From a virus: DNA of 34,650 bases. Below, piece after piece: positions 1 through 34,650 of this stretch (position 1 is its first letter; each line of letters opens with the position of its first letter). The stretch spans positions 1 to 34,650 of IMG/VR virus record IMGVR_UViG_3300037847_003305. One strand, 5' to 3'. The notes below the pieces were generated by a model, which was not told where the DNA came from, ran no database searches, and was given only the letters and a program-made list of their open reading frames with translations. Position numbers and translations under genes: made by a program.

Positions 1-98
1 TTGATAAAATCACTATAGTTAGCACTTTCTCCATTATTCATTCTTTCTGCACCTAAATTATTAGAGTCAGATTCCCAAAATGAATACTTTGCAGTACC
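1..98. repeat. Terminal direct repeat (circular join), left copy
   Basis: Bases 1-98 are identical to 34552-34649; base 99 (t) differs from the final base 34650 (a). One open frame runs from 788 down to 1 and continues without interruption from 34551 to 34392, so the repeat is an assembly overlap of a circular or circularly permuted molecule rather than two separate gene ends. A genuine short terminal repeat of about 98 bp cannot be excluded from sequence alone. Confidence 0.9.
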
Positions 99-788
99 TA
101 ATGCCCCAGCAGTTGTTATTTTTACACCTATCCTATCATATACACCTGAATACTCACCTCTAGTGTCCACAATACGAATGTTTCCATTTACTGTTTGTTC
201 TCTTACTACACCTTGAGATGCATCACCAGTTGTTTGCCAAGATAGTTTAGTTGTGCCTAAATTAAGAGATTGAATGTTTGTTTCAGCCTCATTGAATAAA
301 GCCTCTGCTACTTCAGAAGTAGGTTGAGATGCACGAATTAAAAAAGTACATGCTAATAGTGCTGTAGTTCTTACGAGTATATAATCGTAATTACCATCTT
401 GGTCTTTAAATTGTTTTCTAGGAAGTTTGCCATCTAATCTAGAATCTAAATACTTAGTTGCATTAGATATGTATCGTGTTATGACAGTAGCCCAATCATC
501 TCCAGATTCAATAAGCATATCATTTGGATTTGTGGTGCTATTATAGTAATAGGTTGCATCTAGTGATGATTCATAAAACCAATGTCCATTTGCAGTAACT
601 GCTCCACTATTTGCTTGAGCAGATCCTAAATCTTGACCATTTGCAAATAACTGAGTTACTAAACCTGTATTATCTGCTCTATATAAACTACCACTATGTA
701 CAACAAACCCATACAAAGGAGTCTTAGTATCAAACTCATCTATTGCTGGGTATATGTCTTTTAAGTCTCTGTGTGTGCAATAAGTCAT
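1..788 (-). CDS. Head-completion / head-tail adaptor protein (DUF1320-like), N-terminal part; gene continues at 34551
   Basis: This is the first 262 codons of a 315-residue protein that crosses the circular join and ends at 34392. The N-terminus (MTYCTHRDLKDIYP) and a later stretch (TRYISNATKYLDSRLDGKLP) resemble the gp36/DUF1320 family of phage head-completion adaptors, which join the portal ring to the tail; this is from memory of the family. The C-terminal half, with a beta-rich look, is longer than usual for the family. The start at 788 has AGGA about 8 bases upstream. It follows the endolysin gene by 40 bases and precedes the tail-completion gene, which fits a neck protein. The family call is moderate; a structural role is likely from context. 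Confidence 0.65.
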   Translation of the reverse strand, partial: MTYCTHRDLKDIYPAIDEFDTKTPLYGFVVHSGSLYRADNTGLVTQLFANGQDLGSAQANSGAVTANGHWFYESSLDATYYYNSTTNPNDMLIESGDDWATVITRYISNATKYLDSRLDGKLPRKQFKDQDGNYDYILVRTTALLACTFLIRASQPTSEVAEALFNEAETNIQSLNLGTTKLSWQTTGDASQGVVREQTVNGNIRIVDTRGEYSGVYDRIGVKITTAGALGTAKYSFWESDSNNLGAERMNNGESANYSDFI

Positions 789-828
789 ATTGTTCCTAAT
801 TTACAGATAAAAGGCTTCTTAGACAATA

Positions 829-1206
829 CTATCTTAGCTCTATATGAACTAAATCATCGAAATTATTGTCTTTGGTTTCTCCATCACTATCCCAGTCTCC
901 CCCAAACCTTATATCAATTCCTAGTTGTTTTCCTATACCTCTTACCATTCCTCCCATATAATAAAAACGATCTCTGTCTTCCCAATCTATTGGATAGGGA
1001 GCAATATCGACAGCTTTACCCTCCATATGTTTAGAATACTTTACTTTTGTAGCTCCCTTGGCTAGTAATTCTTTTTGACGTTCAGCAGAGCGAAGCCCTT
1101 CAATAACTGTCACATCCATCATTTTAATGAGTTCATTTAATACGTTTATTAGTCTTGCATCCACCCCTCTGAGTCTTTCTCGACTTCGTCTGCCAAACTT
1201 ATACAT
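829..1206 (-). CDS. Endolysin, M15-type L-alanyl-D-glutamate / D-Ala carboxypeptidase-like
   Basis: The 125-residue protein is a zinc peptidase expected to cut peptidoglycan stem peptides and lyse the cell. The zinc-binding pattern of the M15 family is visible: His60 and Asp67 in SKHMEGKAVD and His121 in the terminal DLVHIEL. The opening RSRERLRGVDARL and VIEGLRSAERQKELL match T5-type endolysins. No signal peptide or cell-wall-binding domain is present, so it would need a holin for export. The ATG overlaps the stop of the 27-residue gene upstream as TAATG. It is the last gene before the head-completion gene, so lysis lies inside the morphogenesis operon. Confidence 0.9.
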   Translation of the reverse strand: MYKFGRRSRERLRGVDARLINVLNELIKMMDVTVIEGLRSAERQKELLAKGATKVKYSKHMEGKAVDIAPYPIDWEDRDRFYYMGGMVRGIGKQLGIDIRFGGDWDSDGETKDNNFDDLVHIELR

Positions 1207-1289
1207 TATCTTTTCTTCTTTCTCTTAAACATATTTTTCTTCTTCTTTCCTTTTTTCTTCATACCCTTTCCCCCATAGTGATATGGCAT
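1206..1289 (-). CDS. 27-residue lysine-rich mini-protein
   Basis: The frame reads MPYHYGGKGMKKKGKKKK and then a short basic tail: 14 of 27 residues are Lys/Arg and none is acidic. Both its start (TAATG at 1289) and its stop (TAATG at 1206) overlap neighbouring genes, so it is locked into translation between the 82-residue basic protein and the endolysin. This tight packing is the main evidence that so short a frame is real. I recall similar MPY...GKK-type mini-proteins in marine phages but no function. RNA or DNA binding is possible by charge alone. Confidence 0.65.
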   Translation of the reverse strand: MPYHYGGKGMKKKGKKKKNMFKRKKKR

Positions 1290-1537
1290 TATCTAGCCCT
1301 CCTAACTTTCCTTGCAGTTGATTTACTATATTTAGCAAATTGCTTTCCAGCTTTACTTGCTCTTCTTTTACGTCTATTTTCGTAAGCTTTTTGACTTGCG
1401 GTAAGTGATTTTCTTACACTAGCTGGTAAGTAACGTCCTCTTTTTCTACGAGGTTTTTTCTTATCAGACTTAGTAATGTAATCCCATTTTTGAGCGGTCC
1501 ATCTTTTTAAGCTTTTCTGTGATTTTTTAAGTGCCAT
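1289..1537 (-). CDS. 82-residue highly basic protein
   Basis: About 32 of 82 residues are Lys or Arg, against three acidic. The pattern KSLKRWTAQKWDY, then RRKRGRYLPASVRKSLTASQKA, then KAGKQFAKYSKST resembles small basic proteins annotated as hypothetical in marine phages, of the type 'GERYLP...ALSP..KAA...KR..GK'. No fold or catalytic motif is evident. Start and stop both overlap neighbours as TAATG (1537 and 1289). It sits in the run of basic proteins between the lysis membrane proteins and the endolysin. Function is unknown; charge suggests nucleic-acid or envelope binding. Confidence 0.75.
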   Translation of the reverse strand: MALKKSQKSLKRWTAQKWDYITKSDKKKPRRKRGRYLPASVRKSLTASQKAYENRRKRRASKAGKQFAKYSKSTARKVRRAR

Positions 1538-1719
1538 TATCTATATCCACCTCCAGCTTTTTTATAAGCACGAGCTAACATCTGGGCTTTTCTTGCAGAC
1601 CATTGTCCAGCCCTACCCCCCTTACTACCAGCTTTAATTCTATAGAATAATCTTTTTCTTAATGCTGGTTTTGTATAATTACCAGCTTTATTTACAGTTG
1701 ATTTTTTACGTTTAGCCAT
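1537..1719 (-). CDS. 60-residue basic protein, DUF5872-like
   Basis: The protein has about 19 Lys/Arg and no acidic residue. Its core (YTKPALRKRLFYRIKAGSKG, then QWSARKAQMLARAYKKAGGGY) matches what I remember as the DUF5872 family of short basic proteins seen in marine phages and bacteria. I choose the ATG at 1719 rather than an upstream in-frame ATG at 1779, because the upstream part lies inside the preceding gene and the family begins near MAKRKKS. It overlaps the preceding 47-residue gene by 8 bases and the next gene by TAATG. Function is unknown. Confidence 0.75.
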   Translation of the reverse strand: MAKRKKSTVNKAGNYTKPALRKRLFYRIKAGSKGGRAGQWSARKAQMLARAYKKAGGGYR

Positions 1720-1855
1720 GTCTTTTTTGTACACTAAAATTAGCGTATAAAGAAGCTCCTTTGTGTTTTTTATATCCACTTCTAGGATTCTTCATTAAAC
1801 GATAACTTTTTCCTTTCTTCATCCAATGATAACCTTTTGGTGCTTTTACTTTCAT
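1712..1855 (-). CDS. 47-residue basic protein
   Basis: The frame encodes MKVKAPKGYHWMKKGKSYRL followed by MKNPRSGYKKHKGASLYANF and a short end; 14 residues are Lys/Arg, none acidic. The APKGYHWMK...LMK...HKGASL.A.F.VQKRH pattern recurs, as I recall, in small uncharacterised marine phage proteins. It starts 4 bases after the stop of the 94-residue gene and overlaps the next gene by 8 bases (ATGGCTAA). The tight fit within the operon supports it as real. No function can be assigned. Confidence 0.65.
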   Translation of the reverse strand: MKVKAPKGYHWMKKGKSYRLMKNPRSGYKKHKGASLYANFSVQKRHG

Positions 1856-1859
1856 AACT

Positions 1860-2144
1860 CTACCATTTTACCTTATCAGCCCAATAAGCAGCAGACATTC
1901 TTCCTCTAGCAATGTTCTTTCTATGCCTTGCTTTAAAAGACTTACGTTTAGCTTTCATCCTTGCTGACTCTCCCTTTTTAGGTTTACCAGCGGTTTTTGC
2001 TCCTTGTTGACCAAAGCGTATTAACTTTACTTTGCTACCTACTTTAGCTAACACCATATGGCTTTTAGTTTTGTGTCCAGGAGTTCGCTTTGGTTTATTA
2101 AATCCCCTTAGACCAAATCTTTTAAGTCTAGGATCTTTAGCCAT
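1860..2144 (-). CDS. 94-residue basic protein, DUF6321-like
   Basis: About 31 of 94 residues are basic. The sequence pattern KDPRLKRFGLRGFNKPKRTP, HKTKSHMVLAKVG, IRFGQQG, KARHRKNIARGRMSAAYWAD resembles the family I know as DUF6321, a conserved protein of marine phages without known function. The closing AYWADKVKW is characteristic in my memory. Its ATG overlaps the stop of the preceding lipoprotein-like gene as TAATG. The lack of hydrophobic segments argues against a membrane role; nucleic-acid binding is only a charge-based guess. Confidence 0.8.
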   Translation of the reverse strand: MAKDPRLKRFGLRGFNKPKRTPGHKTKSHMVLAKVGSKVKLIRFGQQGAKTAGKPKKGESARMKAKRKSFKARHRKNIARGRMSAAYWADKVKW

Positions 2145-2353
2145 TACTTAGAGCCAAATATCTTAGAGAAAAAACCTTTCTTAGACTTTTTACCTTTCGA
2201 TCCACCAATCTTCTTACCTTTCTTTTTTTTCTTTTTAACATCACCATATAAAGAGTAAGAAACGTCAGAGTATCTTTCAGGATATTGGACCATGTCTGGG
2301 ATTGATCCATGCAAACATGAGGTTGTGAGTAAGGCTACTATTATATTCGTCAT
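2144..2353 (-). CDS. Small lipoprotein-like protein with poly-lysine tail
   Basis: The 69-residue protein begins MTNIIVALLTTSC, a hydrophobic stretch ending in a lipobox-like Cys13, and ends in a lysine-rich tail (KKKKKKGKK and KGKKSKKGFF). That architecture suggests a membrane-anchored protein with a strongly positive soluble end. The signal is unusually short and lacks N-terminal Lys/Arg. Directly before its ATG is an in-frame TAG that ends the upstream gene, whose last codons read KKKLGL; readthrough would supply the missing charged n-region. Lipidation is therefore uncertain. It lies between lysis-like membrane proteins and the basic-protein run, so an outer-membrane role in lysis is possible. 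Confidence 0.55.
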   Translation of the reverse strand: MTNIIVALLTTSCLHGSIPDMVQYPERYSDVSYSLYGDVKKKKKKGKKIGGSKGKKSKKGFFSKIFGSK

Positions 2354-2530
2354 CTATAACCCCAACTTTTTTTTAATTGCCATTTCAAACAATTCCCAGA
2401 TAGCTTCTAAGATTTTAGCTTCTGTTTTTTCATTGATCATTGGCACATTAACAGACTTATTAACTGATGCAATTAAATCAGCTTTAACTTCATCGTCTAG
2501 TAAATATTCTGCTACTACTTTTCCAAACAT
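2354..2530 (-). CDS. 58-residue conserved-looking small protein
   Basis: The frame starts MFGKVVAEYLLDDEVKADL, is predicted mainly helical, has balanced charge and contains no obvious membrane segment; it ends IKKKLGL. The ATG lies one base beyond the stop of the 48-residue membrane protein, and its TAG stop is immediately followed by the in-frame ATG of the next gene. Position in the lysis-like set is the only functional clue. I do not recognise the family. Confidence 0.6.
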   Translation of the reverse strand: MFGKVVAEYLLDDEVKADLIASVNKSVNVPMINEKTEAKILEAIWELFEMAIKKKLGL

Positions 2531-2677
2531 TTAAGACTCCTTCTCATTTTTTATTTTATAATACAGATAAATAATATTCATTACAGCTATAGCTATTCCT
2601 AAAAAGTAAGGAAGCATATCCATAAAGACAATTACTTGACTTGCAAAACTTGTTCCTGATACCTTTAAACTATCCAT
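2531..2677 (-). CDS. 48-residue single-pass membrane protein, holin candidate
   Basis: The frame encodes one strong transmembrane segment (MLPYFLGIAIAVMNIIYLYY, about residues 21-40), preceded by an amphipathic N-terminus and followed by the charged tail KIKNEKES. Size, single helix and charged C-terminus fit small class III-type holins. The ATG overlaps the upstream stop as TAATG (2677) and the gene ends one base before the next. It shares the operon with an M15 endolysin that has no signal peptide, which needs a holin. The neighbouring 2677-2994 protein is an alternative holin candidate, so the role is not settled. Confidence 0.55.
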   Translation of the reverse strand: MDSLKVSGTSFASQVIVFMDMLPYFLGIAIAVMNIIYLYYKIKNEKES

Positions 2678-2994
2678 TAGTGCCTTCCATTAATCCTACT
2701 TAAACTCCCTTTAACTTCTGAAATTTGATTATCTACTGAGTTTACATCTTTTGTTAATGCATCAAACTTTCTATCTAACTTGTCATCAGAAGTATTCCAT
2801 CTGTTAATTAATTTTATGATCATACCCTCCATATTTTCTAATGTTTCAGATTGTCCTTTATTCTCTACTTTTAAATCTTCTAATTGTTCTTGTTGTTTGG
2901 CTGATTTATTAGATAGAGAAACCACCAGATATACGAACATTGCTCCAACCACGCCAATCATTCCAGCCTCACTATATATAGCCATAAAATCCAT
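2677..2994 (-). CDS. N-terminal membrane anchor plus coiled coil: holin-like or inner-membrane spanin candidate
   Basis: The 105-residue protein has one transmembrane segment near the N-terminus (about residues 12-27, IGVVGAMFVYLVVSLS), followed by a long heptad-rich region (KQQEQLEDLKVENKGQSETL, later DALTKDVNSVDNQISEVKG). That topology matches inner-membrane spanin subunits and BhlA-type holin-like proteins. Just upstream is a 50-residue lipoprotein candidate whose stop overlaps this ATG (TAATG), an order compatible with a spanin pair. The GAGGT about 10 bases upstream supports the start. No enzymatic motif is present. Confidence 0.6.
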   Translation of the reverse strand: MDFMAIYSEAGMIGVVGAMFVYLVVSLSNKSAKQQEQLEDLKVENKGQSETLENMEGMIIKLINRWNTSDDKLDRKFDALTKDVNSVDNQISEVKGSLSRINGRH

Positions 2995-3146
2995 TATTCT
3001 TTTACCTCAGTACATTCTTGATCTAGTGAATAACCCATTACAGACCAACCACTACAACTAGTGAAAAGCAAACACCCCACAAAGATAAACTTTATGGGGA
3101 TGTTGTAGGATGTGCTACGATTATTATTTTTCTTCTTTTTCTTCAC
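2994..3146 (-). CDS. 50-residue lipoprotein (GTG start), outer-membrane spanin candidate
   Basis: Read from the GTG at 3146, the protein is MKKKKKNNNRSTSYNIPIKF followed by IFVGCLLFTSC: a lysine-rich n-region, a hydrophobic segment and a lipobox LFTS/C with Cys31, leaving a mature peptide of 20 residues with one further Cys. This is what a small outer-membrane spanin (Rz1-like) would look like. The frame starts inside the end of the upstream gene; AGAGAG lies about 8 bases before the GTG. Its TAA overlaps the ATG of the membrane/coiled-coil gene. A 10-bp hairpin (3075-3099) lies in its hydrophobic coding region. No ATG exists in the frame, so the start is inferred. Confidence 0.5.
   Translation of the reverse strand: MKKKKKNNNRSTSYNIPIKFIFVGCLLFTSCSGWSVMGYSLDQECTEVKE
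3075..3099 (-). other. Hairpin inside lipoprotein gene
   Basis: CCCCACAAAG (3075-3084) and CTTTATGGGG (3090-3099) form a 10-bp stem with one G-T pair and a 5-base loop. On the minus strand it is followed by TGTTTGCTTTTC, a weak T-rich tail, so it could act as a partial terminator or attenuator between the small fibre-linked genes and the lysis-like genes. It lies within the candidate lipoprotein frame. Confidence 0.5.
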
Positions 3147-3345
3147 TCAATGTCTCTCTAAACATTTGTATTAATGCACCTTTTGTTACTTCTAACTGTT
3201 CTCCAAGAAAACCATTTGACTGTATCTTATCATTTACATTTTTTAGGTGTAAATAAATACCTTTTTGTTTTTCACTCATCTCATCAAAAAAGTATCCTTT
3301 ATCGTCAAGCGTTAATTCTGGCTGTTTGTCTTTTGTTTTAGCCAA
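3124..3345 (-). CDS. 73-residue small protein, DUF6447-like
   Basis: The protein is acidic and helical. The central part (LTLDDKGYFFDEMSEKQKG, then HLKNVNDKIQSNGF, then VTKGALIQMFRETL) resembles what I recall as DUF6447, a short protein often encoded downstream of tail fibres in cyanophages and other marine phages, of unknown function. It ends in two successive TAA codons. It lies third after the fibre gene in the late operon. The match is from memory and short, so the family name is tentative. Confidence 0.65.
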   Translation of the reverse strand: MAKTKDKQPELTLDDKGYFFDEMSEKQKGIYLHLKNVNDKIQSNGFLGEQLEVTKGALIQMFRETLSEEKEEK

Positions 3346-3367
3346 TTTTGACTCCTATTGTTATTGT

Positions 3368-3694
3368 TTAAAGTTTTTTGTAATCCTCGATAGCTAATGC
3401 AAGACCATCACTATATGCTTTGGCTCTAGCCATCTCATCATCATATCTTTTCTTTTCAGATTCTAATTGTGCTAGTGAGTATTCTCTTTCACTGTCTGGC
3501 ATAGCTTCACCAGTTTCAGAATCCCAACGCTTACATACACAAGCGATATAACTTTGCTTTACTGCATCTTGTTTAGCTTGTACTACTTCACCAGCTTCAT
3601 TTTTAATTTCTTTTTTAGCTGGTTGCAACTCTCTTTCTTTTTTAGCAAAATCTGCTGTTTTGCCTTTCTTTTCTGCGTATTTTGACCAATTCAT
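3368..3694 (-). CDS. 108-residue hypothetical protein
   Basis: The protein is highly charged and mostly helical, with an N-terminal Lys-rich part (KYAEKKGKTADFAKKEREL) and a C-terminal helical part ending LALAIEDYKKL. Two cysteines occur in IACVCKRWD. It lacks signal peptide and membrane segments. It lies between the small gene at 3697-3945, two bases upstream, and the 73-residue gene. I do not recognise it; position next to the fibre suggests a virion or fibre-associated role, but nothing in the sequence proves that. Confidence 0.65.
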   Translation of the reverse strand: MNWSKYAEKKGKTADFAKKERELQPAKKEIKNEAGEVVQAKQDAVKQSYIACVCKRWDSETGEAMPDSEREYSLAQLESEKKRYDDEMARAKAYSDGLALAIEDYKKL

Positions 3695-3696
3695 TT

Positions 3697-3945
3697 TTAT
3701 TCCTCGTCTGCTTTTAGTTTATCTGACCACGCCTTTTTAACAGCATCAGTCCAAATTGCACCAGCTAACGCCTTAATCTCGTCTGATTCAGAAGAAATAT
3801 CCATATCTGGTGTTAATACTTTTCTATGATAAGAATATGATATTTCCTTACCATCCTCTATTATTGAAGTTTTAGTACGAACATTGATATGCTTGTACTC
3901 TCCTCTAACTTCATAATCATCTTTTAACTGTTTACTAATTGCCAT
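3697..3945 (-). CDS. 82-residue hypothetical protein downstream of fibre
   Basis: The sequence contains HINVRTKTSIIEDGKEISYSYHRKVLTPDMD and then IKALAGAIWTDAVKKAWSDK (positions about 19-75). I remember similar short proteins with a 'V.R...I..DGK...S.HR.VL.P' pattern after tail-fibre genes in marine phages, without a known function. CAAGGAGTTATA precedes the ATG, giving a good ribosome-binding site. It is the first gene after the fibre and is separated from it by 44 bases holding an AT-only hairpin. Confidence 0.7.
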   Translation of the reverse strand: MAISKQLKDDYEVRGEYKHINVRTKTSIIEDGKEISYSYHRKVLTPDMDISSESDEIKALAGAIWTDAVKKAWSDKLKADEE

Positions 3946-3969
3946 TATAACTCCTTGTTATTAGTTCCA

Positions 3970-3987
3970 CTTAATTATCCAATTAAG
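3970..3987 (-). terminator. AT-rich hairpin after the fibre gene
   Basis: CTTAATT-atcc-AATTAAG is a perfect 7-bp stem with a 4-base loop directly after the fibre stop. It lacks a T-run on the minus strand and has one G-C pair, so it may protect the transcript end or be a weak attenuator rather than a true terminator. Confidence 0.35.
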
Positions 3988-3989
3988 AA

Positions 3990-6900
3990 TTAAACAAAAT
4001 ATGTAACATCAAATAATATATCTCCATCAGATGACATTTCACTAGCTTGTAAATTTGTATTACTACTTGAATTATCATAAAGTTTCAAACCTATTGATGC
4101 TGAATTTTTATTTGTTGATGCAAAAACAGTTGGAGCTACTGTTGCACTATTATCTGTACTTGTAGGTAATGCAAAATCTCCATATCTAACTATACCATTT
4201 GTATAGGCATCATTAGTATTACTAGATGTAAATGGCAACCCAGTTATTGTAAGATCACCACTTATTGCCGCACCACCACTATTATTAAAATTTGTCATAG
4301 CAATATGACAAGTTACATGAACCATTCTACCAATTTTTGTATATGCACCAAATTGAGTGTCATAATTAACCGCTGCTCCATTTGTAGAACCATTTAATAC
4401 TGGTGTCCAAGTACCTTCTTCATAAGAATCAAGAACTTCAGATGAAGATGAACCCGCATCTGGAGCGGGTTGACTAGCTGAAAAATCAATTCCAGCACAA
4501 TGAACTGTTGCTCCACTATCTGATGCCATATAAACATCTGTATGAGCCGAATTACCTAAAACAATTTTATTAGTTCCTTGTCCTATTGCCTCTCTACCAA
4601 TTACAATACAGTTGCTATCTGTATTTGTTCCAACATCTGCACCAGCACCAATAATAACATTATTCTCACCAGAGGTTATTAAATCACCCGCAAGATGCCC
4701 AATACAAGTATTTTCATCAGTAGCTTCGTTACTACCATTTGCAAGGGCATTATAACCTATGGCTGTGTTTCCAAATGCCCCACCAGGTATTGCCCCAGCC
4801 GCATTATAACCAACTGCTGTGTTTTGACTTCCAGTAGTATTTGCATCCATAGCTTGATAACCAATAGCTGTGTTTCCAGCACCAGATGTAATATTTCTTA
4901 ACGCATCTTGACCAATTCCAATACTTCCATTAATAGCATCAGTTGAGCTAGAAGAACCTCGAACTGCATTTAATCCAATGGCTATAACATCAGTAAATGC
5001 TTGACCAGCTTGAAGTGAACCCATAGCATTTTGACCTATTGCTATTGAGGTTTCGGGATTTGTAGGAACAGACATAGCATCTGTACCTATTGCAATATTT
5101 GCTCCCCCAGTTGTTAAATTTATACCTGTCTGATAGCCTAAAGTCGTATTGTAAGCACCGCTGGTAATTGCATATAAACCTTTATAACCAATTCCAACAT
5201 TTCCATTATGACTTTGTCCAGTTGCTCCTTGCCCAGCTTGAGTTCCTAAAAATGTATTATATGTTCCAGTTTCATTGTATAAATTCGCTGAATAACCTAT
5301 CGACGTGTTACCTTCTCCAGTAGTTATATTATAATTAGAGTATCCACCAAGTCCACTATTAAAATCTCCAGTTGTTATTGCGGCTGACGAAACAAGACCT
5401 ACTGCTGTATTATTAGTTGCTCCATTCATAGCACCAGCCATTACACCAGCTCCTATTGCAGTATTTGAATGACAAGCAGCGGTTACCCAATTTCCTCCAC
5501 CAGCATTATTGCCAATGAAAACATTTTGAACAGTTGCGGCATCTTGGGTGTCATCAATATATGAGGCATCCATAGCTTGATAACCAATAGCAATATTTTG
5601 GTCTCCTAATTTGTTTTCGTGACCAGCATTTTGACCTATAAAAGTATTATAGTTTCCACCAGATGCTAAGTCATCTCCAGCTAAGTGTCCAAAAACTGTA
5701 TTGCCAGTACCAGAATCATTATTAGATAATGAAATGCGAGAGTTGTTATCAACTAACATTCTTGTAGTACCAGAAGCAGTATTATAATTTGCACCAGTAA
5801 CTATTCCAACACTTGTTGCGGCATTACCAACTCCAGTTCCACCACCAATATATATAGCATTTGCTGTGCTTCCAGATTGTGCATAAAACAATGTAACTGG
5901 TTCTTCTGCTTGTTTATAATGAAGCATTCCCATTCTAGCTTCTTTAGTAGTATCATCTGAATCTGCAACATCACTCATTGTTAATTGAAAAGCATCAGAA
6001 TCACCTACTATTTCCATTTTAGCATGAGTTGGAGAAGCAGTTCCAATTCCTACAGCTCCAGCATTATTTATATAAAACCTCGTTGTCCCATCATGTGGGT
6101 CAGCAGTAGCATTAGATGATTGTTTTATGCCAAAATCACCAAATTCAACAAAGTTAGAAGTTATTACATATTGTCTTCTTGAAACATTTGCATGATTATC
6201 AGTTAAATAAATACTAGGAATATTTGCCGCTTCAACTGACATTCCACCTTTTGAAGAACTTGAAACTACTGATAGCTCTCTTGACGGAGAGGTAGTTCCA
6301 ATTCCTACATTTCCAGCTGAGGTTATAGTCATCCTTGTAGCAAATGACCCAGCATTATCTGTTCTAAAGCTAAACTGACCACTATTATCTGCTCCAACTC
6401 TCCCAACTCTTATTTCTGCTAATCTTTTGTAGGTATCATCTGAATCAGCATTATTAAAAGACATAACACAAACATCTGCATCTGCACCAGACTTTTTACC
6501 TTCCATTTCAAAAAGAGCAATATCACCATCAGCACCAGTATGAGCAAGTCTCAATGCACCATCAAAAAGACTGCTTACAGCGGCTAATCTTGGTATTGTT
6601 GTATCTCCAATAGATACATTTCCTAGAGCATTTATGGCTAATCCAGTAGATTCTTGCTGAATTTTTAGAGCAGTTGTGCCAGTAGCATTAGCGTGCATAT
6701 TTCTAAATTCTACTAAATTTCTTGTTCCACTATTATTTTGATTAGAGTTAATATATAATACACCGCCAGTTGTTCTGCTATTTCCCACATCATTTATATT
6801 AATTCCATAGCCACTTGTTTGCTGACTAACATCCATATAAATACCTTGCCCATCTTGTGTTTCCGTATCTATATTGATTGCTGTTCCACTTGTAGCATCT

Positions 6901-7079
6901 TGGTCAATATTTAATTCACCGACTACTTGTACCTTATCTGTTGCTAGTTGTAATGCAAATGTATTGCCAGCATCTCCATCTGTAATGGCTACTAAAGTTG
7001 TTCCATTTCCACCGCCATCAGGTAGTGATAAAAGTTGAGGATATGAACTTGCAATTGTTTTATTAGTTAATGTTGCCAT
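3990..7079 (-). CDS. Tail fibre / spike with beta-roll repeats
   Basis: This 1029-residue protein is the largest in the genome and the likely host-recognition fibre. Residues about 1-450 are beta-rich and contain two GIGT(T/A)SP motifs (near 257 and 346) typical of phage fibres. Residues about 455-845 are a run of roughly 20-residue repeats of the type NTAIGYQAM...SG..NTAVGYNA, which should fold as a left-handed beta-roll like the head of trimeric adhesins. The end, from GTWTPVL near residue 893, is a beta domain common at fibre tips. No S74 chaperone motif is visible. AAGGGA precedes the ATG. The gene lies between capsid and lysis genes rather than after the tape measure. Confidence 0.85.
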   Translation of the reverse strand: MATLTNKTIASSYPQLLSLPDGGGNGTTLVAITDGDAGNTFALQLATDKVQVVGELNIDQDATSGTAINIDTETQDGQGIYMDVSQQTSGYGININDVGNSRTTGGVLYINSNQNNSGTRNLVEFRNMHANATGTTALKIQQESTGLAINALGNVSIGDTTIPRLAAVSSLFDGALRLAHTGADGDIALFEMEGKKSGADADVCVMSFNNADSDDTYKRLAEIRVGRVGADNSGQFSFRTDNAGSFATRMTITSAGNVGIGTTSPSRELSVVSSSSKGGMSVEAANIPSIYLTDNHANVSRRQYVITSNFVEFGDFGIKQSSNATADPHDGTTRFYINNAGAVGIGTASPTHAKMEIVGDSDAFQLTMSDVADSDDTTKEARMGMLHYKQAEEPVTLFYAQSGSTANAIYIGGGTGVGNAATSVGIVTGANYNTASGTTRMLVDNNSRISLSNNDSGTGNTVFGHLAGDDLASGGNYNTFIGQNAGHENKLGDQNIAIGYQAMDASYIDDTQDAATVQNVFIGNNAGGGNWVTAACHSNTAIGAGVMAGAMNGATNNTAVGLVSSAAITTGDFNSGLGGYSNYNITTGEGNTSIGYSANLYNETGTYNTFLGTQAGQGATGQSHNGNVGIGYKGLYAITSGAYNTTLGYQTGINLTTGGANIAIGTDAMSVPTNPETSIAIGQNAMGSLQAGQAFTDVIAIGLNAVRGSSSSTDAINGSIGIGQDALRNITSGAGNTAIGYQAMDANTTGSQNTAVGYNAAGAIPGGAFGNTAIGYNALANGSNEATDENTCIGHLAGDLITSGENNVIIGAGADVGTNTDSNCIVIGREAIGQGTNKIVLGNSAHTDVYMASDSGATVHCAGIDFSASQPAPDAGSSSSEVLDSYEEGTWTPVLNGSTNGAAVNYDTQFGAYTKIGRMVHVTCHIAMTNFNNSGGAAISGDLTITGLPFTSSNTNDAYTNGIVRYGDFALPTSTDNSATVAPTVFASTNKNSASIGLKLYDNSSSNTNLQASEMSSDGDILFDVTYFV
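4843..4868. repeat. 26-bp direct repeat in fibre gene (copy 1; copy 2 at 5566-5591)
   Basis: The same 26 bases occur at 4843-4868 and 5566-5591, both encoding the AIGYQAMDA unit of the beta-roll repeats. Identity at DNA level in such divergent protein repeats suggests recent duplication or recombination within the repeat region. Confidence 0.8.
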
Positions 7080-7090
7080 AATTTTTCCCT

Positions 7091-7225
7091 TTAACTTGGT
7101 TCTGGGTCATCCCATTGTTGTGTTTGTTCTTCCCATTTTAAAAGCGAACCCTCAGACCCACTCCAACCTATGTCATAGATTGCTTGCATGAATGTGGTCG
7201 CTACTATTCTTAATGCAGTAAGCAT
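7091..7225 (-). CDS. 44-residue small protein between capsid-associated protein and fibre
   Basis: The frame encodes MLTALRIVATTFMQAIYDIG then WSGSEGSLLKWEEQTQQWDD and PEPS. The Trp-rich acidic end is of the 'W.EE....W.D' type found in small phage proteins near fibres. Its ATG overlaps the stop of the preceding gene as TAATG and it ends 11 bases before the fibre ATG, leaving little doubt that it is translated. Function is unknown; a fibre-attachment or adaptor peptide is a possibility. Confidence 0.6.
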   Translation of the reverse strand: MLTALRIVATTFMQAIYDIGWSGSEGSLLKWEEQTQQWDDPEPS

Positions 7226-7500
7226 TATTTTAAGGCAACTAAATTTGTTGCAGTTGTATTGGTGGCATCCACCCTATCAAATTTTACTGGAAGTAATTGC
7301 CCTGAGGCTAAATTTTTAAATACGATAGCTTCTCCTGATCCATGAGCATCCAATGCAACATCTCCACCTACACCAACATATAAAGCTGAATATGGAGACC
7401 CTGTTACATCTGCACTATCGTTTGGAGATACTGCTACAGCATTCTCATAAACCATTTGATTCAGAGATTCTACTACAGAGTATTTTCTTGAACTTGCCAT
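7225..7500 (-). CDS. 91-residue capsid-associated small protein (decoration/stabilisation candidate)
   Basis: The protein contains ALYVGVGGDVALDAHGSGEAIVFKNLASGQLLPVKFDRVDATNTTATNLVAL, a beta-rich pattern I recognise from short proteins encoded after major capsid genes in many phages ('Y.G..GDV.....G..V.F.N...G..LPV...RV..TGTTA..I.AL'). Such proteins are usually annotated hypothetical; a capsid-surface or fibre-base role is inferred. AGGAG lies about 7 bases before the ATG. It follows the capsid gene after a 107-base gap that carries a GC-rich hairpin, so its expression may be lower than that of capsid. Confidence 0.7.
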   Translation of the reverse strand: MASSRKYSVVESLNQMVYENAVAVSPNDSADVTGSPYSALYVGVGGDVALDAHGSGEAIVFKNLASGQLLPVKFDRVDATNTTATNLVALK

Positions 7501-7563
7501 CTTCTTTCTCCTGTGATACGATACCTTACCGAGCTTGACAAACTCTCATGGGTATCTTGGTTA

Positions 7564-7591
7564 AATGGGGGCAGAGTAAACCACCCCCATT
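7564..7591 (-). terminator. GC-rich hairpin after major capsid gene
   Basis: AATGGGGG (7564-7571) pairs perfectly with CCCCCATT (7584-7591) around a 12-base loop, 17 bases after the capsid stop. A strong hairpin here is typical of phages that boost capsid over downstream genes. No proper T-run follows on the minus strand, so it may act as an attenuator or RNA-end stabiliser. Confidence 0.6.
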
Positions 7592-7607
7592 AAGTAATTA
7601 ACTTCTA

Positions 7608-8501
7608 TTAAGAAGCGTTTGTGAATTTATATCCACGAGTTGCATGTATTAATGCACACCCATAAAGAGCGTCAGCAACCACTTTAGTACCTAAGTGATC
7701 AATCGAGTAGTCTGATTGCATTCTGACTTCTTGTTGCATTGCAAATCCAACCGCTGTTTTGTGAAAAATAACTCCACTAACATTAGTACCGCCTGTTCCT
7801 AAAGCATTAGTCATCATTACTGGCATACCATACATACTGTCTACCATTCCAGTAATAAGACCACCATTAGCATTACCAGTTGAATCATACCTTACTAGAC
7901 GATCTTCTTGCAGTAAATCTGCATAAACTGTTGGATTAACAGCCATCATAAGCTCACCATCACGATAATCAAGGTCAGCTTCACCTAATGAAGCAAGTGC
8001 TGCTTGAAATTCTGCTTGTGTGATAATATCGTCATTTGCTAAAGTAGCTCCTGATGATACAGTAATTATCTTACTAGCTATATGAGCATCTATTTCTTTA
8101 GCTAAAGAATATCCAAAAGCTTGAGAATATTTCTCAACCATACCTGGATTAGCTTGAATAACTGCTATATCTTCAAATAACTTTGAAGCATATTTATGTT
8201 GATTAATTGTAATATCAGAAACAGCACCACCATCTGTATCATACTGAATCGCTGTATTTTCTGTTTTTGTTTGTACTGTTAGTTCTGAAATTAAAGGTAC
8301 ATGAATAACATCTCCCTTACCTTGAACCATATCACTATAATCATCTACAAGTGGTCTAAAAACCAGCTTTCTTTGTAGATAATCATATACATATTCACTC
8401 CACAACTCTGGAATAAATACATCAACCTCTGTTAAGCCAGTATTACCACCATCATTAGAATTGCCATTTCCAGCACCAGCTCCTATTGCACCATAACTCA
8501 T
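7608..8501 (-). CDS. Major capsid protein
   Basis: The 297-residue protein has the size and pattern of a phage coat protein: an early VDVFIPELWSEYVYDYLQRK and LVFRPLVDDYSD, then GDVIHVPLISELTVQTKTE, a long helix (MVEKYSQAFGYSLAKEIDAHI), and late PTVYADLLQEDRLVRYDSTG, MYGMPVMMTNALG and IFHKTAVGFAMQQEVRMQSD. It would build the icosahedral shell, presumably with the HK97 fold. AGGAGATAATA precedes the ATG. It lies 2 bases after the scaffold gene and has a hairpin after its stop, as expected for an abundant protein. Confidence 0.9.
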   Translation of the reverse strand: MSYGAIGAGAGNGNSNDGGNTGLTEVDVFIPELWSEYVYDYLQRKLVFRPLVDDYSDMVQGKGDVIHVPLISELTVQTKTENTAIQYDTDGGAVSDITINQHKYASKLFEDIAVIQANPGMVEKYSQAFGYSLAKEIDAHIASKIITVSSGATLANDDIITQAEFQAALASLGEADLDYRDGELMMAVNPTVYADLLQEDRLVRYDSTGNANGGLITGMVDSMYGMPVMMTNALGTGGTNVSGVIFHKTAVGFAMQQEVRMQSDYSIDHLGTKVVADALYGCALIHATRGYKFTNAS

Positions 8502-8503
8502 TA

Positions 8504-9001
8504 TTATCTCCTATAAGATTCTAATATTTTACTCCAATTGCGTTTACGTTCTTCAGGACTCATATCGGTTATTTTGCCAAGTCTTTGTGTAGGAACAGTT
8601 CCCTTTCTATCAGGAGGATTTTCCTTTGACTCGCCAAATTCACTTACGATATTAAGTAGCGTTTCCGTATCCACATTGGAAAATTTTTCTCGTTTAGATT
8701 CAGGAAGTTTAGCTAAAGCATCTTTCCGAAGTTTTAAATCCATTGATTCCCACTTCTCTTTATAAGGTTTATAGGTTTCAATTTCTTTATTAAGCTCGAC
8801 ATTTAATTCTTGCCACTTTTCTTCTTCTTTTAACTTAGCTCTCTTTTGTTCTTCCTGTTGTTGTTCAAAAGCTTTCATTTTATCTCTGAGATCATTTCTT
8901 TCAGAGATTACTTCGTTTAGCCTTGAAATAGGTACATTGTTTTCGTCTTTAGTGACGTTTTCCTGTTTTACATCTGTTTCGATGACTTTTTCTTCTGACA
9001 T
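8504..9001 (-). CDS. Capsid scaffolding protein
   Basis: The 165-residue protein is almost wholly helical and highly charged, with a long coiled coil (RLNEVISERNDLRDKMKAFE through EIETYKPYKEKWE, about residues 26-90), and a basic C-terminus (SPEERKRNWSKILESYRR). The VPISRLNEVISERNDL opening is typical of phage scaffolding proteins. It is directly upstream of the major capsid gene, the classic order. AGAGGTAAAA precedes the ATG. It is the first gene of the minus-strand late operon, transcribed away from the terminase gene across an 85-base divergent promoter region. Confidence 0.85.
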   Translation of the reverse strand: MSEEKVIETDVKQENVTKDENNVPISRLNEVISERNDLRDKMKAFEQQQEEQKRAKLKEEEKWQELNVELNKEIETYKPYKEKWESMDLKLRKDALAKLPESKREKFSNVDTETLLNIVSEFGESKENPPDRKGTVPTQRLGKITDMSPEERKRNWSKILESYRR

Positions 9002-9086
9002 TTTTACCTCTTAAGTGAGTAGTTATTTTGCAAGAATATCCCTTGCATTAAAAGTATAGTATAATGTAACTTATAGAAGTATTCTA
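9002..9086. promoter_or_regulatory. Divergent late promoter region with operator-like dyad
   Basis: This is the only gap between the divergent scaffold and TerL genes, so both late operons must be driven from here. A consensus -10 TATAAT lies on the plus strand at 9060-9065, with no good -35 at normal spacing. TGCAAG (9029-9034) and CTTGCA (9042-9047) form a 19-base dyad with a 7-base spacer, placed where a transcription factor could touch both promoters. A further TGCAAG follows at the TerL start. Absence of a clear -35 suggests an activator-dependent late promoter, which is inference. Confidence 0.6.
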
Positions 9087-10400
9087 ATGCAAGAGAAAAA
9101 TTACGAATTTAAAAAAAAATGGTTTGAATATTTAGGATACAAACCGCATGATGGTCAGCTGGCTCTTCACTATCCAAAAAAGTACAATGCGAGGTTTAAT
9201 GTTATTGTGTGTGGTAGGAGATTTGGAAAGACTTGGGCTAGTGCTATGGAGGCAACCTATGTAGCTTCACAACCCAATAAACGTATATGGGTTGTTGGGA
9301 TGTCTTATAAAAAAGCAAGATTAATTTTCAGAGAGATATGGCAGAGAATGGTAGTTGGGCATGGAGATGATATTGATAAAGCTTCTGAAAAAGATATGTA
9401 TATTCGTTTTAAATGGGGAACAATAGTAGAGGGTATGTCAGCAGATAATCCATCAAGTCTTGTGGGAGAGGGTTTAGATCTTTTGGTTATCGATGAGGTA
9501 GCCAAGATGAATAAAAAGATTTGGGATATGTATTTATCTCCTACAGTAGCTGGTAGAAAAGGTAAAGTAATTTTTATTACTACACCAGAAGGAAGAAATT
9601 GGATTTATGATCTGTACAAGTTAGGCGAAATAGATGATATGTGGTCCAACTATTCATCACCTTCTTGGAAAAACCAATACGAGTTTCCACTAGGATTGAA
9701 TGATCCAGCTATTATTGAAAGAAAACGAAATATGTCTAAAGAACTTTTTGGTCAAGAATTTGGAGCAGAATTTTCTGTATTTGAAGGAAAGGTTTGGGAT
9801 TTTAATCGTGAGTTAGATACAGGAAACTTTCCATACGATCCTAACCTTCCAACCTATTGTTCAATTGACTTTGGCTATAGGATGCCAGCGGTTTTATTTA
9901 TGCAGACATACTTTGATGGAGAGTTTGATCATATTAGAATTTTTGATTGTATTCTGCATAAGAAAAATATTAGAACAGAAGACTTGATTAAAATGATTAA
10001 AGTAAAAGGTTATCCTATTGTAAGCTATTATGGAGATCCAGCTGGTAGTAATATTCAAGGACAAAGTGGAGCAGCCGATACAGAGATTTTTAGAAGAAGC
10101 GGTATGAGAATACTTTACACTAGAGACAGAAAAAGTAGAAACATTATCAATAGTGTGGCTTATACAAGAGGGTTTTTTGAAAGTGCAGAGGGCATAAGAA
10201 GAATACATGTTGACAGAAAATGTGTTGACGTAATTGAAGATTTTGAAGAGTATAGGTATCCTGAGTCTGAAGATGGTAAGCCGATCAAGGAAGAACCTAT
10301 AAAAGATGGTTATCACGATCATGGAAATGATGCTTTTAGGTATTTCATAATAAACAGATTTCCAATGAGAAATAGGGAAATGAAGAGGATTCAAAGATGA
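9087..10400 (+). CDS. terL: Terminase large subunit (TerL)
   Basis: The 437-residue protein is the ATP-driven packaging motor and headful/site nuclease. ATPase: Walker A GRRFGKT (43-49), Walker B LLVIDE (about 131-136), coupling motif ITTPEG (about 164). RNase H-like nuclease: SIDFGYR (acidic residue near 262), YYGDPAGSN (near 314) and HDHGNDAFRY (near 410). All key motifs are intact. The ATG is preceded only by a weak AGAAG. Its stop overlaps the portal ATG as ATGA. It is transcribed opposite to the capsid genes, and the probable small subunit lies 2.6 kb away on the other strand. Confidence 0.95.
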   Translation: MQEKNYEFKKKWFEYLGYKPHDGQLALHYPKKYNARFNVIVCGRRFGKTWASAMEATYVASQPNKRIWVVGMSYKKARLIFREIWQRMVVGHGDDIDKASEKDMYIRFKWGTIVEGMSADNPSSLVGEGLDLLVIDEVAKMNKKIWDMYLSPTVAGRKGKVIFITTPEGRNWIYDLYKLGEIDDMWSNYSSPSWKNQYEFPLGLNDPAIIERKRNMSKELFGQEFGAEFSVFEGKVWDFNRELDTGNFPYDPNLPTYCSIDFGYRMPAVLFMQTYFDGEFDHIRIFDCILHKKNIRTEDLIKMIKVKGYPIVSYYGDPAGSNIQGQSGAADTEIFRRSGMRILYTRDRKSRNIINSVAYTRGFFESAEGIRRIHVDRKCVDVIEDFEEYRYPESEDGKPIKEEPIKDGYHDHGNDAFRYFIINRFPMRNREMKRIQR

Positions 10401-11710
10401 TAGATAAAGTTATAAAGGATAAACTAACAGAAGCAAAGATGATGATGGCTCAACAAAGAAGGTTTGAAATCAGAAAGCATCTAGACTACTATTCAGGAAC
10501 ATCAACTGAACAGTATATTAAAAATTATTTTACAGGAGATGCTTTTAATGAGATACCTCCTACGTTAACTAATTTTACTAGAAAGTTTATAAATAAGATA
10601 AGTGGTATTTATACGCTTGGTGCAAAAAGAAACACTGGCAATACTTCAGAGCTATATGAAAGCTTAACGCCAACAAAAGATGTTAGATTAAAACATTCAG
10701 AGCGTATGACTCGTTTACTAGGAACAATTGCTAACAGAGTGTTTTGGAAGAATGGTCGCTTTGAATACAGACCAATTTATTATTTTGAATCCTATTTTAA
10801 TGATGATCCTTTTACACCTATTGCAATTACATATCCATTACTTAATCAAGTTGCAGACCTTAGTAATACAACTGAACTTCAATGGGAATATTGGGATTCA
10901 GAAAAGAATGTAATTATGAATGAAGAAGGAGATATTATTTTTGAAGAAAAAAATCCTTATGGTATATTGCCTTTTTCATTTACTCATCGAGAAGATCAAA
11001 TTGACTCTTTTTATGTAGAGGGTGCAAATGATATCATTAACTGCAATGAGCAAGTTAACATATCAATGACAGAAATGAATTTAGGATTACGCTATAACAT
11101 GTTTGGTCAGCCTTGGGTTAATGGACTTCAAGCAGATCAAAATATGATTCGTGCTGGATCTAATACTATTTTAGACATGGGAGAAGAAGGAAAGTATAAT
11201 ATTACTAGCCCTGGTGGAAATATTACAGAGGCAATTGACAACATAAAATTTCAAATGGAATTAGTAGCCACCAATAATCATTTATGGATACAATGGGCTG
11301 AGTCTGGTGGAGAAGTACCTAGTGGTATTTCATTGATGGTTAAAGACATGGAAAGAAAAGAAGATTACTATGATGATATTGCTTTATGGAGATTATATGA
11401 AAAAGATCTTTATGAAATAGAAAGAACCATTGCAGCGTATAATAATATTAATCTTTCTGAAGAATTTGGGATAGACTTTTATGAAGTAGAATATCCTAAA
11501 ACAGTTCAAGATCAAATCTTAAAAGATAACTTTGATTTACAAAACAATCTAACCACTCAAGCAAAAATAATGGTTCGTGAAAATAAAGACTTAACTTTAG
11601 AGCAAGCTCAAGCCATTATTGATAATAACAGAGGCTTTAATGAGCAAACACGACAACAATCAATCTTTACTCAGTTTCGTCAAACGCCTGGACAAAATCA
11701 ACAATCTTGA
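10397..11710 (+). CDS. Portal protein
   Basis: At 437 residues it has the length of SPP1/HK97-type portals, and it follows TerL with an ATGA overlap. Features include an early RRFEIRKHLDYYSGTSTEQYI, the segment TNFTRKFINKISGIY, the central NPYGILPFSFTHRE motif typical of portals followed by DIINCNEQVNISMTEMN, and a helical Gln-rich C-terminus. As the 12-mer at one capsid vertex it would form the DNA channel and bind TerL and the neck proteins. Its 3' end overlaps the next gene by 71 bases in another frame. Confidence 0.9.
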   Translation: MIDKVIKDKLTEAKMMMAQQRRFEIRKHLDYYSGTSTEQYIKNYFTGDAFNEIPPTLTNFTRKFINKISGIYTLGAKRNTGNTSELYESLTPTKDVRLKHSERMTRLLGTIANRVFWKNGRFEYRPIYYFESYFNDDPFTPIAITYPLLNQVADLSNTTELQWEYWDSEKNVIMNEEGDIIFEEKNPYGILPFSFTHREDQIDSFYVEGANDIINCNEQVNISMTEMNLGLRYNMFGQPWVNGLQADQNMIRAGSNTILDMGEEGKYNITSPGGNITEAIDNIKFQMELVATNNHLWIQWAESGGEVPSGISLMVKDMERKEDYYDDIALWRLYEKDLYEIERTIAAYNNINLSEEFGIDFYEVEYPKTVQDQILKDNFDLQNNLTTQAKIMVRENKDLTLEQAQAIIDNNRGFNEQTRQQSIFTQFRQTPGQNQQS

Positions 11711-11873
11711 TGTTGATCTAAAAGGCGATATAAAAGAAATACTCAAAGATCCAATCTCTTGGGCAACTGCTCAAGCAGAAGAATATATTATAAATAATCA
11801 AGATAAATATCTAGAAGCTAAAAGACTAGGTAAGGAGTTTTTTGATGAAATTGAAAATATCCGTAGCAGTTGA
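11640..11873 (+). CDS. 77-residue protein overlapping portal and gpG-like genes
   Basis: The ATG at 11640 has GAGG 7 bases upstream, better placed than an in-frame ATG 21 bases earlier. The protein is helical and charged, with DPISWATAQAEEYIINNQDK and then YLEAKRLGKEFFDEIE. It begins inside the portal gene and ends inside the next gene, overlapping at both ends, which is typical of a real compact phage gene. Similar short helical proteins occur beside MuF-type genes, but no function is known to me. Confidence 0.65.
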   Translation: MSKHDNNQSLLSFVKRLDKINNLDVDLKGDIKEILKDPISWATAQAEEYIINNQDKYLEAKRLGKEFFDEIENIRSS

Positions 11874-12270
11874 TTTTAATAAATTGGCAAATGAAATGCC
11901 AAAGATAATAGAAAAAACAACTCAAAGATATGCCCGTAGTGCTGAAAGAGGTTCAAAAGAGGCTATTGATAAGGGCGTAAAACCTAAATTAAAAGAATCA
12001 ACAATTGCTAGAAGAAAAAGAGAAAAGACTGGCGGTTCAAAACCTCTTTTTGAAACAGGGGCTTTATATCGAAGCATAAAAGGCACTTCTGAAGGATTGA
12101 CTCTTAATAAATATGGATTTTTTCATCATACTGGCGATTTAAAGCCAGGAACACCACAAAGACAATTTATAACTACATCAAAAAAAGATATTATGCCTAT
12201 TTTCGATAAATTTAAAAAAGATGTTAATCAAGCTTTGAGAAGAAAAACTCCTCTTGTATTAGAAACTTAA
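11845..12270 (+). CDS. Virion morphogenesis protein, Mu gpG / HK97 gp10-like (tail completion)
   Basis: The 141-residue basic protein carries the pattern of this family: KPKLKESTIARRKREKTGGS, then PLFETGALYRSIKGT, and PGTPQRQFI, matching 'PL..TG.L..S' and 'GP.R.F'. Members are neck or tail-completion proteins that connect head and tail. AGGAG lies 7 bases before the ATG at 11845; a TTG three bases upstream is in frame but worse placed. It overlaps the preceding gene by 29 bases. It is encoded with terminase and portal although other neck genes are on the minus strand. Confidence 0.75.
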   Translation: MKLKISVAVDFNKLANEMPKIIEKTTQRYARSAERGSKEAIDKGVKPKLKESTIARRKREKTGGSKPLFETGALYRSIKGTSEGLTLNKYGFFHHTGDLKPGTPQRQFITTSKKDIMPIFDKFKKDVNQALRRKTPLVLET

Positions 12271-12282
12271 AAAGGATATTTT

Positions 12283-12753
12283 ATGGCAGAACATACTATT
12301 AGGGAATTAGATGACAAAGACAGAGAAATATTACTACTCGCTGCTCTTGGATTATCTTTCGACATCAGAGTCTTCAATGAACGACTTAATCAAGAGATTG
12401 AACGTCTTAGAAGAAATGGTGTTAGTGAACAATCGATTATTAGAACTCTTGAATCCGATCTTGCCACCAAAGGACGAATTTTTGGAGAATTGCGGAACTC
12501 AATTAAACGAGGAACTATTGGTGCAATTAATCAAGCGTTTCGGAGATTTGGAGACATGGGGGGAAAGTTAAGATGGGTCGCTATATCTAAAAATATATGT
12601 CCTGATTGTAAAGAAAGGGCTGGTGAAATAGATACTTGGGATAATTGGACAGTAAGAGGGATGCCTGGATCAGGTTTTAGCGTTTGTAAGGAATATTGTT
12701 ACTGTCAGTTACTTCCTGTTGATGTGGATGTTAGTGATAAACTAAAACTGTGA
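12283..12753 (+). CDS. MuF-like minor head protein
   Basis: The 156-residue protein ends in a MuF-type domain: RWVAISKNICPDCKERAGE (Cys106, Cys109), then MPGSGFSVCKEYCYCQLLPV (Cys135, Cys139, Cys141). SPP1 gp7 and Mu gpF, the models of this family, bind the portal and act in head assembly or DNA ejection. The N-terminal half is helical, with a run KGRIFGELRNSIKRGTIGAI. It is shorter than typical MuF proteins and looks like the C-terminal domain plus a short helical leader. AAGGA precedes the ATG. Its stop overlaps the next gene as GTGA. Confidence 0.8.
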   Translation: MAEHTIRELDDKDREILLLAALGLSFDIRVFNERLNQEIERLRRNGVSEQSIIRTLESDLATKGRIFGELRNSIKRGTIGAINQAFRRFGDMGGKLRWVAISKNICPDCKERAGEIDTWDNWTVRGMPGSGFSVCKEYCYCQLLPVDVDVSDKLKL

Positions 12754-12893
12754 GAAAATTCACTATTACTCCTTGGTTCTGTACAGATTGTGGATGGACA
12801 TGGACTACGTTAAGTACATCATCAGAAAAGTACGATCAATGTCCTAACTGTAAATCTCATTATACCACCAGAATTAACCGAATAAAAAAATAA
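12750..12893 (+). CDS. 47-residue zinc-ribbon protein (GTG start)
   Basis: The frame begins with GTG overlapping the MuF stop (GTGA) and encodes two Cys pairs, FCTDCGWTW and YDQCPNCKSH, spaced 19 residues apart, ending RINRIKK. This is a zinc ribbon suited to nucleic-acid or protein binding. It is the last gene of the packaging operon. The GTGA coupling and intact CxxC pairs argue it is real despite the size. Possible roles include late regulation or a head-associated zinc protein; nothing decides between them. Confidence 0.65.
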   Translation: MRKFTITPWFCTDCGWTWTTLSTSSEKYDQCPNCKSHYTTRINRIKK

Positions 12894-13042
12894 CTCCACT
12901 TCTCACTGGAGGAATCCTATTACTCTGTATATAATATATATATGTTAATATATATATGGACCTCGCTACAGGACATACCAAAGCAAATCAAAGTGCATTT
13001 AAACACACTAGAAGGGTGTTTTTACCCTAAAGCCACTACTCG
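12894..13042. other. Convergent intergenic region with AT cruciform and hairpins
   Basis: This 149-base gap separates the packaging operon from the convergent small terminase gene. It holds CTCCA...TGGAG (12894-12911) and a perfect AT palindrome of 10-bp arms around GTTA (12934-12957), preceded by a TATAAT (12930-12935), and the hairpins described separately. I see no open frame with a ribosome-binding site. An orphan -10 followed by a dyad could point to a small RNA, but no -35 is visible. Confidence 0.5.
13001..13028 (+). terminator. Putative terminator of the packaging operon
   Basis: AAACAC (13001-13006) can pair with GTGTTT (13016-13021), followed by further T residues. Alternatively AGGGT (13013-13017) pairs with ACCCT (13024-13028) around GTTTTT. 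The two stems compete. Either would lie beyond the last plus-strand gene, and a terminator is expected here because the next gene is convergent. Confidence 0.45.
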
Positions 13043-13056
13043 CTAGGGATTAGTGG
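13033..13056 (-). terminator. Hairpin overlapping the stop codon of the small terminase gene
   Basis: CCACTA (13033-13038) and TAGTGG (13051-13056) pair around a 12-base loop that contains the TAG stop (13043-13045). On the minus strand the stem is followed by CTTTAGGGT and then A-rich sequence, so this is a weak terminator at most. Confidence 0.35.
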
Positions 13057-13678
13057 ACTTCTCTTTTGCTATAACTTTGTCTTGCCAAGCTTTCTTTTGT
13101 GCTGGGGTAGGTCTTCCTTTTCCAAGTAGAGGTATCCCAACTGCTTTTGCTCTTTTTTTCCATCGTAGAGCCTCTCTTCTTTTCTTGAGTTTTATCTGTT
13201 TAGCTCTTAGATTTTTTAGTGCTTCCTTTTTAGTAGGGTGCTTTACTTTTTTAGGAACAATAGGTCGTTGCGGTAGGACTTGTATATTGTCTTCAGAAAC
13301 CTCTTCATAGTCAGCTTCTACTTCACTATTGTTAGAGTTTAAAAACTTCTCAAATGGACTTTGGTGATTGGCTACTTCTACACGCTTTATTAACTTTCCA
13401 GAGTGTTCTAAAACAAGTCTACCAGCTTGCACATTACCCGCCTCTGCCTCTCGTATCATAGACTCTAAAACTGAGGGTAATTTAGATCCAAATGACACCA
13501 TATATCTTTGATAAAATACTTCTACAAACTCTGGGTCTTTCAACCATAAAAATACAGTATTTCTTGTTACTCCAGCTTCTTTAGCAACATCAACTATCTT
13601 AGCTCCTGGGTTAGAAACTAACACTTCAATAGCTCTTACTTTTTCTGGTTTCCATTTATCAGGTAAATTTATACTCAT
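13043..13678 (-). CDS. terS: Probable terminase small subunit (helix-turn-helix protein)
   Basis: The 211-residue protein has an N-terminal helix-turn-helix (GAKIVDVAKEAGVTRNTVFL, about residues 25-45) followed by WLKDPEFVEVFYQRYMVSFG and a helical middle (SMIREAEAGNVQAGRLVLEH). This is the arrangement of phBC6A51-type small terminase subunits, which recognise packaging sites and load DNA into TerL. The C-terminal 70 residues are very basic (KHPTKKEALKNLRAKQIKLK and beyond), which is longer than usual. AAAGG precedes the ATG. It lies on the opposite strand to TerL and converges on its operon. A transcriptional regulator is the alternative reading. Confidence 0.7.
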   Translation of the reverse strand: MSINLPDKWKPEKVRAIEVLVSNPGAKIVDVAKEAGVTRNTVFLWLKDPEFVEVFYQRYMVSFGSKLPSVLESMIREAEAGNVQAGRLVLEHSGKLIKRVEVANHQSPFEKFLNSNNSEVEADYEEVSEDNIQVLPQRPIVPKKVKHPTKKEALKNLRAKQIKLKKRREALRWKKRAKAVGIPLLGKGRPTPAQKKAWQDKVIAKEKSTNP

Positions 13679-13890
13679 ACAAGACCTTTTTGTCGTTATG
13701 GTATATTTTACAGAGGTTTTATACTCTAATACAATACCTATTTAAAATTGTGCGATCTGAATCCTCTAAAGATACCGATACTCCTATACAGTAATAACAA
13801 CAAGGTCTTTCTTTTGAGATTTTTTTTAAAATTTAGATTGAGGGTTTCTTATATGTTATTTTGTGGGGAATGAGGGTATAACCATAACAA

Positions 13891-13980
13891 ATGGTAGTCA
13901 TACGCCTATAGGGTAGTCGTTGCAACAGCTACCATTTAACTACCATACAGCTACCATAATTTAAGCAGCTACCATGGTAG
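13891..13980. repeat. CTACCAT iteron array
   Basis: CTACCAT occurs at 13929, 13940, 13951 and 13969, and inverted at 13891 and 13974. Three successive copies are exactly 11 bp apart, so they lie on one face of the helix; the last two overlap in a perfect palindrome CTACCATGGTAG (13969-13980). Two GGTAGTC half-sites (13893, 13912) and a GTTGCAAC palindrome (13919-13926) lie among them. Such arrays bind replication initiators, repressors or the small terminase. Confidence 0.8.
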
Positions 13981-13995
13981 TTGTAACGGGTTGAG

Positions 13996-14014
13996 ACGTC
14001 CCAGGTTGGGACGT
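13996..14014. promoter_or_regulatory. Operator-like perfect dyad
   Basis: ACGTCCCA and TGGGACGT form perfect 8-bp arms around GGT. It is GC-rich in AT-rich surroundings and lies directly beyond the iterons, which suggests a protein-binding site; an RNA hairpin is also possible. Confidence 0.6.
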
Positions 14015-14021
14015 TGCACAT

Positions 14022-14050
14022 TGTTACAAGTATAACAGAGTGTTACAAGT
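14022..14050. repeat. TGTTACAAGT direct repeats
   Basis: TGTTACAAGT occurs at 14022-14031 and 14041-14050, with the inverted core TTGTAAC at 13981-13987. The first copy also starts a TGTTA-N6-TAACA dyad. The set flanks the 19-bp dyad and is probably part of the same binding region. Confidence 0.7.
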
Positions 14051-14188
14051 TTATACCAAAAATATACAATTGTCCAAATAAGCCCAATTTAATAGCAAAA
14101 ATAAACGATCTTGTTTTATAGGTAGTAACCCACCTTAAAAAGATAAAACGAAGGATTTAATATGTACTAATAACTCCAATAATTAACA

Positions 14189-14237
14189 ATGTCAATAGCT
14201 AATTTTTGTACTGTTAAAACTAATCAAATGTCAATAG
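14189..14237. repeat. ATGTCAATAG direct repeats
   Basis: Exact 10-bp copies lie at 14189-14198 and 14228-14237, 39 bp apart, with a partial copy (CTCAATAG) near 14268. They lie upstream of the early promoter and may be regulator-binding sites. Confidence 0.6.
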
Positions 14238-14341
14238 TTTTTTTACTCTATTTTTTACCCTCAATAGAATCCCAAATTACTACCTTAAACGCCATGAAAA
14301 AAGTTTTTAGTGTTGTTATAGCTTTAGGTAGTGATCTCTTG

Positions 14342-14362
14342 TTTTAGGTGGGTTTTAGGTGG
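14342..14362. repeat. Tandem TTTTAGGTGG repeats
   Basis: TTTTAGGTGG lies at 14342-14351 and 14353-14362, again with 11-bp spacing. The inverted core CCCACCT occurs near 14129, and AGGTAGT elements occur near both. The helical phasing suggests cooperative protein binding about 80 bp upstream of the early promoter. Confidence 0.65.
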
Positions 14363-14437
14363 CTTAAAATTGATTGGATGTTTTAAGCTTTGATAAAGTT
14401 TTTTACAAGTTTTTTTTGCCTAAAATACAAAAAAAAT

Positions 14438-14464
14438 TTGACTCATATTTGTTTTTAACATTAC
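14438..14464 (+). promoter_or_regulatory. Putative early promoter for the 14509-15635 operon
   Basis: TTGACT (14438-14443) is followed after 15 bases by CATTAC (14459-14464) and ATTAAAA. The TTGA-N15 layout is shared with the candidates at 15979, 22698 and 24220. The -10 match is poor here (an alternative TACATT at 18-base spacing is closer to consensus), so the -10 position is uncertain. Confidence 0.5.
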
Positions 14465-14508
14465 ATTAAAACTATCACTAATTAATTAAATAAAAGGAAA
14501 CCCAAATC

Positions 14509-14814
14509 ATGTATAAAAATATTGAAATCTATTCAAGAAATAAAACAAACTCAGAAAACTTTTTAAAAAATAAGCTCATTGAATTCGACATTAATTATTC
14601 ATATGATGGAAAAGTTGAAACATTAACAATTCAAGTTGATAAGGATGTTTTTTCAAGTGGTGTTTTTAATTGTTATTTAGCTTCACCAAACAATAGTTTA
14701 ATTCATTATGAGATATTGAATGTATTATTAAAAAATGATAAGAAAATTTTAAAAGCATTAAAAAATTATTTAAATAAACTTGCTTGGGTCAATAGTGACT
14801 CACCATTAATATAA
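14509..14814 (+). CDS. 101-residue hypothetical early protein
   Basis: The protein has a beta-alpha look: an N-terminal charged part (YKNIEIYSRNKTNSENFLKN), a beta stretch (YDGKVETLTIQVDKDVFSSG) and a helical end (LLKNDKKILKALKNYLNKLA). No motif is recognised. AAAAGGAAA precedes the ATG. It is the first gene after the control region, which makes it probably one of the first genes expressed, where phages often place host-takeover or anti-defence proteins; that is inference from position only. Confidence 0.7.
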   Translation: MYKNIEIYSRNKTNSENFLKNKLIEFDINYSYDGKVETLTIQVDKDVFSSGVFNCYLASPNNSLIHYEILNVLLKNDKKILKALKNYLNKLAWVNSDSPLI

Positions 14815-14829
14815 AAGGGAGAAATAAAA

Positions 14830-15471
14830 GTGAATAAATCATTAGCAAAAAAAATAGTTGGAAGTGCTTTATCTAATACAACTAAAATGCCCTCATTTAG
14901 TTTTAATTTGAGTGCTTTAGATTGTAAAACGGGAGCAAAGTTAGTAAGTGTAGAAAATAGTGTTTGTAATGGTTGCTATGCTTTAAAAGGTAATTACAAA
15001 AGATACAAATTGACTGATAAATTGAGACCAAAAACAGAAAAAATAAACAATTCTTTATGGGTTGAATCAATGGCATATTTAATTAACAATCAAGGAAGTA
15101 AAAAAGATAGTAATTATTTTAGGTGGCACGATAGCGGAGACCTACAAAGCATAGACCATTTACAAAAGATTGTTGAAGTGTGCAAAAAAACGCCAAATGT
15201 TCTACATTGGTTACCAACAAGAGAGTATAAAATTGTTAATTCATATATTGTAAACTTTGGTAAATTGCCAAAAAACTTAATAGTAAGATTATCAAGTCAT
15301 ATGATTGACCAAAAGCCACCAAAAATACAAGGCTTAAATACTTCAACGGTTCACAAAAATAAAAAAGCTTTTGGTATTGAATGCCAAAGCTATAAAAATA
15401 ATAATGAGTGCGGAACTTGTCGGGATTGTTGGAATAGTTCAATTAAAAACATATCATATAAATATCATTAA
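14830..15471 (+). CDS. Gene product 88 (GP88)-like protein, GTG start
   Basis: The 213-residue protein matches the phage GP88 family as I remember it from mycobacteriophages: SVCNGCYALKGNYKRY (about residues 41-56), then YFRWHDSGDLQSIDHLQKI, LHWLPTREYKIV, LIVRLSSHM, and the closing ECGTCRDCWNSSIKNISYKYH. The invariant cysteines and the HDSGD, LPTRE and Y..H motifs suggest a metal-binding enzyme, but the activity of the family is not known to me. A GTG start with GGGAG upstream is the best choice. It lies between the first early gene and a small membrane protein in a three-gene unit closed by a strong terminator. Confidence 0.8.
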   Translation: MNKSLAKKIVGSALSNTTKMPSFSFNLSALDCKTGAKLVSVENSVCNGCYALKGNYKRYKLTDKLRPKTEKINNSLWVESMAYLINNQGSKKDSNYFRWHDSGDLQSIDHLQKIVEVCKKTPNVLHWLPTREYKIVNSYIVNFGKLPKNLIVRLSSHMIDQKPPKIQGLNTSTVHKNKKAFGIECQSYKNNNECGTCRDCWNSSIKNISYKYH

Positions 15472-15485
15472 GGGAGGGTTGCAAA

Positions 15486-15635
15486 ATGAATAATGAATTA
15501 TTAATAGTTTTTTTAATTGTTTTTTTAGTGGCTTTAAATCTTTTTAAAAGCTATAAGATTAACAAGTTAAAAAGGAAAATTGAATCGTTAAGGTTAAAAA
15601 ATAAATGGCTAGTAAATTTAAAAAAGCCATATTAA
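15486..15635 (+). CDS. 49-residue membrane protein
   Basis: The frame encodes MNNELLIVFLIVFLVALNLF, a single transmembrane helix, followed by a basic amphipathic tail (KSYKINKLKRKIESLRLKNK). A strong GGGAGGG lies 9 bases before the ATG. The TAA stop is 26 bases before the terminator stem. A cytoplasmic basic helix anchored in the inner membrane could interfere with host membrane functions or superinfection; no homology supports a specific role. Confidence 0.65.
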   Translation: MNNELLIVFLIVFLVALNLFKSYKINKLKRKIESLRLKNKWLVNLKKPY

Positions 15636-15661
15636 AAACCCTTTCAACATACCAACAAAAC

Positions 15662-15688
15662 AAAGCCCTTTTTTTAGAGGGCTTTTTT
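15662..15688 (+). terminator. Rho-independent terminator
   Basis: AAAGCCCT (15662-15669) pairs with AGGGCTTT (15678-15685) around an 8-base loop, with a run of six T (15683-15688). It is the strongest canonical terminator in the window and closes the 14509-15635 unit. Confidence 0.88.
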
Positions 15689-15978
15689 GTATCCTTTACC
15701 CTCAATAATAGAGTTAAAAAGGTGTCGAAATGGGTTCAAATAAAGCTCAAAAATAGCCTTAAAACCTCGTTTAATAGGTTGAGTCGATAGTGAGTTCGCC
15801 TGGAAAATTTTGCAGCCTTAAATCGAAAATTTGAAATATTGAAAAAATATTGAAAATATTAAATAATTTTGATCCTAAATTTATAATTCTTATTTATAAT
15901 TTTGGTTTATATTTTTGGATTGGATTTATATTTTCTCCTCGGTAAATCAAATAATATTAGCATTTAACAAAGTTTTTC

Positions 15979-16005
15979 TTGACTCTATTTATAATTCACC
16001 ATAAT
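15979..16005 (+). promoter_or_regulatory. Putative promoter of the 16035 operon
   Basis: TTGACT (15979-15984), 15 bases, CATAAT (16000-16005), then TTTTTTGTACACTAAAAAAGGAG running into the first gene. The segment CATAATTTTT..TACA.TAAAAA is repeated before the gene at 24274, which supports a phage-specific promoter motif. Confidence 0.6.
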
Positions 16006-16034
16006 TTTTTGTACACTAAAAAAGGAGTTTTAAA

Positions 16035-16271
16035 ATGGAATTAAATAATGAAATGTCTTTATTGACAAAACAACAAATAACCATCGCTAATTGGATAAAC
16101 AACTTAAGTTCTGATAGAATTAGAGCAAGAGAAATATTATATCTTGTAAGAAAAGTTGTTAAAGAAGATCACGATATAGAAGATCATGGTTTTGATGACT
16201 TATTTACAAAAAGCCATAAAATAGTTGATGGTCATGTTCAAGAATCTTATAAAATTAAGGAAGGTGTATAA
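16035..16271 (+). CDS. 78-residue hypothetical protein
   Basis: A helical, charged protein (LLTKQQITIANWINNLSSDR, then AREILYLVRKVVKEDHDIED) with an acidic/His-rich middle. It has AAGGAG 9 bases before the ATG and is the first gene after the promoter at 15979. Its stop overlaps the next start as TAATG. I do not recognise the family. Confidence 0.7.
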   Translation: MELNNEMSLLTKQQITIANWINNLSSDRIRAREILYLVRKVVKEDHDIEDHGFDDLFTKSHKIVDGHVQESYKIKEGV

Positions 16272-16435
16272 TGTTAAATAAAGTCACTAAAAAAGAATGT
16301 CTTGATGCAATCGAATATCTTTGGGGTATGGGATACACCTTAGAAATGACATCCGATAAAAAGTATTATACTGAAATACTTTTAAAGAAGGTAGCTAATT
16401 TATATAATATCAAATTAGGGGAGGGTTCAGAATGA
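16271..16435 (+). CDS. 54-residue hypothetical protein
   Basis: The frame encodes MLNKVTKKECLDAIEYLWGM and a helical remainder ending YNIKLGEGSE. It is coupled at both ends: TAATG with the upstream gene and ATGA with the downstream gene. Coupling at both ends, and lack of room for any other gene, support it. No motif or function is recognised. Confidence 0.65.
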   Translation: MLNKVTKKECLDAIEYLWGMGYTLEMTSDKKYYTEILLKKVANLYNIKLGEGSE

Positions 16436-16668
16436 GAATGAATAGGCAAGGTAATACCTTAAAAGGGCGTATCAAGTCTAGTTGTGCTAATTGTGAGACT
16501 AACTTAAAATGTTTAGGAATAGTATTTAAAAAACAACCTACATTAAATAAAGTTATTATAAATCAAGTTATTGATTCTAAAATTGCGAACAAACCTTGTC
16601 AAGTTATAAATGACAAGGAATGTTCCTATTATAATAATTTTGTTAAACCTATAATTGGAGAGATATAA
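16432..16668 (+). CDS. 78-residue Cys-containing hypothetical protein
   Basis: The protein has CANCETNLKCLG (Cys18, Cys21, Cys27) and later KPCQVINDKECSYY (Cys56, Cys64), which could bind a metal ion or an iron-sulfur cluster. It is basic at the N-terminus. Start and stop overlap neighbours (ATGA at 16432, TAATG at 16668). No family is recognised. Confidence 0.65.
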   Translation: MRMNRQGNTLKGRIKSSCANCETNLKCLGIVFKKQPTLNKVIINQVIDSKIANKPCQVINDKECSYYNNFVKPIIGEI

Positions 16669-17096
16669 TGAAATTGACACTACCAAAAAAGAATATGACT
16701 AAAAAAAATTACAAATCAATGACTAGACAAGTTTGTGTCATTCCTAACTCAGAAGAAAACCGAAAAGCTATAAAGCATTTAAACACTCTTGCAAAAGAGC
16801 AACATTCAGAATATCGTTTTTCTTTTAAATATAGATGCCCTAAAAAAGGTTCATATGGTAGATATGGAGAAGTAGCAAAAGATAATGCAGATGGACTCGG
16901 CTTATATGTTCAAGGTGCTAGTTATTCTGAAGCAAAAGAAGAAATCGATAAATTAAATGCTCGTTTTTGGGCATTACAACAAGACTTAAATGATGAAAAA
17001 GAAAAAAATAATAAACTTTGGCGAAAGTATTTAGGTTTGAAGCAATTAATAAGAGAAAAAGAAGCAATAAATCAAAAAATAAAGGAGTTATTATAA
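16668..17096 (+). CDS. 142-residue hypothetical protein with C-terminal coiled coil
   Basis: The N-terminal half has a mixed pattern (RFSFKYRCPKKGSYGRYGEV, DGLGLYVQGASYSEA) and the C-terminal half is a coiled coil (EEIDKLNARFWALQQDLNDE to the end). It follows and precedes genes by TAATG overlaps. Coiled-coil ends suggest it oligomerises. It lies directly before a methyltransferase-like gene, but no functional link is evident. Confidence 0.7.
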   Translation: MKLTLPKKNMTKKNYKSMTRQVCVIPNSEENRKAIKHLNTLAKEQHSEYRFSFKYRCPKKGSYGRYGEVAKDNADGLGLYVQGASYSEAKEEIDKLNARFWALQQDLNDEKEKNNKLWRKYLGLKQLIREKEAINQKIKELL

Positions 17097-17734
17097 TGAA
17101 GGTATTAGTAGCATGTGAAGAAAGCCAAGCAGTTGCAAAGGCTTTTAGAAAACTAGGTCACGAAGCATATTCTTGTGACATTCAAGATTGTAGTGGTGGT
17201 GAACCCCAATGGCATATAAAAGGTGATGCACTTGTTGAAGCATATAGTGGTAAATATGATTTAATGATTGCCCATCCACCTTGCACTTATTTAGCAGTTA
17301 GTGGTGCTAGATGGATGTATAACAACGATGGTTCAATTTGTTTAGAAAGGTTAAAGAATAGAAATAAAGCACTTGATTTTGTAAAGAAATTACTTGATGC
17401 ACCTATTGAAAAGATAGCATTAGAAAATCCCGTTTCGGTTATATCTAGTGCAATTAGAAAACCCGATCAAATAATACAACCTTATGAATATGGACATTCA
17501 GAAGCTAAAAAAACTTGTTTATGGTTAAAGAATCTACCAAAGCTAAAACCTACCAAGATTGTAGATAAAGGTGAGTTTGTTGAGTGGATTGATAAAAATG
17601 GCAAGAAAAAAAGACAAGCTAAGTGGTATTTAGATGTATTGAGTAAAGCAAAAACAAAAGCAGAACGCCAAAAGTTAAGATCTAAGACATATCAAGGGAT
17701 TGCAGATGCTATGGCACAACAATGGAGTATATAA
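17096..17734 (+). CDS. Cytosine-methyltransferase-like protein
   Basis: The 212-residue protein has a SAM-binding-like start (MKVLVACEESQAVAKAFRKLG), an acidic motif SCDIQDCSGG, a Cys motif AHPPCTYLAVS (about residues 59-69) corresponding to the catalytic PPC of C5-cytosine methyltransferases, and LENPV (about 109-113) in place of the usual ENV. It therefore belongs to the phage methyltransferase-like family seen with this 'HPPC...LENP' signature; target and activity are uncertain. AAAGGAG precedes the ATG at 17096; an in-frame upstream start would lie inside the preceding gene. TAATG overlaps occur at both ends. Confidence 0.75.
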   Translation: MKVLVACEESQAVAKAFRKLGHEAYSCDIQDCSGGEPQWHIKGDALVEAYSGKYDLMIAHPPCTYLAVSGARWMYNNDGSICLERLKNRNKALDFVKKLLDAPIEKIALENPVSVISSAIRKPDQIIQPYEYGHSEAKKTCLWLKNLPKLKPTKIVDKGEFVEWIDKNGKKKRQAKWYLDVLSKAKTKAERQKLRSKTYQGIADAMAQQWSI

Positions 17735-17994
17735 TGAGTTTTGATTTTTTTGATTATGATACAACTAAACCTATACAAGAAAAAAAACATGTGAATTTTG
17801 ATTCTAAATTAGCAGATCAATATATTAAGTATTGTTTACAATGCAAAAGATGTTGGGAGTTAAGTTCTGCATTTAGAGTTAATAAAAAAAATGGGAAAAG
17901 AAACATTGAGGATTTTATATCTTATTATGTTAATTTTCCAACATATGGTAAACAAAGAAGACAATGCCCTAGATGTAAAAAGGAGAATCAATAA
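17734..17994 (+). CDS. 86-residue zinc-finger-like protein
   Basis: The protein carries YCLQCKRCWELSSAF and, at the end, QRRQCPRCKKENQ; the CxxC pairs (CLQC/CKRC and CPRC) about 40 residues apart could bind one zinc ion. Its ATG at 17734 overlaps the methyltransferase stop (TAATG), with TGGAG upstream. A nucleic-acid or protein adaptor is plausible. No family is recognised. Confidence 0.65.
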   Translation: MSFDFFDYDTTKPIQEKKHVNFDSKLADQYIKYCLQCKRCWELSSAFRVNKKNGKRNIEDFISYYVNFPTYGKQRRQCPRCKKENQ

Positions 17995-18188
17995 TGGACA
18001 TTCCAAAAAAACAACAGTATCAATTACAAGTATGTGGTTTTACGCCACAAAGTAAGTTAATAACAATTTACCCTAAATTAATGGAGAGCGAATATGCTTG
18101 GAATTATTTATGTAAAATGCTAGAAATCGATCCTTCTAAATATAAAGATGGAGTCTTTATAAAAACCATAGGAGTTAAGGAGGTATGA
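17994..18188 (+). CDS. 64-residue hypothetical protein
   Basis: A short protein with VCGFTPQSKLITIYPKLMES and a helical end (YAWNYLCKMLEIDPSKYKDG). AAAAAGGAG lies upstream of the ATG, which overlaps the preceding stop (TAATG). Its TGA overlaps the ATG of the metallopeptidase-like gene. No function is recognised. Confidence 0.65.
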   Translation: MDIPKKQQYQLQVCGFTPQSKLITIYPKLMESEYAWNYLCKMLEIDPSKYKDGVFIKTIGVKEV

Positions 18189-18532
18189 TTAATAAAGAAA
18201 CATTTGCAATGCACGAACTAAAAAAGCATAATTTAAACTGCACTCTTATATTTGATAGTTTAAATTTTAATGGTAAGTACGATGCAGATTCAAACACAAT
18301 TTATATTCATAAAAGCCTTCCTGAAAAAGAGTTTTTAATGACTCTATTTCACGAAATCAATCACGCTATGTATTGTAAGGAAATGGGATTAGATGCTTAT
18401 AAAAATGATTATGAATTAGAAATGGAAAGATGTATAATTTCAGACCTTGATCCTTATGAATGTAATTTTTATGAGGTTCAAGCTGAGAAATACGCTAAAC
18501 AAAAAACAAAGGAGATGACATGGGTAAAATAA
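18185..18532 (+). CDS. HExxH zinc metallopeptidase-like protein
   Basis: The 115-residue protein has a clear zincin motif TLFHEINHAMYC (His56, Glu57, His60), preceded by a beta strand and the segment NTIYIHKSLPEKEFLMTL. A downstream helix FYEVQAEKYAKQ (Glu97 or Glu101) could supply the third zinc ligand, as in ImmA/IrrE-type and related small peptidases. The size fits a minimal catalytic domain. In phages such proteins may cleave host regulators, but the substrate is unknown. It overlaps its upstream neighbour by ATGA. Confidence 0.7.
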   Translation: MINKETFAMHELKKHNLNCTLIFDSLNFNGKYDADSNTIYIHKSLPEKEFLMTLFHEINHAMYCKEMGLDAYKNDYELEMERCIISDLDPYECNFYEVQAEKYAKQKTKEMTWVK

Positions 18533-18642
18533 AAAACCTAGTAATCGAGTTAGGATATGAAGGTGCTAAAAAGTATCTTCAAGAAATAAGAGAAGAAATC
18601 AAAAGTAAAAAAGGAGTAAAAAATGGAAATCAACCTAGATAG
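18520..18642 (+). CDS. 40-residue basic protein
   Basis: The frame encodes MGKIKNLVIELGYEGAKKYL then QEIREEIKSKKGVKNGNQPR. GGAG lies just upstream of the ATG, and the gene overlaps both neighbours (13 and 20 bases). The sequence is amphipathic and helical. It fills the space between the metallopeptidase and the next gene; overlap and ribosome-binding site are the only evidence. Confidence 0.55.
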   Translation: MGKIKNLVIELGYEGAKKYLQEIREEIKSKKGVKNGNQPR

Positions 18643-18967
18643 TTATGAGATCACCAAAGCAATAAAAATGTATCTTAAAGCTAGGGGTGTTAATTGGGAA
18701 GATGACTACCTTGAAATGTATCTTAAAAACGAAGAGCAAGATGTTATAAATTTAAATGCTTATAAAAGAGATGAACATTATGATGAGGAAAAGAAGGAGT
18801 TTATTCTTGATGCAAAATATAATGTTGAAGGGCTTTTTGTAAAGCGTAAAAAGGAAGGTCATAAAAAATATGAATATGTTCCTTTTGATCATGCATATAT
18901 TAGAAAATATGTTGATGTAGGTGAAGAATCACTTATTAGACTAACAGTATATGAGGGGGAAGAATGA
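18623..18967 (+). CDS. 114-residue acidic hypothetical protein
   Basis: The protein is acidic, with a helical N-terminus (SYEITKAIKMYLKARGVNWE) and a beta-rich C-terminal half (YNVEGLFVKRKKEGHKKYEY, then RLTVYEGEE). AAAAAGGAG precedes the ATG. Its stop overlaps the next start by ATGA. I do not recognise the family; small acidic early proteins are often DNA mimics or inhibitors, but nothing specific supports that here. Confidence 0.65.
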   Translation: MEINLDSYEITKAIKMYLKARGVNWEDDYLEMYLKNEEQDVINLNAYKRDEHYDEEKKEFILDAKYNVEGLFVKRKKEGHKKYEYVPFDHAYIRKYVDVGEESLIRLTVYEGEE

Positions 18968-19101
18968 TTATATTAAACTGTGCCGAATGGCTTGTATCGT
19001 TCTTTTTATTCAGTTTATCTTGTTGTTTAATTCTTGCCGCCTTGATCGTATTTGATTGGTTCGCCAGGAAATGGGTAGAAAGAATATGGGGAACAAAATA
19101 G
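18964..19101 (+). CDS. 45-residue membrane protein
   Basis: One long hydrophobic segment (WLVSFFLFSLSCCLILAALI, residues about 10-29) is followed by FDWFARKWVERIWGTK, a Trp-rich basic end. The ATG overlaps the upstream stop (ATGA). It is the last gene before the structured leader of the replisome organiser. Membrane location is likely; the role is unknown. Confidence 0.6.
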   Translation: MIILNCAEWLVSFFLFSLSCCLILAALIVFDWFARKWVERIWGTK

Positions 19102-19269
19102 TTGGTTTATATAATCCTAGTATAAAAAGTATATTATGGTTATATTTGTTGGGTATAAAAAAGGAAAAAGTTTTAGTGATGGTGGTTACTATATACCCAA
19201 ATGTGTCATACCAACGACTCGGGGGGAGTTACTCCTTTTTCTTCCCCCAACCACCAAAAAGGAGAAACA
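19102..19269 (+). promoter_or_regulatory. Structured leader upstream of the replisome organiser, with interleaved arms
   Basis: No gene lies here. Perfect complementary arms are: A TTGGGTATA (19149-19157) with A' TATACCCAA (19192-19200); B TGGTGGTT (19180-19187) with B' AACCACCA (19249-19256); and C GGGGGGAG (19221-19228) with C' CTTCCCCC (19241-19248, one G-T pair). The order A-B-A'-C-C'-B' means A/A' and B/B' form a pseudoknot or exclude each other. A small GGAG-tta-CTCC stem followed by TTTTT (19225-19240) competes with C/C' and looks like a terminator. The ribosome-binding site follows 4 bases after B'. TATAAT at 19110-19115 is a possible -10. Confidence 0.6.
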
Positions 19270-20073
19270 ATGAAACATGCATACATAGGGTACATCCCTT
19301 CAAATGTTAGGTATGATAATCTTTTATCTTGTAGAGAAAAATTATTGTACTGTGAAATAACTGCAACTTTAGATAATGGTTACTGCACTAAAACCAATCT
19401 TTATTTTTCAAAAGCTTTAGGTTATAGTCAATCATCAGTATCAAAATATTTAGGCACACTAAGGGAGTGTGGACATATTAATCTTAACCTTATAAGAGAT
19501 GAAGTTACGATGAAATATAAAAGTAGATTAATATGGTTAACCACTCCTCGCTACGAAGAAGTGGAAAAGAACAAAATCAATGATGCCACTACGCCACAGA
19601 CAGAAGTGGATCAAGATAAAAAGAAGCGTTCTGTGGTGTTTAATCACGATCAAAGCCCTATTTCCACTACCGCCCCCCACGATATATATTATTATACTAA
19701 TAATATTATACACAGTAAGTCTAATAAGAATCCTCTGGAGATAAAGCTTTTAAGAGATATTAATGAAAAGCAGTATGAATATTTATATAGAATTGTTCGT
19801 CAATTTTATAACAAACAATCTAAGGTGCATAGTAAGTTAGTATCTAAGTATTGGAGTCAAGATAAAAACTTAGTTAATGAATCAATTAACAATCTTTATA
19901 AATTAATTAAGGTTGATAAGTTTGAAGATACTGAAGTTTGGTCCGTAATTGAATGGGCTACTTACAATGATTTTTGGAGTAAAAACTTATTATCACTTCG
20001 TTCATTAAGAAAGAAATCAAAAAATGGGCTGACGAAGTTTGCTAATATTTATAGCAAATGGAGTTCAGAATGA
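19270..20073 (+). CDS. Replisome organiser / replication initiation protein
   Basis: The 268-residue protein has an N-terminal winged-helix-like domain: REKLLYCEITATLDNGYCTK, then SKALGYSQSSVSKYLGTLRE and CGHINLNLI. A variable polar linker follows, and the C-terminal domain (VWSVIEWATYNDFWSKNLLS, LRSLRKKSKNGLTKFANIY) resembles the end of phage O-type organisers. Such proteins bind the origin and recruit helicase. I choose the ATG at 19270, with GGAG 6 bases upstream; an in-frame start at 19201 falls inside the structured leader. Its stop overlaps the primase-helicase ATG (ATGA). The linker-coding DNA may contain the origin. Confidence 0.75.
   Translation: MKHAYIGYIPSNVRYDNLLSCREKLLYCEITATLDNGYCTKTNLYFSKALGYSQSSVSKYLGTLRECGHINLNLIRDEVTMKYKSRLIWLTTPRYEEVEKNKINDATTPQTEVDQDKKKRSVVFNHDQSPISTTAPHDIYYYTNNIIHSKSNKNPLEIKLLRDINEKQYEYLYRIVRQFYNKQSKVHSKLVSKYWSQDKNLVNESINNLYKLIKVDKFEDTEVWSVIEWATYNDFWSKNLLSLRSLRKKSKNGLTKFANIYSKWSSE
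19541..19711 (+). other. Candidate replication origin inside the organiser gene
   Basis: The linker-coding DNA carries AGTGG/CCACT sites at 19541, 19560, 19586, 19605 and 19664, including AGAAGTGGA-like copies near 19558 and 19603, and then an almost pure A+T stretch at 19682-19711. Iterons beside an AT-rich melting region within the initiator gene is the lambda O arrangement. The five-base motif is short, so this is suggestive only. Confidence 0.35.
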
Positions 20074-21746
20074 ATTTTGAAGATCATGGAATATATATCA
20101 GTAATGGGTTTGGTGAGCAAAAAGTTGTATGTCCTAAATGCTCATCTACTAGAAAAAAATCTTATGACCCATGCTTGGCAGTTAATATTGATGAAGGTGT
20201 TTGGCTATGTCATCATTGTGGGTGGAGGGGCAGCTTGAATAAAAAATCTAAAAAAGAATATATCCCTCCAATAGAAAAACCTAAAGAAGAAGTTATAAGT
20301 GATCTTCCTGGAAAAGTTGTTAAATGGTTTTCTGAGAGGGGGCTTTCTGAAAACACGCTTATATCTGAGAAGATTGGTTTTAAAGATCGATGGATACAGT
20401 TTCCATTTTATAAAGGTGGGGAGGTTGTCAATATTAAATCTAGAACAGCAGATAAACAGTTTAAGCAATGTAAGAATGCTGAAAAATGTTTTTATCGATT
20501 TGATCATATGGTTGGGATGGAGACTATTATTATAACTGAAGGTGAAATGGATGCTTTATCTTTAGTTGAGAGTGGATTTACTAATGCGGTATCAGTTCCT
20601 GATGGTGCTATTGCTCCAAATTCAACGCCTACAGATAAAAAGTTTTCATACTTACTTAGTGCTGAAGAACATTTAATGAATGCTAAAACAGTTATATTAT
20701 GTACTGATAACGACCCAAATGGTAATGCATTACAAAGTGAACTATCAAGAAGGATTGGAAGGGAAAAGTGTTTTAAAGTTACATATCCCGAAGGCTGCAA
20801 AGATTTAAATGAAGTTCTTGTAAAGCATGGTAAAGATAAGATTGTTGACATCATAAGTAATGCTCATCCTTATCCAATAGAGGGAGTGGTATTAATTGAA
20901 GATATAACTGATGAAGCTATTGAACTAATGAATGCTCCAGAACATAAAGGGTTAAGTACGGGATGGATGTCTGTAGATGATCATTATCGTGTTAGTCATA
21001 GTGAAGTAACTGTTGTAACTGGAGTTCCTAATATGGGTAAATCTGAATGGATGGATGCCCTTATGATAAACATGATCCAAAATCATGGTTGGAAGTTTGG
21101 TATATTTTCAGCAGAGAATTTTCCTATAAAACATCATCTACTTAAATTAGTGGGCAAGTTTGCTGGAAAACCTTTTTATGGAGAGCATAAAATGTCTGAA
21201 CAAACTGCTAGAGATTCTATGTTTATACTAAACGATCATATTAAGTTTATAGGCACTCAAGAAGATTCAGTTAGTATTAAGTCTATTATGGATACTGCAA
21301 AATTGTTAAATTATAGGCATGGATTAAATGGATTAATTGTTGATCCTTGGAATACATTAGAGCATAAATTTGGAAGTGGCGAAAATGAAACCTTGTATAT
21401 TTCTAGAGTTCTTGCAGAACTAAATGCCTTTGCTAAAATTAATGAAATGCATATATGGGTTGTAGCACATCCAAAGAAAATGGAAAACGATAATAATAGA
21501 AGACCGATTGTACCAACGCCTTATGATATATCTGGATCAGCAAATTGGTTTAATAAATGCGATAATGCAATTACAGTTCATAGACATAGAAGTGAAGATG
21601 AAGATTATGTTGGTATTCATGTTCATAAAATAAGATTTCAGTACAAAAATGGACGTCCTGGAATGGGCAAATTAAGTTATGATATTAAAGGAGGAGGTAG
21701 GTATGTCGAATACCAAGAAGAACCTAAAGAAGCACTTTTTGACTAG
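20070..21746 (+). CDS. Primase-helicase, T7 gp4 / Twinkle-like
   Basis: The 558-residue protein combines a CXXC zinc site (Cys21, Cys24, Cys47, Cys50), a TOPRIM primase core (IIITEGEMDALSL near 153; CTDNDPNGNAL near 211), and a RecA-like DnaB-family helicase (Walker A TGVPNMGKSEW near 317; GLIVDPWNTL near 421; HPKK near 470). It would prime and unwind DNA at the fork. The ATG at 20070 (GGAG 9 bases upstream, ATGA overlap) is preferred over an ATG 12 bases earlier. All core motifs appear intact. There is no phage polymerase gene, so it must work with the host replicase. Confidence 0.92.
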   Translation: MNFEDHGIYISNGFGEQKVVCPKCSSTRKKSYDPCLAVNIDEGVWLCHHCGWRGSLNKKSKKEYIPPIEKPKEEVISDLPGKVVKWFSERGLSENTLISEKIGFKDRWIQFPFYKGGEVVNIKSRTADKQFKQCKNAEKCFYRFDHMVGMETIIITEGEMDALSLVESGFTNAVSVPDGAIAPNSTPTDKKFSYLLSAEEHLMNAKTVILCTDNDPNGNALQSELSRRIGREKCFKVTYPEGCKDLNEVLVKHGKDKIVDIISNAHPYPIEGVVLIEDITDEAIELMNAPEHKGLSTGWMSVDDHYRVSHSEVTVVTGVPNMGKSEWMDALMINMIQNHGWKFGIFSAENFPIKHHLLKLVGKFAGKPFYGEHKMSEQTARDSMFILNDHIKFIGTQEDSVSIKSIMDTAKLLNYRHGLNGLIVDPWNTLEHKFGSGENETLYISRVLAELNAFAKINEMHIWVVAHPKKMENDNNRRPIVPTPYDISGSANWFNKCDNAITVHRHRSEDEDYVGIHVHKIRFQYKNGRPGMGKLSYDIKGGGRYVEYQEEPKEALFD

Positions 21747-21915
21747 AATTAAAGATTTTAATTTTACAGAAGAGTATGATTATAATAAAAGACATATGCG
21801 ACAAGTTTTATGGGATGAGTTTGATAAAACTTGGATACGCTATAATAATAATGAAGCTACATTTAAAGAATGGGAATATGCATTAGAAAAGTGGCTTAGA
21901 CTTGAGAGTATGTAG
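21703..21915 (+). CDS. 70-residue hypothetical protein
   Basis: The ATG at 21703 follows GGAGGTAGGT and lies inside the end of the primase-helicase gene, in another frame. The protein is basic at the start (SNTKKNLKKHFLTRIKDFNF) and aromatic and charged at the end (WEYALEKWLRLESM). Good ribosome-binding site and 44-base overlap suggest translational coupling. It may assist the helicase, but only position suggests this. Confidence 0.65.
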   Translation: MSNTKKNLKKHFLTRIKDFNFTEEYDYNKRHMRQVLWDEFDKTWIRYNNNEATFKEWEYALEKWLRLESM

Positions 21916-21923
21916 GAGGTAAC

Positions 21924-22691
21924 ATGAAAGTCAAACGATATATAGTAACACCTGATAAACATTTTCCATTGCATGATCAAAGAGCAATTAATGTTTTATG
22001 TAAAGCAATCGAAATTGTTAAACCTGATGGCTATATTGACTTAGGGGATGTGGGAGAATGGTTTGGTTGTTCTCATTGGCAATGGAAGAAAAAGAAGCGA
22101 CCACCATTAGAAGTACAAATGCCTAGAATAGATCAAGATGTTATTGATGTTAATAAAGGTATGGACCAAATTGATGAATCTTTAGACAAAGCAAATGTCA
22201 AAGAAAAATACATGATTGAAGGCAATCACGATGATTGGATGAATAGATTTTATGAAGAAAATGAACATAAGGTATTTCAAGTTTATAAATTTAAGAATGC
22301 AGTTAAGTTAAAAGAGCGTGGTTATAAATATATGCCGATAGGTAGGTATTTAAAGATTGGTAAATTAAATTTTTATCATGGGCATCATTATGCTGGGATT
22401 CAACACACTAGAAATCATTTACTTAGGCTAGGTGGTAATGTAATGTATGGACATCATCACGATGTACAACAATCATCTATAACTCATATAGATGGAACTA
22501 AATCAGCTTGGAGTATTGGCTGCCTAAAAGATATGAGTGCAGAAAAAAACGATTGGCTAGGTGGAAGGTCCACCAATTGGGGTCAAGCTTTTGCAATAGT
22601 AGATTTTTACCATAGTGGATTATTTACAGTTCATGTGGTCCAAGTAATTAATGGTAAAACCTCATTATGGGGAGAACTAATAACAGGATAA
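21924..22691 (+). CDS. Calcineurin-like metallophosphoesterase
   Basis: The 255-residue protein has the family motifs in order: D11-x-H13 in TPDKHFP, DLGDVGEW (about 38-45), EGNHDDWMNRF (about 98-108), YHGHHYAG (about 151) and YGHHHDVQ (about 175). These bind two metal ions and hydrolyse phosphoesters. Phage members lie near replication genes and may act as nucleases or phosphatases; the substrate is unknown. TAGGAGGT precedes the ATG. It follows the helicase-linked small gene by 8 bases and is followed by a possible promoter. Confidence 0.88.
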   Translation: MKVKRYIVTPDKHFPLHDQRAINVLCKAIEIVKPDGYIDLGDVGEWFGCSHWQWKKKKRPPLEVQMPRIDQDVIDVNKGMDQIDESLDKANVKEKYMIEGNHDDWMNRFYEENEHKVFQVYKFKNAVKLKERGYKYMPIGRYLKIGKLNFYHGHHYAGIQHTRNHLLRLGGNVMYGHHHDVQQSSITHIDGTKSAWSIGCLKDMSAEKNDWLGGRSTNWGQAFAIVDFYHSGLFTVHVVQVINGKTSLWGELITG

Positions 22692-22692
22692 A

Positions 22693-22724
22693 ATAACTTG
22701 ATACTTATAAATAAAAGTTATATT
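22693..22724 (+). promoter_or_regulatory. Putative promoter with dyad before 22750
   Basis: TTGATA (22698-22703), 15 bases, TATATT (22719-22724), then the gene at 22750. The ATAACTT...AAGTTAT inverted repeat (22693-22699 and 22715-22721) overlaps both elements and could be an operator or a weak terminator of the preceding gene. Confidence 0.45.
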
Positions 22725-22749
22725 TTCCACAACCAAAAAGGAGAGATAA

Positions 22750-22956
22750 ATGGCAATATGTACAGCGACAATTAAGTTTAATACAAAAGAAGTTTTAAAG
22801 TGTATTAATGCTTTAAAAGAGTTTTTATTTACTAGTGATAGTGCTGATGATCTAAAAAATCCAGATAAAGAAGGATATTATAAATTATTAAAGGATTTTG
22901 AAAAGATCTATGAGGATATGCTAGAAAAAGAAGATCAAGGAGTTGCAAATGGGTAG
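22750..22956 (+). CDS. 68-residue hypothetical protein
   Basis: An acidic helical protein (FNTKEVLKCINALKEFLFTS, then KDFEKIYEDMLEKEDQGVAN). AAAAAGGAGAG precedes the ATG and a promoter candidate lies just upstream. It overlaps the next small zinc-protein gene by 8 bases. No family is recognised. Confidence 0.65.
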   Translation: MAICTATIKFNTKEVLKCINALKEFLFTSDSADDLKNPDKEGYYKLLKDFEKIYEDMLEKEDQGVANG

Positions 22957-23059
22957 ATCAGAATGTTGCGGAGCAATTGTATATGATGATACAGATATTT
23001 GCTCAAAATGTTTAGAGCATTGTGATATTTGGATTGAAGAGGAGGTATGCAATGAGTAA
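22949..23059 (+). CDS. 36-residue zinc-binding mini-protein
   Basis: The frame encodes MGRSECCGAIVYDDTDICSK then CLEHCDIWIEEEVCNE. The ECCGA...ICSKCLEHC pattern is widespread in phage and bacterial mini-proteins, in my memory, and would bind one zinc ion. AAGGAG lies 9 bases before the ATG. It overlaps the previous gene by 8 bases and the next by 8. Role unknown; likely a protein or nucleic-acid adaptor. Confidence 0.7.
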   Translation: MGRSECCGAIVYDDTDICSKCLEHCDIWIEEEVCNE

Positions 23060-23309
23060 TAGACGATATTATGGTACAGTATGTTGGGATGGGTATAAAG
23101 ATTCTAAGGATGGAGAAGAAACTACTGTAGCGGATAGTGTAAGATCTTTAGTTGAAGGTATTGAACTAAGCTTAGAAGATCATAAGAAAAGAGGTGCTTA
23201 TTTCGAGTGTGCTTCTATTGAATCCAATACATTTCATAAAGGTTATAAAGAAATAACAGATTTAATTAAAAAACAACTAAAAGCAAGGAGAAAAAATGGA
23301 AAACAATGA
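23052..23309 (+). CDS. 85-residue hypothetical protein
   Basis: The ATG at 23052 follows GAGGAGGTATGCA and is preferred over an in-frame upstream start lying inside the zinc gene. The protein starts SNRRYYGTVCWDGYKDSKDG and ends in a basic helix (DLIKKQLKARRKNGKQ). Its last 14 bases overlap the SSB-like gene, so it is probably co-translated with that gene. No motif is recognised. Confidence 0.65.
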   Translation: MSNRRYYGTVCWDGYKDSKDGEETTVADSVRSLVEGIELSLEDHKKRGAYFECASIESNTFHKGYKEITDLIKKQLKARRKNGKQ

Positions 23310-23808
23310 TTCATTTAAATTAAACCCTTCATCAGATAATATTGTAGAGTTGGCATTTGATGAACCTAAAAGCGGTACAAATAATTTTGGCAGATGGTTT
23401 TTATATGGAGTAAATAAAGAAGGTCGTGAAACATCCTTTTTTACTAATTCAGCTAGTTTACATAAGAAGTTAGGTGAGTATGGAAAAGGTGCTAAATTAA
23501 ACATCAAAAAAGAAGAGTATGCTCCAGGAAAATACGCTTGGGAAGTTCATGCCTTAGAAGGTACTGTTCCGTCAAAATCACAAGAAAAAACCTTAGATAG
23601 CTCACCTGTTTTGGATGCTAGAACGCTAGATATACATAAACAAGTATGTCTTAAATTAGCTGTACAAAGCTTAGAGCATCTTGAATTTGATATCAAAGCT
23701 GTTGAAGAAAGAACCTATCAGCTATTAGATGTATTGCATGGGTCTAGACCAAACAACATTGCAGAAAAGGTTAAAGAGGTATTTGATACAAAGGAAATGC
23801 CATTCTAA
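23296..23808 (+). CDS. Single-stranded-DNA-binding-like protein
   Basis: The 170-residue protein has a beta-rich N-terminal half (NIVELAFDEPKSGTNNFGRW, then FLYGVNKEGRETSFFTN and KYAWEVHALEG) consistent with an OB fold, a helical second half, and ends KEMPF, recalling the C-terminal D-x-P-F tip by which SSB proteins recruit partners. AAGGAGAAAA precedes the ATG. It lies among replication genes and directly before a NinG-like nuclease gene. The assignment rests on pattern and context, not on a motif unique to SSB. Confidence 0.55.
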   Translation: MENNDSFKLNPSSDNIVELAFDEPKSGTNNFGRWFLYGVNKEGRETSFFTNSASLHKKLGEYGKGAKLNIKKEEYAPGKYAWEVHALEGTVPSKSQEKTLDSSPVLDARTLDIHKQVCLKLAVQSLEHLEFDIKAVEERTYQLLDVLHGSRPNNIAEKVKEVFDTKEMPF

Positions 23809-23814
23809 ATTAAA

Positions 23815-23862
23815 TTAACAGGGTGAGTAAGGTTTTCTTGGTTTCCCTGAAAGCCCTGTTAA
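23815..23862 (+). promoter_or_regulatory. Hairpin between SSB-like and NinG-like genes
   Basis: TTAACAGGG (23815-23823) and CCCTGTTAA (23854-23862) are perfect 9-bp arms enclosing 30 bases. The downstream ATG (23867) starts 4 bases after the stem and has no Shine-Dalgarno sequence within reach, so the stem may govern initiation, or may act as a terminator with poor T-tail. Confidence 0.6.
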
Positions 23863-23866
23863 GCCT

Positions 23867-24223
23867 ATGAAGAGAACATTAATAAAAAAACTAGACAATG
23901 CTTGGGCAAGTAAAATAAAAGAATATGGCATGTGTGAATCATGTCGTAAAACTACACATTTAAATGCTCATCATTTTTATTCTAGATCAATAAGGGCTGT
24001 TAGGTGGGATATACCTAATGGCTTTTGTTTATGTGTAGGTTGCCATGTATTTTCTTCTAAGTTTTCTGCTCATAAGACTCCAGCAGAATTTGTTGAATGG
24101 GCAATTGAAAAAAGGGGCTTAGAGTGGTATGAAGATTTAAAAGAGCGTAAAAATGCTACAGTAAAGTTTATAGATGCAGACTATCAAGATTTAATAGATA
24201 AAATAAATAATCAAGGTATTTGA
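23867..24223 (+). CDS. NinG/Rap-like HNH recombination nuclease
   Basis: The 118-residue protein is a zinc HNH nuclease: Cys23-x2-Cys26 (MCESCRK), NAHHFYSR (His35, His36), RWDIPNGFCLCVGCH (Asn51, Cys56, Cys59, His60), and SAHKTPAEFVEWA. This layout resembles the NinG/Rap family, which processes recombination intermediates. It lies between the SSB-like gene and small zinc proteins and 2.1 kb before a NinB-like gene, another member of the nin-type recombination set. Its ATG directly follows a hairpin, with no clear ribosome-binding site. A general HNH endonuclease is the fallback. Confidence 0.72.
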   Translation: MKRTLIKKLDNAWASKIKEYGMCESCRKTTHLNAHHFYSRSIRAVRWDIPNGFCLCVGCHVFSSKFSAHKTPAEFVEWAIEKRGLEWYEDLKERKNATVKFIDADYQDLIDKINNQGI

Positions 24224-24246
24224 TATTTTCAAATATTTATCATAAT
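24220..24246 (+). promoter_or_regulatory. Putative promoter before 24274
   Basis: TTGATA (24220-24225, overlapping the NinG-like stop), 15 bases, CATAAT (24241-24246), then TTTTTAATACATTAAAAAGGAG. The 3' part closely matches the promoter at 15979-16027. Confidence 0.55.
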
Positions 24247-24273
24247 TTTTAATACATTAAAAAGGAGATTAAT

Positions 24274-24570
24274 ATGTGTTTTTCATGGAAAAGTAAAGAG
24301 CAACAAACTCTTAATGACATAAAAGGTTCAGTAACTGATATACTGAATGAAATGGAAGGGTATTACACCAATGATAGTGAGATGGGTTTTTATATGACGA
24401 TGTTAAGAAATACTATCAATCAAATTCAAAAAGAAGAGGACAAAGCTAAAGAAAAGGATGCTAAGTTTTTTGATAAGCATGTTTGTTCTCATTGTGAATC
24501 TAATAAAATTTACATTTGTGAGCCTTGTATGAATGACATGGCAAAGCAATATGACAATTACTCCAATTAA
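24274..24570 (+). CDS. 98-residue protein with C-terminal zinc motif
   Basis: The N-terminal two-thirds is helical (QTLNDIKGSVTDILNEMEGY, then MLRNTINQIQKEEDKAKEKD); the end has HVCSHCESNKIYICEPCMND with CxxC-x8-CxxC, a zinc ribbon. AAAAAGGAG precedes the ATG, and a promoter candidate lies upstream. No specific family is recognised. A DNA- or protein-binding accessory factor is likely by structure. Confidence 0.65.
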   Translation: MCFSWKSKEQQTLNDIKGSVTDILNEMEGYYTNDSEMGFYMTMLRNTINQIQKEEDKAKEKDAKFFDKHVCSHCESNKIYICEPCMNDMAKQYDNYSN

Positions 24571-24705
24571 ATACGTTTGTCCTGGAAAACATAAAGGGAT
24601 AAACATTTTGCAGAGATATTAATTATTTACTGTAGGGAATGCGAAATGACAAACATGGTTGGCTGCCAAATTAATTTCAATAACCTAATTGGAGTAAAAA
24701 TTTAA
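24551..24705 (+). pseudogene. Zinc-ribbon mini-protein split by an apparent frameshift
   Basis: The first frame gives MTITPIKYVCPGKHKGINIL and stops at 24620-24622. The -1 frame from about 24610 continues as AEILIIYCRECEMTNMVGCQ and runs to TAA at 24703-24705. Joined, the 51-residue product would pair VCPGKH with YCREC, a plausible zinc finger. The split could be a sequencing or assembly error, a true pseudogene, or recoding; TTTTG at the crossing is only weakly slippery. A short downstream product from the ATG at 24646 is also possible. Confidence 0.4.
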
Positions 24706-24720
24706 TAAAAGGAATAGCAT

Positions 24721-25026
24721 ATGGATAATTTAACTAACATTAAAAATATTGTAGAAAAGCAACTAAAAACCAATCCTAAGTTAAGAGATAGTGACAGTAA
24801 GCTAGTGGCTACAATATGGTATAATTCAACTCATATAAAAGATATGTCAGCACTAGACTTATTGAAAGCTATAGGTAATGGAGATCTAGTAAGTTGGTCA
24901 TCAATTACAAGAGTTAGAAGAAAGCTACAAGAAATTAATCCAGAACTTAGAGGTAGAAAGTATCAAAAAAGACAAGAGTCTACTAAAAAATATGTAGAAA
25001 AAATAAGAAAACTAGAATTATTTTAA
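24721..25026 (+). CDS. 101-residue conserved phage protein
   Basis: The protein is helical and basic: IKNIVEKQLKTNPKLRDSDS, VATIWYNSTHIKDMSALDLL, SWSSITRVRRKLQEINPELR, GRKYQKRQESTKKYVEKIRK. I have seen the '..S..S..RVRRKLQ...PELRG..Y..RQ' pattern in hypothetical proteins of many phages; a helix-turn-helix-like fold is possible, because SITRVRRKLQ resembles a recognition helix. AAAGGAA precedes the ATG. It could be a transcriptional regulator, though this is not established. Confidence 0.7.
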   Translation: MDNLTNIKNIVEKQLKTNPKLRDSDSKLVATIWYNSTHIKDMSALDLLKAIGNGDLVSWSSITRVRRKLQEINPELRGRKYQKRQESTKKYVEKIRKLELF

Positions 25027-25041
25027 AATAAGGAGATGATT

Positions 25042-25167
25042 ATGTTTTACATACAAGAAGTATTACAAACCCAAGCGTTTGATACACTTATTCAAACTAT
25101 TATGTGGATTTCACTATGGGTTTTTGTTATAATTAGATTACATAGGATAGAACAAAAGTTAAAGTGA
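25042..25167 (+). CDS. 41-residue membrane protein
   Basis: The frame encodes one transmembrane helix (IQTIMWISLWVFVIIRLHRI, about residues 17-36) and a short basic end. AAGGAGATGATT precedes the ATG, and the stop overlaps the GTG start of the methyltransferase (GTGA). The good ribosome-binding site and coupling support it. Function is unknown. Confidence 0.6.
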   Translation: MFYIQEVLQTQAFDTLIQTIMWISLWVFVIIRLHRIEQKLK

Positions 25168-25823
25168 ATATATTAAATCTATATGCTTGTTTGGGTGGCA
25201 ATAGATATAAATGGGGAAATGATCATAACATAACTGCTGTTGAATGGGATGAAGACTTGGCTAATTTATATCAAGAAAGATTTCCAAATGATAAAGTAAT
25301 AGTATCAGATGCTCATCAGTATTTATTGGATCATTATAAAGAATTTGATTTTATTTGGTCATCTCCACCATGTCCAACTCATAGTAAGGTAAGAGTTACA
25401 CAAAAAAATAAAGATTTTTACAATCCTAAATATCCAGACATGAATCTTTATCAAGAAGTTATATTTTTACAAGAACACTTTGAAGGTAAATATGTAGTGG
25501 AAAATGTAATTCCTTATTACAAACCGCTAATTGAAGCACAAGAAAGAGGAAGACATCTTTATTGGGCAAATTTTATATTACCACCTAGTATTGATAGAAA
25601 AGAATCAAAGGGATTTATGTGTGGACAAAAAAATCAAGAAAAAGTAAAGCTATGTGAATTTCACGATATAGATATTAACTTTTTAGAATCTTATAAAGGA
25701 AAGCAAGACAAGAGAAAGTTAGTAAGAAATATGGTGGATTATGAAGTTGGAAAAATTATATTAGATGCAGCAATAGGCATTGTTAAAAAAGCCAATGAAG
25801 ATCAAATTTCATTTTTAGATTAA
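25164..25823 (+). CDS. C5-cytosine DNA methyltransferase-like protein (GTG start)
   Basis: The 219-residue protein has the C5-methyltransferase motifs: I NLYACLGGNRYKW (4-16), II AVEWDE (26-31), III VSDAHQY, IV SSPPCPTHSK with the catalytic Cys (about 65-74), and VI VVENV (about 112-116). RHLYWANF follows. It lacks room for a large target-recognition domain, as in many short phage orphan enzymes. No restriction enzyme gene is nearby, so host-restriction avoidance or regulation is more likely than self/non-self restriction. It is coupled by GTGA to a small membrane-protein gene. A DUF1599-like gene follows. Confidence 0.85.
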   Translation: MNILNLYACLGGNRYKWGNDHNITAVEWDEDLANLYQERFPNDKVIVSDAHQYLLDHYKEFDFIWSSPPCPTHSKVRVTQKNKDFYNPKYPDMNLYQEVIFLQEHFEGKYVVENVIPYYKPLIEAQERGRHLYWANFILPPSIDRKESKGFMCGQKNQEKVKLCEFHDIDINFLESYKGKQDKRKLVRNMVDYEVGKIILDAAIGIVKKANEDQISFLD

Positions 25824-25836
25824 ATTAAGGATATTT

Positions 25837-26151
25837 ATGTTAGTAAAAGATTTTATAAAATGGGCTGAATCTATGCAAAAAGAAGAGCATAGAATTATGC
25901 TTGATAAAGGAAAAGAATATACTGTTTCGGATACAGATAAATTTAAAAACTTTAAGAGTATCGGTGAGAGGCTTAATTTAGCCCCTAAAATGGTCGTAAT
26001 GATTTATTTGCTTAAACATATGGATAGCATAAGAAACTACGTTTTAACAGGCAAAGAATCAAGCACAGAGACTATTATGGGAAGAATCCAAGATGCAAGA
26101 AACTATTTATTATTATTAGGTGGAGTTATTGAAGAAGAAAAACAAGGATAA
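25837..26151 (+). CDS. DUF1599 / nucleotide-modification-associated domain 1-like protein
   Basis: The 104-residue helical protein carries KGKEYTVSDTDKFKNFKSIG, VVMIYLLKHMDSIRNYV and IMGRIQDARNYLLLLGGV. These resemble the DUF1599/Nmad1 family ('K..DYG...D.F.NF', 'K..R', 'D..NY..L'), named for its association with nucleotide modification genes. It lies directly after a cytosine methyltransferase-like gene, which fits that association. AAGGA precedes the ATG. No catalytic residues can be assigned; the family match is from memory. Confidence 0.6.
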   Translation: MLVKDFIKWAESMQKEEHRIMLDKGKEYTVSDTDKFKNFKSIGERLNLAPKMVVMIYLLKHMDSIRNYVLTGKESSTETIMGRIQDARNYLLLLGGVIEEEKQG

Positions 26152-26383
26152 ATTTGGATCTATTCAATGGGTAATAGATAAACTAAGCACCGAAGTTAGA
26201 AAGCCTGTTTGGAATGCAGATGGTTATTGGAGAACTGATTCTAGTAGGGCTGATAAAAATACTTTTTGGTGTCCTAAATGTAGAAGAAAATGGAATATCT
26301 TTGAGAAAAGATTATGGGCTTCACCAGATAGAAAACTTTGGAAGGAGAAAATATGCAGAGATTGCGATTCAGTTGTAAGGTAG
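26120..26383 (+). CDS. 87-residue zinc-ribbon protein
   Basis: The protein contains a beta-rich part (GSIQWVIDKLSTEVRKPVWN, ADGYWRTDSSRADKN), then FWCPKCRRKWNIF and later EKICRDCDSVV, two CxxC pairs 34 residues apart. A GTG at 26120 or a TTG at 26129 must serve as start; GGTGGAG lies beside them, so the exact start is unsure. It overlaps genes at both ends (32 and 31 bases). A nucleic-acid-binding accessory factor is a fair guess. Confidence 0.6.
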   Translation: MELLKKKNKDKFGSIQWVIDKLSTEVRKPVWNADGYWRTDSSRADKNTFWCPKCRRKWNIFEKRLWASPDRKLWKEKICRDCDSVVR

Positions 26384-26694
26384 AAAATGGTAAAATGTTT
26401 ATAATTGACAGAGAAAGTTTTGACTCTGCAATAGAAAATCTAGATGGCAACTACTATATAGAGCTAAAAGAAAGTGGGGTTAGGTCCACTCAACAAAATA
26501 ACTACTATTGGAAAATTGTTAATCTGTTGGCAGATGATATTGGATATACTGATAAAGAAATGCACCAGGCTATTAAAGATCACTTTGAAATCAAAAGCAC
26601 TAAACATTTATCAACCTCTGAGTTTTCTAAGTTTATTGAAAAGTTAATACGTTGGGCAGCTATAGATTTTAATGTTGTAATTCCTGACCCCTAA
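26353..26694 (+). CDS. NinB / lambda Orf-like recombination mediator
   Basis: The 113-residue protein matches the NinB pattern: beta-rich N-terminus, then VRSTQQNNYYWKIVNLLADD (about residues 43-62), AIKDHFEIKSTKHLSTSEFS and FIEKLIRWAAIDFNVVIPDP. Lambda Orf/NinB binds SSB and helps load recombinases on ssDNA. AGGAG precedes the ATG at 26353. With the NinG-like nuclease and SSB-like protein it forms a nin-type set. Its TAA overlaps the stop of the converging tail gene by 3-4 bases, so there is no room for a terminator between the operons. Confidence 0.75.
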   Translation: MQRLRFSCKVENGKMFIIDRESFDSAIENLDGNYYIELKESGVRSTQQNNYYWKIVNLLADDIGYTDKEMHQAIKDHFEIKSTKHLSTSEFSKFIEKLIRWAAIDFNVVIPDP

Positions 26695-27758
26695 AACTCT
26701 TCTTCTATTCTCATACTTATATTAAATACATCTGGAGCTACTTGAGTCATATCAAGTGAATTTTGTGCAAATCTTGCAAACATATGTTCTGATTCTGCAC
26801 CACCTCCAGTAGAAGAATTGTCAATACTAAAAATAAATGGGATATGATTCCCATTAACTTTATTCCAAACATCCTCTATAACAGTATCATCTCCAGTTTG
26901 AATATTTGTATATTCAGTAGGCATTATGTCTGTACTAGCTAAATAATTAAACGCCATTTCATACCTTAACCTACCTCCATACATTTTTTCAGGAAAAGAT
27001 GTTTTTATAAATGGAGATCTTGTAATGGTCGATGCTGATTTACCAAAATTTGACATATTAGAGTATCTTTGTCCTCCAATACTTTGTTGTATTGTATTGT
27101 TATCAAAAATTACAGATCTTTTTACTGATAATTCTGGAGCATGAGGCATATCATAATATTCTCCTATCATAATACAGCCTATAAATAAATCTGTGCTTGA
27201 AAAATTGCCATCACCACTAGCTGTTTTCCCTTCAAATTGAATACTAAAATATTGATCGTCATTTTCTCCAAATGTTACAATTGTCGATCCATTAATGCTA
27301 GGCGTAATTAGATAAGGGTCTGAAGTTCCCATAGTTGCAGCGTTAACAACTTCTGTTGCTTCTATTTCACGAGCAGCAGATTCATGATCTACAGTAATTA
27401 TATTTCCTTGTGTATCACTAGAAGCAATTCTAAATGCACCTTCAGCAGAAGCTAAGTTGTGATTTAAAACAGCAACAAAATTATATTTTTTACTTGTATC
27501 TCCTTTATCTATTACAATACCAATATGACCATCGGTATCAGCACTTGTATTAAAATCAACTTTATTTAGTGGTCGCATATCAAACAATTCAGCTTCAGTT
27601 CCGTTTTGAACTCCTATAAAACCTGATCCAGACATAACATCATAAACATAGTCTGTAGTATTTGCAATTCCATTTTCAGTTTGTGTGACTCCTCTTGATA
27701 GTTGATAGTTTACATCATCTACATAAAATCGAGGCGTTCTTATATTTTGATTAGCCAT
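26691..27758 (-). CDS. Tail-tip structural protein (355 residues)
   Basis: A beta-rich protein that is the last gene of the late operon, directly after the tail hub protein (one base between the stop and this start). It opens NQNIRTPRFYVDDVNYQLSR and contains YNFVAVLNHNLASAEGAFRI, repeated Thr/Ser-rich beta segments, and MYGGRLRYEMAFNYLA. No enzymatic motif is visible. Position after tape measure and hub suggests a baseplate or receptor-binding component. I do not recognise a named family. The stop codon overlaps that of the converging NinB-like gene. Confidence 0.65.
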   Translation of the reverse strand: MANQNIRTPRFYVDDVNYQLSRGVTQTENGIANTTDYVYDVMSGSGFIGVQNGTEAELFDMRPLNKVDFNTSADTDGHIGIVIDKGDTSKKYNFVAVLNHNLASAEGAFRIASSDTQGNIITVDHESAAREIEATEVVNAATMGTSDPYLITPSINGSTIVTFGENDDQYFSIQFEGKTASGDGNFSSTDLFIGCIMIGEYYDMPHAPELSVKRSVIFDNNTIQQSIGGQRYSNMSNFGKSASTITRSPFIKTSFPEKMYGGRLRYEMAFNYLASTDIMPTEYTNIQTGDDTVIEDVWNKVNGNHIPFIFSIDNSSTGGGAESEHMFARFAQNSLDMTQVAPDVFNISMRIEEEF

Positions 27759-27759
27759 T

Positions 27760-30291
27760 TTATATTTCCCTTAAATTTAATGTAAGCTTTCCTAAAGTTC
27801 TTTTTGTTCCTACAATAATAAACTGAATATTATTCCAACTACTAGAGTTATGACCTAATGGAGTTTCTGGAAACATATTTGTAGAATCAAACCCAATAAT
27901 ATCACCTACTTCAATGGGTTCTGATGATGCATTAACCCATTTAGTTGGATTAATAACATCAACTGTTATTAAAAGCTTTATATCTCCAATAATTTTATTG
28001 TAATAAGAAATAAAATTAGCGTTTCTATTTTCTCCAGTAGGATCAGAATCCCCTACACTTGCAATTAACATATCCAAGTTAACTTCTTCAATATTTTCGT
28101 CTGTTTTTATATTATATTTAACTCGTTTATTAGGAGATGTTGAATCTGTGTATGTAATAGACTCTGAATATTTATTTTCTGTTGGATGTTTAATATAGTT
28201 TACAATTCTAGAAGTTACAATATCGTTATAATCAGTTGTTTCTATATTAATATTAGCAATATCATCTTTTGAAAGTGTGTAAACTGAAGAAACAGTATCT
28301 TTAATATAAATATAGTGAGGTTTATTAGGATCTCCTAGTTTATAGCGAAAGATAAAAGCTCCTTCAAATTGAACTCTTTCGAGTAAATCTTTTAAAGTTG
28401 TTTGATCTAACTGCCAATATCTTATTGTCCATGCATCTCTAGCACTATTTAAATTATCAGTCCAATTACTTGGCGTATCTGTAGTCATCCCAGCATAATC
28501 TATTAATAAATCTCTATGCATATGATGTATTTTAGTTATTGTAGAGTAATCTCCCCATGACTTGTCTCCTCCATCTGATGCAGTATATAAAATAGGCGTC
28601 ACATCTGTATTACTTTTTTTATATTGGCTATTAAGTTTAGTTTCATACAATTCTAAAGCAAATTGTGGCATATGAGTAGCATTATGAACAAATTGAGTTA
28701 CATCCTGTATAATTAAAAATACTGTACCAGCAGTAGGAAAGGCATCTCCATTAGCATAATTAAATGTTTTTTCTAATACTTGATTAGTTAATGTTCCACT
28801 TGTTAATTGATAAGACCCGCCTGATCCTGAGCTAGCAGTTGCTGCAAATCTATATTCATCAAAAACATAATTCCAACTTCCATTAAAAAGACCTAAATAA
28901 ACCCTTAAAGTTATTTCATCATTTGCACTAAAATTAGAAGGAGCATTAAAAACCAATGTATATAATGCAGTTCCTTTTCCTTGTATTCCTTGACCTTCTG
29001 GTTCTATATATTGAAAAGATATTCTTTGAAAATCAGATTCAGTTATACTTGTAGCTGGAAATGATGTTATAGATTCTAAATCAGTTAAAGTGCCATAATT
29101 ATTAACATTTAAAACAGCTCTAGTTGAATTATCTTGATCTCCAATATTTGAACTACTTAACCAAGCTATAGTACCTCCTCCATGCCCTCCTCCATCTCCA
29201 TTCATAATACTTCCTCCACTAGCAGAAATATCAGATGGGGAGTGTTTAAAAGCTCTTGTTAAATCTCTAGCTGTATGATTATACTGAACTGTATTTGTTC
29301 CCTCTGTAGAAGTTTCGTGATTGACTTCTAAAGGCAAAAAAGACTCTAGAGATTTGTCATAAAAAGCTAATTGAGCATTGTCTCTATTTTGATCACTTTG
29401 AGCAACTTCTGTTGCAGTAGGTGAATGAAATAAATATCTATCTCCATCGGCATTAGTTTGAGTGTAAGGAACTGGTCTATAAGCTATATTTGTAGTATTA
29501 TAATACTGTATCCCAGAAGAATATGTTCCATGAGTATTAGGAATATAATTTCCATAACTGAGCGGAACAAAAATATTAGCAGTAGACTTTTGTTTTGGTT
29601 GCTTAATAAAATCCCAAGGTCTGTGTGTATTTAAGTTAATAGAAATTTTAAAACCATCCGATGTGATTTTTACTAATCTAAAGTTACCAATTTCAACAGG
29701 AGATTCATTATTAATAACACTTAAAACTTTTACTTGATGATTTAAAAATACTTTAGTTGCACCAAATAAGTGAGTTGATATTAAAGATCCTTCATATTGA
29801 TAGTCTGGTATGTTTATAGAAATATTAGATGTTTTTGCTTTAGAACTAACAATATCTATAGACTCTCTAATTGTTGCTTTGTTTGTAACTACACCTGGAT
29901 AAAACAAAGTGTCAATAACAATATCTGAATATGCCATAGGAATAAAATTATACCAATATATTTGAGTATTATCTGTATGAGAGACAACACTTGTACCAAA
30001 TGCTCCTCTTTGAACAGTAATTACATCGCTTGTTGGTATAGTTGTAATTTTCATAACTTCATTATCAACTTTTATAAAATCACCTACGACAAATACACTT
30101 TCATCATCAACATTAATATTTGAATCAGAATTATTTAATGCACCTCTTAATAAATTAAGTGAACCATTGTCTTGAGTTACCTTACTAAAACCACCATCTC
30201 CATTACCATCGCTATCCCCATTATAAAATCCAAGTTGGAATATCCAATTATCTGATATATTAGAGTTTTTTATTGCTGAAGTAAATGCCAT
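27760..30291 (-). CDS. Tail hub / tail-tip protein (843 residues)
   Basis: The second-largest structural protein, directly after the tape measure (one base apart). The N-terminus (SAIKNSNISDNWIFQLGFYN) and an early beta segment (RGALNNSDSNINVDDESVFV, VGDFIKVDNEVMKITTIPT) look like phage tail-tip proteins that measure or seal the tube. Later parts include LKDLLERVQFEGAFIFRYKL and the end GDIIGFDSTNMFPETPLG, IIVGTKRTLGKLTLNLREI, typical of hub-domain ends. It would cap the tail and hold the tip protein of the next gene. No lysozyme or peptidase motif is visible. Confidence 0.7.
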   Translation of the reverse strand: MAFTSAIKNSNISDNWIFQLGFYNGDSDGNGDGGFSKVTQDNGSLNLLRGALNNSDSNINVDDESVFVVGDFIKVDNEVMKITTIPTSDVITVQRGAFGTSVVSHTDNTQIYWYNFIPMAYSDIVIDTLFYPGVVTNKATIRESIDIVSSKAKTSNISINIPDYQYEGSLISTHLFGATKVFLNHQVKVLSVINNESPVEIGNFRLVKITSDGFKISINLNTHRPWDFIKQPKQKSTANIFVPLSYGNYIPNTHGTYSSGIQYYNTTNIAYRPVPYTQTNADGDRYLFHSPTATEVAQSDQNRDNAQLAFYDKSLESFLPLEVNHETSTEGTNTVQYNHTARDLTRAFKHSPSDISASGGSIMNGDGGGHGGGTIAWLSSSNIGDQDNSTRAVLNVNNYGTLTDLESITSFPATSITESDFQRISFQYIEPEGQGIQGKGTALYTLVFNAPSNFSANDEITLRVYLGLFNGSWNYVFDEYRFAATASSGSGGSYQLTSGTLTNQVLEKTFNYANGDAFPTAGTVFLIIQDVTQFVHNATHMPQFALELYETKLNSQYKKSNTDVTPILYTASDGGDKSWGDYSTITKIHHMHRDLLIDYAGMTTDTPSNWTDNLNSARDAWTIRYWQLDQTTLKDLLERVQFEGAFIFRYKLGDPNKPHYIYIKDTVSSVYTLSKDDIANINIETTDYNDIVTSRIVNYIKHPTENKYSESITYTDSTSPNKRVKYNIKTDENIEEVNLDMLIASVGDSDPTGENRNANFISYYNKIIGDIKLLITVDVINPTKWVNASSEPIEVGDIIGFDSTNMFPETPLGHNSSSWNNIQFIIVGTKRTLGKLTLNLREI

Positions 30292-30292
30292 A

Positions 30293-32002
30293 TTATGCTA
30301 AATTTTGTCTTTGTGCTTGTTGTATTTTTGGAATAATTACATCTAAAATTGTTTCATCTACTAATGGGGCTGAAACATTAATTGTTAATCCTGGGGATGC
30401 TCCTTGATTAATCTGATTCATTGTTTCTAAACCAACAGATTGAACAGCTTGCCTAGACATTACAAACTCTCCTCTTTCAGCTTCTATAACTGTTCCACCT
30501 TGAGAATGTCTTTGACCTCCTACAAGCCCACCTTGTTCAAATTTAGCTAACTCTTTATCCATTAATCCAGAAACAAAAGCACCGCCTGCGGCAGCTAAAA
30601 CTACATTAACAGGAAAAGGCATGCTTTTTAAAACACTTGAAATATATCCAGCAACTGCTTCCATAGTTTCTGCTTTAATTACAGATTTCATAGCATCTTT
30701 TGCAGATTGACCAGATAAAGCAGCATTTCTTAAATCTTGAACCATATTTTCTCGTTTAACTTTTCCTAGCTCAATTTGACTAGCTATCCCATTAGAAGTA
30801 ACTTTTTCTATTGTTTCCGCTGTTGCTAATTCGACTTTTTGTGCTTCTTTTGAACGCCTTATTGACATTTCTTGGGCTTGCATCAAATCATCATAGTTAG
30901 AGATTTGTTCTCTTAATAGGTCAATTGCAGATCTCATTTGAACTGGATCTAATCCAATAGTAAGCTCATCAATGGGAATTCTATTTGCAAATATATCTTC
31001 TACCGATGATGCTTGCTTATCTATTTCATCTGTTCCACGACCCATTAATGTATTGTATTCGTCCATCAATTTATTTAATTCTGATTGTCTATCAATAGTT
31101 GGATCTAAAAATTCTGACATATTATCTGCAACTTTACCTATATCTTCTGCAAGAGATGCAAATAGCGGTGCAAATCTTTTAGAAATTGCAGTTCCTAATC
31201 TATTCATAGATGTGCTAAGTTGATCAAAAGTATCTTGAGCAGTTAAAGTTTCTTCTCCCAAGTCTTCTATTTTTTGCCTAGCAGATATCATAGTAGCCTC
31301 AAGAAATGCTTGTTTTTTCTGTGCATCATCTAAACTACTAGCAGATAATCCTATTTTTTCTGCATAAGCTTCATAAGCCTCTTCAGATTTTACTATAATA
31401 CCAATGTTATCAAGCATAAGTCTTGATTGTCTACCAATACCAGTAACAAGTGATTCAACAGAAGATGCAGTATCCCTACCTAATGCTCTACCTAATCTTT
31501 GAGCAATATCAAACATTTCAGCCATTTCATCTGAATTTCTACTAACTCCAAGAATCATAGCATTGTTTGCTTGTTGAAATAAATCAAACTCAGACATTGT
31601 ATTGTTAGTAGCTTCTCTAAGCTTTATGATAGCTTGGGTAGAATCTTCTGTTGCTCCAGTTAGAGTATTAAACGCCCTTTCCATAGACTCTACTTTAGAA
31701 AAAGCAGTTACCATTCTAGACATTTGTGTAATCCCTAAGCCTAGTGCAAAATTAACTAATAAAAGTTTAGAACGTAAAACAGCAAGTGTACCTCCTAAAA
31801 TTCTAGTTTGTTGTGCTGCTTTTTTTTGTGATCCAGTTAAACTATCTTGTTTTCTTTTTAAATTAGAGCTTGTATTTGCTAAACTTTTTTGAGTACTAAC
31901 AAGTTTTTTAGTAGAGTTGTCTAATGCTTTAATAGCATTAACTAAACCCTTATCACCCTCTGGTTTAAATTTTACAGTTATTGTATTTTTATTTTCAGCC
32001 AT
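30293..32002 (-). CDS. Tape measure protein
   Basis: The 569-residue protein has a coiled-coil start (NAIKALDNSTKKLVSTQKSL), a hydrophobic segment (LLLVNFALGLGITQMSRMVT, about 79-98), the typical MERAFNTLTGATEDSTQAII and MSEFDLFQQANNAMILGVSR regions, LRNAALSGQSAKDAMKS, a second hydrophobic stretch (VNVVLAAAGGAFVSGLM), and the common C-terminal FEQGGLVGGQRHSQGG..IEAERGEFVM. It sets tail length; by the usual 0.15 nm per residue the tail would be about 85 nm. Its start overlaps the chaperone frame by 8 bases (ATGGCTGA), and the gene order (chaperones, tape measure, tip) is canonical. Confidence 0.9.
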   Translation of the reverse strand: MAENKNTITVKFKPEGDKGLVNAIKALDNSTKKLVSTQKSLANTSSNLKRKQDSLTGSQKKAAQQTRILGGTLAVLRSKLLLVNFALGLGITQMSRMVTAFSKVESMERAFNTLTGATEDSTQAIIKLREATNNTMSEFDLFQQANNAMILGVSRNSDEMAEMFDIAQRLGRALGRDTASSVESLVTGIGRQSRLMLDNIGIIVKSEEAYEAYAEKIGLSASSLDDAQKKQAFLEATMISARQKIEDLGEETLTAQDTFDQLSTSMNRLGTAISKRFAPLFASLAEDIGKVADNMSEFLDPTIDRQSELNKLMDEYNTLMGRGTDEIDKQASSVEDIFANRIPIDELTIGLDPVQMRSAIDLLREQISNYDDLMQAQEMSIRRSKEAQKVELATAETIEKVTSNGIASQIELGKVKRENMVQDLRNAALSGQSAKDAMKSVIKAETMEAVAGYISSVLKSMPFPVNVVLAAAGGAFVSGLMDKELAKFEQGGLVGGQRHSQGGTVIEAERGEFVMSRQAVQSVGLETMNQINQGASPGLTINVSAPLVDETILDVIIPKIQQAQRQNLA

Positions 32003-32375
32003 TTTTCATCGCCTTTGCTTTTTCTTTCTGTATAATATTATTGATTACAAAGCTTTTTTCTATCCATTTATGTGGTTGCTCTCCATAAGTACCAGGATAA
32101 GGAGCTACATTATTATCTCTACAGTATACATATCTAGATATATCTTTTTGAGATTGAGCATCTGCCATAATATTAGAGCATGCAAAAAAGGGCAGTTGAG
32201 CCATTACCGATGAACCGATACTAAAGCTACCGCCCTCTAAATTTGCTTGTTTTGTTTCTGCTATAATTAAGTCAATAACAGCCCAAACATCATCATTTGA
32301 TGTAAAGGTACGCTTTTGATACGATCCATCGATTAAGACAGGAATTTGAGCCTTATAAGGGTATGTATGATACAT
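31995..32375 (-). CDS. Tail assembly chaperone, second frame (T part of G-T frameshift protein)
   Basis: From its first ATG the frame encodes 126 residues (YHTYPYKAQIPVLIDGSYQK, NDDVWAVIDLIIAETKQANL, and a basic end). The same frame is open upstream, reading GVEALTLEYNLLIKERCEGC just before the ATG, back to the GGGGG slip site at 32434-32438. A -1 shift there would fuse it to the 87-residue protein, giving about 232 residues. This is the usual expression of tail chaperones between the major tail and tape-measure genes. The GAGGG before the ATG could also allow independent translation. It overlaps the tape-measure start. Confidence 0.8.
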   Translation of the reverse strand: MYHTYPYKAQIPVLIDGSYQKRTFTSNDDVWAVIDLIIAETKQANLEGGSFSIGSSVMAQLPFFACSNIMADAQSQKDISRYVYCRDNNVAPYPGTYGEQPHKWIEKSFVINNIIQKEKAKAMKNG

Positions 32376-32379
32376 ACAT

Positions 32380-32440
32380 CCCTCACATCTTTCTTTGATT
32401 AAAAGATTGTACTCTAATGTGAGGGCTTCTACTCCCCCAA
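32380..32440 (-). other. Programmed -1 frameshift signal of the tail chaperones
   Basis: On the minus strand TTGGGGGAGTAG ends the first frame; five G (32434-32438) allow the Gly tRNA to slip by one. Eight bases later begins a perfect 9-bp stem, CCCTCACAT/ATGTGAGGG (32417-32425 with 32380-32388), with a 28-base loop. Slip site, spacer and stem fit -1 frameshift signals. The new frame skips the TAG and enters the second chaperone frame. Confidence 0.75.
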
Positions 32441-32692
32441 GCGTTGATACTCTTGGATTGCCAATGATAGCTCATTTTTCTCTTCGTCTGTTAATGATTT
32501 GATAAAAGCATCATCAGCACCTTCTACACCTTTACGAATCCAAGCAGTTCTTGCTTTTGCTAGATTTGTAATTGCAACAATCTGATCGTTCTCATATCTC
32601 ATTTGAGGTAAGTCATTACAGTAGTCCATGTCGTCTACAGACATTTCTTTTAGCTTGACTTCTTTATTAGTAGACAATTTATGAGTCTTCAT
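32429..32692 (-). CDS. Tail assembly chaperone, first frame (G-like)
   Basis: The 87-residue acidic protein (NKEVKLKEMSVDDMDYCNDL, then AWIRKGVEGADDAFIKSLTD) lies between the major tail and tape-measure genes, the fixed position for the G-type chaperone that coats the tape measure during assembly. It ends YQRLGE at TAG directly after the slip site. Its ATG overlaps the major tail protein stop as TAATG. Only a fraction of ribosomes is expected to shift into the second frame. Confidence 0.8.
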   Translation of the reverse strand: MKTHKLSTNKEVKLKEMSVDDMDYCNDLPQMRYENDQIVAITNLAKARTAWIRKGVEGADDAFIKSLTDEEKNELSLAIQEYQRLGE

Positions 32693-33693
32693 TATGCACT
32701 TAAATCAAAAGTGATTAATGCATCAGTTCCATCATCAACAGATTTTACAGAGCAATCTAACATCATAATATCACCTTCGTTATAAGCAACATTAGTAAAT
32801 ACTCCATTTTGCATATCCATTCCGTAAGCATTATTATTTGTTATAACAAACATATTGCCACTTAATGCTGCTGTTTGAGTATCAAAAGAATGTATAAAGT
32901 CTTTTGTATTTCCATCATATTTTATTGTAGTATCTGCGGTAACAGAAGTTTCAGCCCCTCTAGTAACACTCTGATATCCTGTTGATGTAAATCCACTAAA
33001 AATTGCTGGAGAATCAATTGTAAGTGAAAAAGATTGCATTACAACATCTGTGTTAAAAACCTTAATACCGCTTGCACTAGAAAGTACGATATCTGTAGTA
33101 TTTAAATAGGATGTACTTCCTATGTTATCAGTAGCATCATCTAAATCTGGGACAACTCCACTTTGCAATGTAGCTGAAAATTTATATCTTCCGCCCTCAG
33201 TTCCTGTGTCTGCTGAAATAACTAAATTGGTTACTACCATTCCTGGTAACTCTAAGTTTCTTTGATTAGCACTATCTGCATTTTTTGCAATAACAACTGT
33301 AATGGTAGAGTTAGCAGTTGCATTACTAGCATTATATAATTCAGTAGCTGGAGTAAACCCACTTGCTATAGATACATTTCCAGATGTTGTAGCATCAGCA
33401 CAAATATTTCTAAGTAATATTTGATGTCCTGTGTCATTATGAAGTGTTCCAGATAATGTTAACTCTGTTACTCTTAATTTATTATCTTGAAAAAAGTCTT
33501 CATCTTTAAGTGTTCTTCCAGCTCCACTCCTTACATCTAATACTTGATTAACATTTAAAGATGGCATACTAACTGAATCAACATCTAATTGATGCATTGC
33601 ACTTGTGCTAATTGCACTATCTCCAGCAGTTGTCTCTACTTCAATAAATACTTTAAATTCTTTTGGTGAAAAAGCGTGACTTACGATAGCCAT
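32692..33693 (-). CDS. Major tail protein
   Basis: The 333-residue, beta-rich, Ser/Thr-rich protein has the length and position of a major tail tube subunit, between tail-completion genes and the chaperones. Features include FSPKEFKVFIEVETTAGDSA at the start, LRVTELTLSGTLHNDTGHQI, LVISADTGTEGGRYKFSATL, SFSLTIDSPAIFSGFTSTGY and a closing MLDCSVKSVDDGTDALITFD. It would polymerise into the tail tube around the tape measure. Start and stop overlap neighbours (TAATG at 33693 and 32692). Confidence 0.75.
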   Translation of the reverse strand: MAIVSHAFSPKEFKVFIEVETTAGDSAISTSAMHQLDVDSVSMPSLNVNQVLDVRSGAGRTLKDEDFFQDNKLRVTELTLSGTLHNDTGHQILLRNICADATTSGNVSIASGFTPATELYNASNATANSTITVVIAKNADSANQRNLELPGMVVTNLVISADTGTEGGRYKFSATLQSGVVPDLDDATDNIGSTSYLNTTDIVLSSASGIKVFNTDVVMQSFSLTIDSPAIFSGFTSTGYQSVTRGAETSVTADTTIKYDGNTKDFIHSFDTQTAALSGNMFVITNNNAYGMDMQNGVFTNVAYNEGDIMMLDCSVKSVDDGTDALITFDLSA

Positions 33694-33866
33694 TATTTAG
33701 CTCCTTTGGATTTTATTATTGTTACTAAGTTTTCTATTGATTCAGCAACATTATTTACTTCAATGGCTTTTCCACTTTGTAAACTCTGCCACTCTTCATG
33801 GGTTGCTCCACAAGACTTCCAACAATTAGGAAGTATTGTATCTGCATTTTTGAGTTTAATTTTCAT
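33693..33866 (-). CDS. 57-residue small protein before the major tail protein
   Basis: The frame encodes MKIKLKNADTILPNCWKSCG, ATHEEWQSLQSGKAIEVNNV and an amphipathic helical end (AESIENLVTIIKSKGAK). The 'W..C..HEEW..L..GK.IEV' pattern resembles short proteins in phage tail operons, from memory. AAGGAATAGGAT precedes the ATG and the stop overlaps the major tail ATG (TAATG). The tight coupling supports a tail-related role. Confidence 0.65.
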   Translation of the reverse strand: MKIKLKNADTILPNCWKSCGATHEEWQSLQSGKAIEVNNVAESIENLVTIIKSKGAK

Positions 33867-33884
33867 ATCCTATTCCTTATTACT

Positions 33885-34382
33885 TTATGATATGTTTCCT
33901 AAAAACATGCCTTTCCATGTCCATCTCATAACATTTAAACCTTCTACTGCCTCTTCAGCAGTTTCTTTTTCATTAATGCGACATTCTTCTAGTCTGCCAT
34001 TAAAGAAGGTGTTATTTCTGTTTTCATGGAATACAGCCTCTATTGTAGATACTTGTCGAAGTATATGTTCCCAAGCATCTCTTTTAACATTATTTTCTTT
34101 AAAAGTATAGGATATATCTAATTCATATTCTCTTATTTCTCCAGCAGAAAGCTGTTGTATTAACTCACATCTAACTGGATTTAATCGAATAGATTGATTA
34201 CCCATATCTTTAAAGTTGCCAGTATATATAGCCATACTACCAGCAAAATCAGTTCTTAAAAAAGTTCTGATTGTATCTAAAATCTTATCATCCCAAATAT
34301 TCACAACTACTCTTGGTAATCTATTATAAACACGAGTTTCATCTTCAAAATTTGAATTTATAAAATTCCATGAATTTGCCAT
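33885..34382 (-). CDS. Tail completion / terminator-like protein
   Basis: The 165-residue protein lies between the head-completion gene and the major tail protein, where tail terminators are usually encoded. It has alpha-beta character: ETRVYNRLPRVVVNIWDDKI, LRTDFAGSMAIYTGNFKDMG, REYELDISYTFKENNVKRDA and WEHILRQVSTIEAVFHENRN; the YELDISY strand and the following helix resemble the minor tail fold of this group. It would cap the tail tube and join the head. No characteristic motif is decisive. Confidence 0.6.
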   Translation of the reverse strand: MANSWNFINSNFEDETRVYNRLPRVVVNIWDDKILDTIRTFLRTDFAGSMAIYTGNFKDMGNQSIRLNPVRCELIQQLSAGEIREYELDISYTFKENNVKRDAWEHILRQVSTIEAVFHENRNNTFFNGRLEECRINEKETAEEAVEGLNVMRWTWKGMFLGNIS

Positions 34383-34391
34383 TGGTTATTA

Positions 34392-34650
34392 TCATCGCCT
34401 TGTCATTCTAATTGAAGCTGGTATTCCCATATCAGTTGTTTCATTTCTACCGTGAACCTCAATCTCCCAAAAATCATTTAATGTTGCGGTGTCTCCTGTA
34501 TCTCCAGCAAAACGAGCATATAAACCTCTTCCTACTGGTTGATAGTCTCCTTTGATAAAATCACTATAGTTAGCACTTTCTCCATTATTCATTCTTTCTG
34601 CACCTAAATTATTAGAGTCAGATTCCCAAAATGAATACTTTGCAGTACCA
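34392..34650 (-). CDS. Head-completion / adaptor protein, C-terminal part (continues at position 99 and upward)
   Basis: These are the last residues of the protein that begins at 788. After subtracting the repeated end, the frame continues GDYQPVGRGLYARFAGDTGD, then TATLNDFWEIEVHGRNETTD and MGIPASIRMTRR. An ATG at 34592 is internal, not the true start, because the frame stays open across the join. Its TGA lies 9 bases before the next ATG. Base 34650 differs from base 99. Confidence 0.65.
   Translation of the reverse strand, partial: GTAKYSFWESDSNNLGAERMNNGESANYSDFIKGDYQPVGRGLYARFAGDTGDTATLNDFWEIEVHGRNETTDMGIPASIRMTRR
34552..34649. repeat. Terminal direct repeat (circular join), right copy
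   Basis: Exact copy of 1-98. Removing one copy gives a circle of about 34,551 bp with one intact gene across the join. Confidence 0.9.

Follow-up and report, generated by a model that had tools for sequence, protein, structure and literature searches.

Bacteriophage T4 encodes small, basic, late proteins, the internal head proteins IPI-III, which carry a cleaved targeting peptide. According to a current proposal, these proteins are packaged into the core of the prohead, where they would meet the DNA. In tailed phages as a whole, cations and polyamines are generally regarded as the agents that neutralise the DNA. A paper on chlorovirus packaging states that evidence is lacking for any large contribution of basic proteins to the neutralisation of phage dsDNA (PMC3281028). 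The basic DNA-binding virion proteins of chloroviruses and the protamine-like proteins of eukaryotic dsDNA viruses have been proposed for such a task, with several basic proteins neutralising and ordering the packaged dsDNA (PMC3281028, PMC6163548). The locus described here, a block of small basic genes in a 34,650-base virus record from IMG/VR (the window, that is, the whole stretch of DNA analysed), resembles these systems in the job proposed for it; however, they belong to eukaryotic viruses and are experimentally supported, whereas the role of the marine phage block is a proposal drawn from its genes. Its proposed likeness to IPI-III lies in the small size, basic character and late class of the proteins.

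A chain of small basic genes beside the endolysin gene

An earlier reading made from the sequence alone had described six consecutive genes for proteins of 27, 82, 60, 47, 94 and 69 residues at positions 1206-2353, lodged between lysis membrane proteins and an endolysin. All six frames are present there on the minus strand, read in the order P0006, P0005, P0004, P0003, P0002, P0001 and then endolysin P0007 (Table 1). The described placement also held, with spanin-like and holin-like genes and one further small gene upstream of the chain and the M15 endolysin downstream. The match of the spanin-like P0010 to the Rz-like spanin family phrog_739 is weak (E = 1.1e-3), and P0008 has no significant family in PHROG or Pfam. 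None of P0001-P0006 matched a lysis family of PHROG, and inspection of P0001-P0005 revealed no hydrophobic segment or signal peptide.

Table 1. Genes of the basic block and its borders in the window
Gene	Position	Strand	Length (aa)	Lys+Arg (%)	Asp+Glu (residues)	Net charge	Features
P0010	2677-2994	-	105				N-terminal hydrophobic segment and coiled coil, spanin-like
P0009	2531-2677	-	48				One hydrophobic segment, holin-like by inspection; weak PHROG match only
P0008	2354-2530	-	58				Not basic; upstream of block; syntenic in relatives
P0006	2353-2144	-	69	23	4	+12	Short hydrophobic N-terminus and invariant Lys-rich tail
P0005	2144-1860	-	94	33	3	+28	phrog_7595; structured basic domain
P0004	1855-1712	-	47	30	0	+14	KAPKGYHWMKKGKSYRLMKN family
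P0003	1719-1537	-	60	32	0	+19	phrog_17747; distant DUF5872 relative; GQWSARKAQ...GGGY
P0002	1537-1289	-	82	39	3	+29	phrog_14910; SLKxWTxQKW...RYLP...GKQ
P0001	1289-1206	-	27	52	0	+14	Lys/Arg-rich micropeptide directly upstream of endolysin
P0007	1206-829	-					M15-type endolysin, right border of cassette; phrog_465 endolysin, E = 7.6e-39

As had been noticed from the sequence, P0001-P0005 are very basic with few or no acidic residues (30-52% Lys+Arg, 0-3 Asp+Glu), and the net charges of the six proteins sum to +116. The chaining of the genes by TAATG or short overlaps was likewise borne out, with three TAATG junctions, one 8-nt overlap and, in addition, one gap of 4 nt. AGGAGG, a strong ribosome-binding site, stands a short way upstream of the P0001 ATG, and GGAGGTGG stands upstream of the P0002 start. 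When the region was dinucleotide-shuffled 500 times, a chain of five basic ORFs never arose (shuffle maximum, 3), and no second five-ORF basic chain occurs elsewhere in the window. Codon comparison with relatives gave a median dN/dS of 0.09-0.27 for P0002-P0006, lowest in P0006 (0.09) and highest in P0004 (0.27), and the codons of these five genes are under purifying selection; for P0001, the ratio comes from a single pair. The sixth protein, P0006, had been called lipoprotein-like with a lysine-rich tail. The tail is present, and the lipoprotein assignment was judged weak, with Thr at -3 of TTSC and no N-terminal positive charge. Searches with this protein gave no PHROG match at E<=1 and nothing significant in Pfam.

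The genome has about 33% G+C. Its head module is divided between both strands in the window, with capsid-like and scaffold-like genes pointing away from terminase-like and portal-like genes (7608-9001 on the minus strand and 9087-11710 on the plus strand), and the block shares its strand with the capsid-like gene at 7608-8501. A 1029-aa protein encoded at 3990-7079 (minus strand) contains many repeats of the IGxNAG/AIGYxA type and is tail-fibre-like by eye. Among the genes at 17018-17734, 25164-25823 and 14830-15471, two resemble cytosine DNA methyltransferases by eye and the third resembles the phage gp88 family.

Families, fusions and exchange of content among relatives

Three of the proteins gave profile matches over most of their length, namely P0005 to phrog_7595 (3.9e-41), P0003 to phrog_17747 (9.7e-33) and P0002 to phrog_14910 (1.9e-17). 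As had been described, the block consists of late genes from families without an assigned function. Relatives of P0005 were found in 44 phage records, comprising roseophages, cyanophages, HMO-2011-type and other marine phages, while 19 records contained P0002 and 17 contained P0003, pelagiphages included. Roseobacter phages CRP-1 and CRP-13 each carry P0005, P0003 and P0002 together. P0005 and P0003 each had at least 600 matches in IMG/VR, and both families are very common in marine viruses. Recurrence of the genes as a block, which had been put forward as a check, was found: P0002 lies within 2 kb in 72 of 76 P0003 loci and P0005 in 43 of 76, and P0002 lies within 2 kb on the same strand in 42 of 80 P0005 loci of IMG/VR and P0003 in 41 of 80, counts that are descriptive, as resemblance to the window proteins guided the choice of loci and short contigs are common among them.

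The same families also occur joined to one another. P0003 is fused to P0002 in 14 loci, including the isolate Pelagibacter phage Hodr, P0002 to P0005 in six, and P0002 to P0004, which has 16 relatives among the loci, in one (L164). In addition, P0005 forms the C-terminus of a 292-aa protein and of a 1781-aa protein (L131), the first 600 residues of which had no match among isolated phages, and P0003 forms the C-terminus of a 301-aa protein. Two mixed alignments of single-domain and fused proteins (A3 and A4) superposed the wrong domains and were not used for folding; A4 served solely as a member list for a Pfam scan. P0005 also gave weak matches to phrog_220 ("minor head protein and DNA pilot") and, in Pfam, to a tail tube initiator (best, 2.6e-3).

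Resemblances to DUF5872 and DUF6321 had been suggested in the sequence-only reading, and each stood in part. DUF5872 (PF19197) is matched by 7 of 98 phage family members (best, 1.9e-6) and is the RefSeq name of the P0003-P0002 protein of Azospirillum, so that the relation holds at family level; P0003 and P0002 of the window themselves have no match to it at E<=10. The DUF5872 proteins of bacteria and algal viruses share the P0003-P0002 architecture, whereas in the window the two parts are separate genes and the Rho_N-like C-terminal portion is missing. The family has also been named in algal virus CpV-BQ1 (PMC12085832). For DUF6321 (PF19846), the window P0005 gave no match at E<=10, and 3 of 57 P0005 relatives matched weakly (best, 1.4e-3). 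No window protein is a member, although true DUF6321 proteins do fill the same slot in close relatives, as described below.

The P0003-P0002 fusion is encoded in the genomes of many Methylobacterium and Sphingomonas species and of other alphaproteobacteria; bacterial loci of this DUF5872 type (L203-L262, e.g., L215:7989-8498) also include Acetobacteraceae. In Acidisoma, the protein carries a C-terminal Rho_N-like nucleic-acid-binding domain (E = 2.3e-4), and tails resembling this part were seen by eye in other bacterial loci. In Pelagibacteraceae, the domain order is reversed (P0002-P0003) and the gene is chromosomal, beside ordinary cellular genes; the swapped-order fusion was observed at L281:7911-8327 and in five more Pelagibacteraceae loci, with neighbours that are SDR-like and TspO-like by eye. 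The association of P0003-P0002 with a Rho_N-like domain fits a putative contact with nucleic acids, and its chromosomal occurrence in bacteria indicates that the pair can work in a cell.

Searches with P0006 yielded 25 loci of close relatives, and 27 relatives of the protein are found in close phages. Both borders are present in 17 of these relatives: P0006 consistently marks the left edge of the cassette, and between it and the endolysin lie two to six small ORFs. Although the families differ, 55 of the 57 slot ORFs in these relatives are basic (Lys+Arg >=25% and acidic residues <=10%), and a Lys/Arg peptide of 25-28 aa with 46-56% Lys+Arg occupies the slot of all 17. Some slots contain P0005, a 45-aa family with tryptophan and a Lys-rich peptide of 25 aa, others hold DUF6321 (4.7e-23) and DUF5824 (9.6e-13) proteins with a P0004 relative, and others contain only the Lys-rich peptide and a 101-aa basic protein. 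Because several of the 17 loci are near-duplicates, these amount to about six independent slot contents. The ORF-chaining script skipped P0004 in L166, extended P0003 via an upstream GTG, and took another frame in place of one basic ORF in L168 and L169; the genes skipped or altered are present in direct listings of these loci. The earlier description as one operonic block thus understated the arrangement: the block is not one fixed operon, as its content is swapped among the 17 relatives and its charge is kept.

At two loci, a tail-type gene comes directly after the P0006 relative (L174:1128-1355 and L186:5998-6204) and the basic cassette is absent, so P0006 can occur without the block. A further basic family of 42-61 aa (SWMWGGK...GTLIRETKTHKFA) was observed in the cassette, e.g., at L168:952-1080 and L176:1553-1687, and bears a weak resemblance to Hva1_TUDOR. 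In phage CRP-901, a P0005-like gene is annotated as HVA1 family.

The P0005 fold and the genomic setting in other phages

Capsid maturation proteases act inside the prohead before DNA entry. The AlphaFold2 model of P0005 (mean pLDDT 87.8) matched, in a library of viral structures, ORF125 of Vibrio phage ICP1, phage proteins named XkdF and ChaB, and a Tunisvirus protein that has the fold in common. For ORF125, the Foldseek comparison (BFVD) gave E = 6.6e-3, probability 1.00, TM 0.59 and 26% identity, and the P0005 profile independently matched its residues 187-261 with E = 1.1e-11 among 5115 ORFs searched. ORF125, a protein of the Peptidase_S78_2/XkdF type, is named capsid protease in the ICP1 records, a Vibrio phage copy of its C-terminal part is filed under Peptidase_S78_2, and its gene belongs to the ICP1 head region, flanked by the major head gene and the terminase gene. 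By profile and predicted fold, the capsid maturation protease of ICP1 and its relatives ends in the P0005 domain, and since such proteases work in the prohead interior, the fold would be at home there. P0005 is not itself a protease, as only the C-terminal domain of ORF125 is covered and 94 aa are too few for the protease part, whose core of ~120 residues is absent. Unlike the ICP1 protein, P0005 stands alone. The two also differ in charge: the window protein is far more basic than the domain appears to be in ICP1, and DNA binding does not necessarily follow from the fold; the comparison suggests that the fold may have a head-related job and that charge was added in the stand-alone proteins. 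No solved structure in the PDB matched P0005, P0003-P0002 or DUF6321 by fold or sequence, and the PDB therefore offers no function for them.

Outside the lineage of the window, the nearest large genes upstream (54 loci) include those for the terminase small subunit, portal, head proteins and head-tail adaptors, and the nearest large genes downstream (57 loci) include those for the terminase large subunit (10 of 57), endolysins and scaffold proteins; many others have no family match or belong to an uncharacterised family. A cobavirus has P0005 at the end of its late arm, after the genes for an internal virion protein and the endolysin and after two small genes. DUF6321 is encoded in P-SCSP2 by a stand-alone gene between the scaffold and capsid genes and occupies a like position in S-RIP2, where the product of the adjacent gene is 20% acidic. 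Cyanomyoviruses have DUF6321 at the C-terminal end of a longer protein, T4-GC119, whose gene lies close to g15 and the terminase genes. This protein is termed structural only in later GenBank records, the S-SM1 record itself giving hypothetical, and S-PM2 has no T4-GC119 between g15 and g17. The setting is one of late operons, beside terminase, portal, capsid or scaffold genes in many cases and beside lysis genes in some, so that lysis is just one of two associations.

Candidate roles of the block

The explanation favoured here, which has about an even chance of being right, is that the block encodes late, prohead-internal, DNA-contacting proteins whose charge is conserved and whose identity is swappable. 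P0005 would be a small folded module that carries its bearer into the prohead interior and that, in ICP1-type phages, is attached to the capsid protease. P0002, P0003 and P0004 would act as companion modules, either as separate genes or as joined proteins, and the Lys-rich peptide P0001 would supply extra positive charge. The proteins would enter the head, lie against the incoming genome, share with cations the neutralisation or ordering of the packaged DNA, and perhaps exit with it at ejection. Selection at the slot would keep charge, making different small basic families interchangeable. The analysis shows the genes and the selection on them, the recurrence of the block, the exchange of its content at retained charge, the fusions, the protease domain and the neighbourhood of head and packaging genes; from these we infer that the block proteins are present in the virion, bind DNA and condense it. 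A concerted late role had been proposed from the sequence, with DNA condensation, RNA coating and action on the envelope as candidates. Condensing of DNA in the head is preferred among these because elsewhere the neighbours are often terminase, portal, capsid or scaffold genes and because P0005 is a domain of the capsid protease; an envelope or lysis role draws only on location in this lineage, and a place beside lysis genes is just as compatible with other late functions. The favoured reading also draws on the fusions among the modules, the weak phrog_220 match, the basic character of 55 of 57 slot ORFs across differing families, the DUF6321 genes of P-SCSP2 and S-RIP2, and the bacterial P0003-P0002 proteins with the Rho_N-like domain in Acidisoma; against it stand the less basic appearance of the ICP1 domain, the chlorovirus paper cited above and the virion proteomes described below.

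The closest competing reading, although it seems unlikely, is a role confined to assembly. Within the prohead, the domains could attach to scaffold, portal or protease, or be substrates of the protease, and so aid head assembly, their charge meeting acidic scaffold and not DNA, with little of them left in the mature virion. The occurrence of P0005 as a domain of the ICP1 capsid protease would suit such a role, as would the DUF6321 genes beside scaffold genes and the acidic neighbour in S-RIP2; however, it leaves unexplained why unrelated slot families share charge alone, and why a 27-aa peptide is half Lys/Arg. Similarly improbable is a function outside the head, in which late, host-directed nucleic-acid binders would coat host RNA, ribosomes or the remaining nucleoid, or guard phage DNA before packaging. 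Chromosomal P0003-P0002 proteins in bacteria, with the Rho_N-like domain in Acidisoma and the swapped pair beside ordinary genes in Pelagibacteraceae, are compatible with this function, but in other phages most neighbouring genes whose function is known serve packaging, the head or lysis, and the P0005 domain sits on a capsid protease.

Location between spanin-like and endolysin genes, both here and in the 17 relatives, and the cobavirus order in which the endolysin and two small late genes precede P0005, could point to cationic lysis helpers that displace divalent cations of the outer membrane or regulate the endolysin. Nevertheless, the block adjoins terminase or portal genes in many phages, P0002, P0003 and P0005 appear to be folded, conserved, soluble domains and not membrane-active peptides, and P0001-P0005 are devoid of signal peptides by inspection; among the functional readings, a lysis role has the least support and is very unlikely. 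Purifying selection, the basic character of nearly all slot ORFs, the repeated fusion of the same families and the lack of such basic chains among the other small genes of the same genome leave hardly any room for a hot spot of small mobile genes (morons) that have no common function and are rich in Lys as a by-product of A+T-rich coding, even though slot content differs between close relatives and the G+C content is low.

Tryptic mass spectrometry readily overlooks proteins rich in Lys. Virion proteomes had been suggested earlier as a check; the papers examined on S-SM1, S-PM2, S-SZBM1, S-CREM2, P-SS2 and cobaviruses contain no clear detection, and a close homologue is not conclusively covered by them. 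The S-SZBM1 DUF6321 protein SSZBM1_192 does not appear in the examined portions of the mass-spectrometry table, and the small P-SS2 virion proteins that were checked included no homologue. The abundant 87-aa virion protein S-SZBM1_195 was considered as a relative and rejected, as it is not basic and shows no visible relation.

Extended beyond this locus, the favoured reading of DNA-contacting head proteins would describe a protamine-like system in marine phages, a possibility put forward tentatively and with more doubt than belief. In such a system, interchangeable small basic proteins would neutralise and order packaged DNA together with cations, delivery to the prohead would depend on the domain shared with the protease, and selection would act on total charge, leaving members freely swapped. 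The capsid protease domain and the link to head genes provide a first testable role for these families, and the link joins several DUF families across phages, alphaproteobacteria and algal viruses. Domains related to this set occur in bacterial chromosomes and giant viruses.
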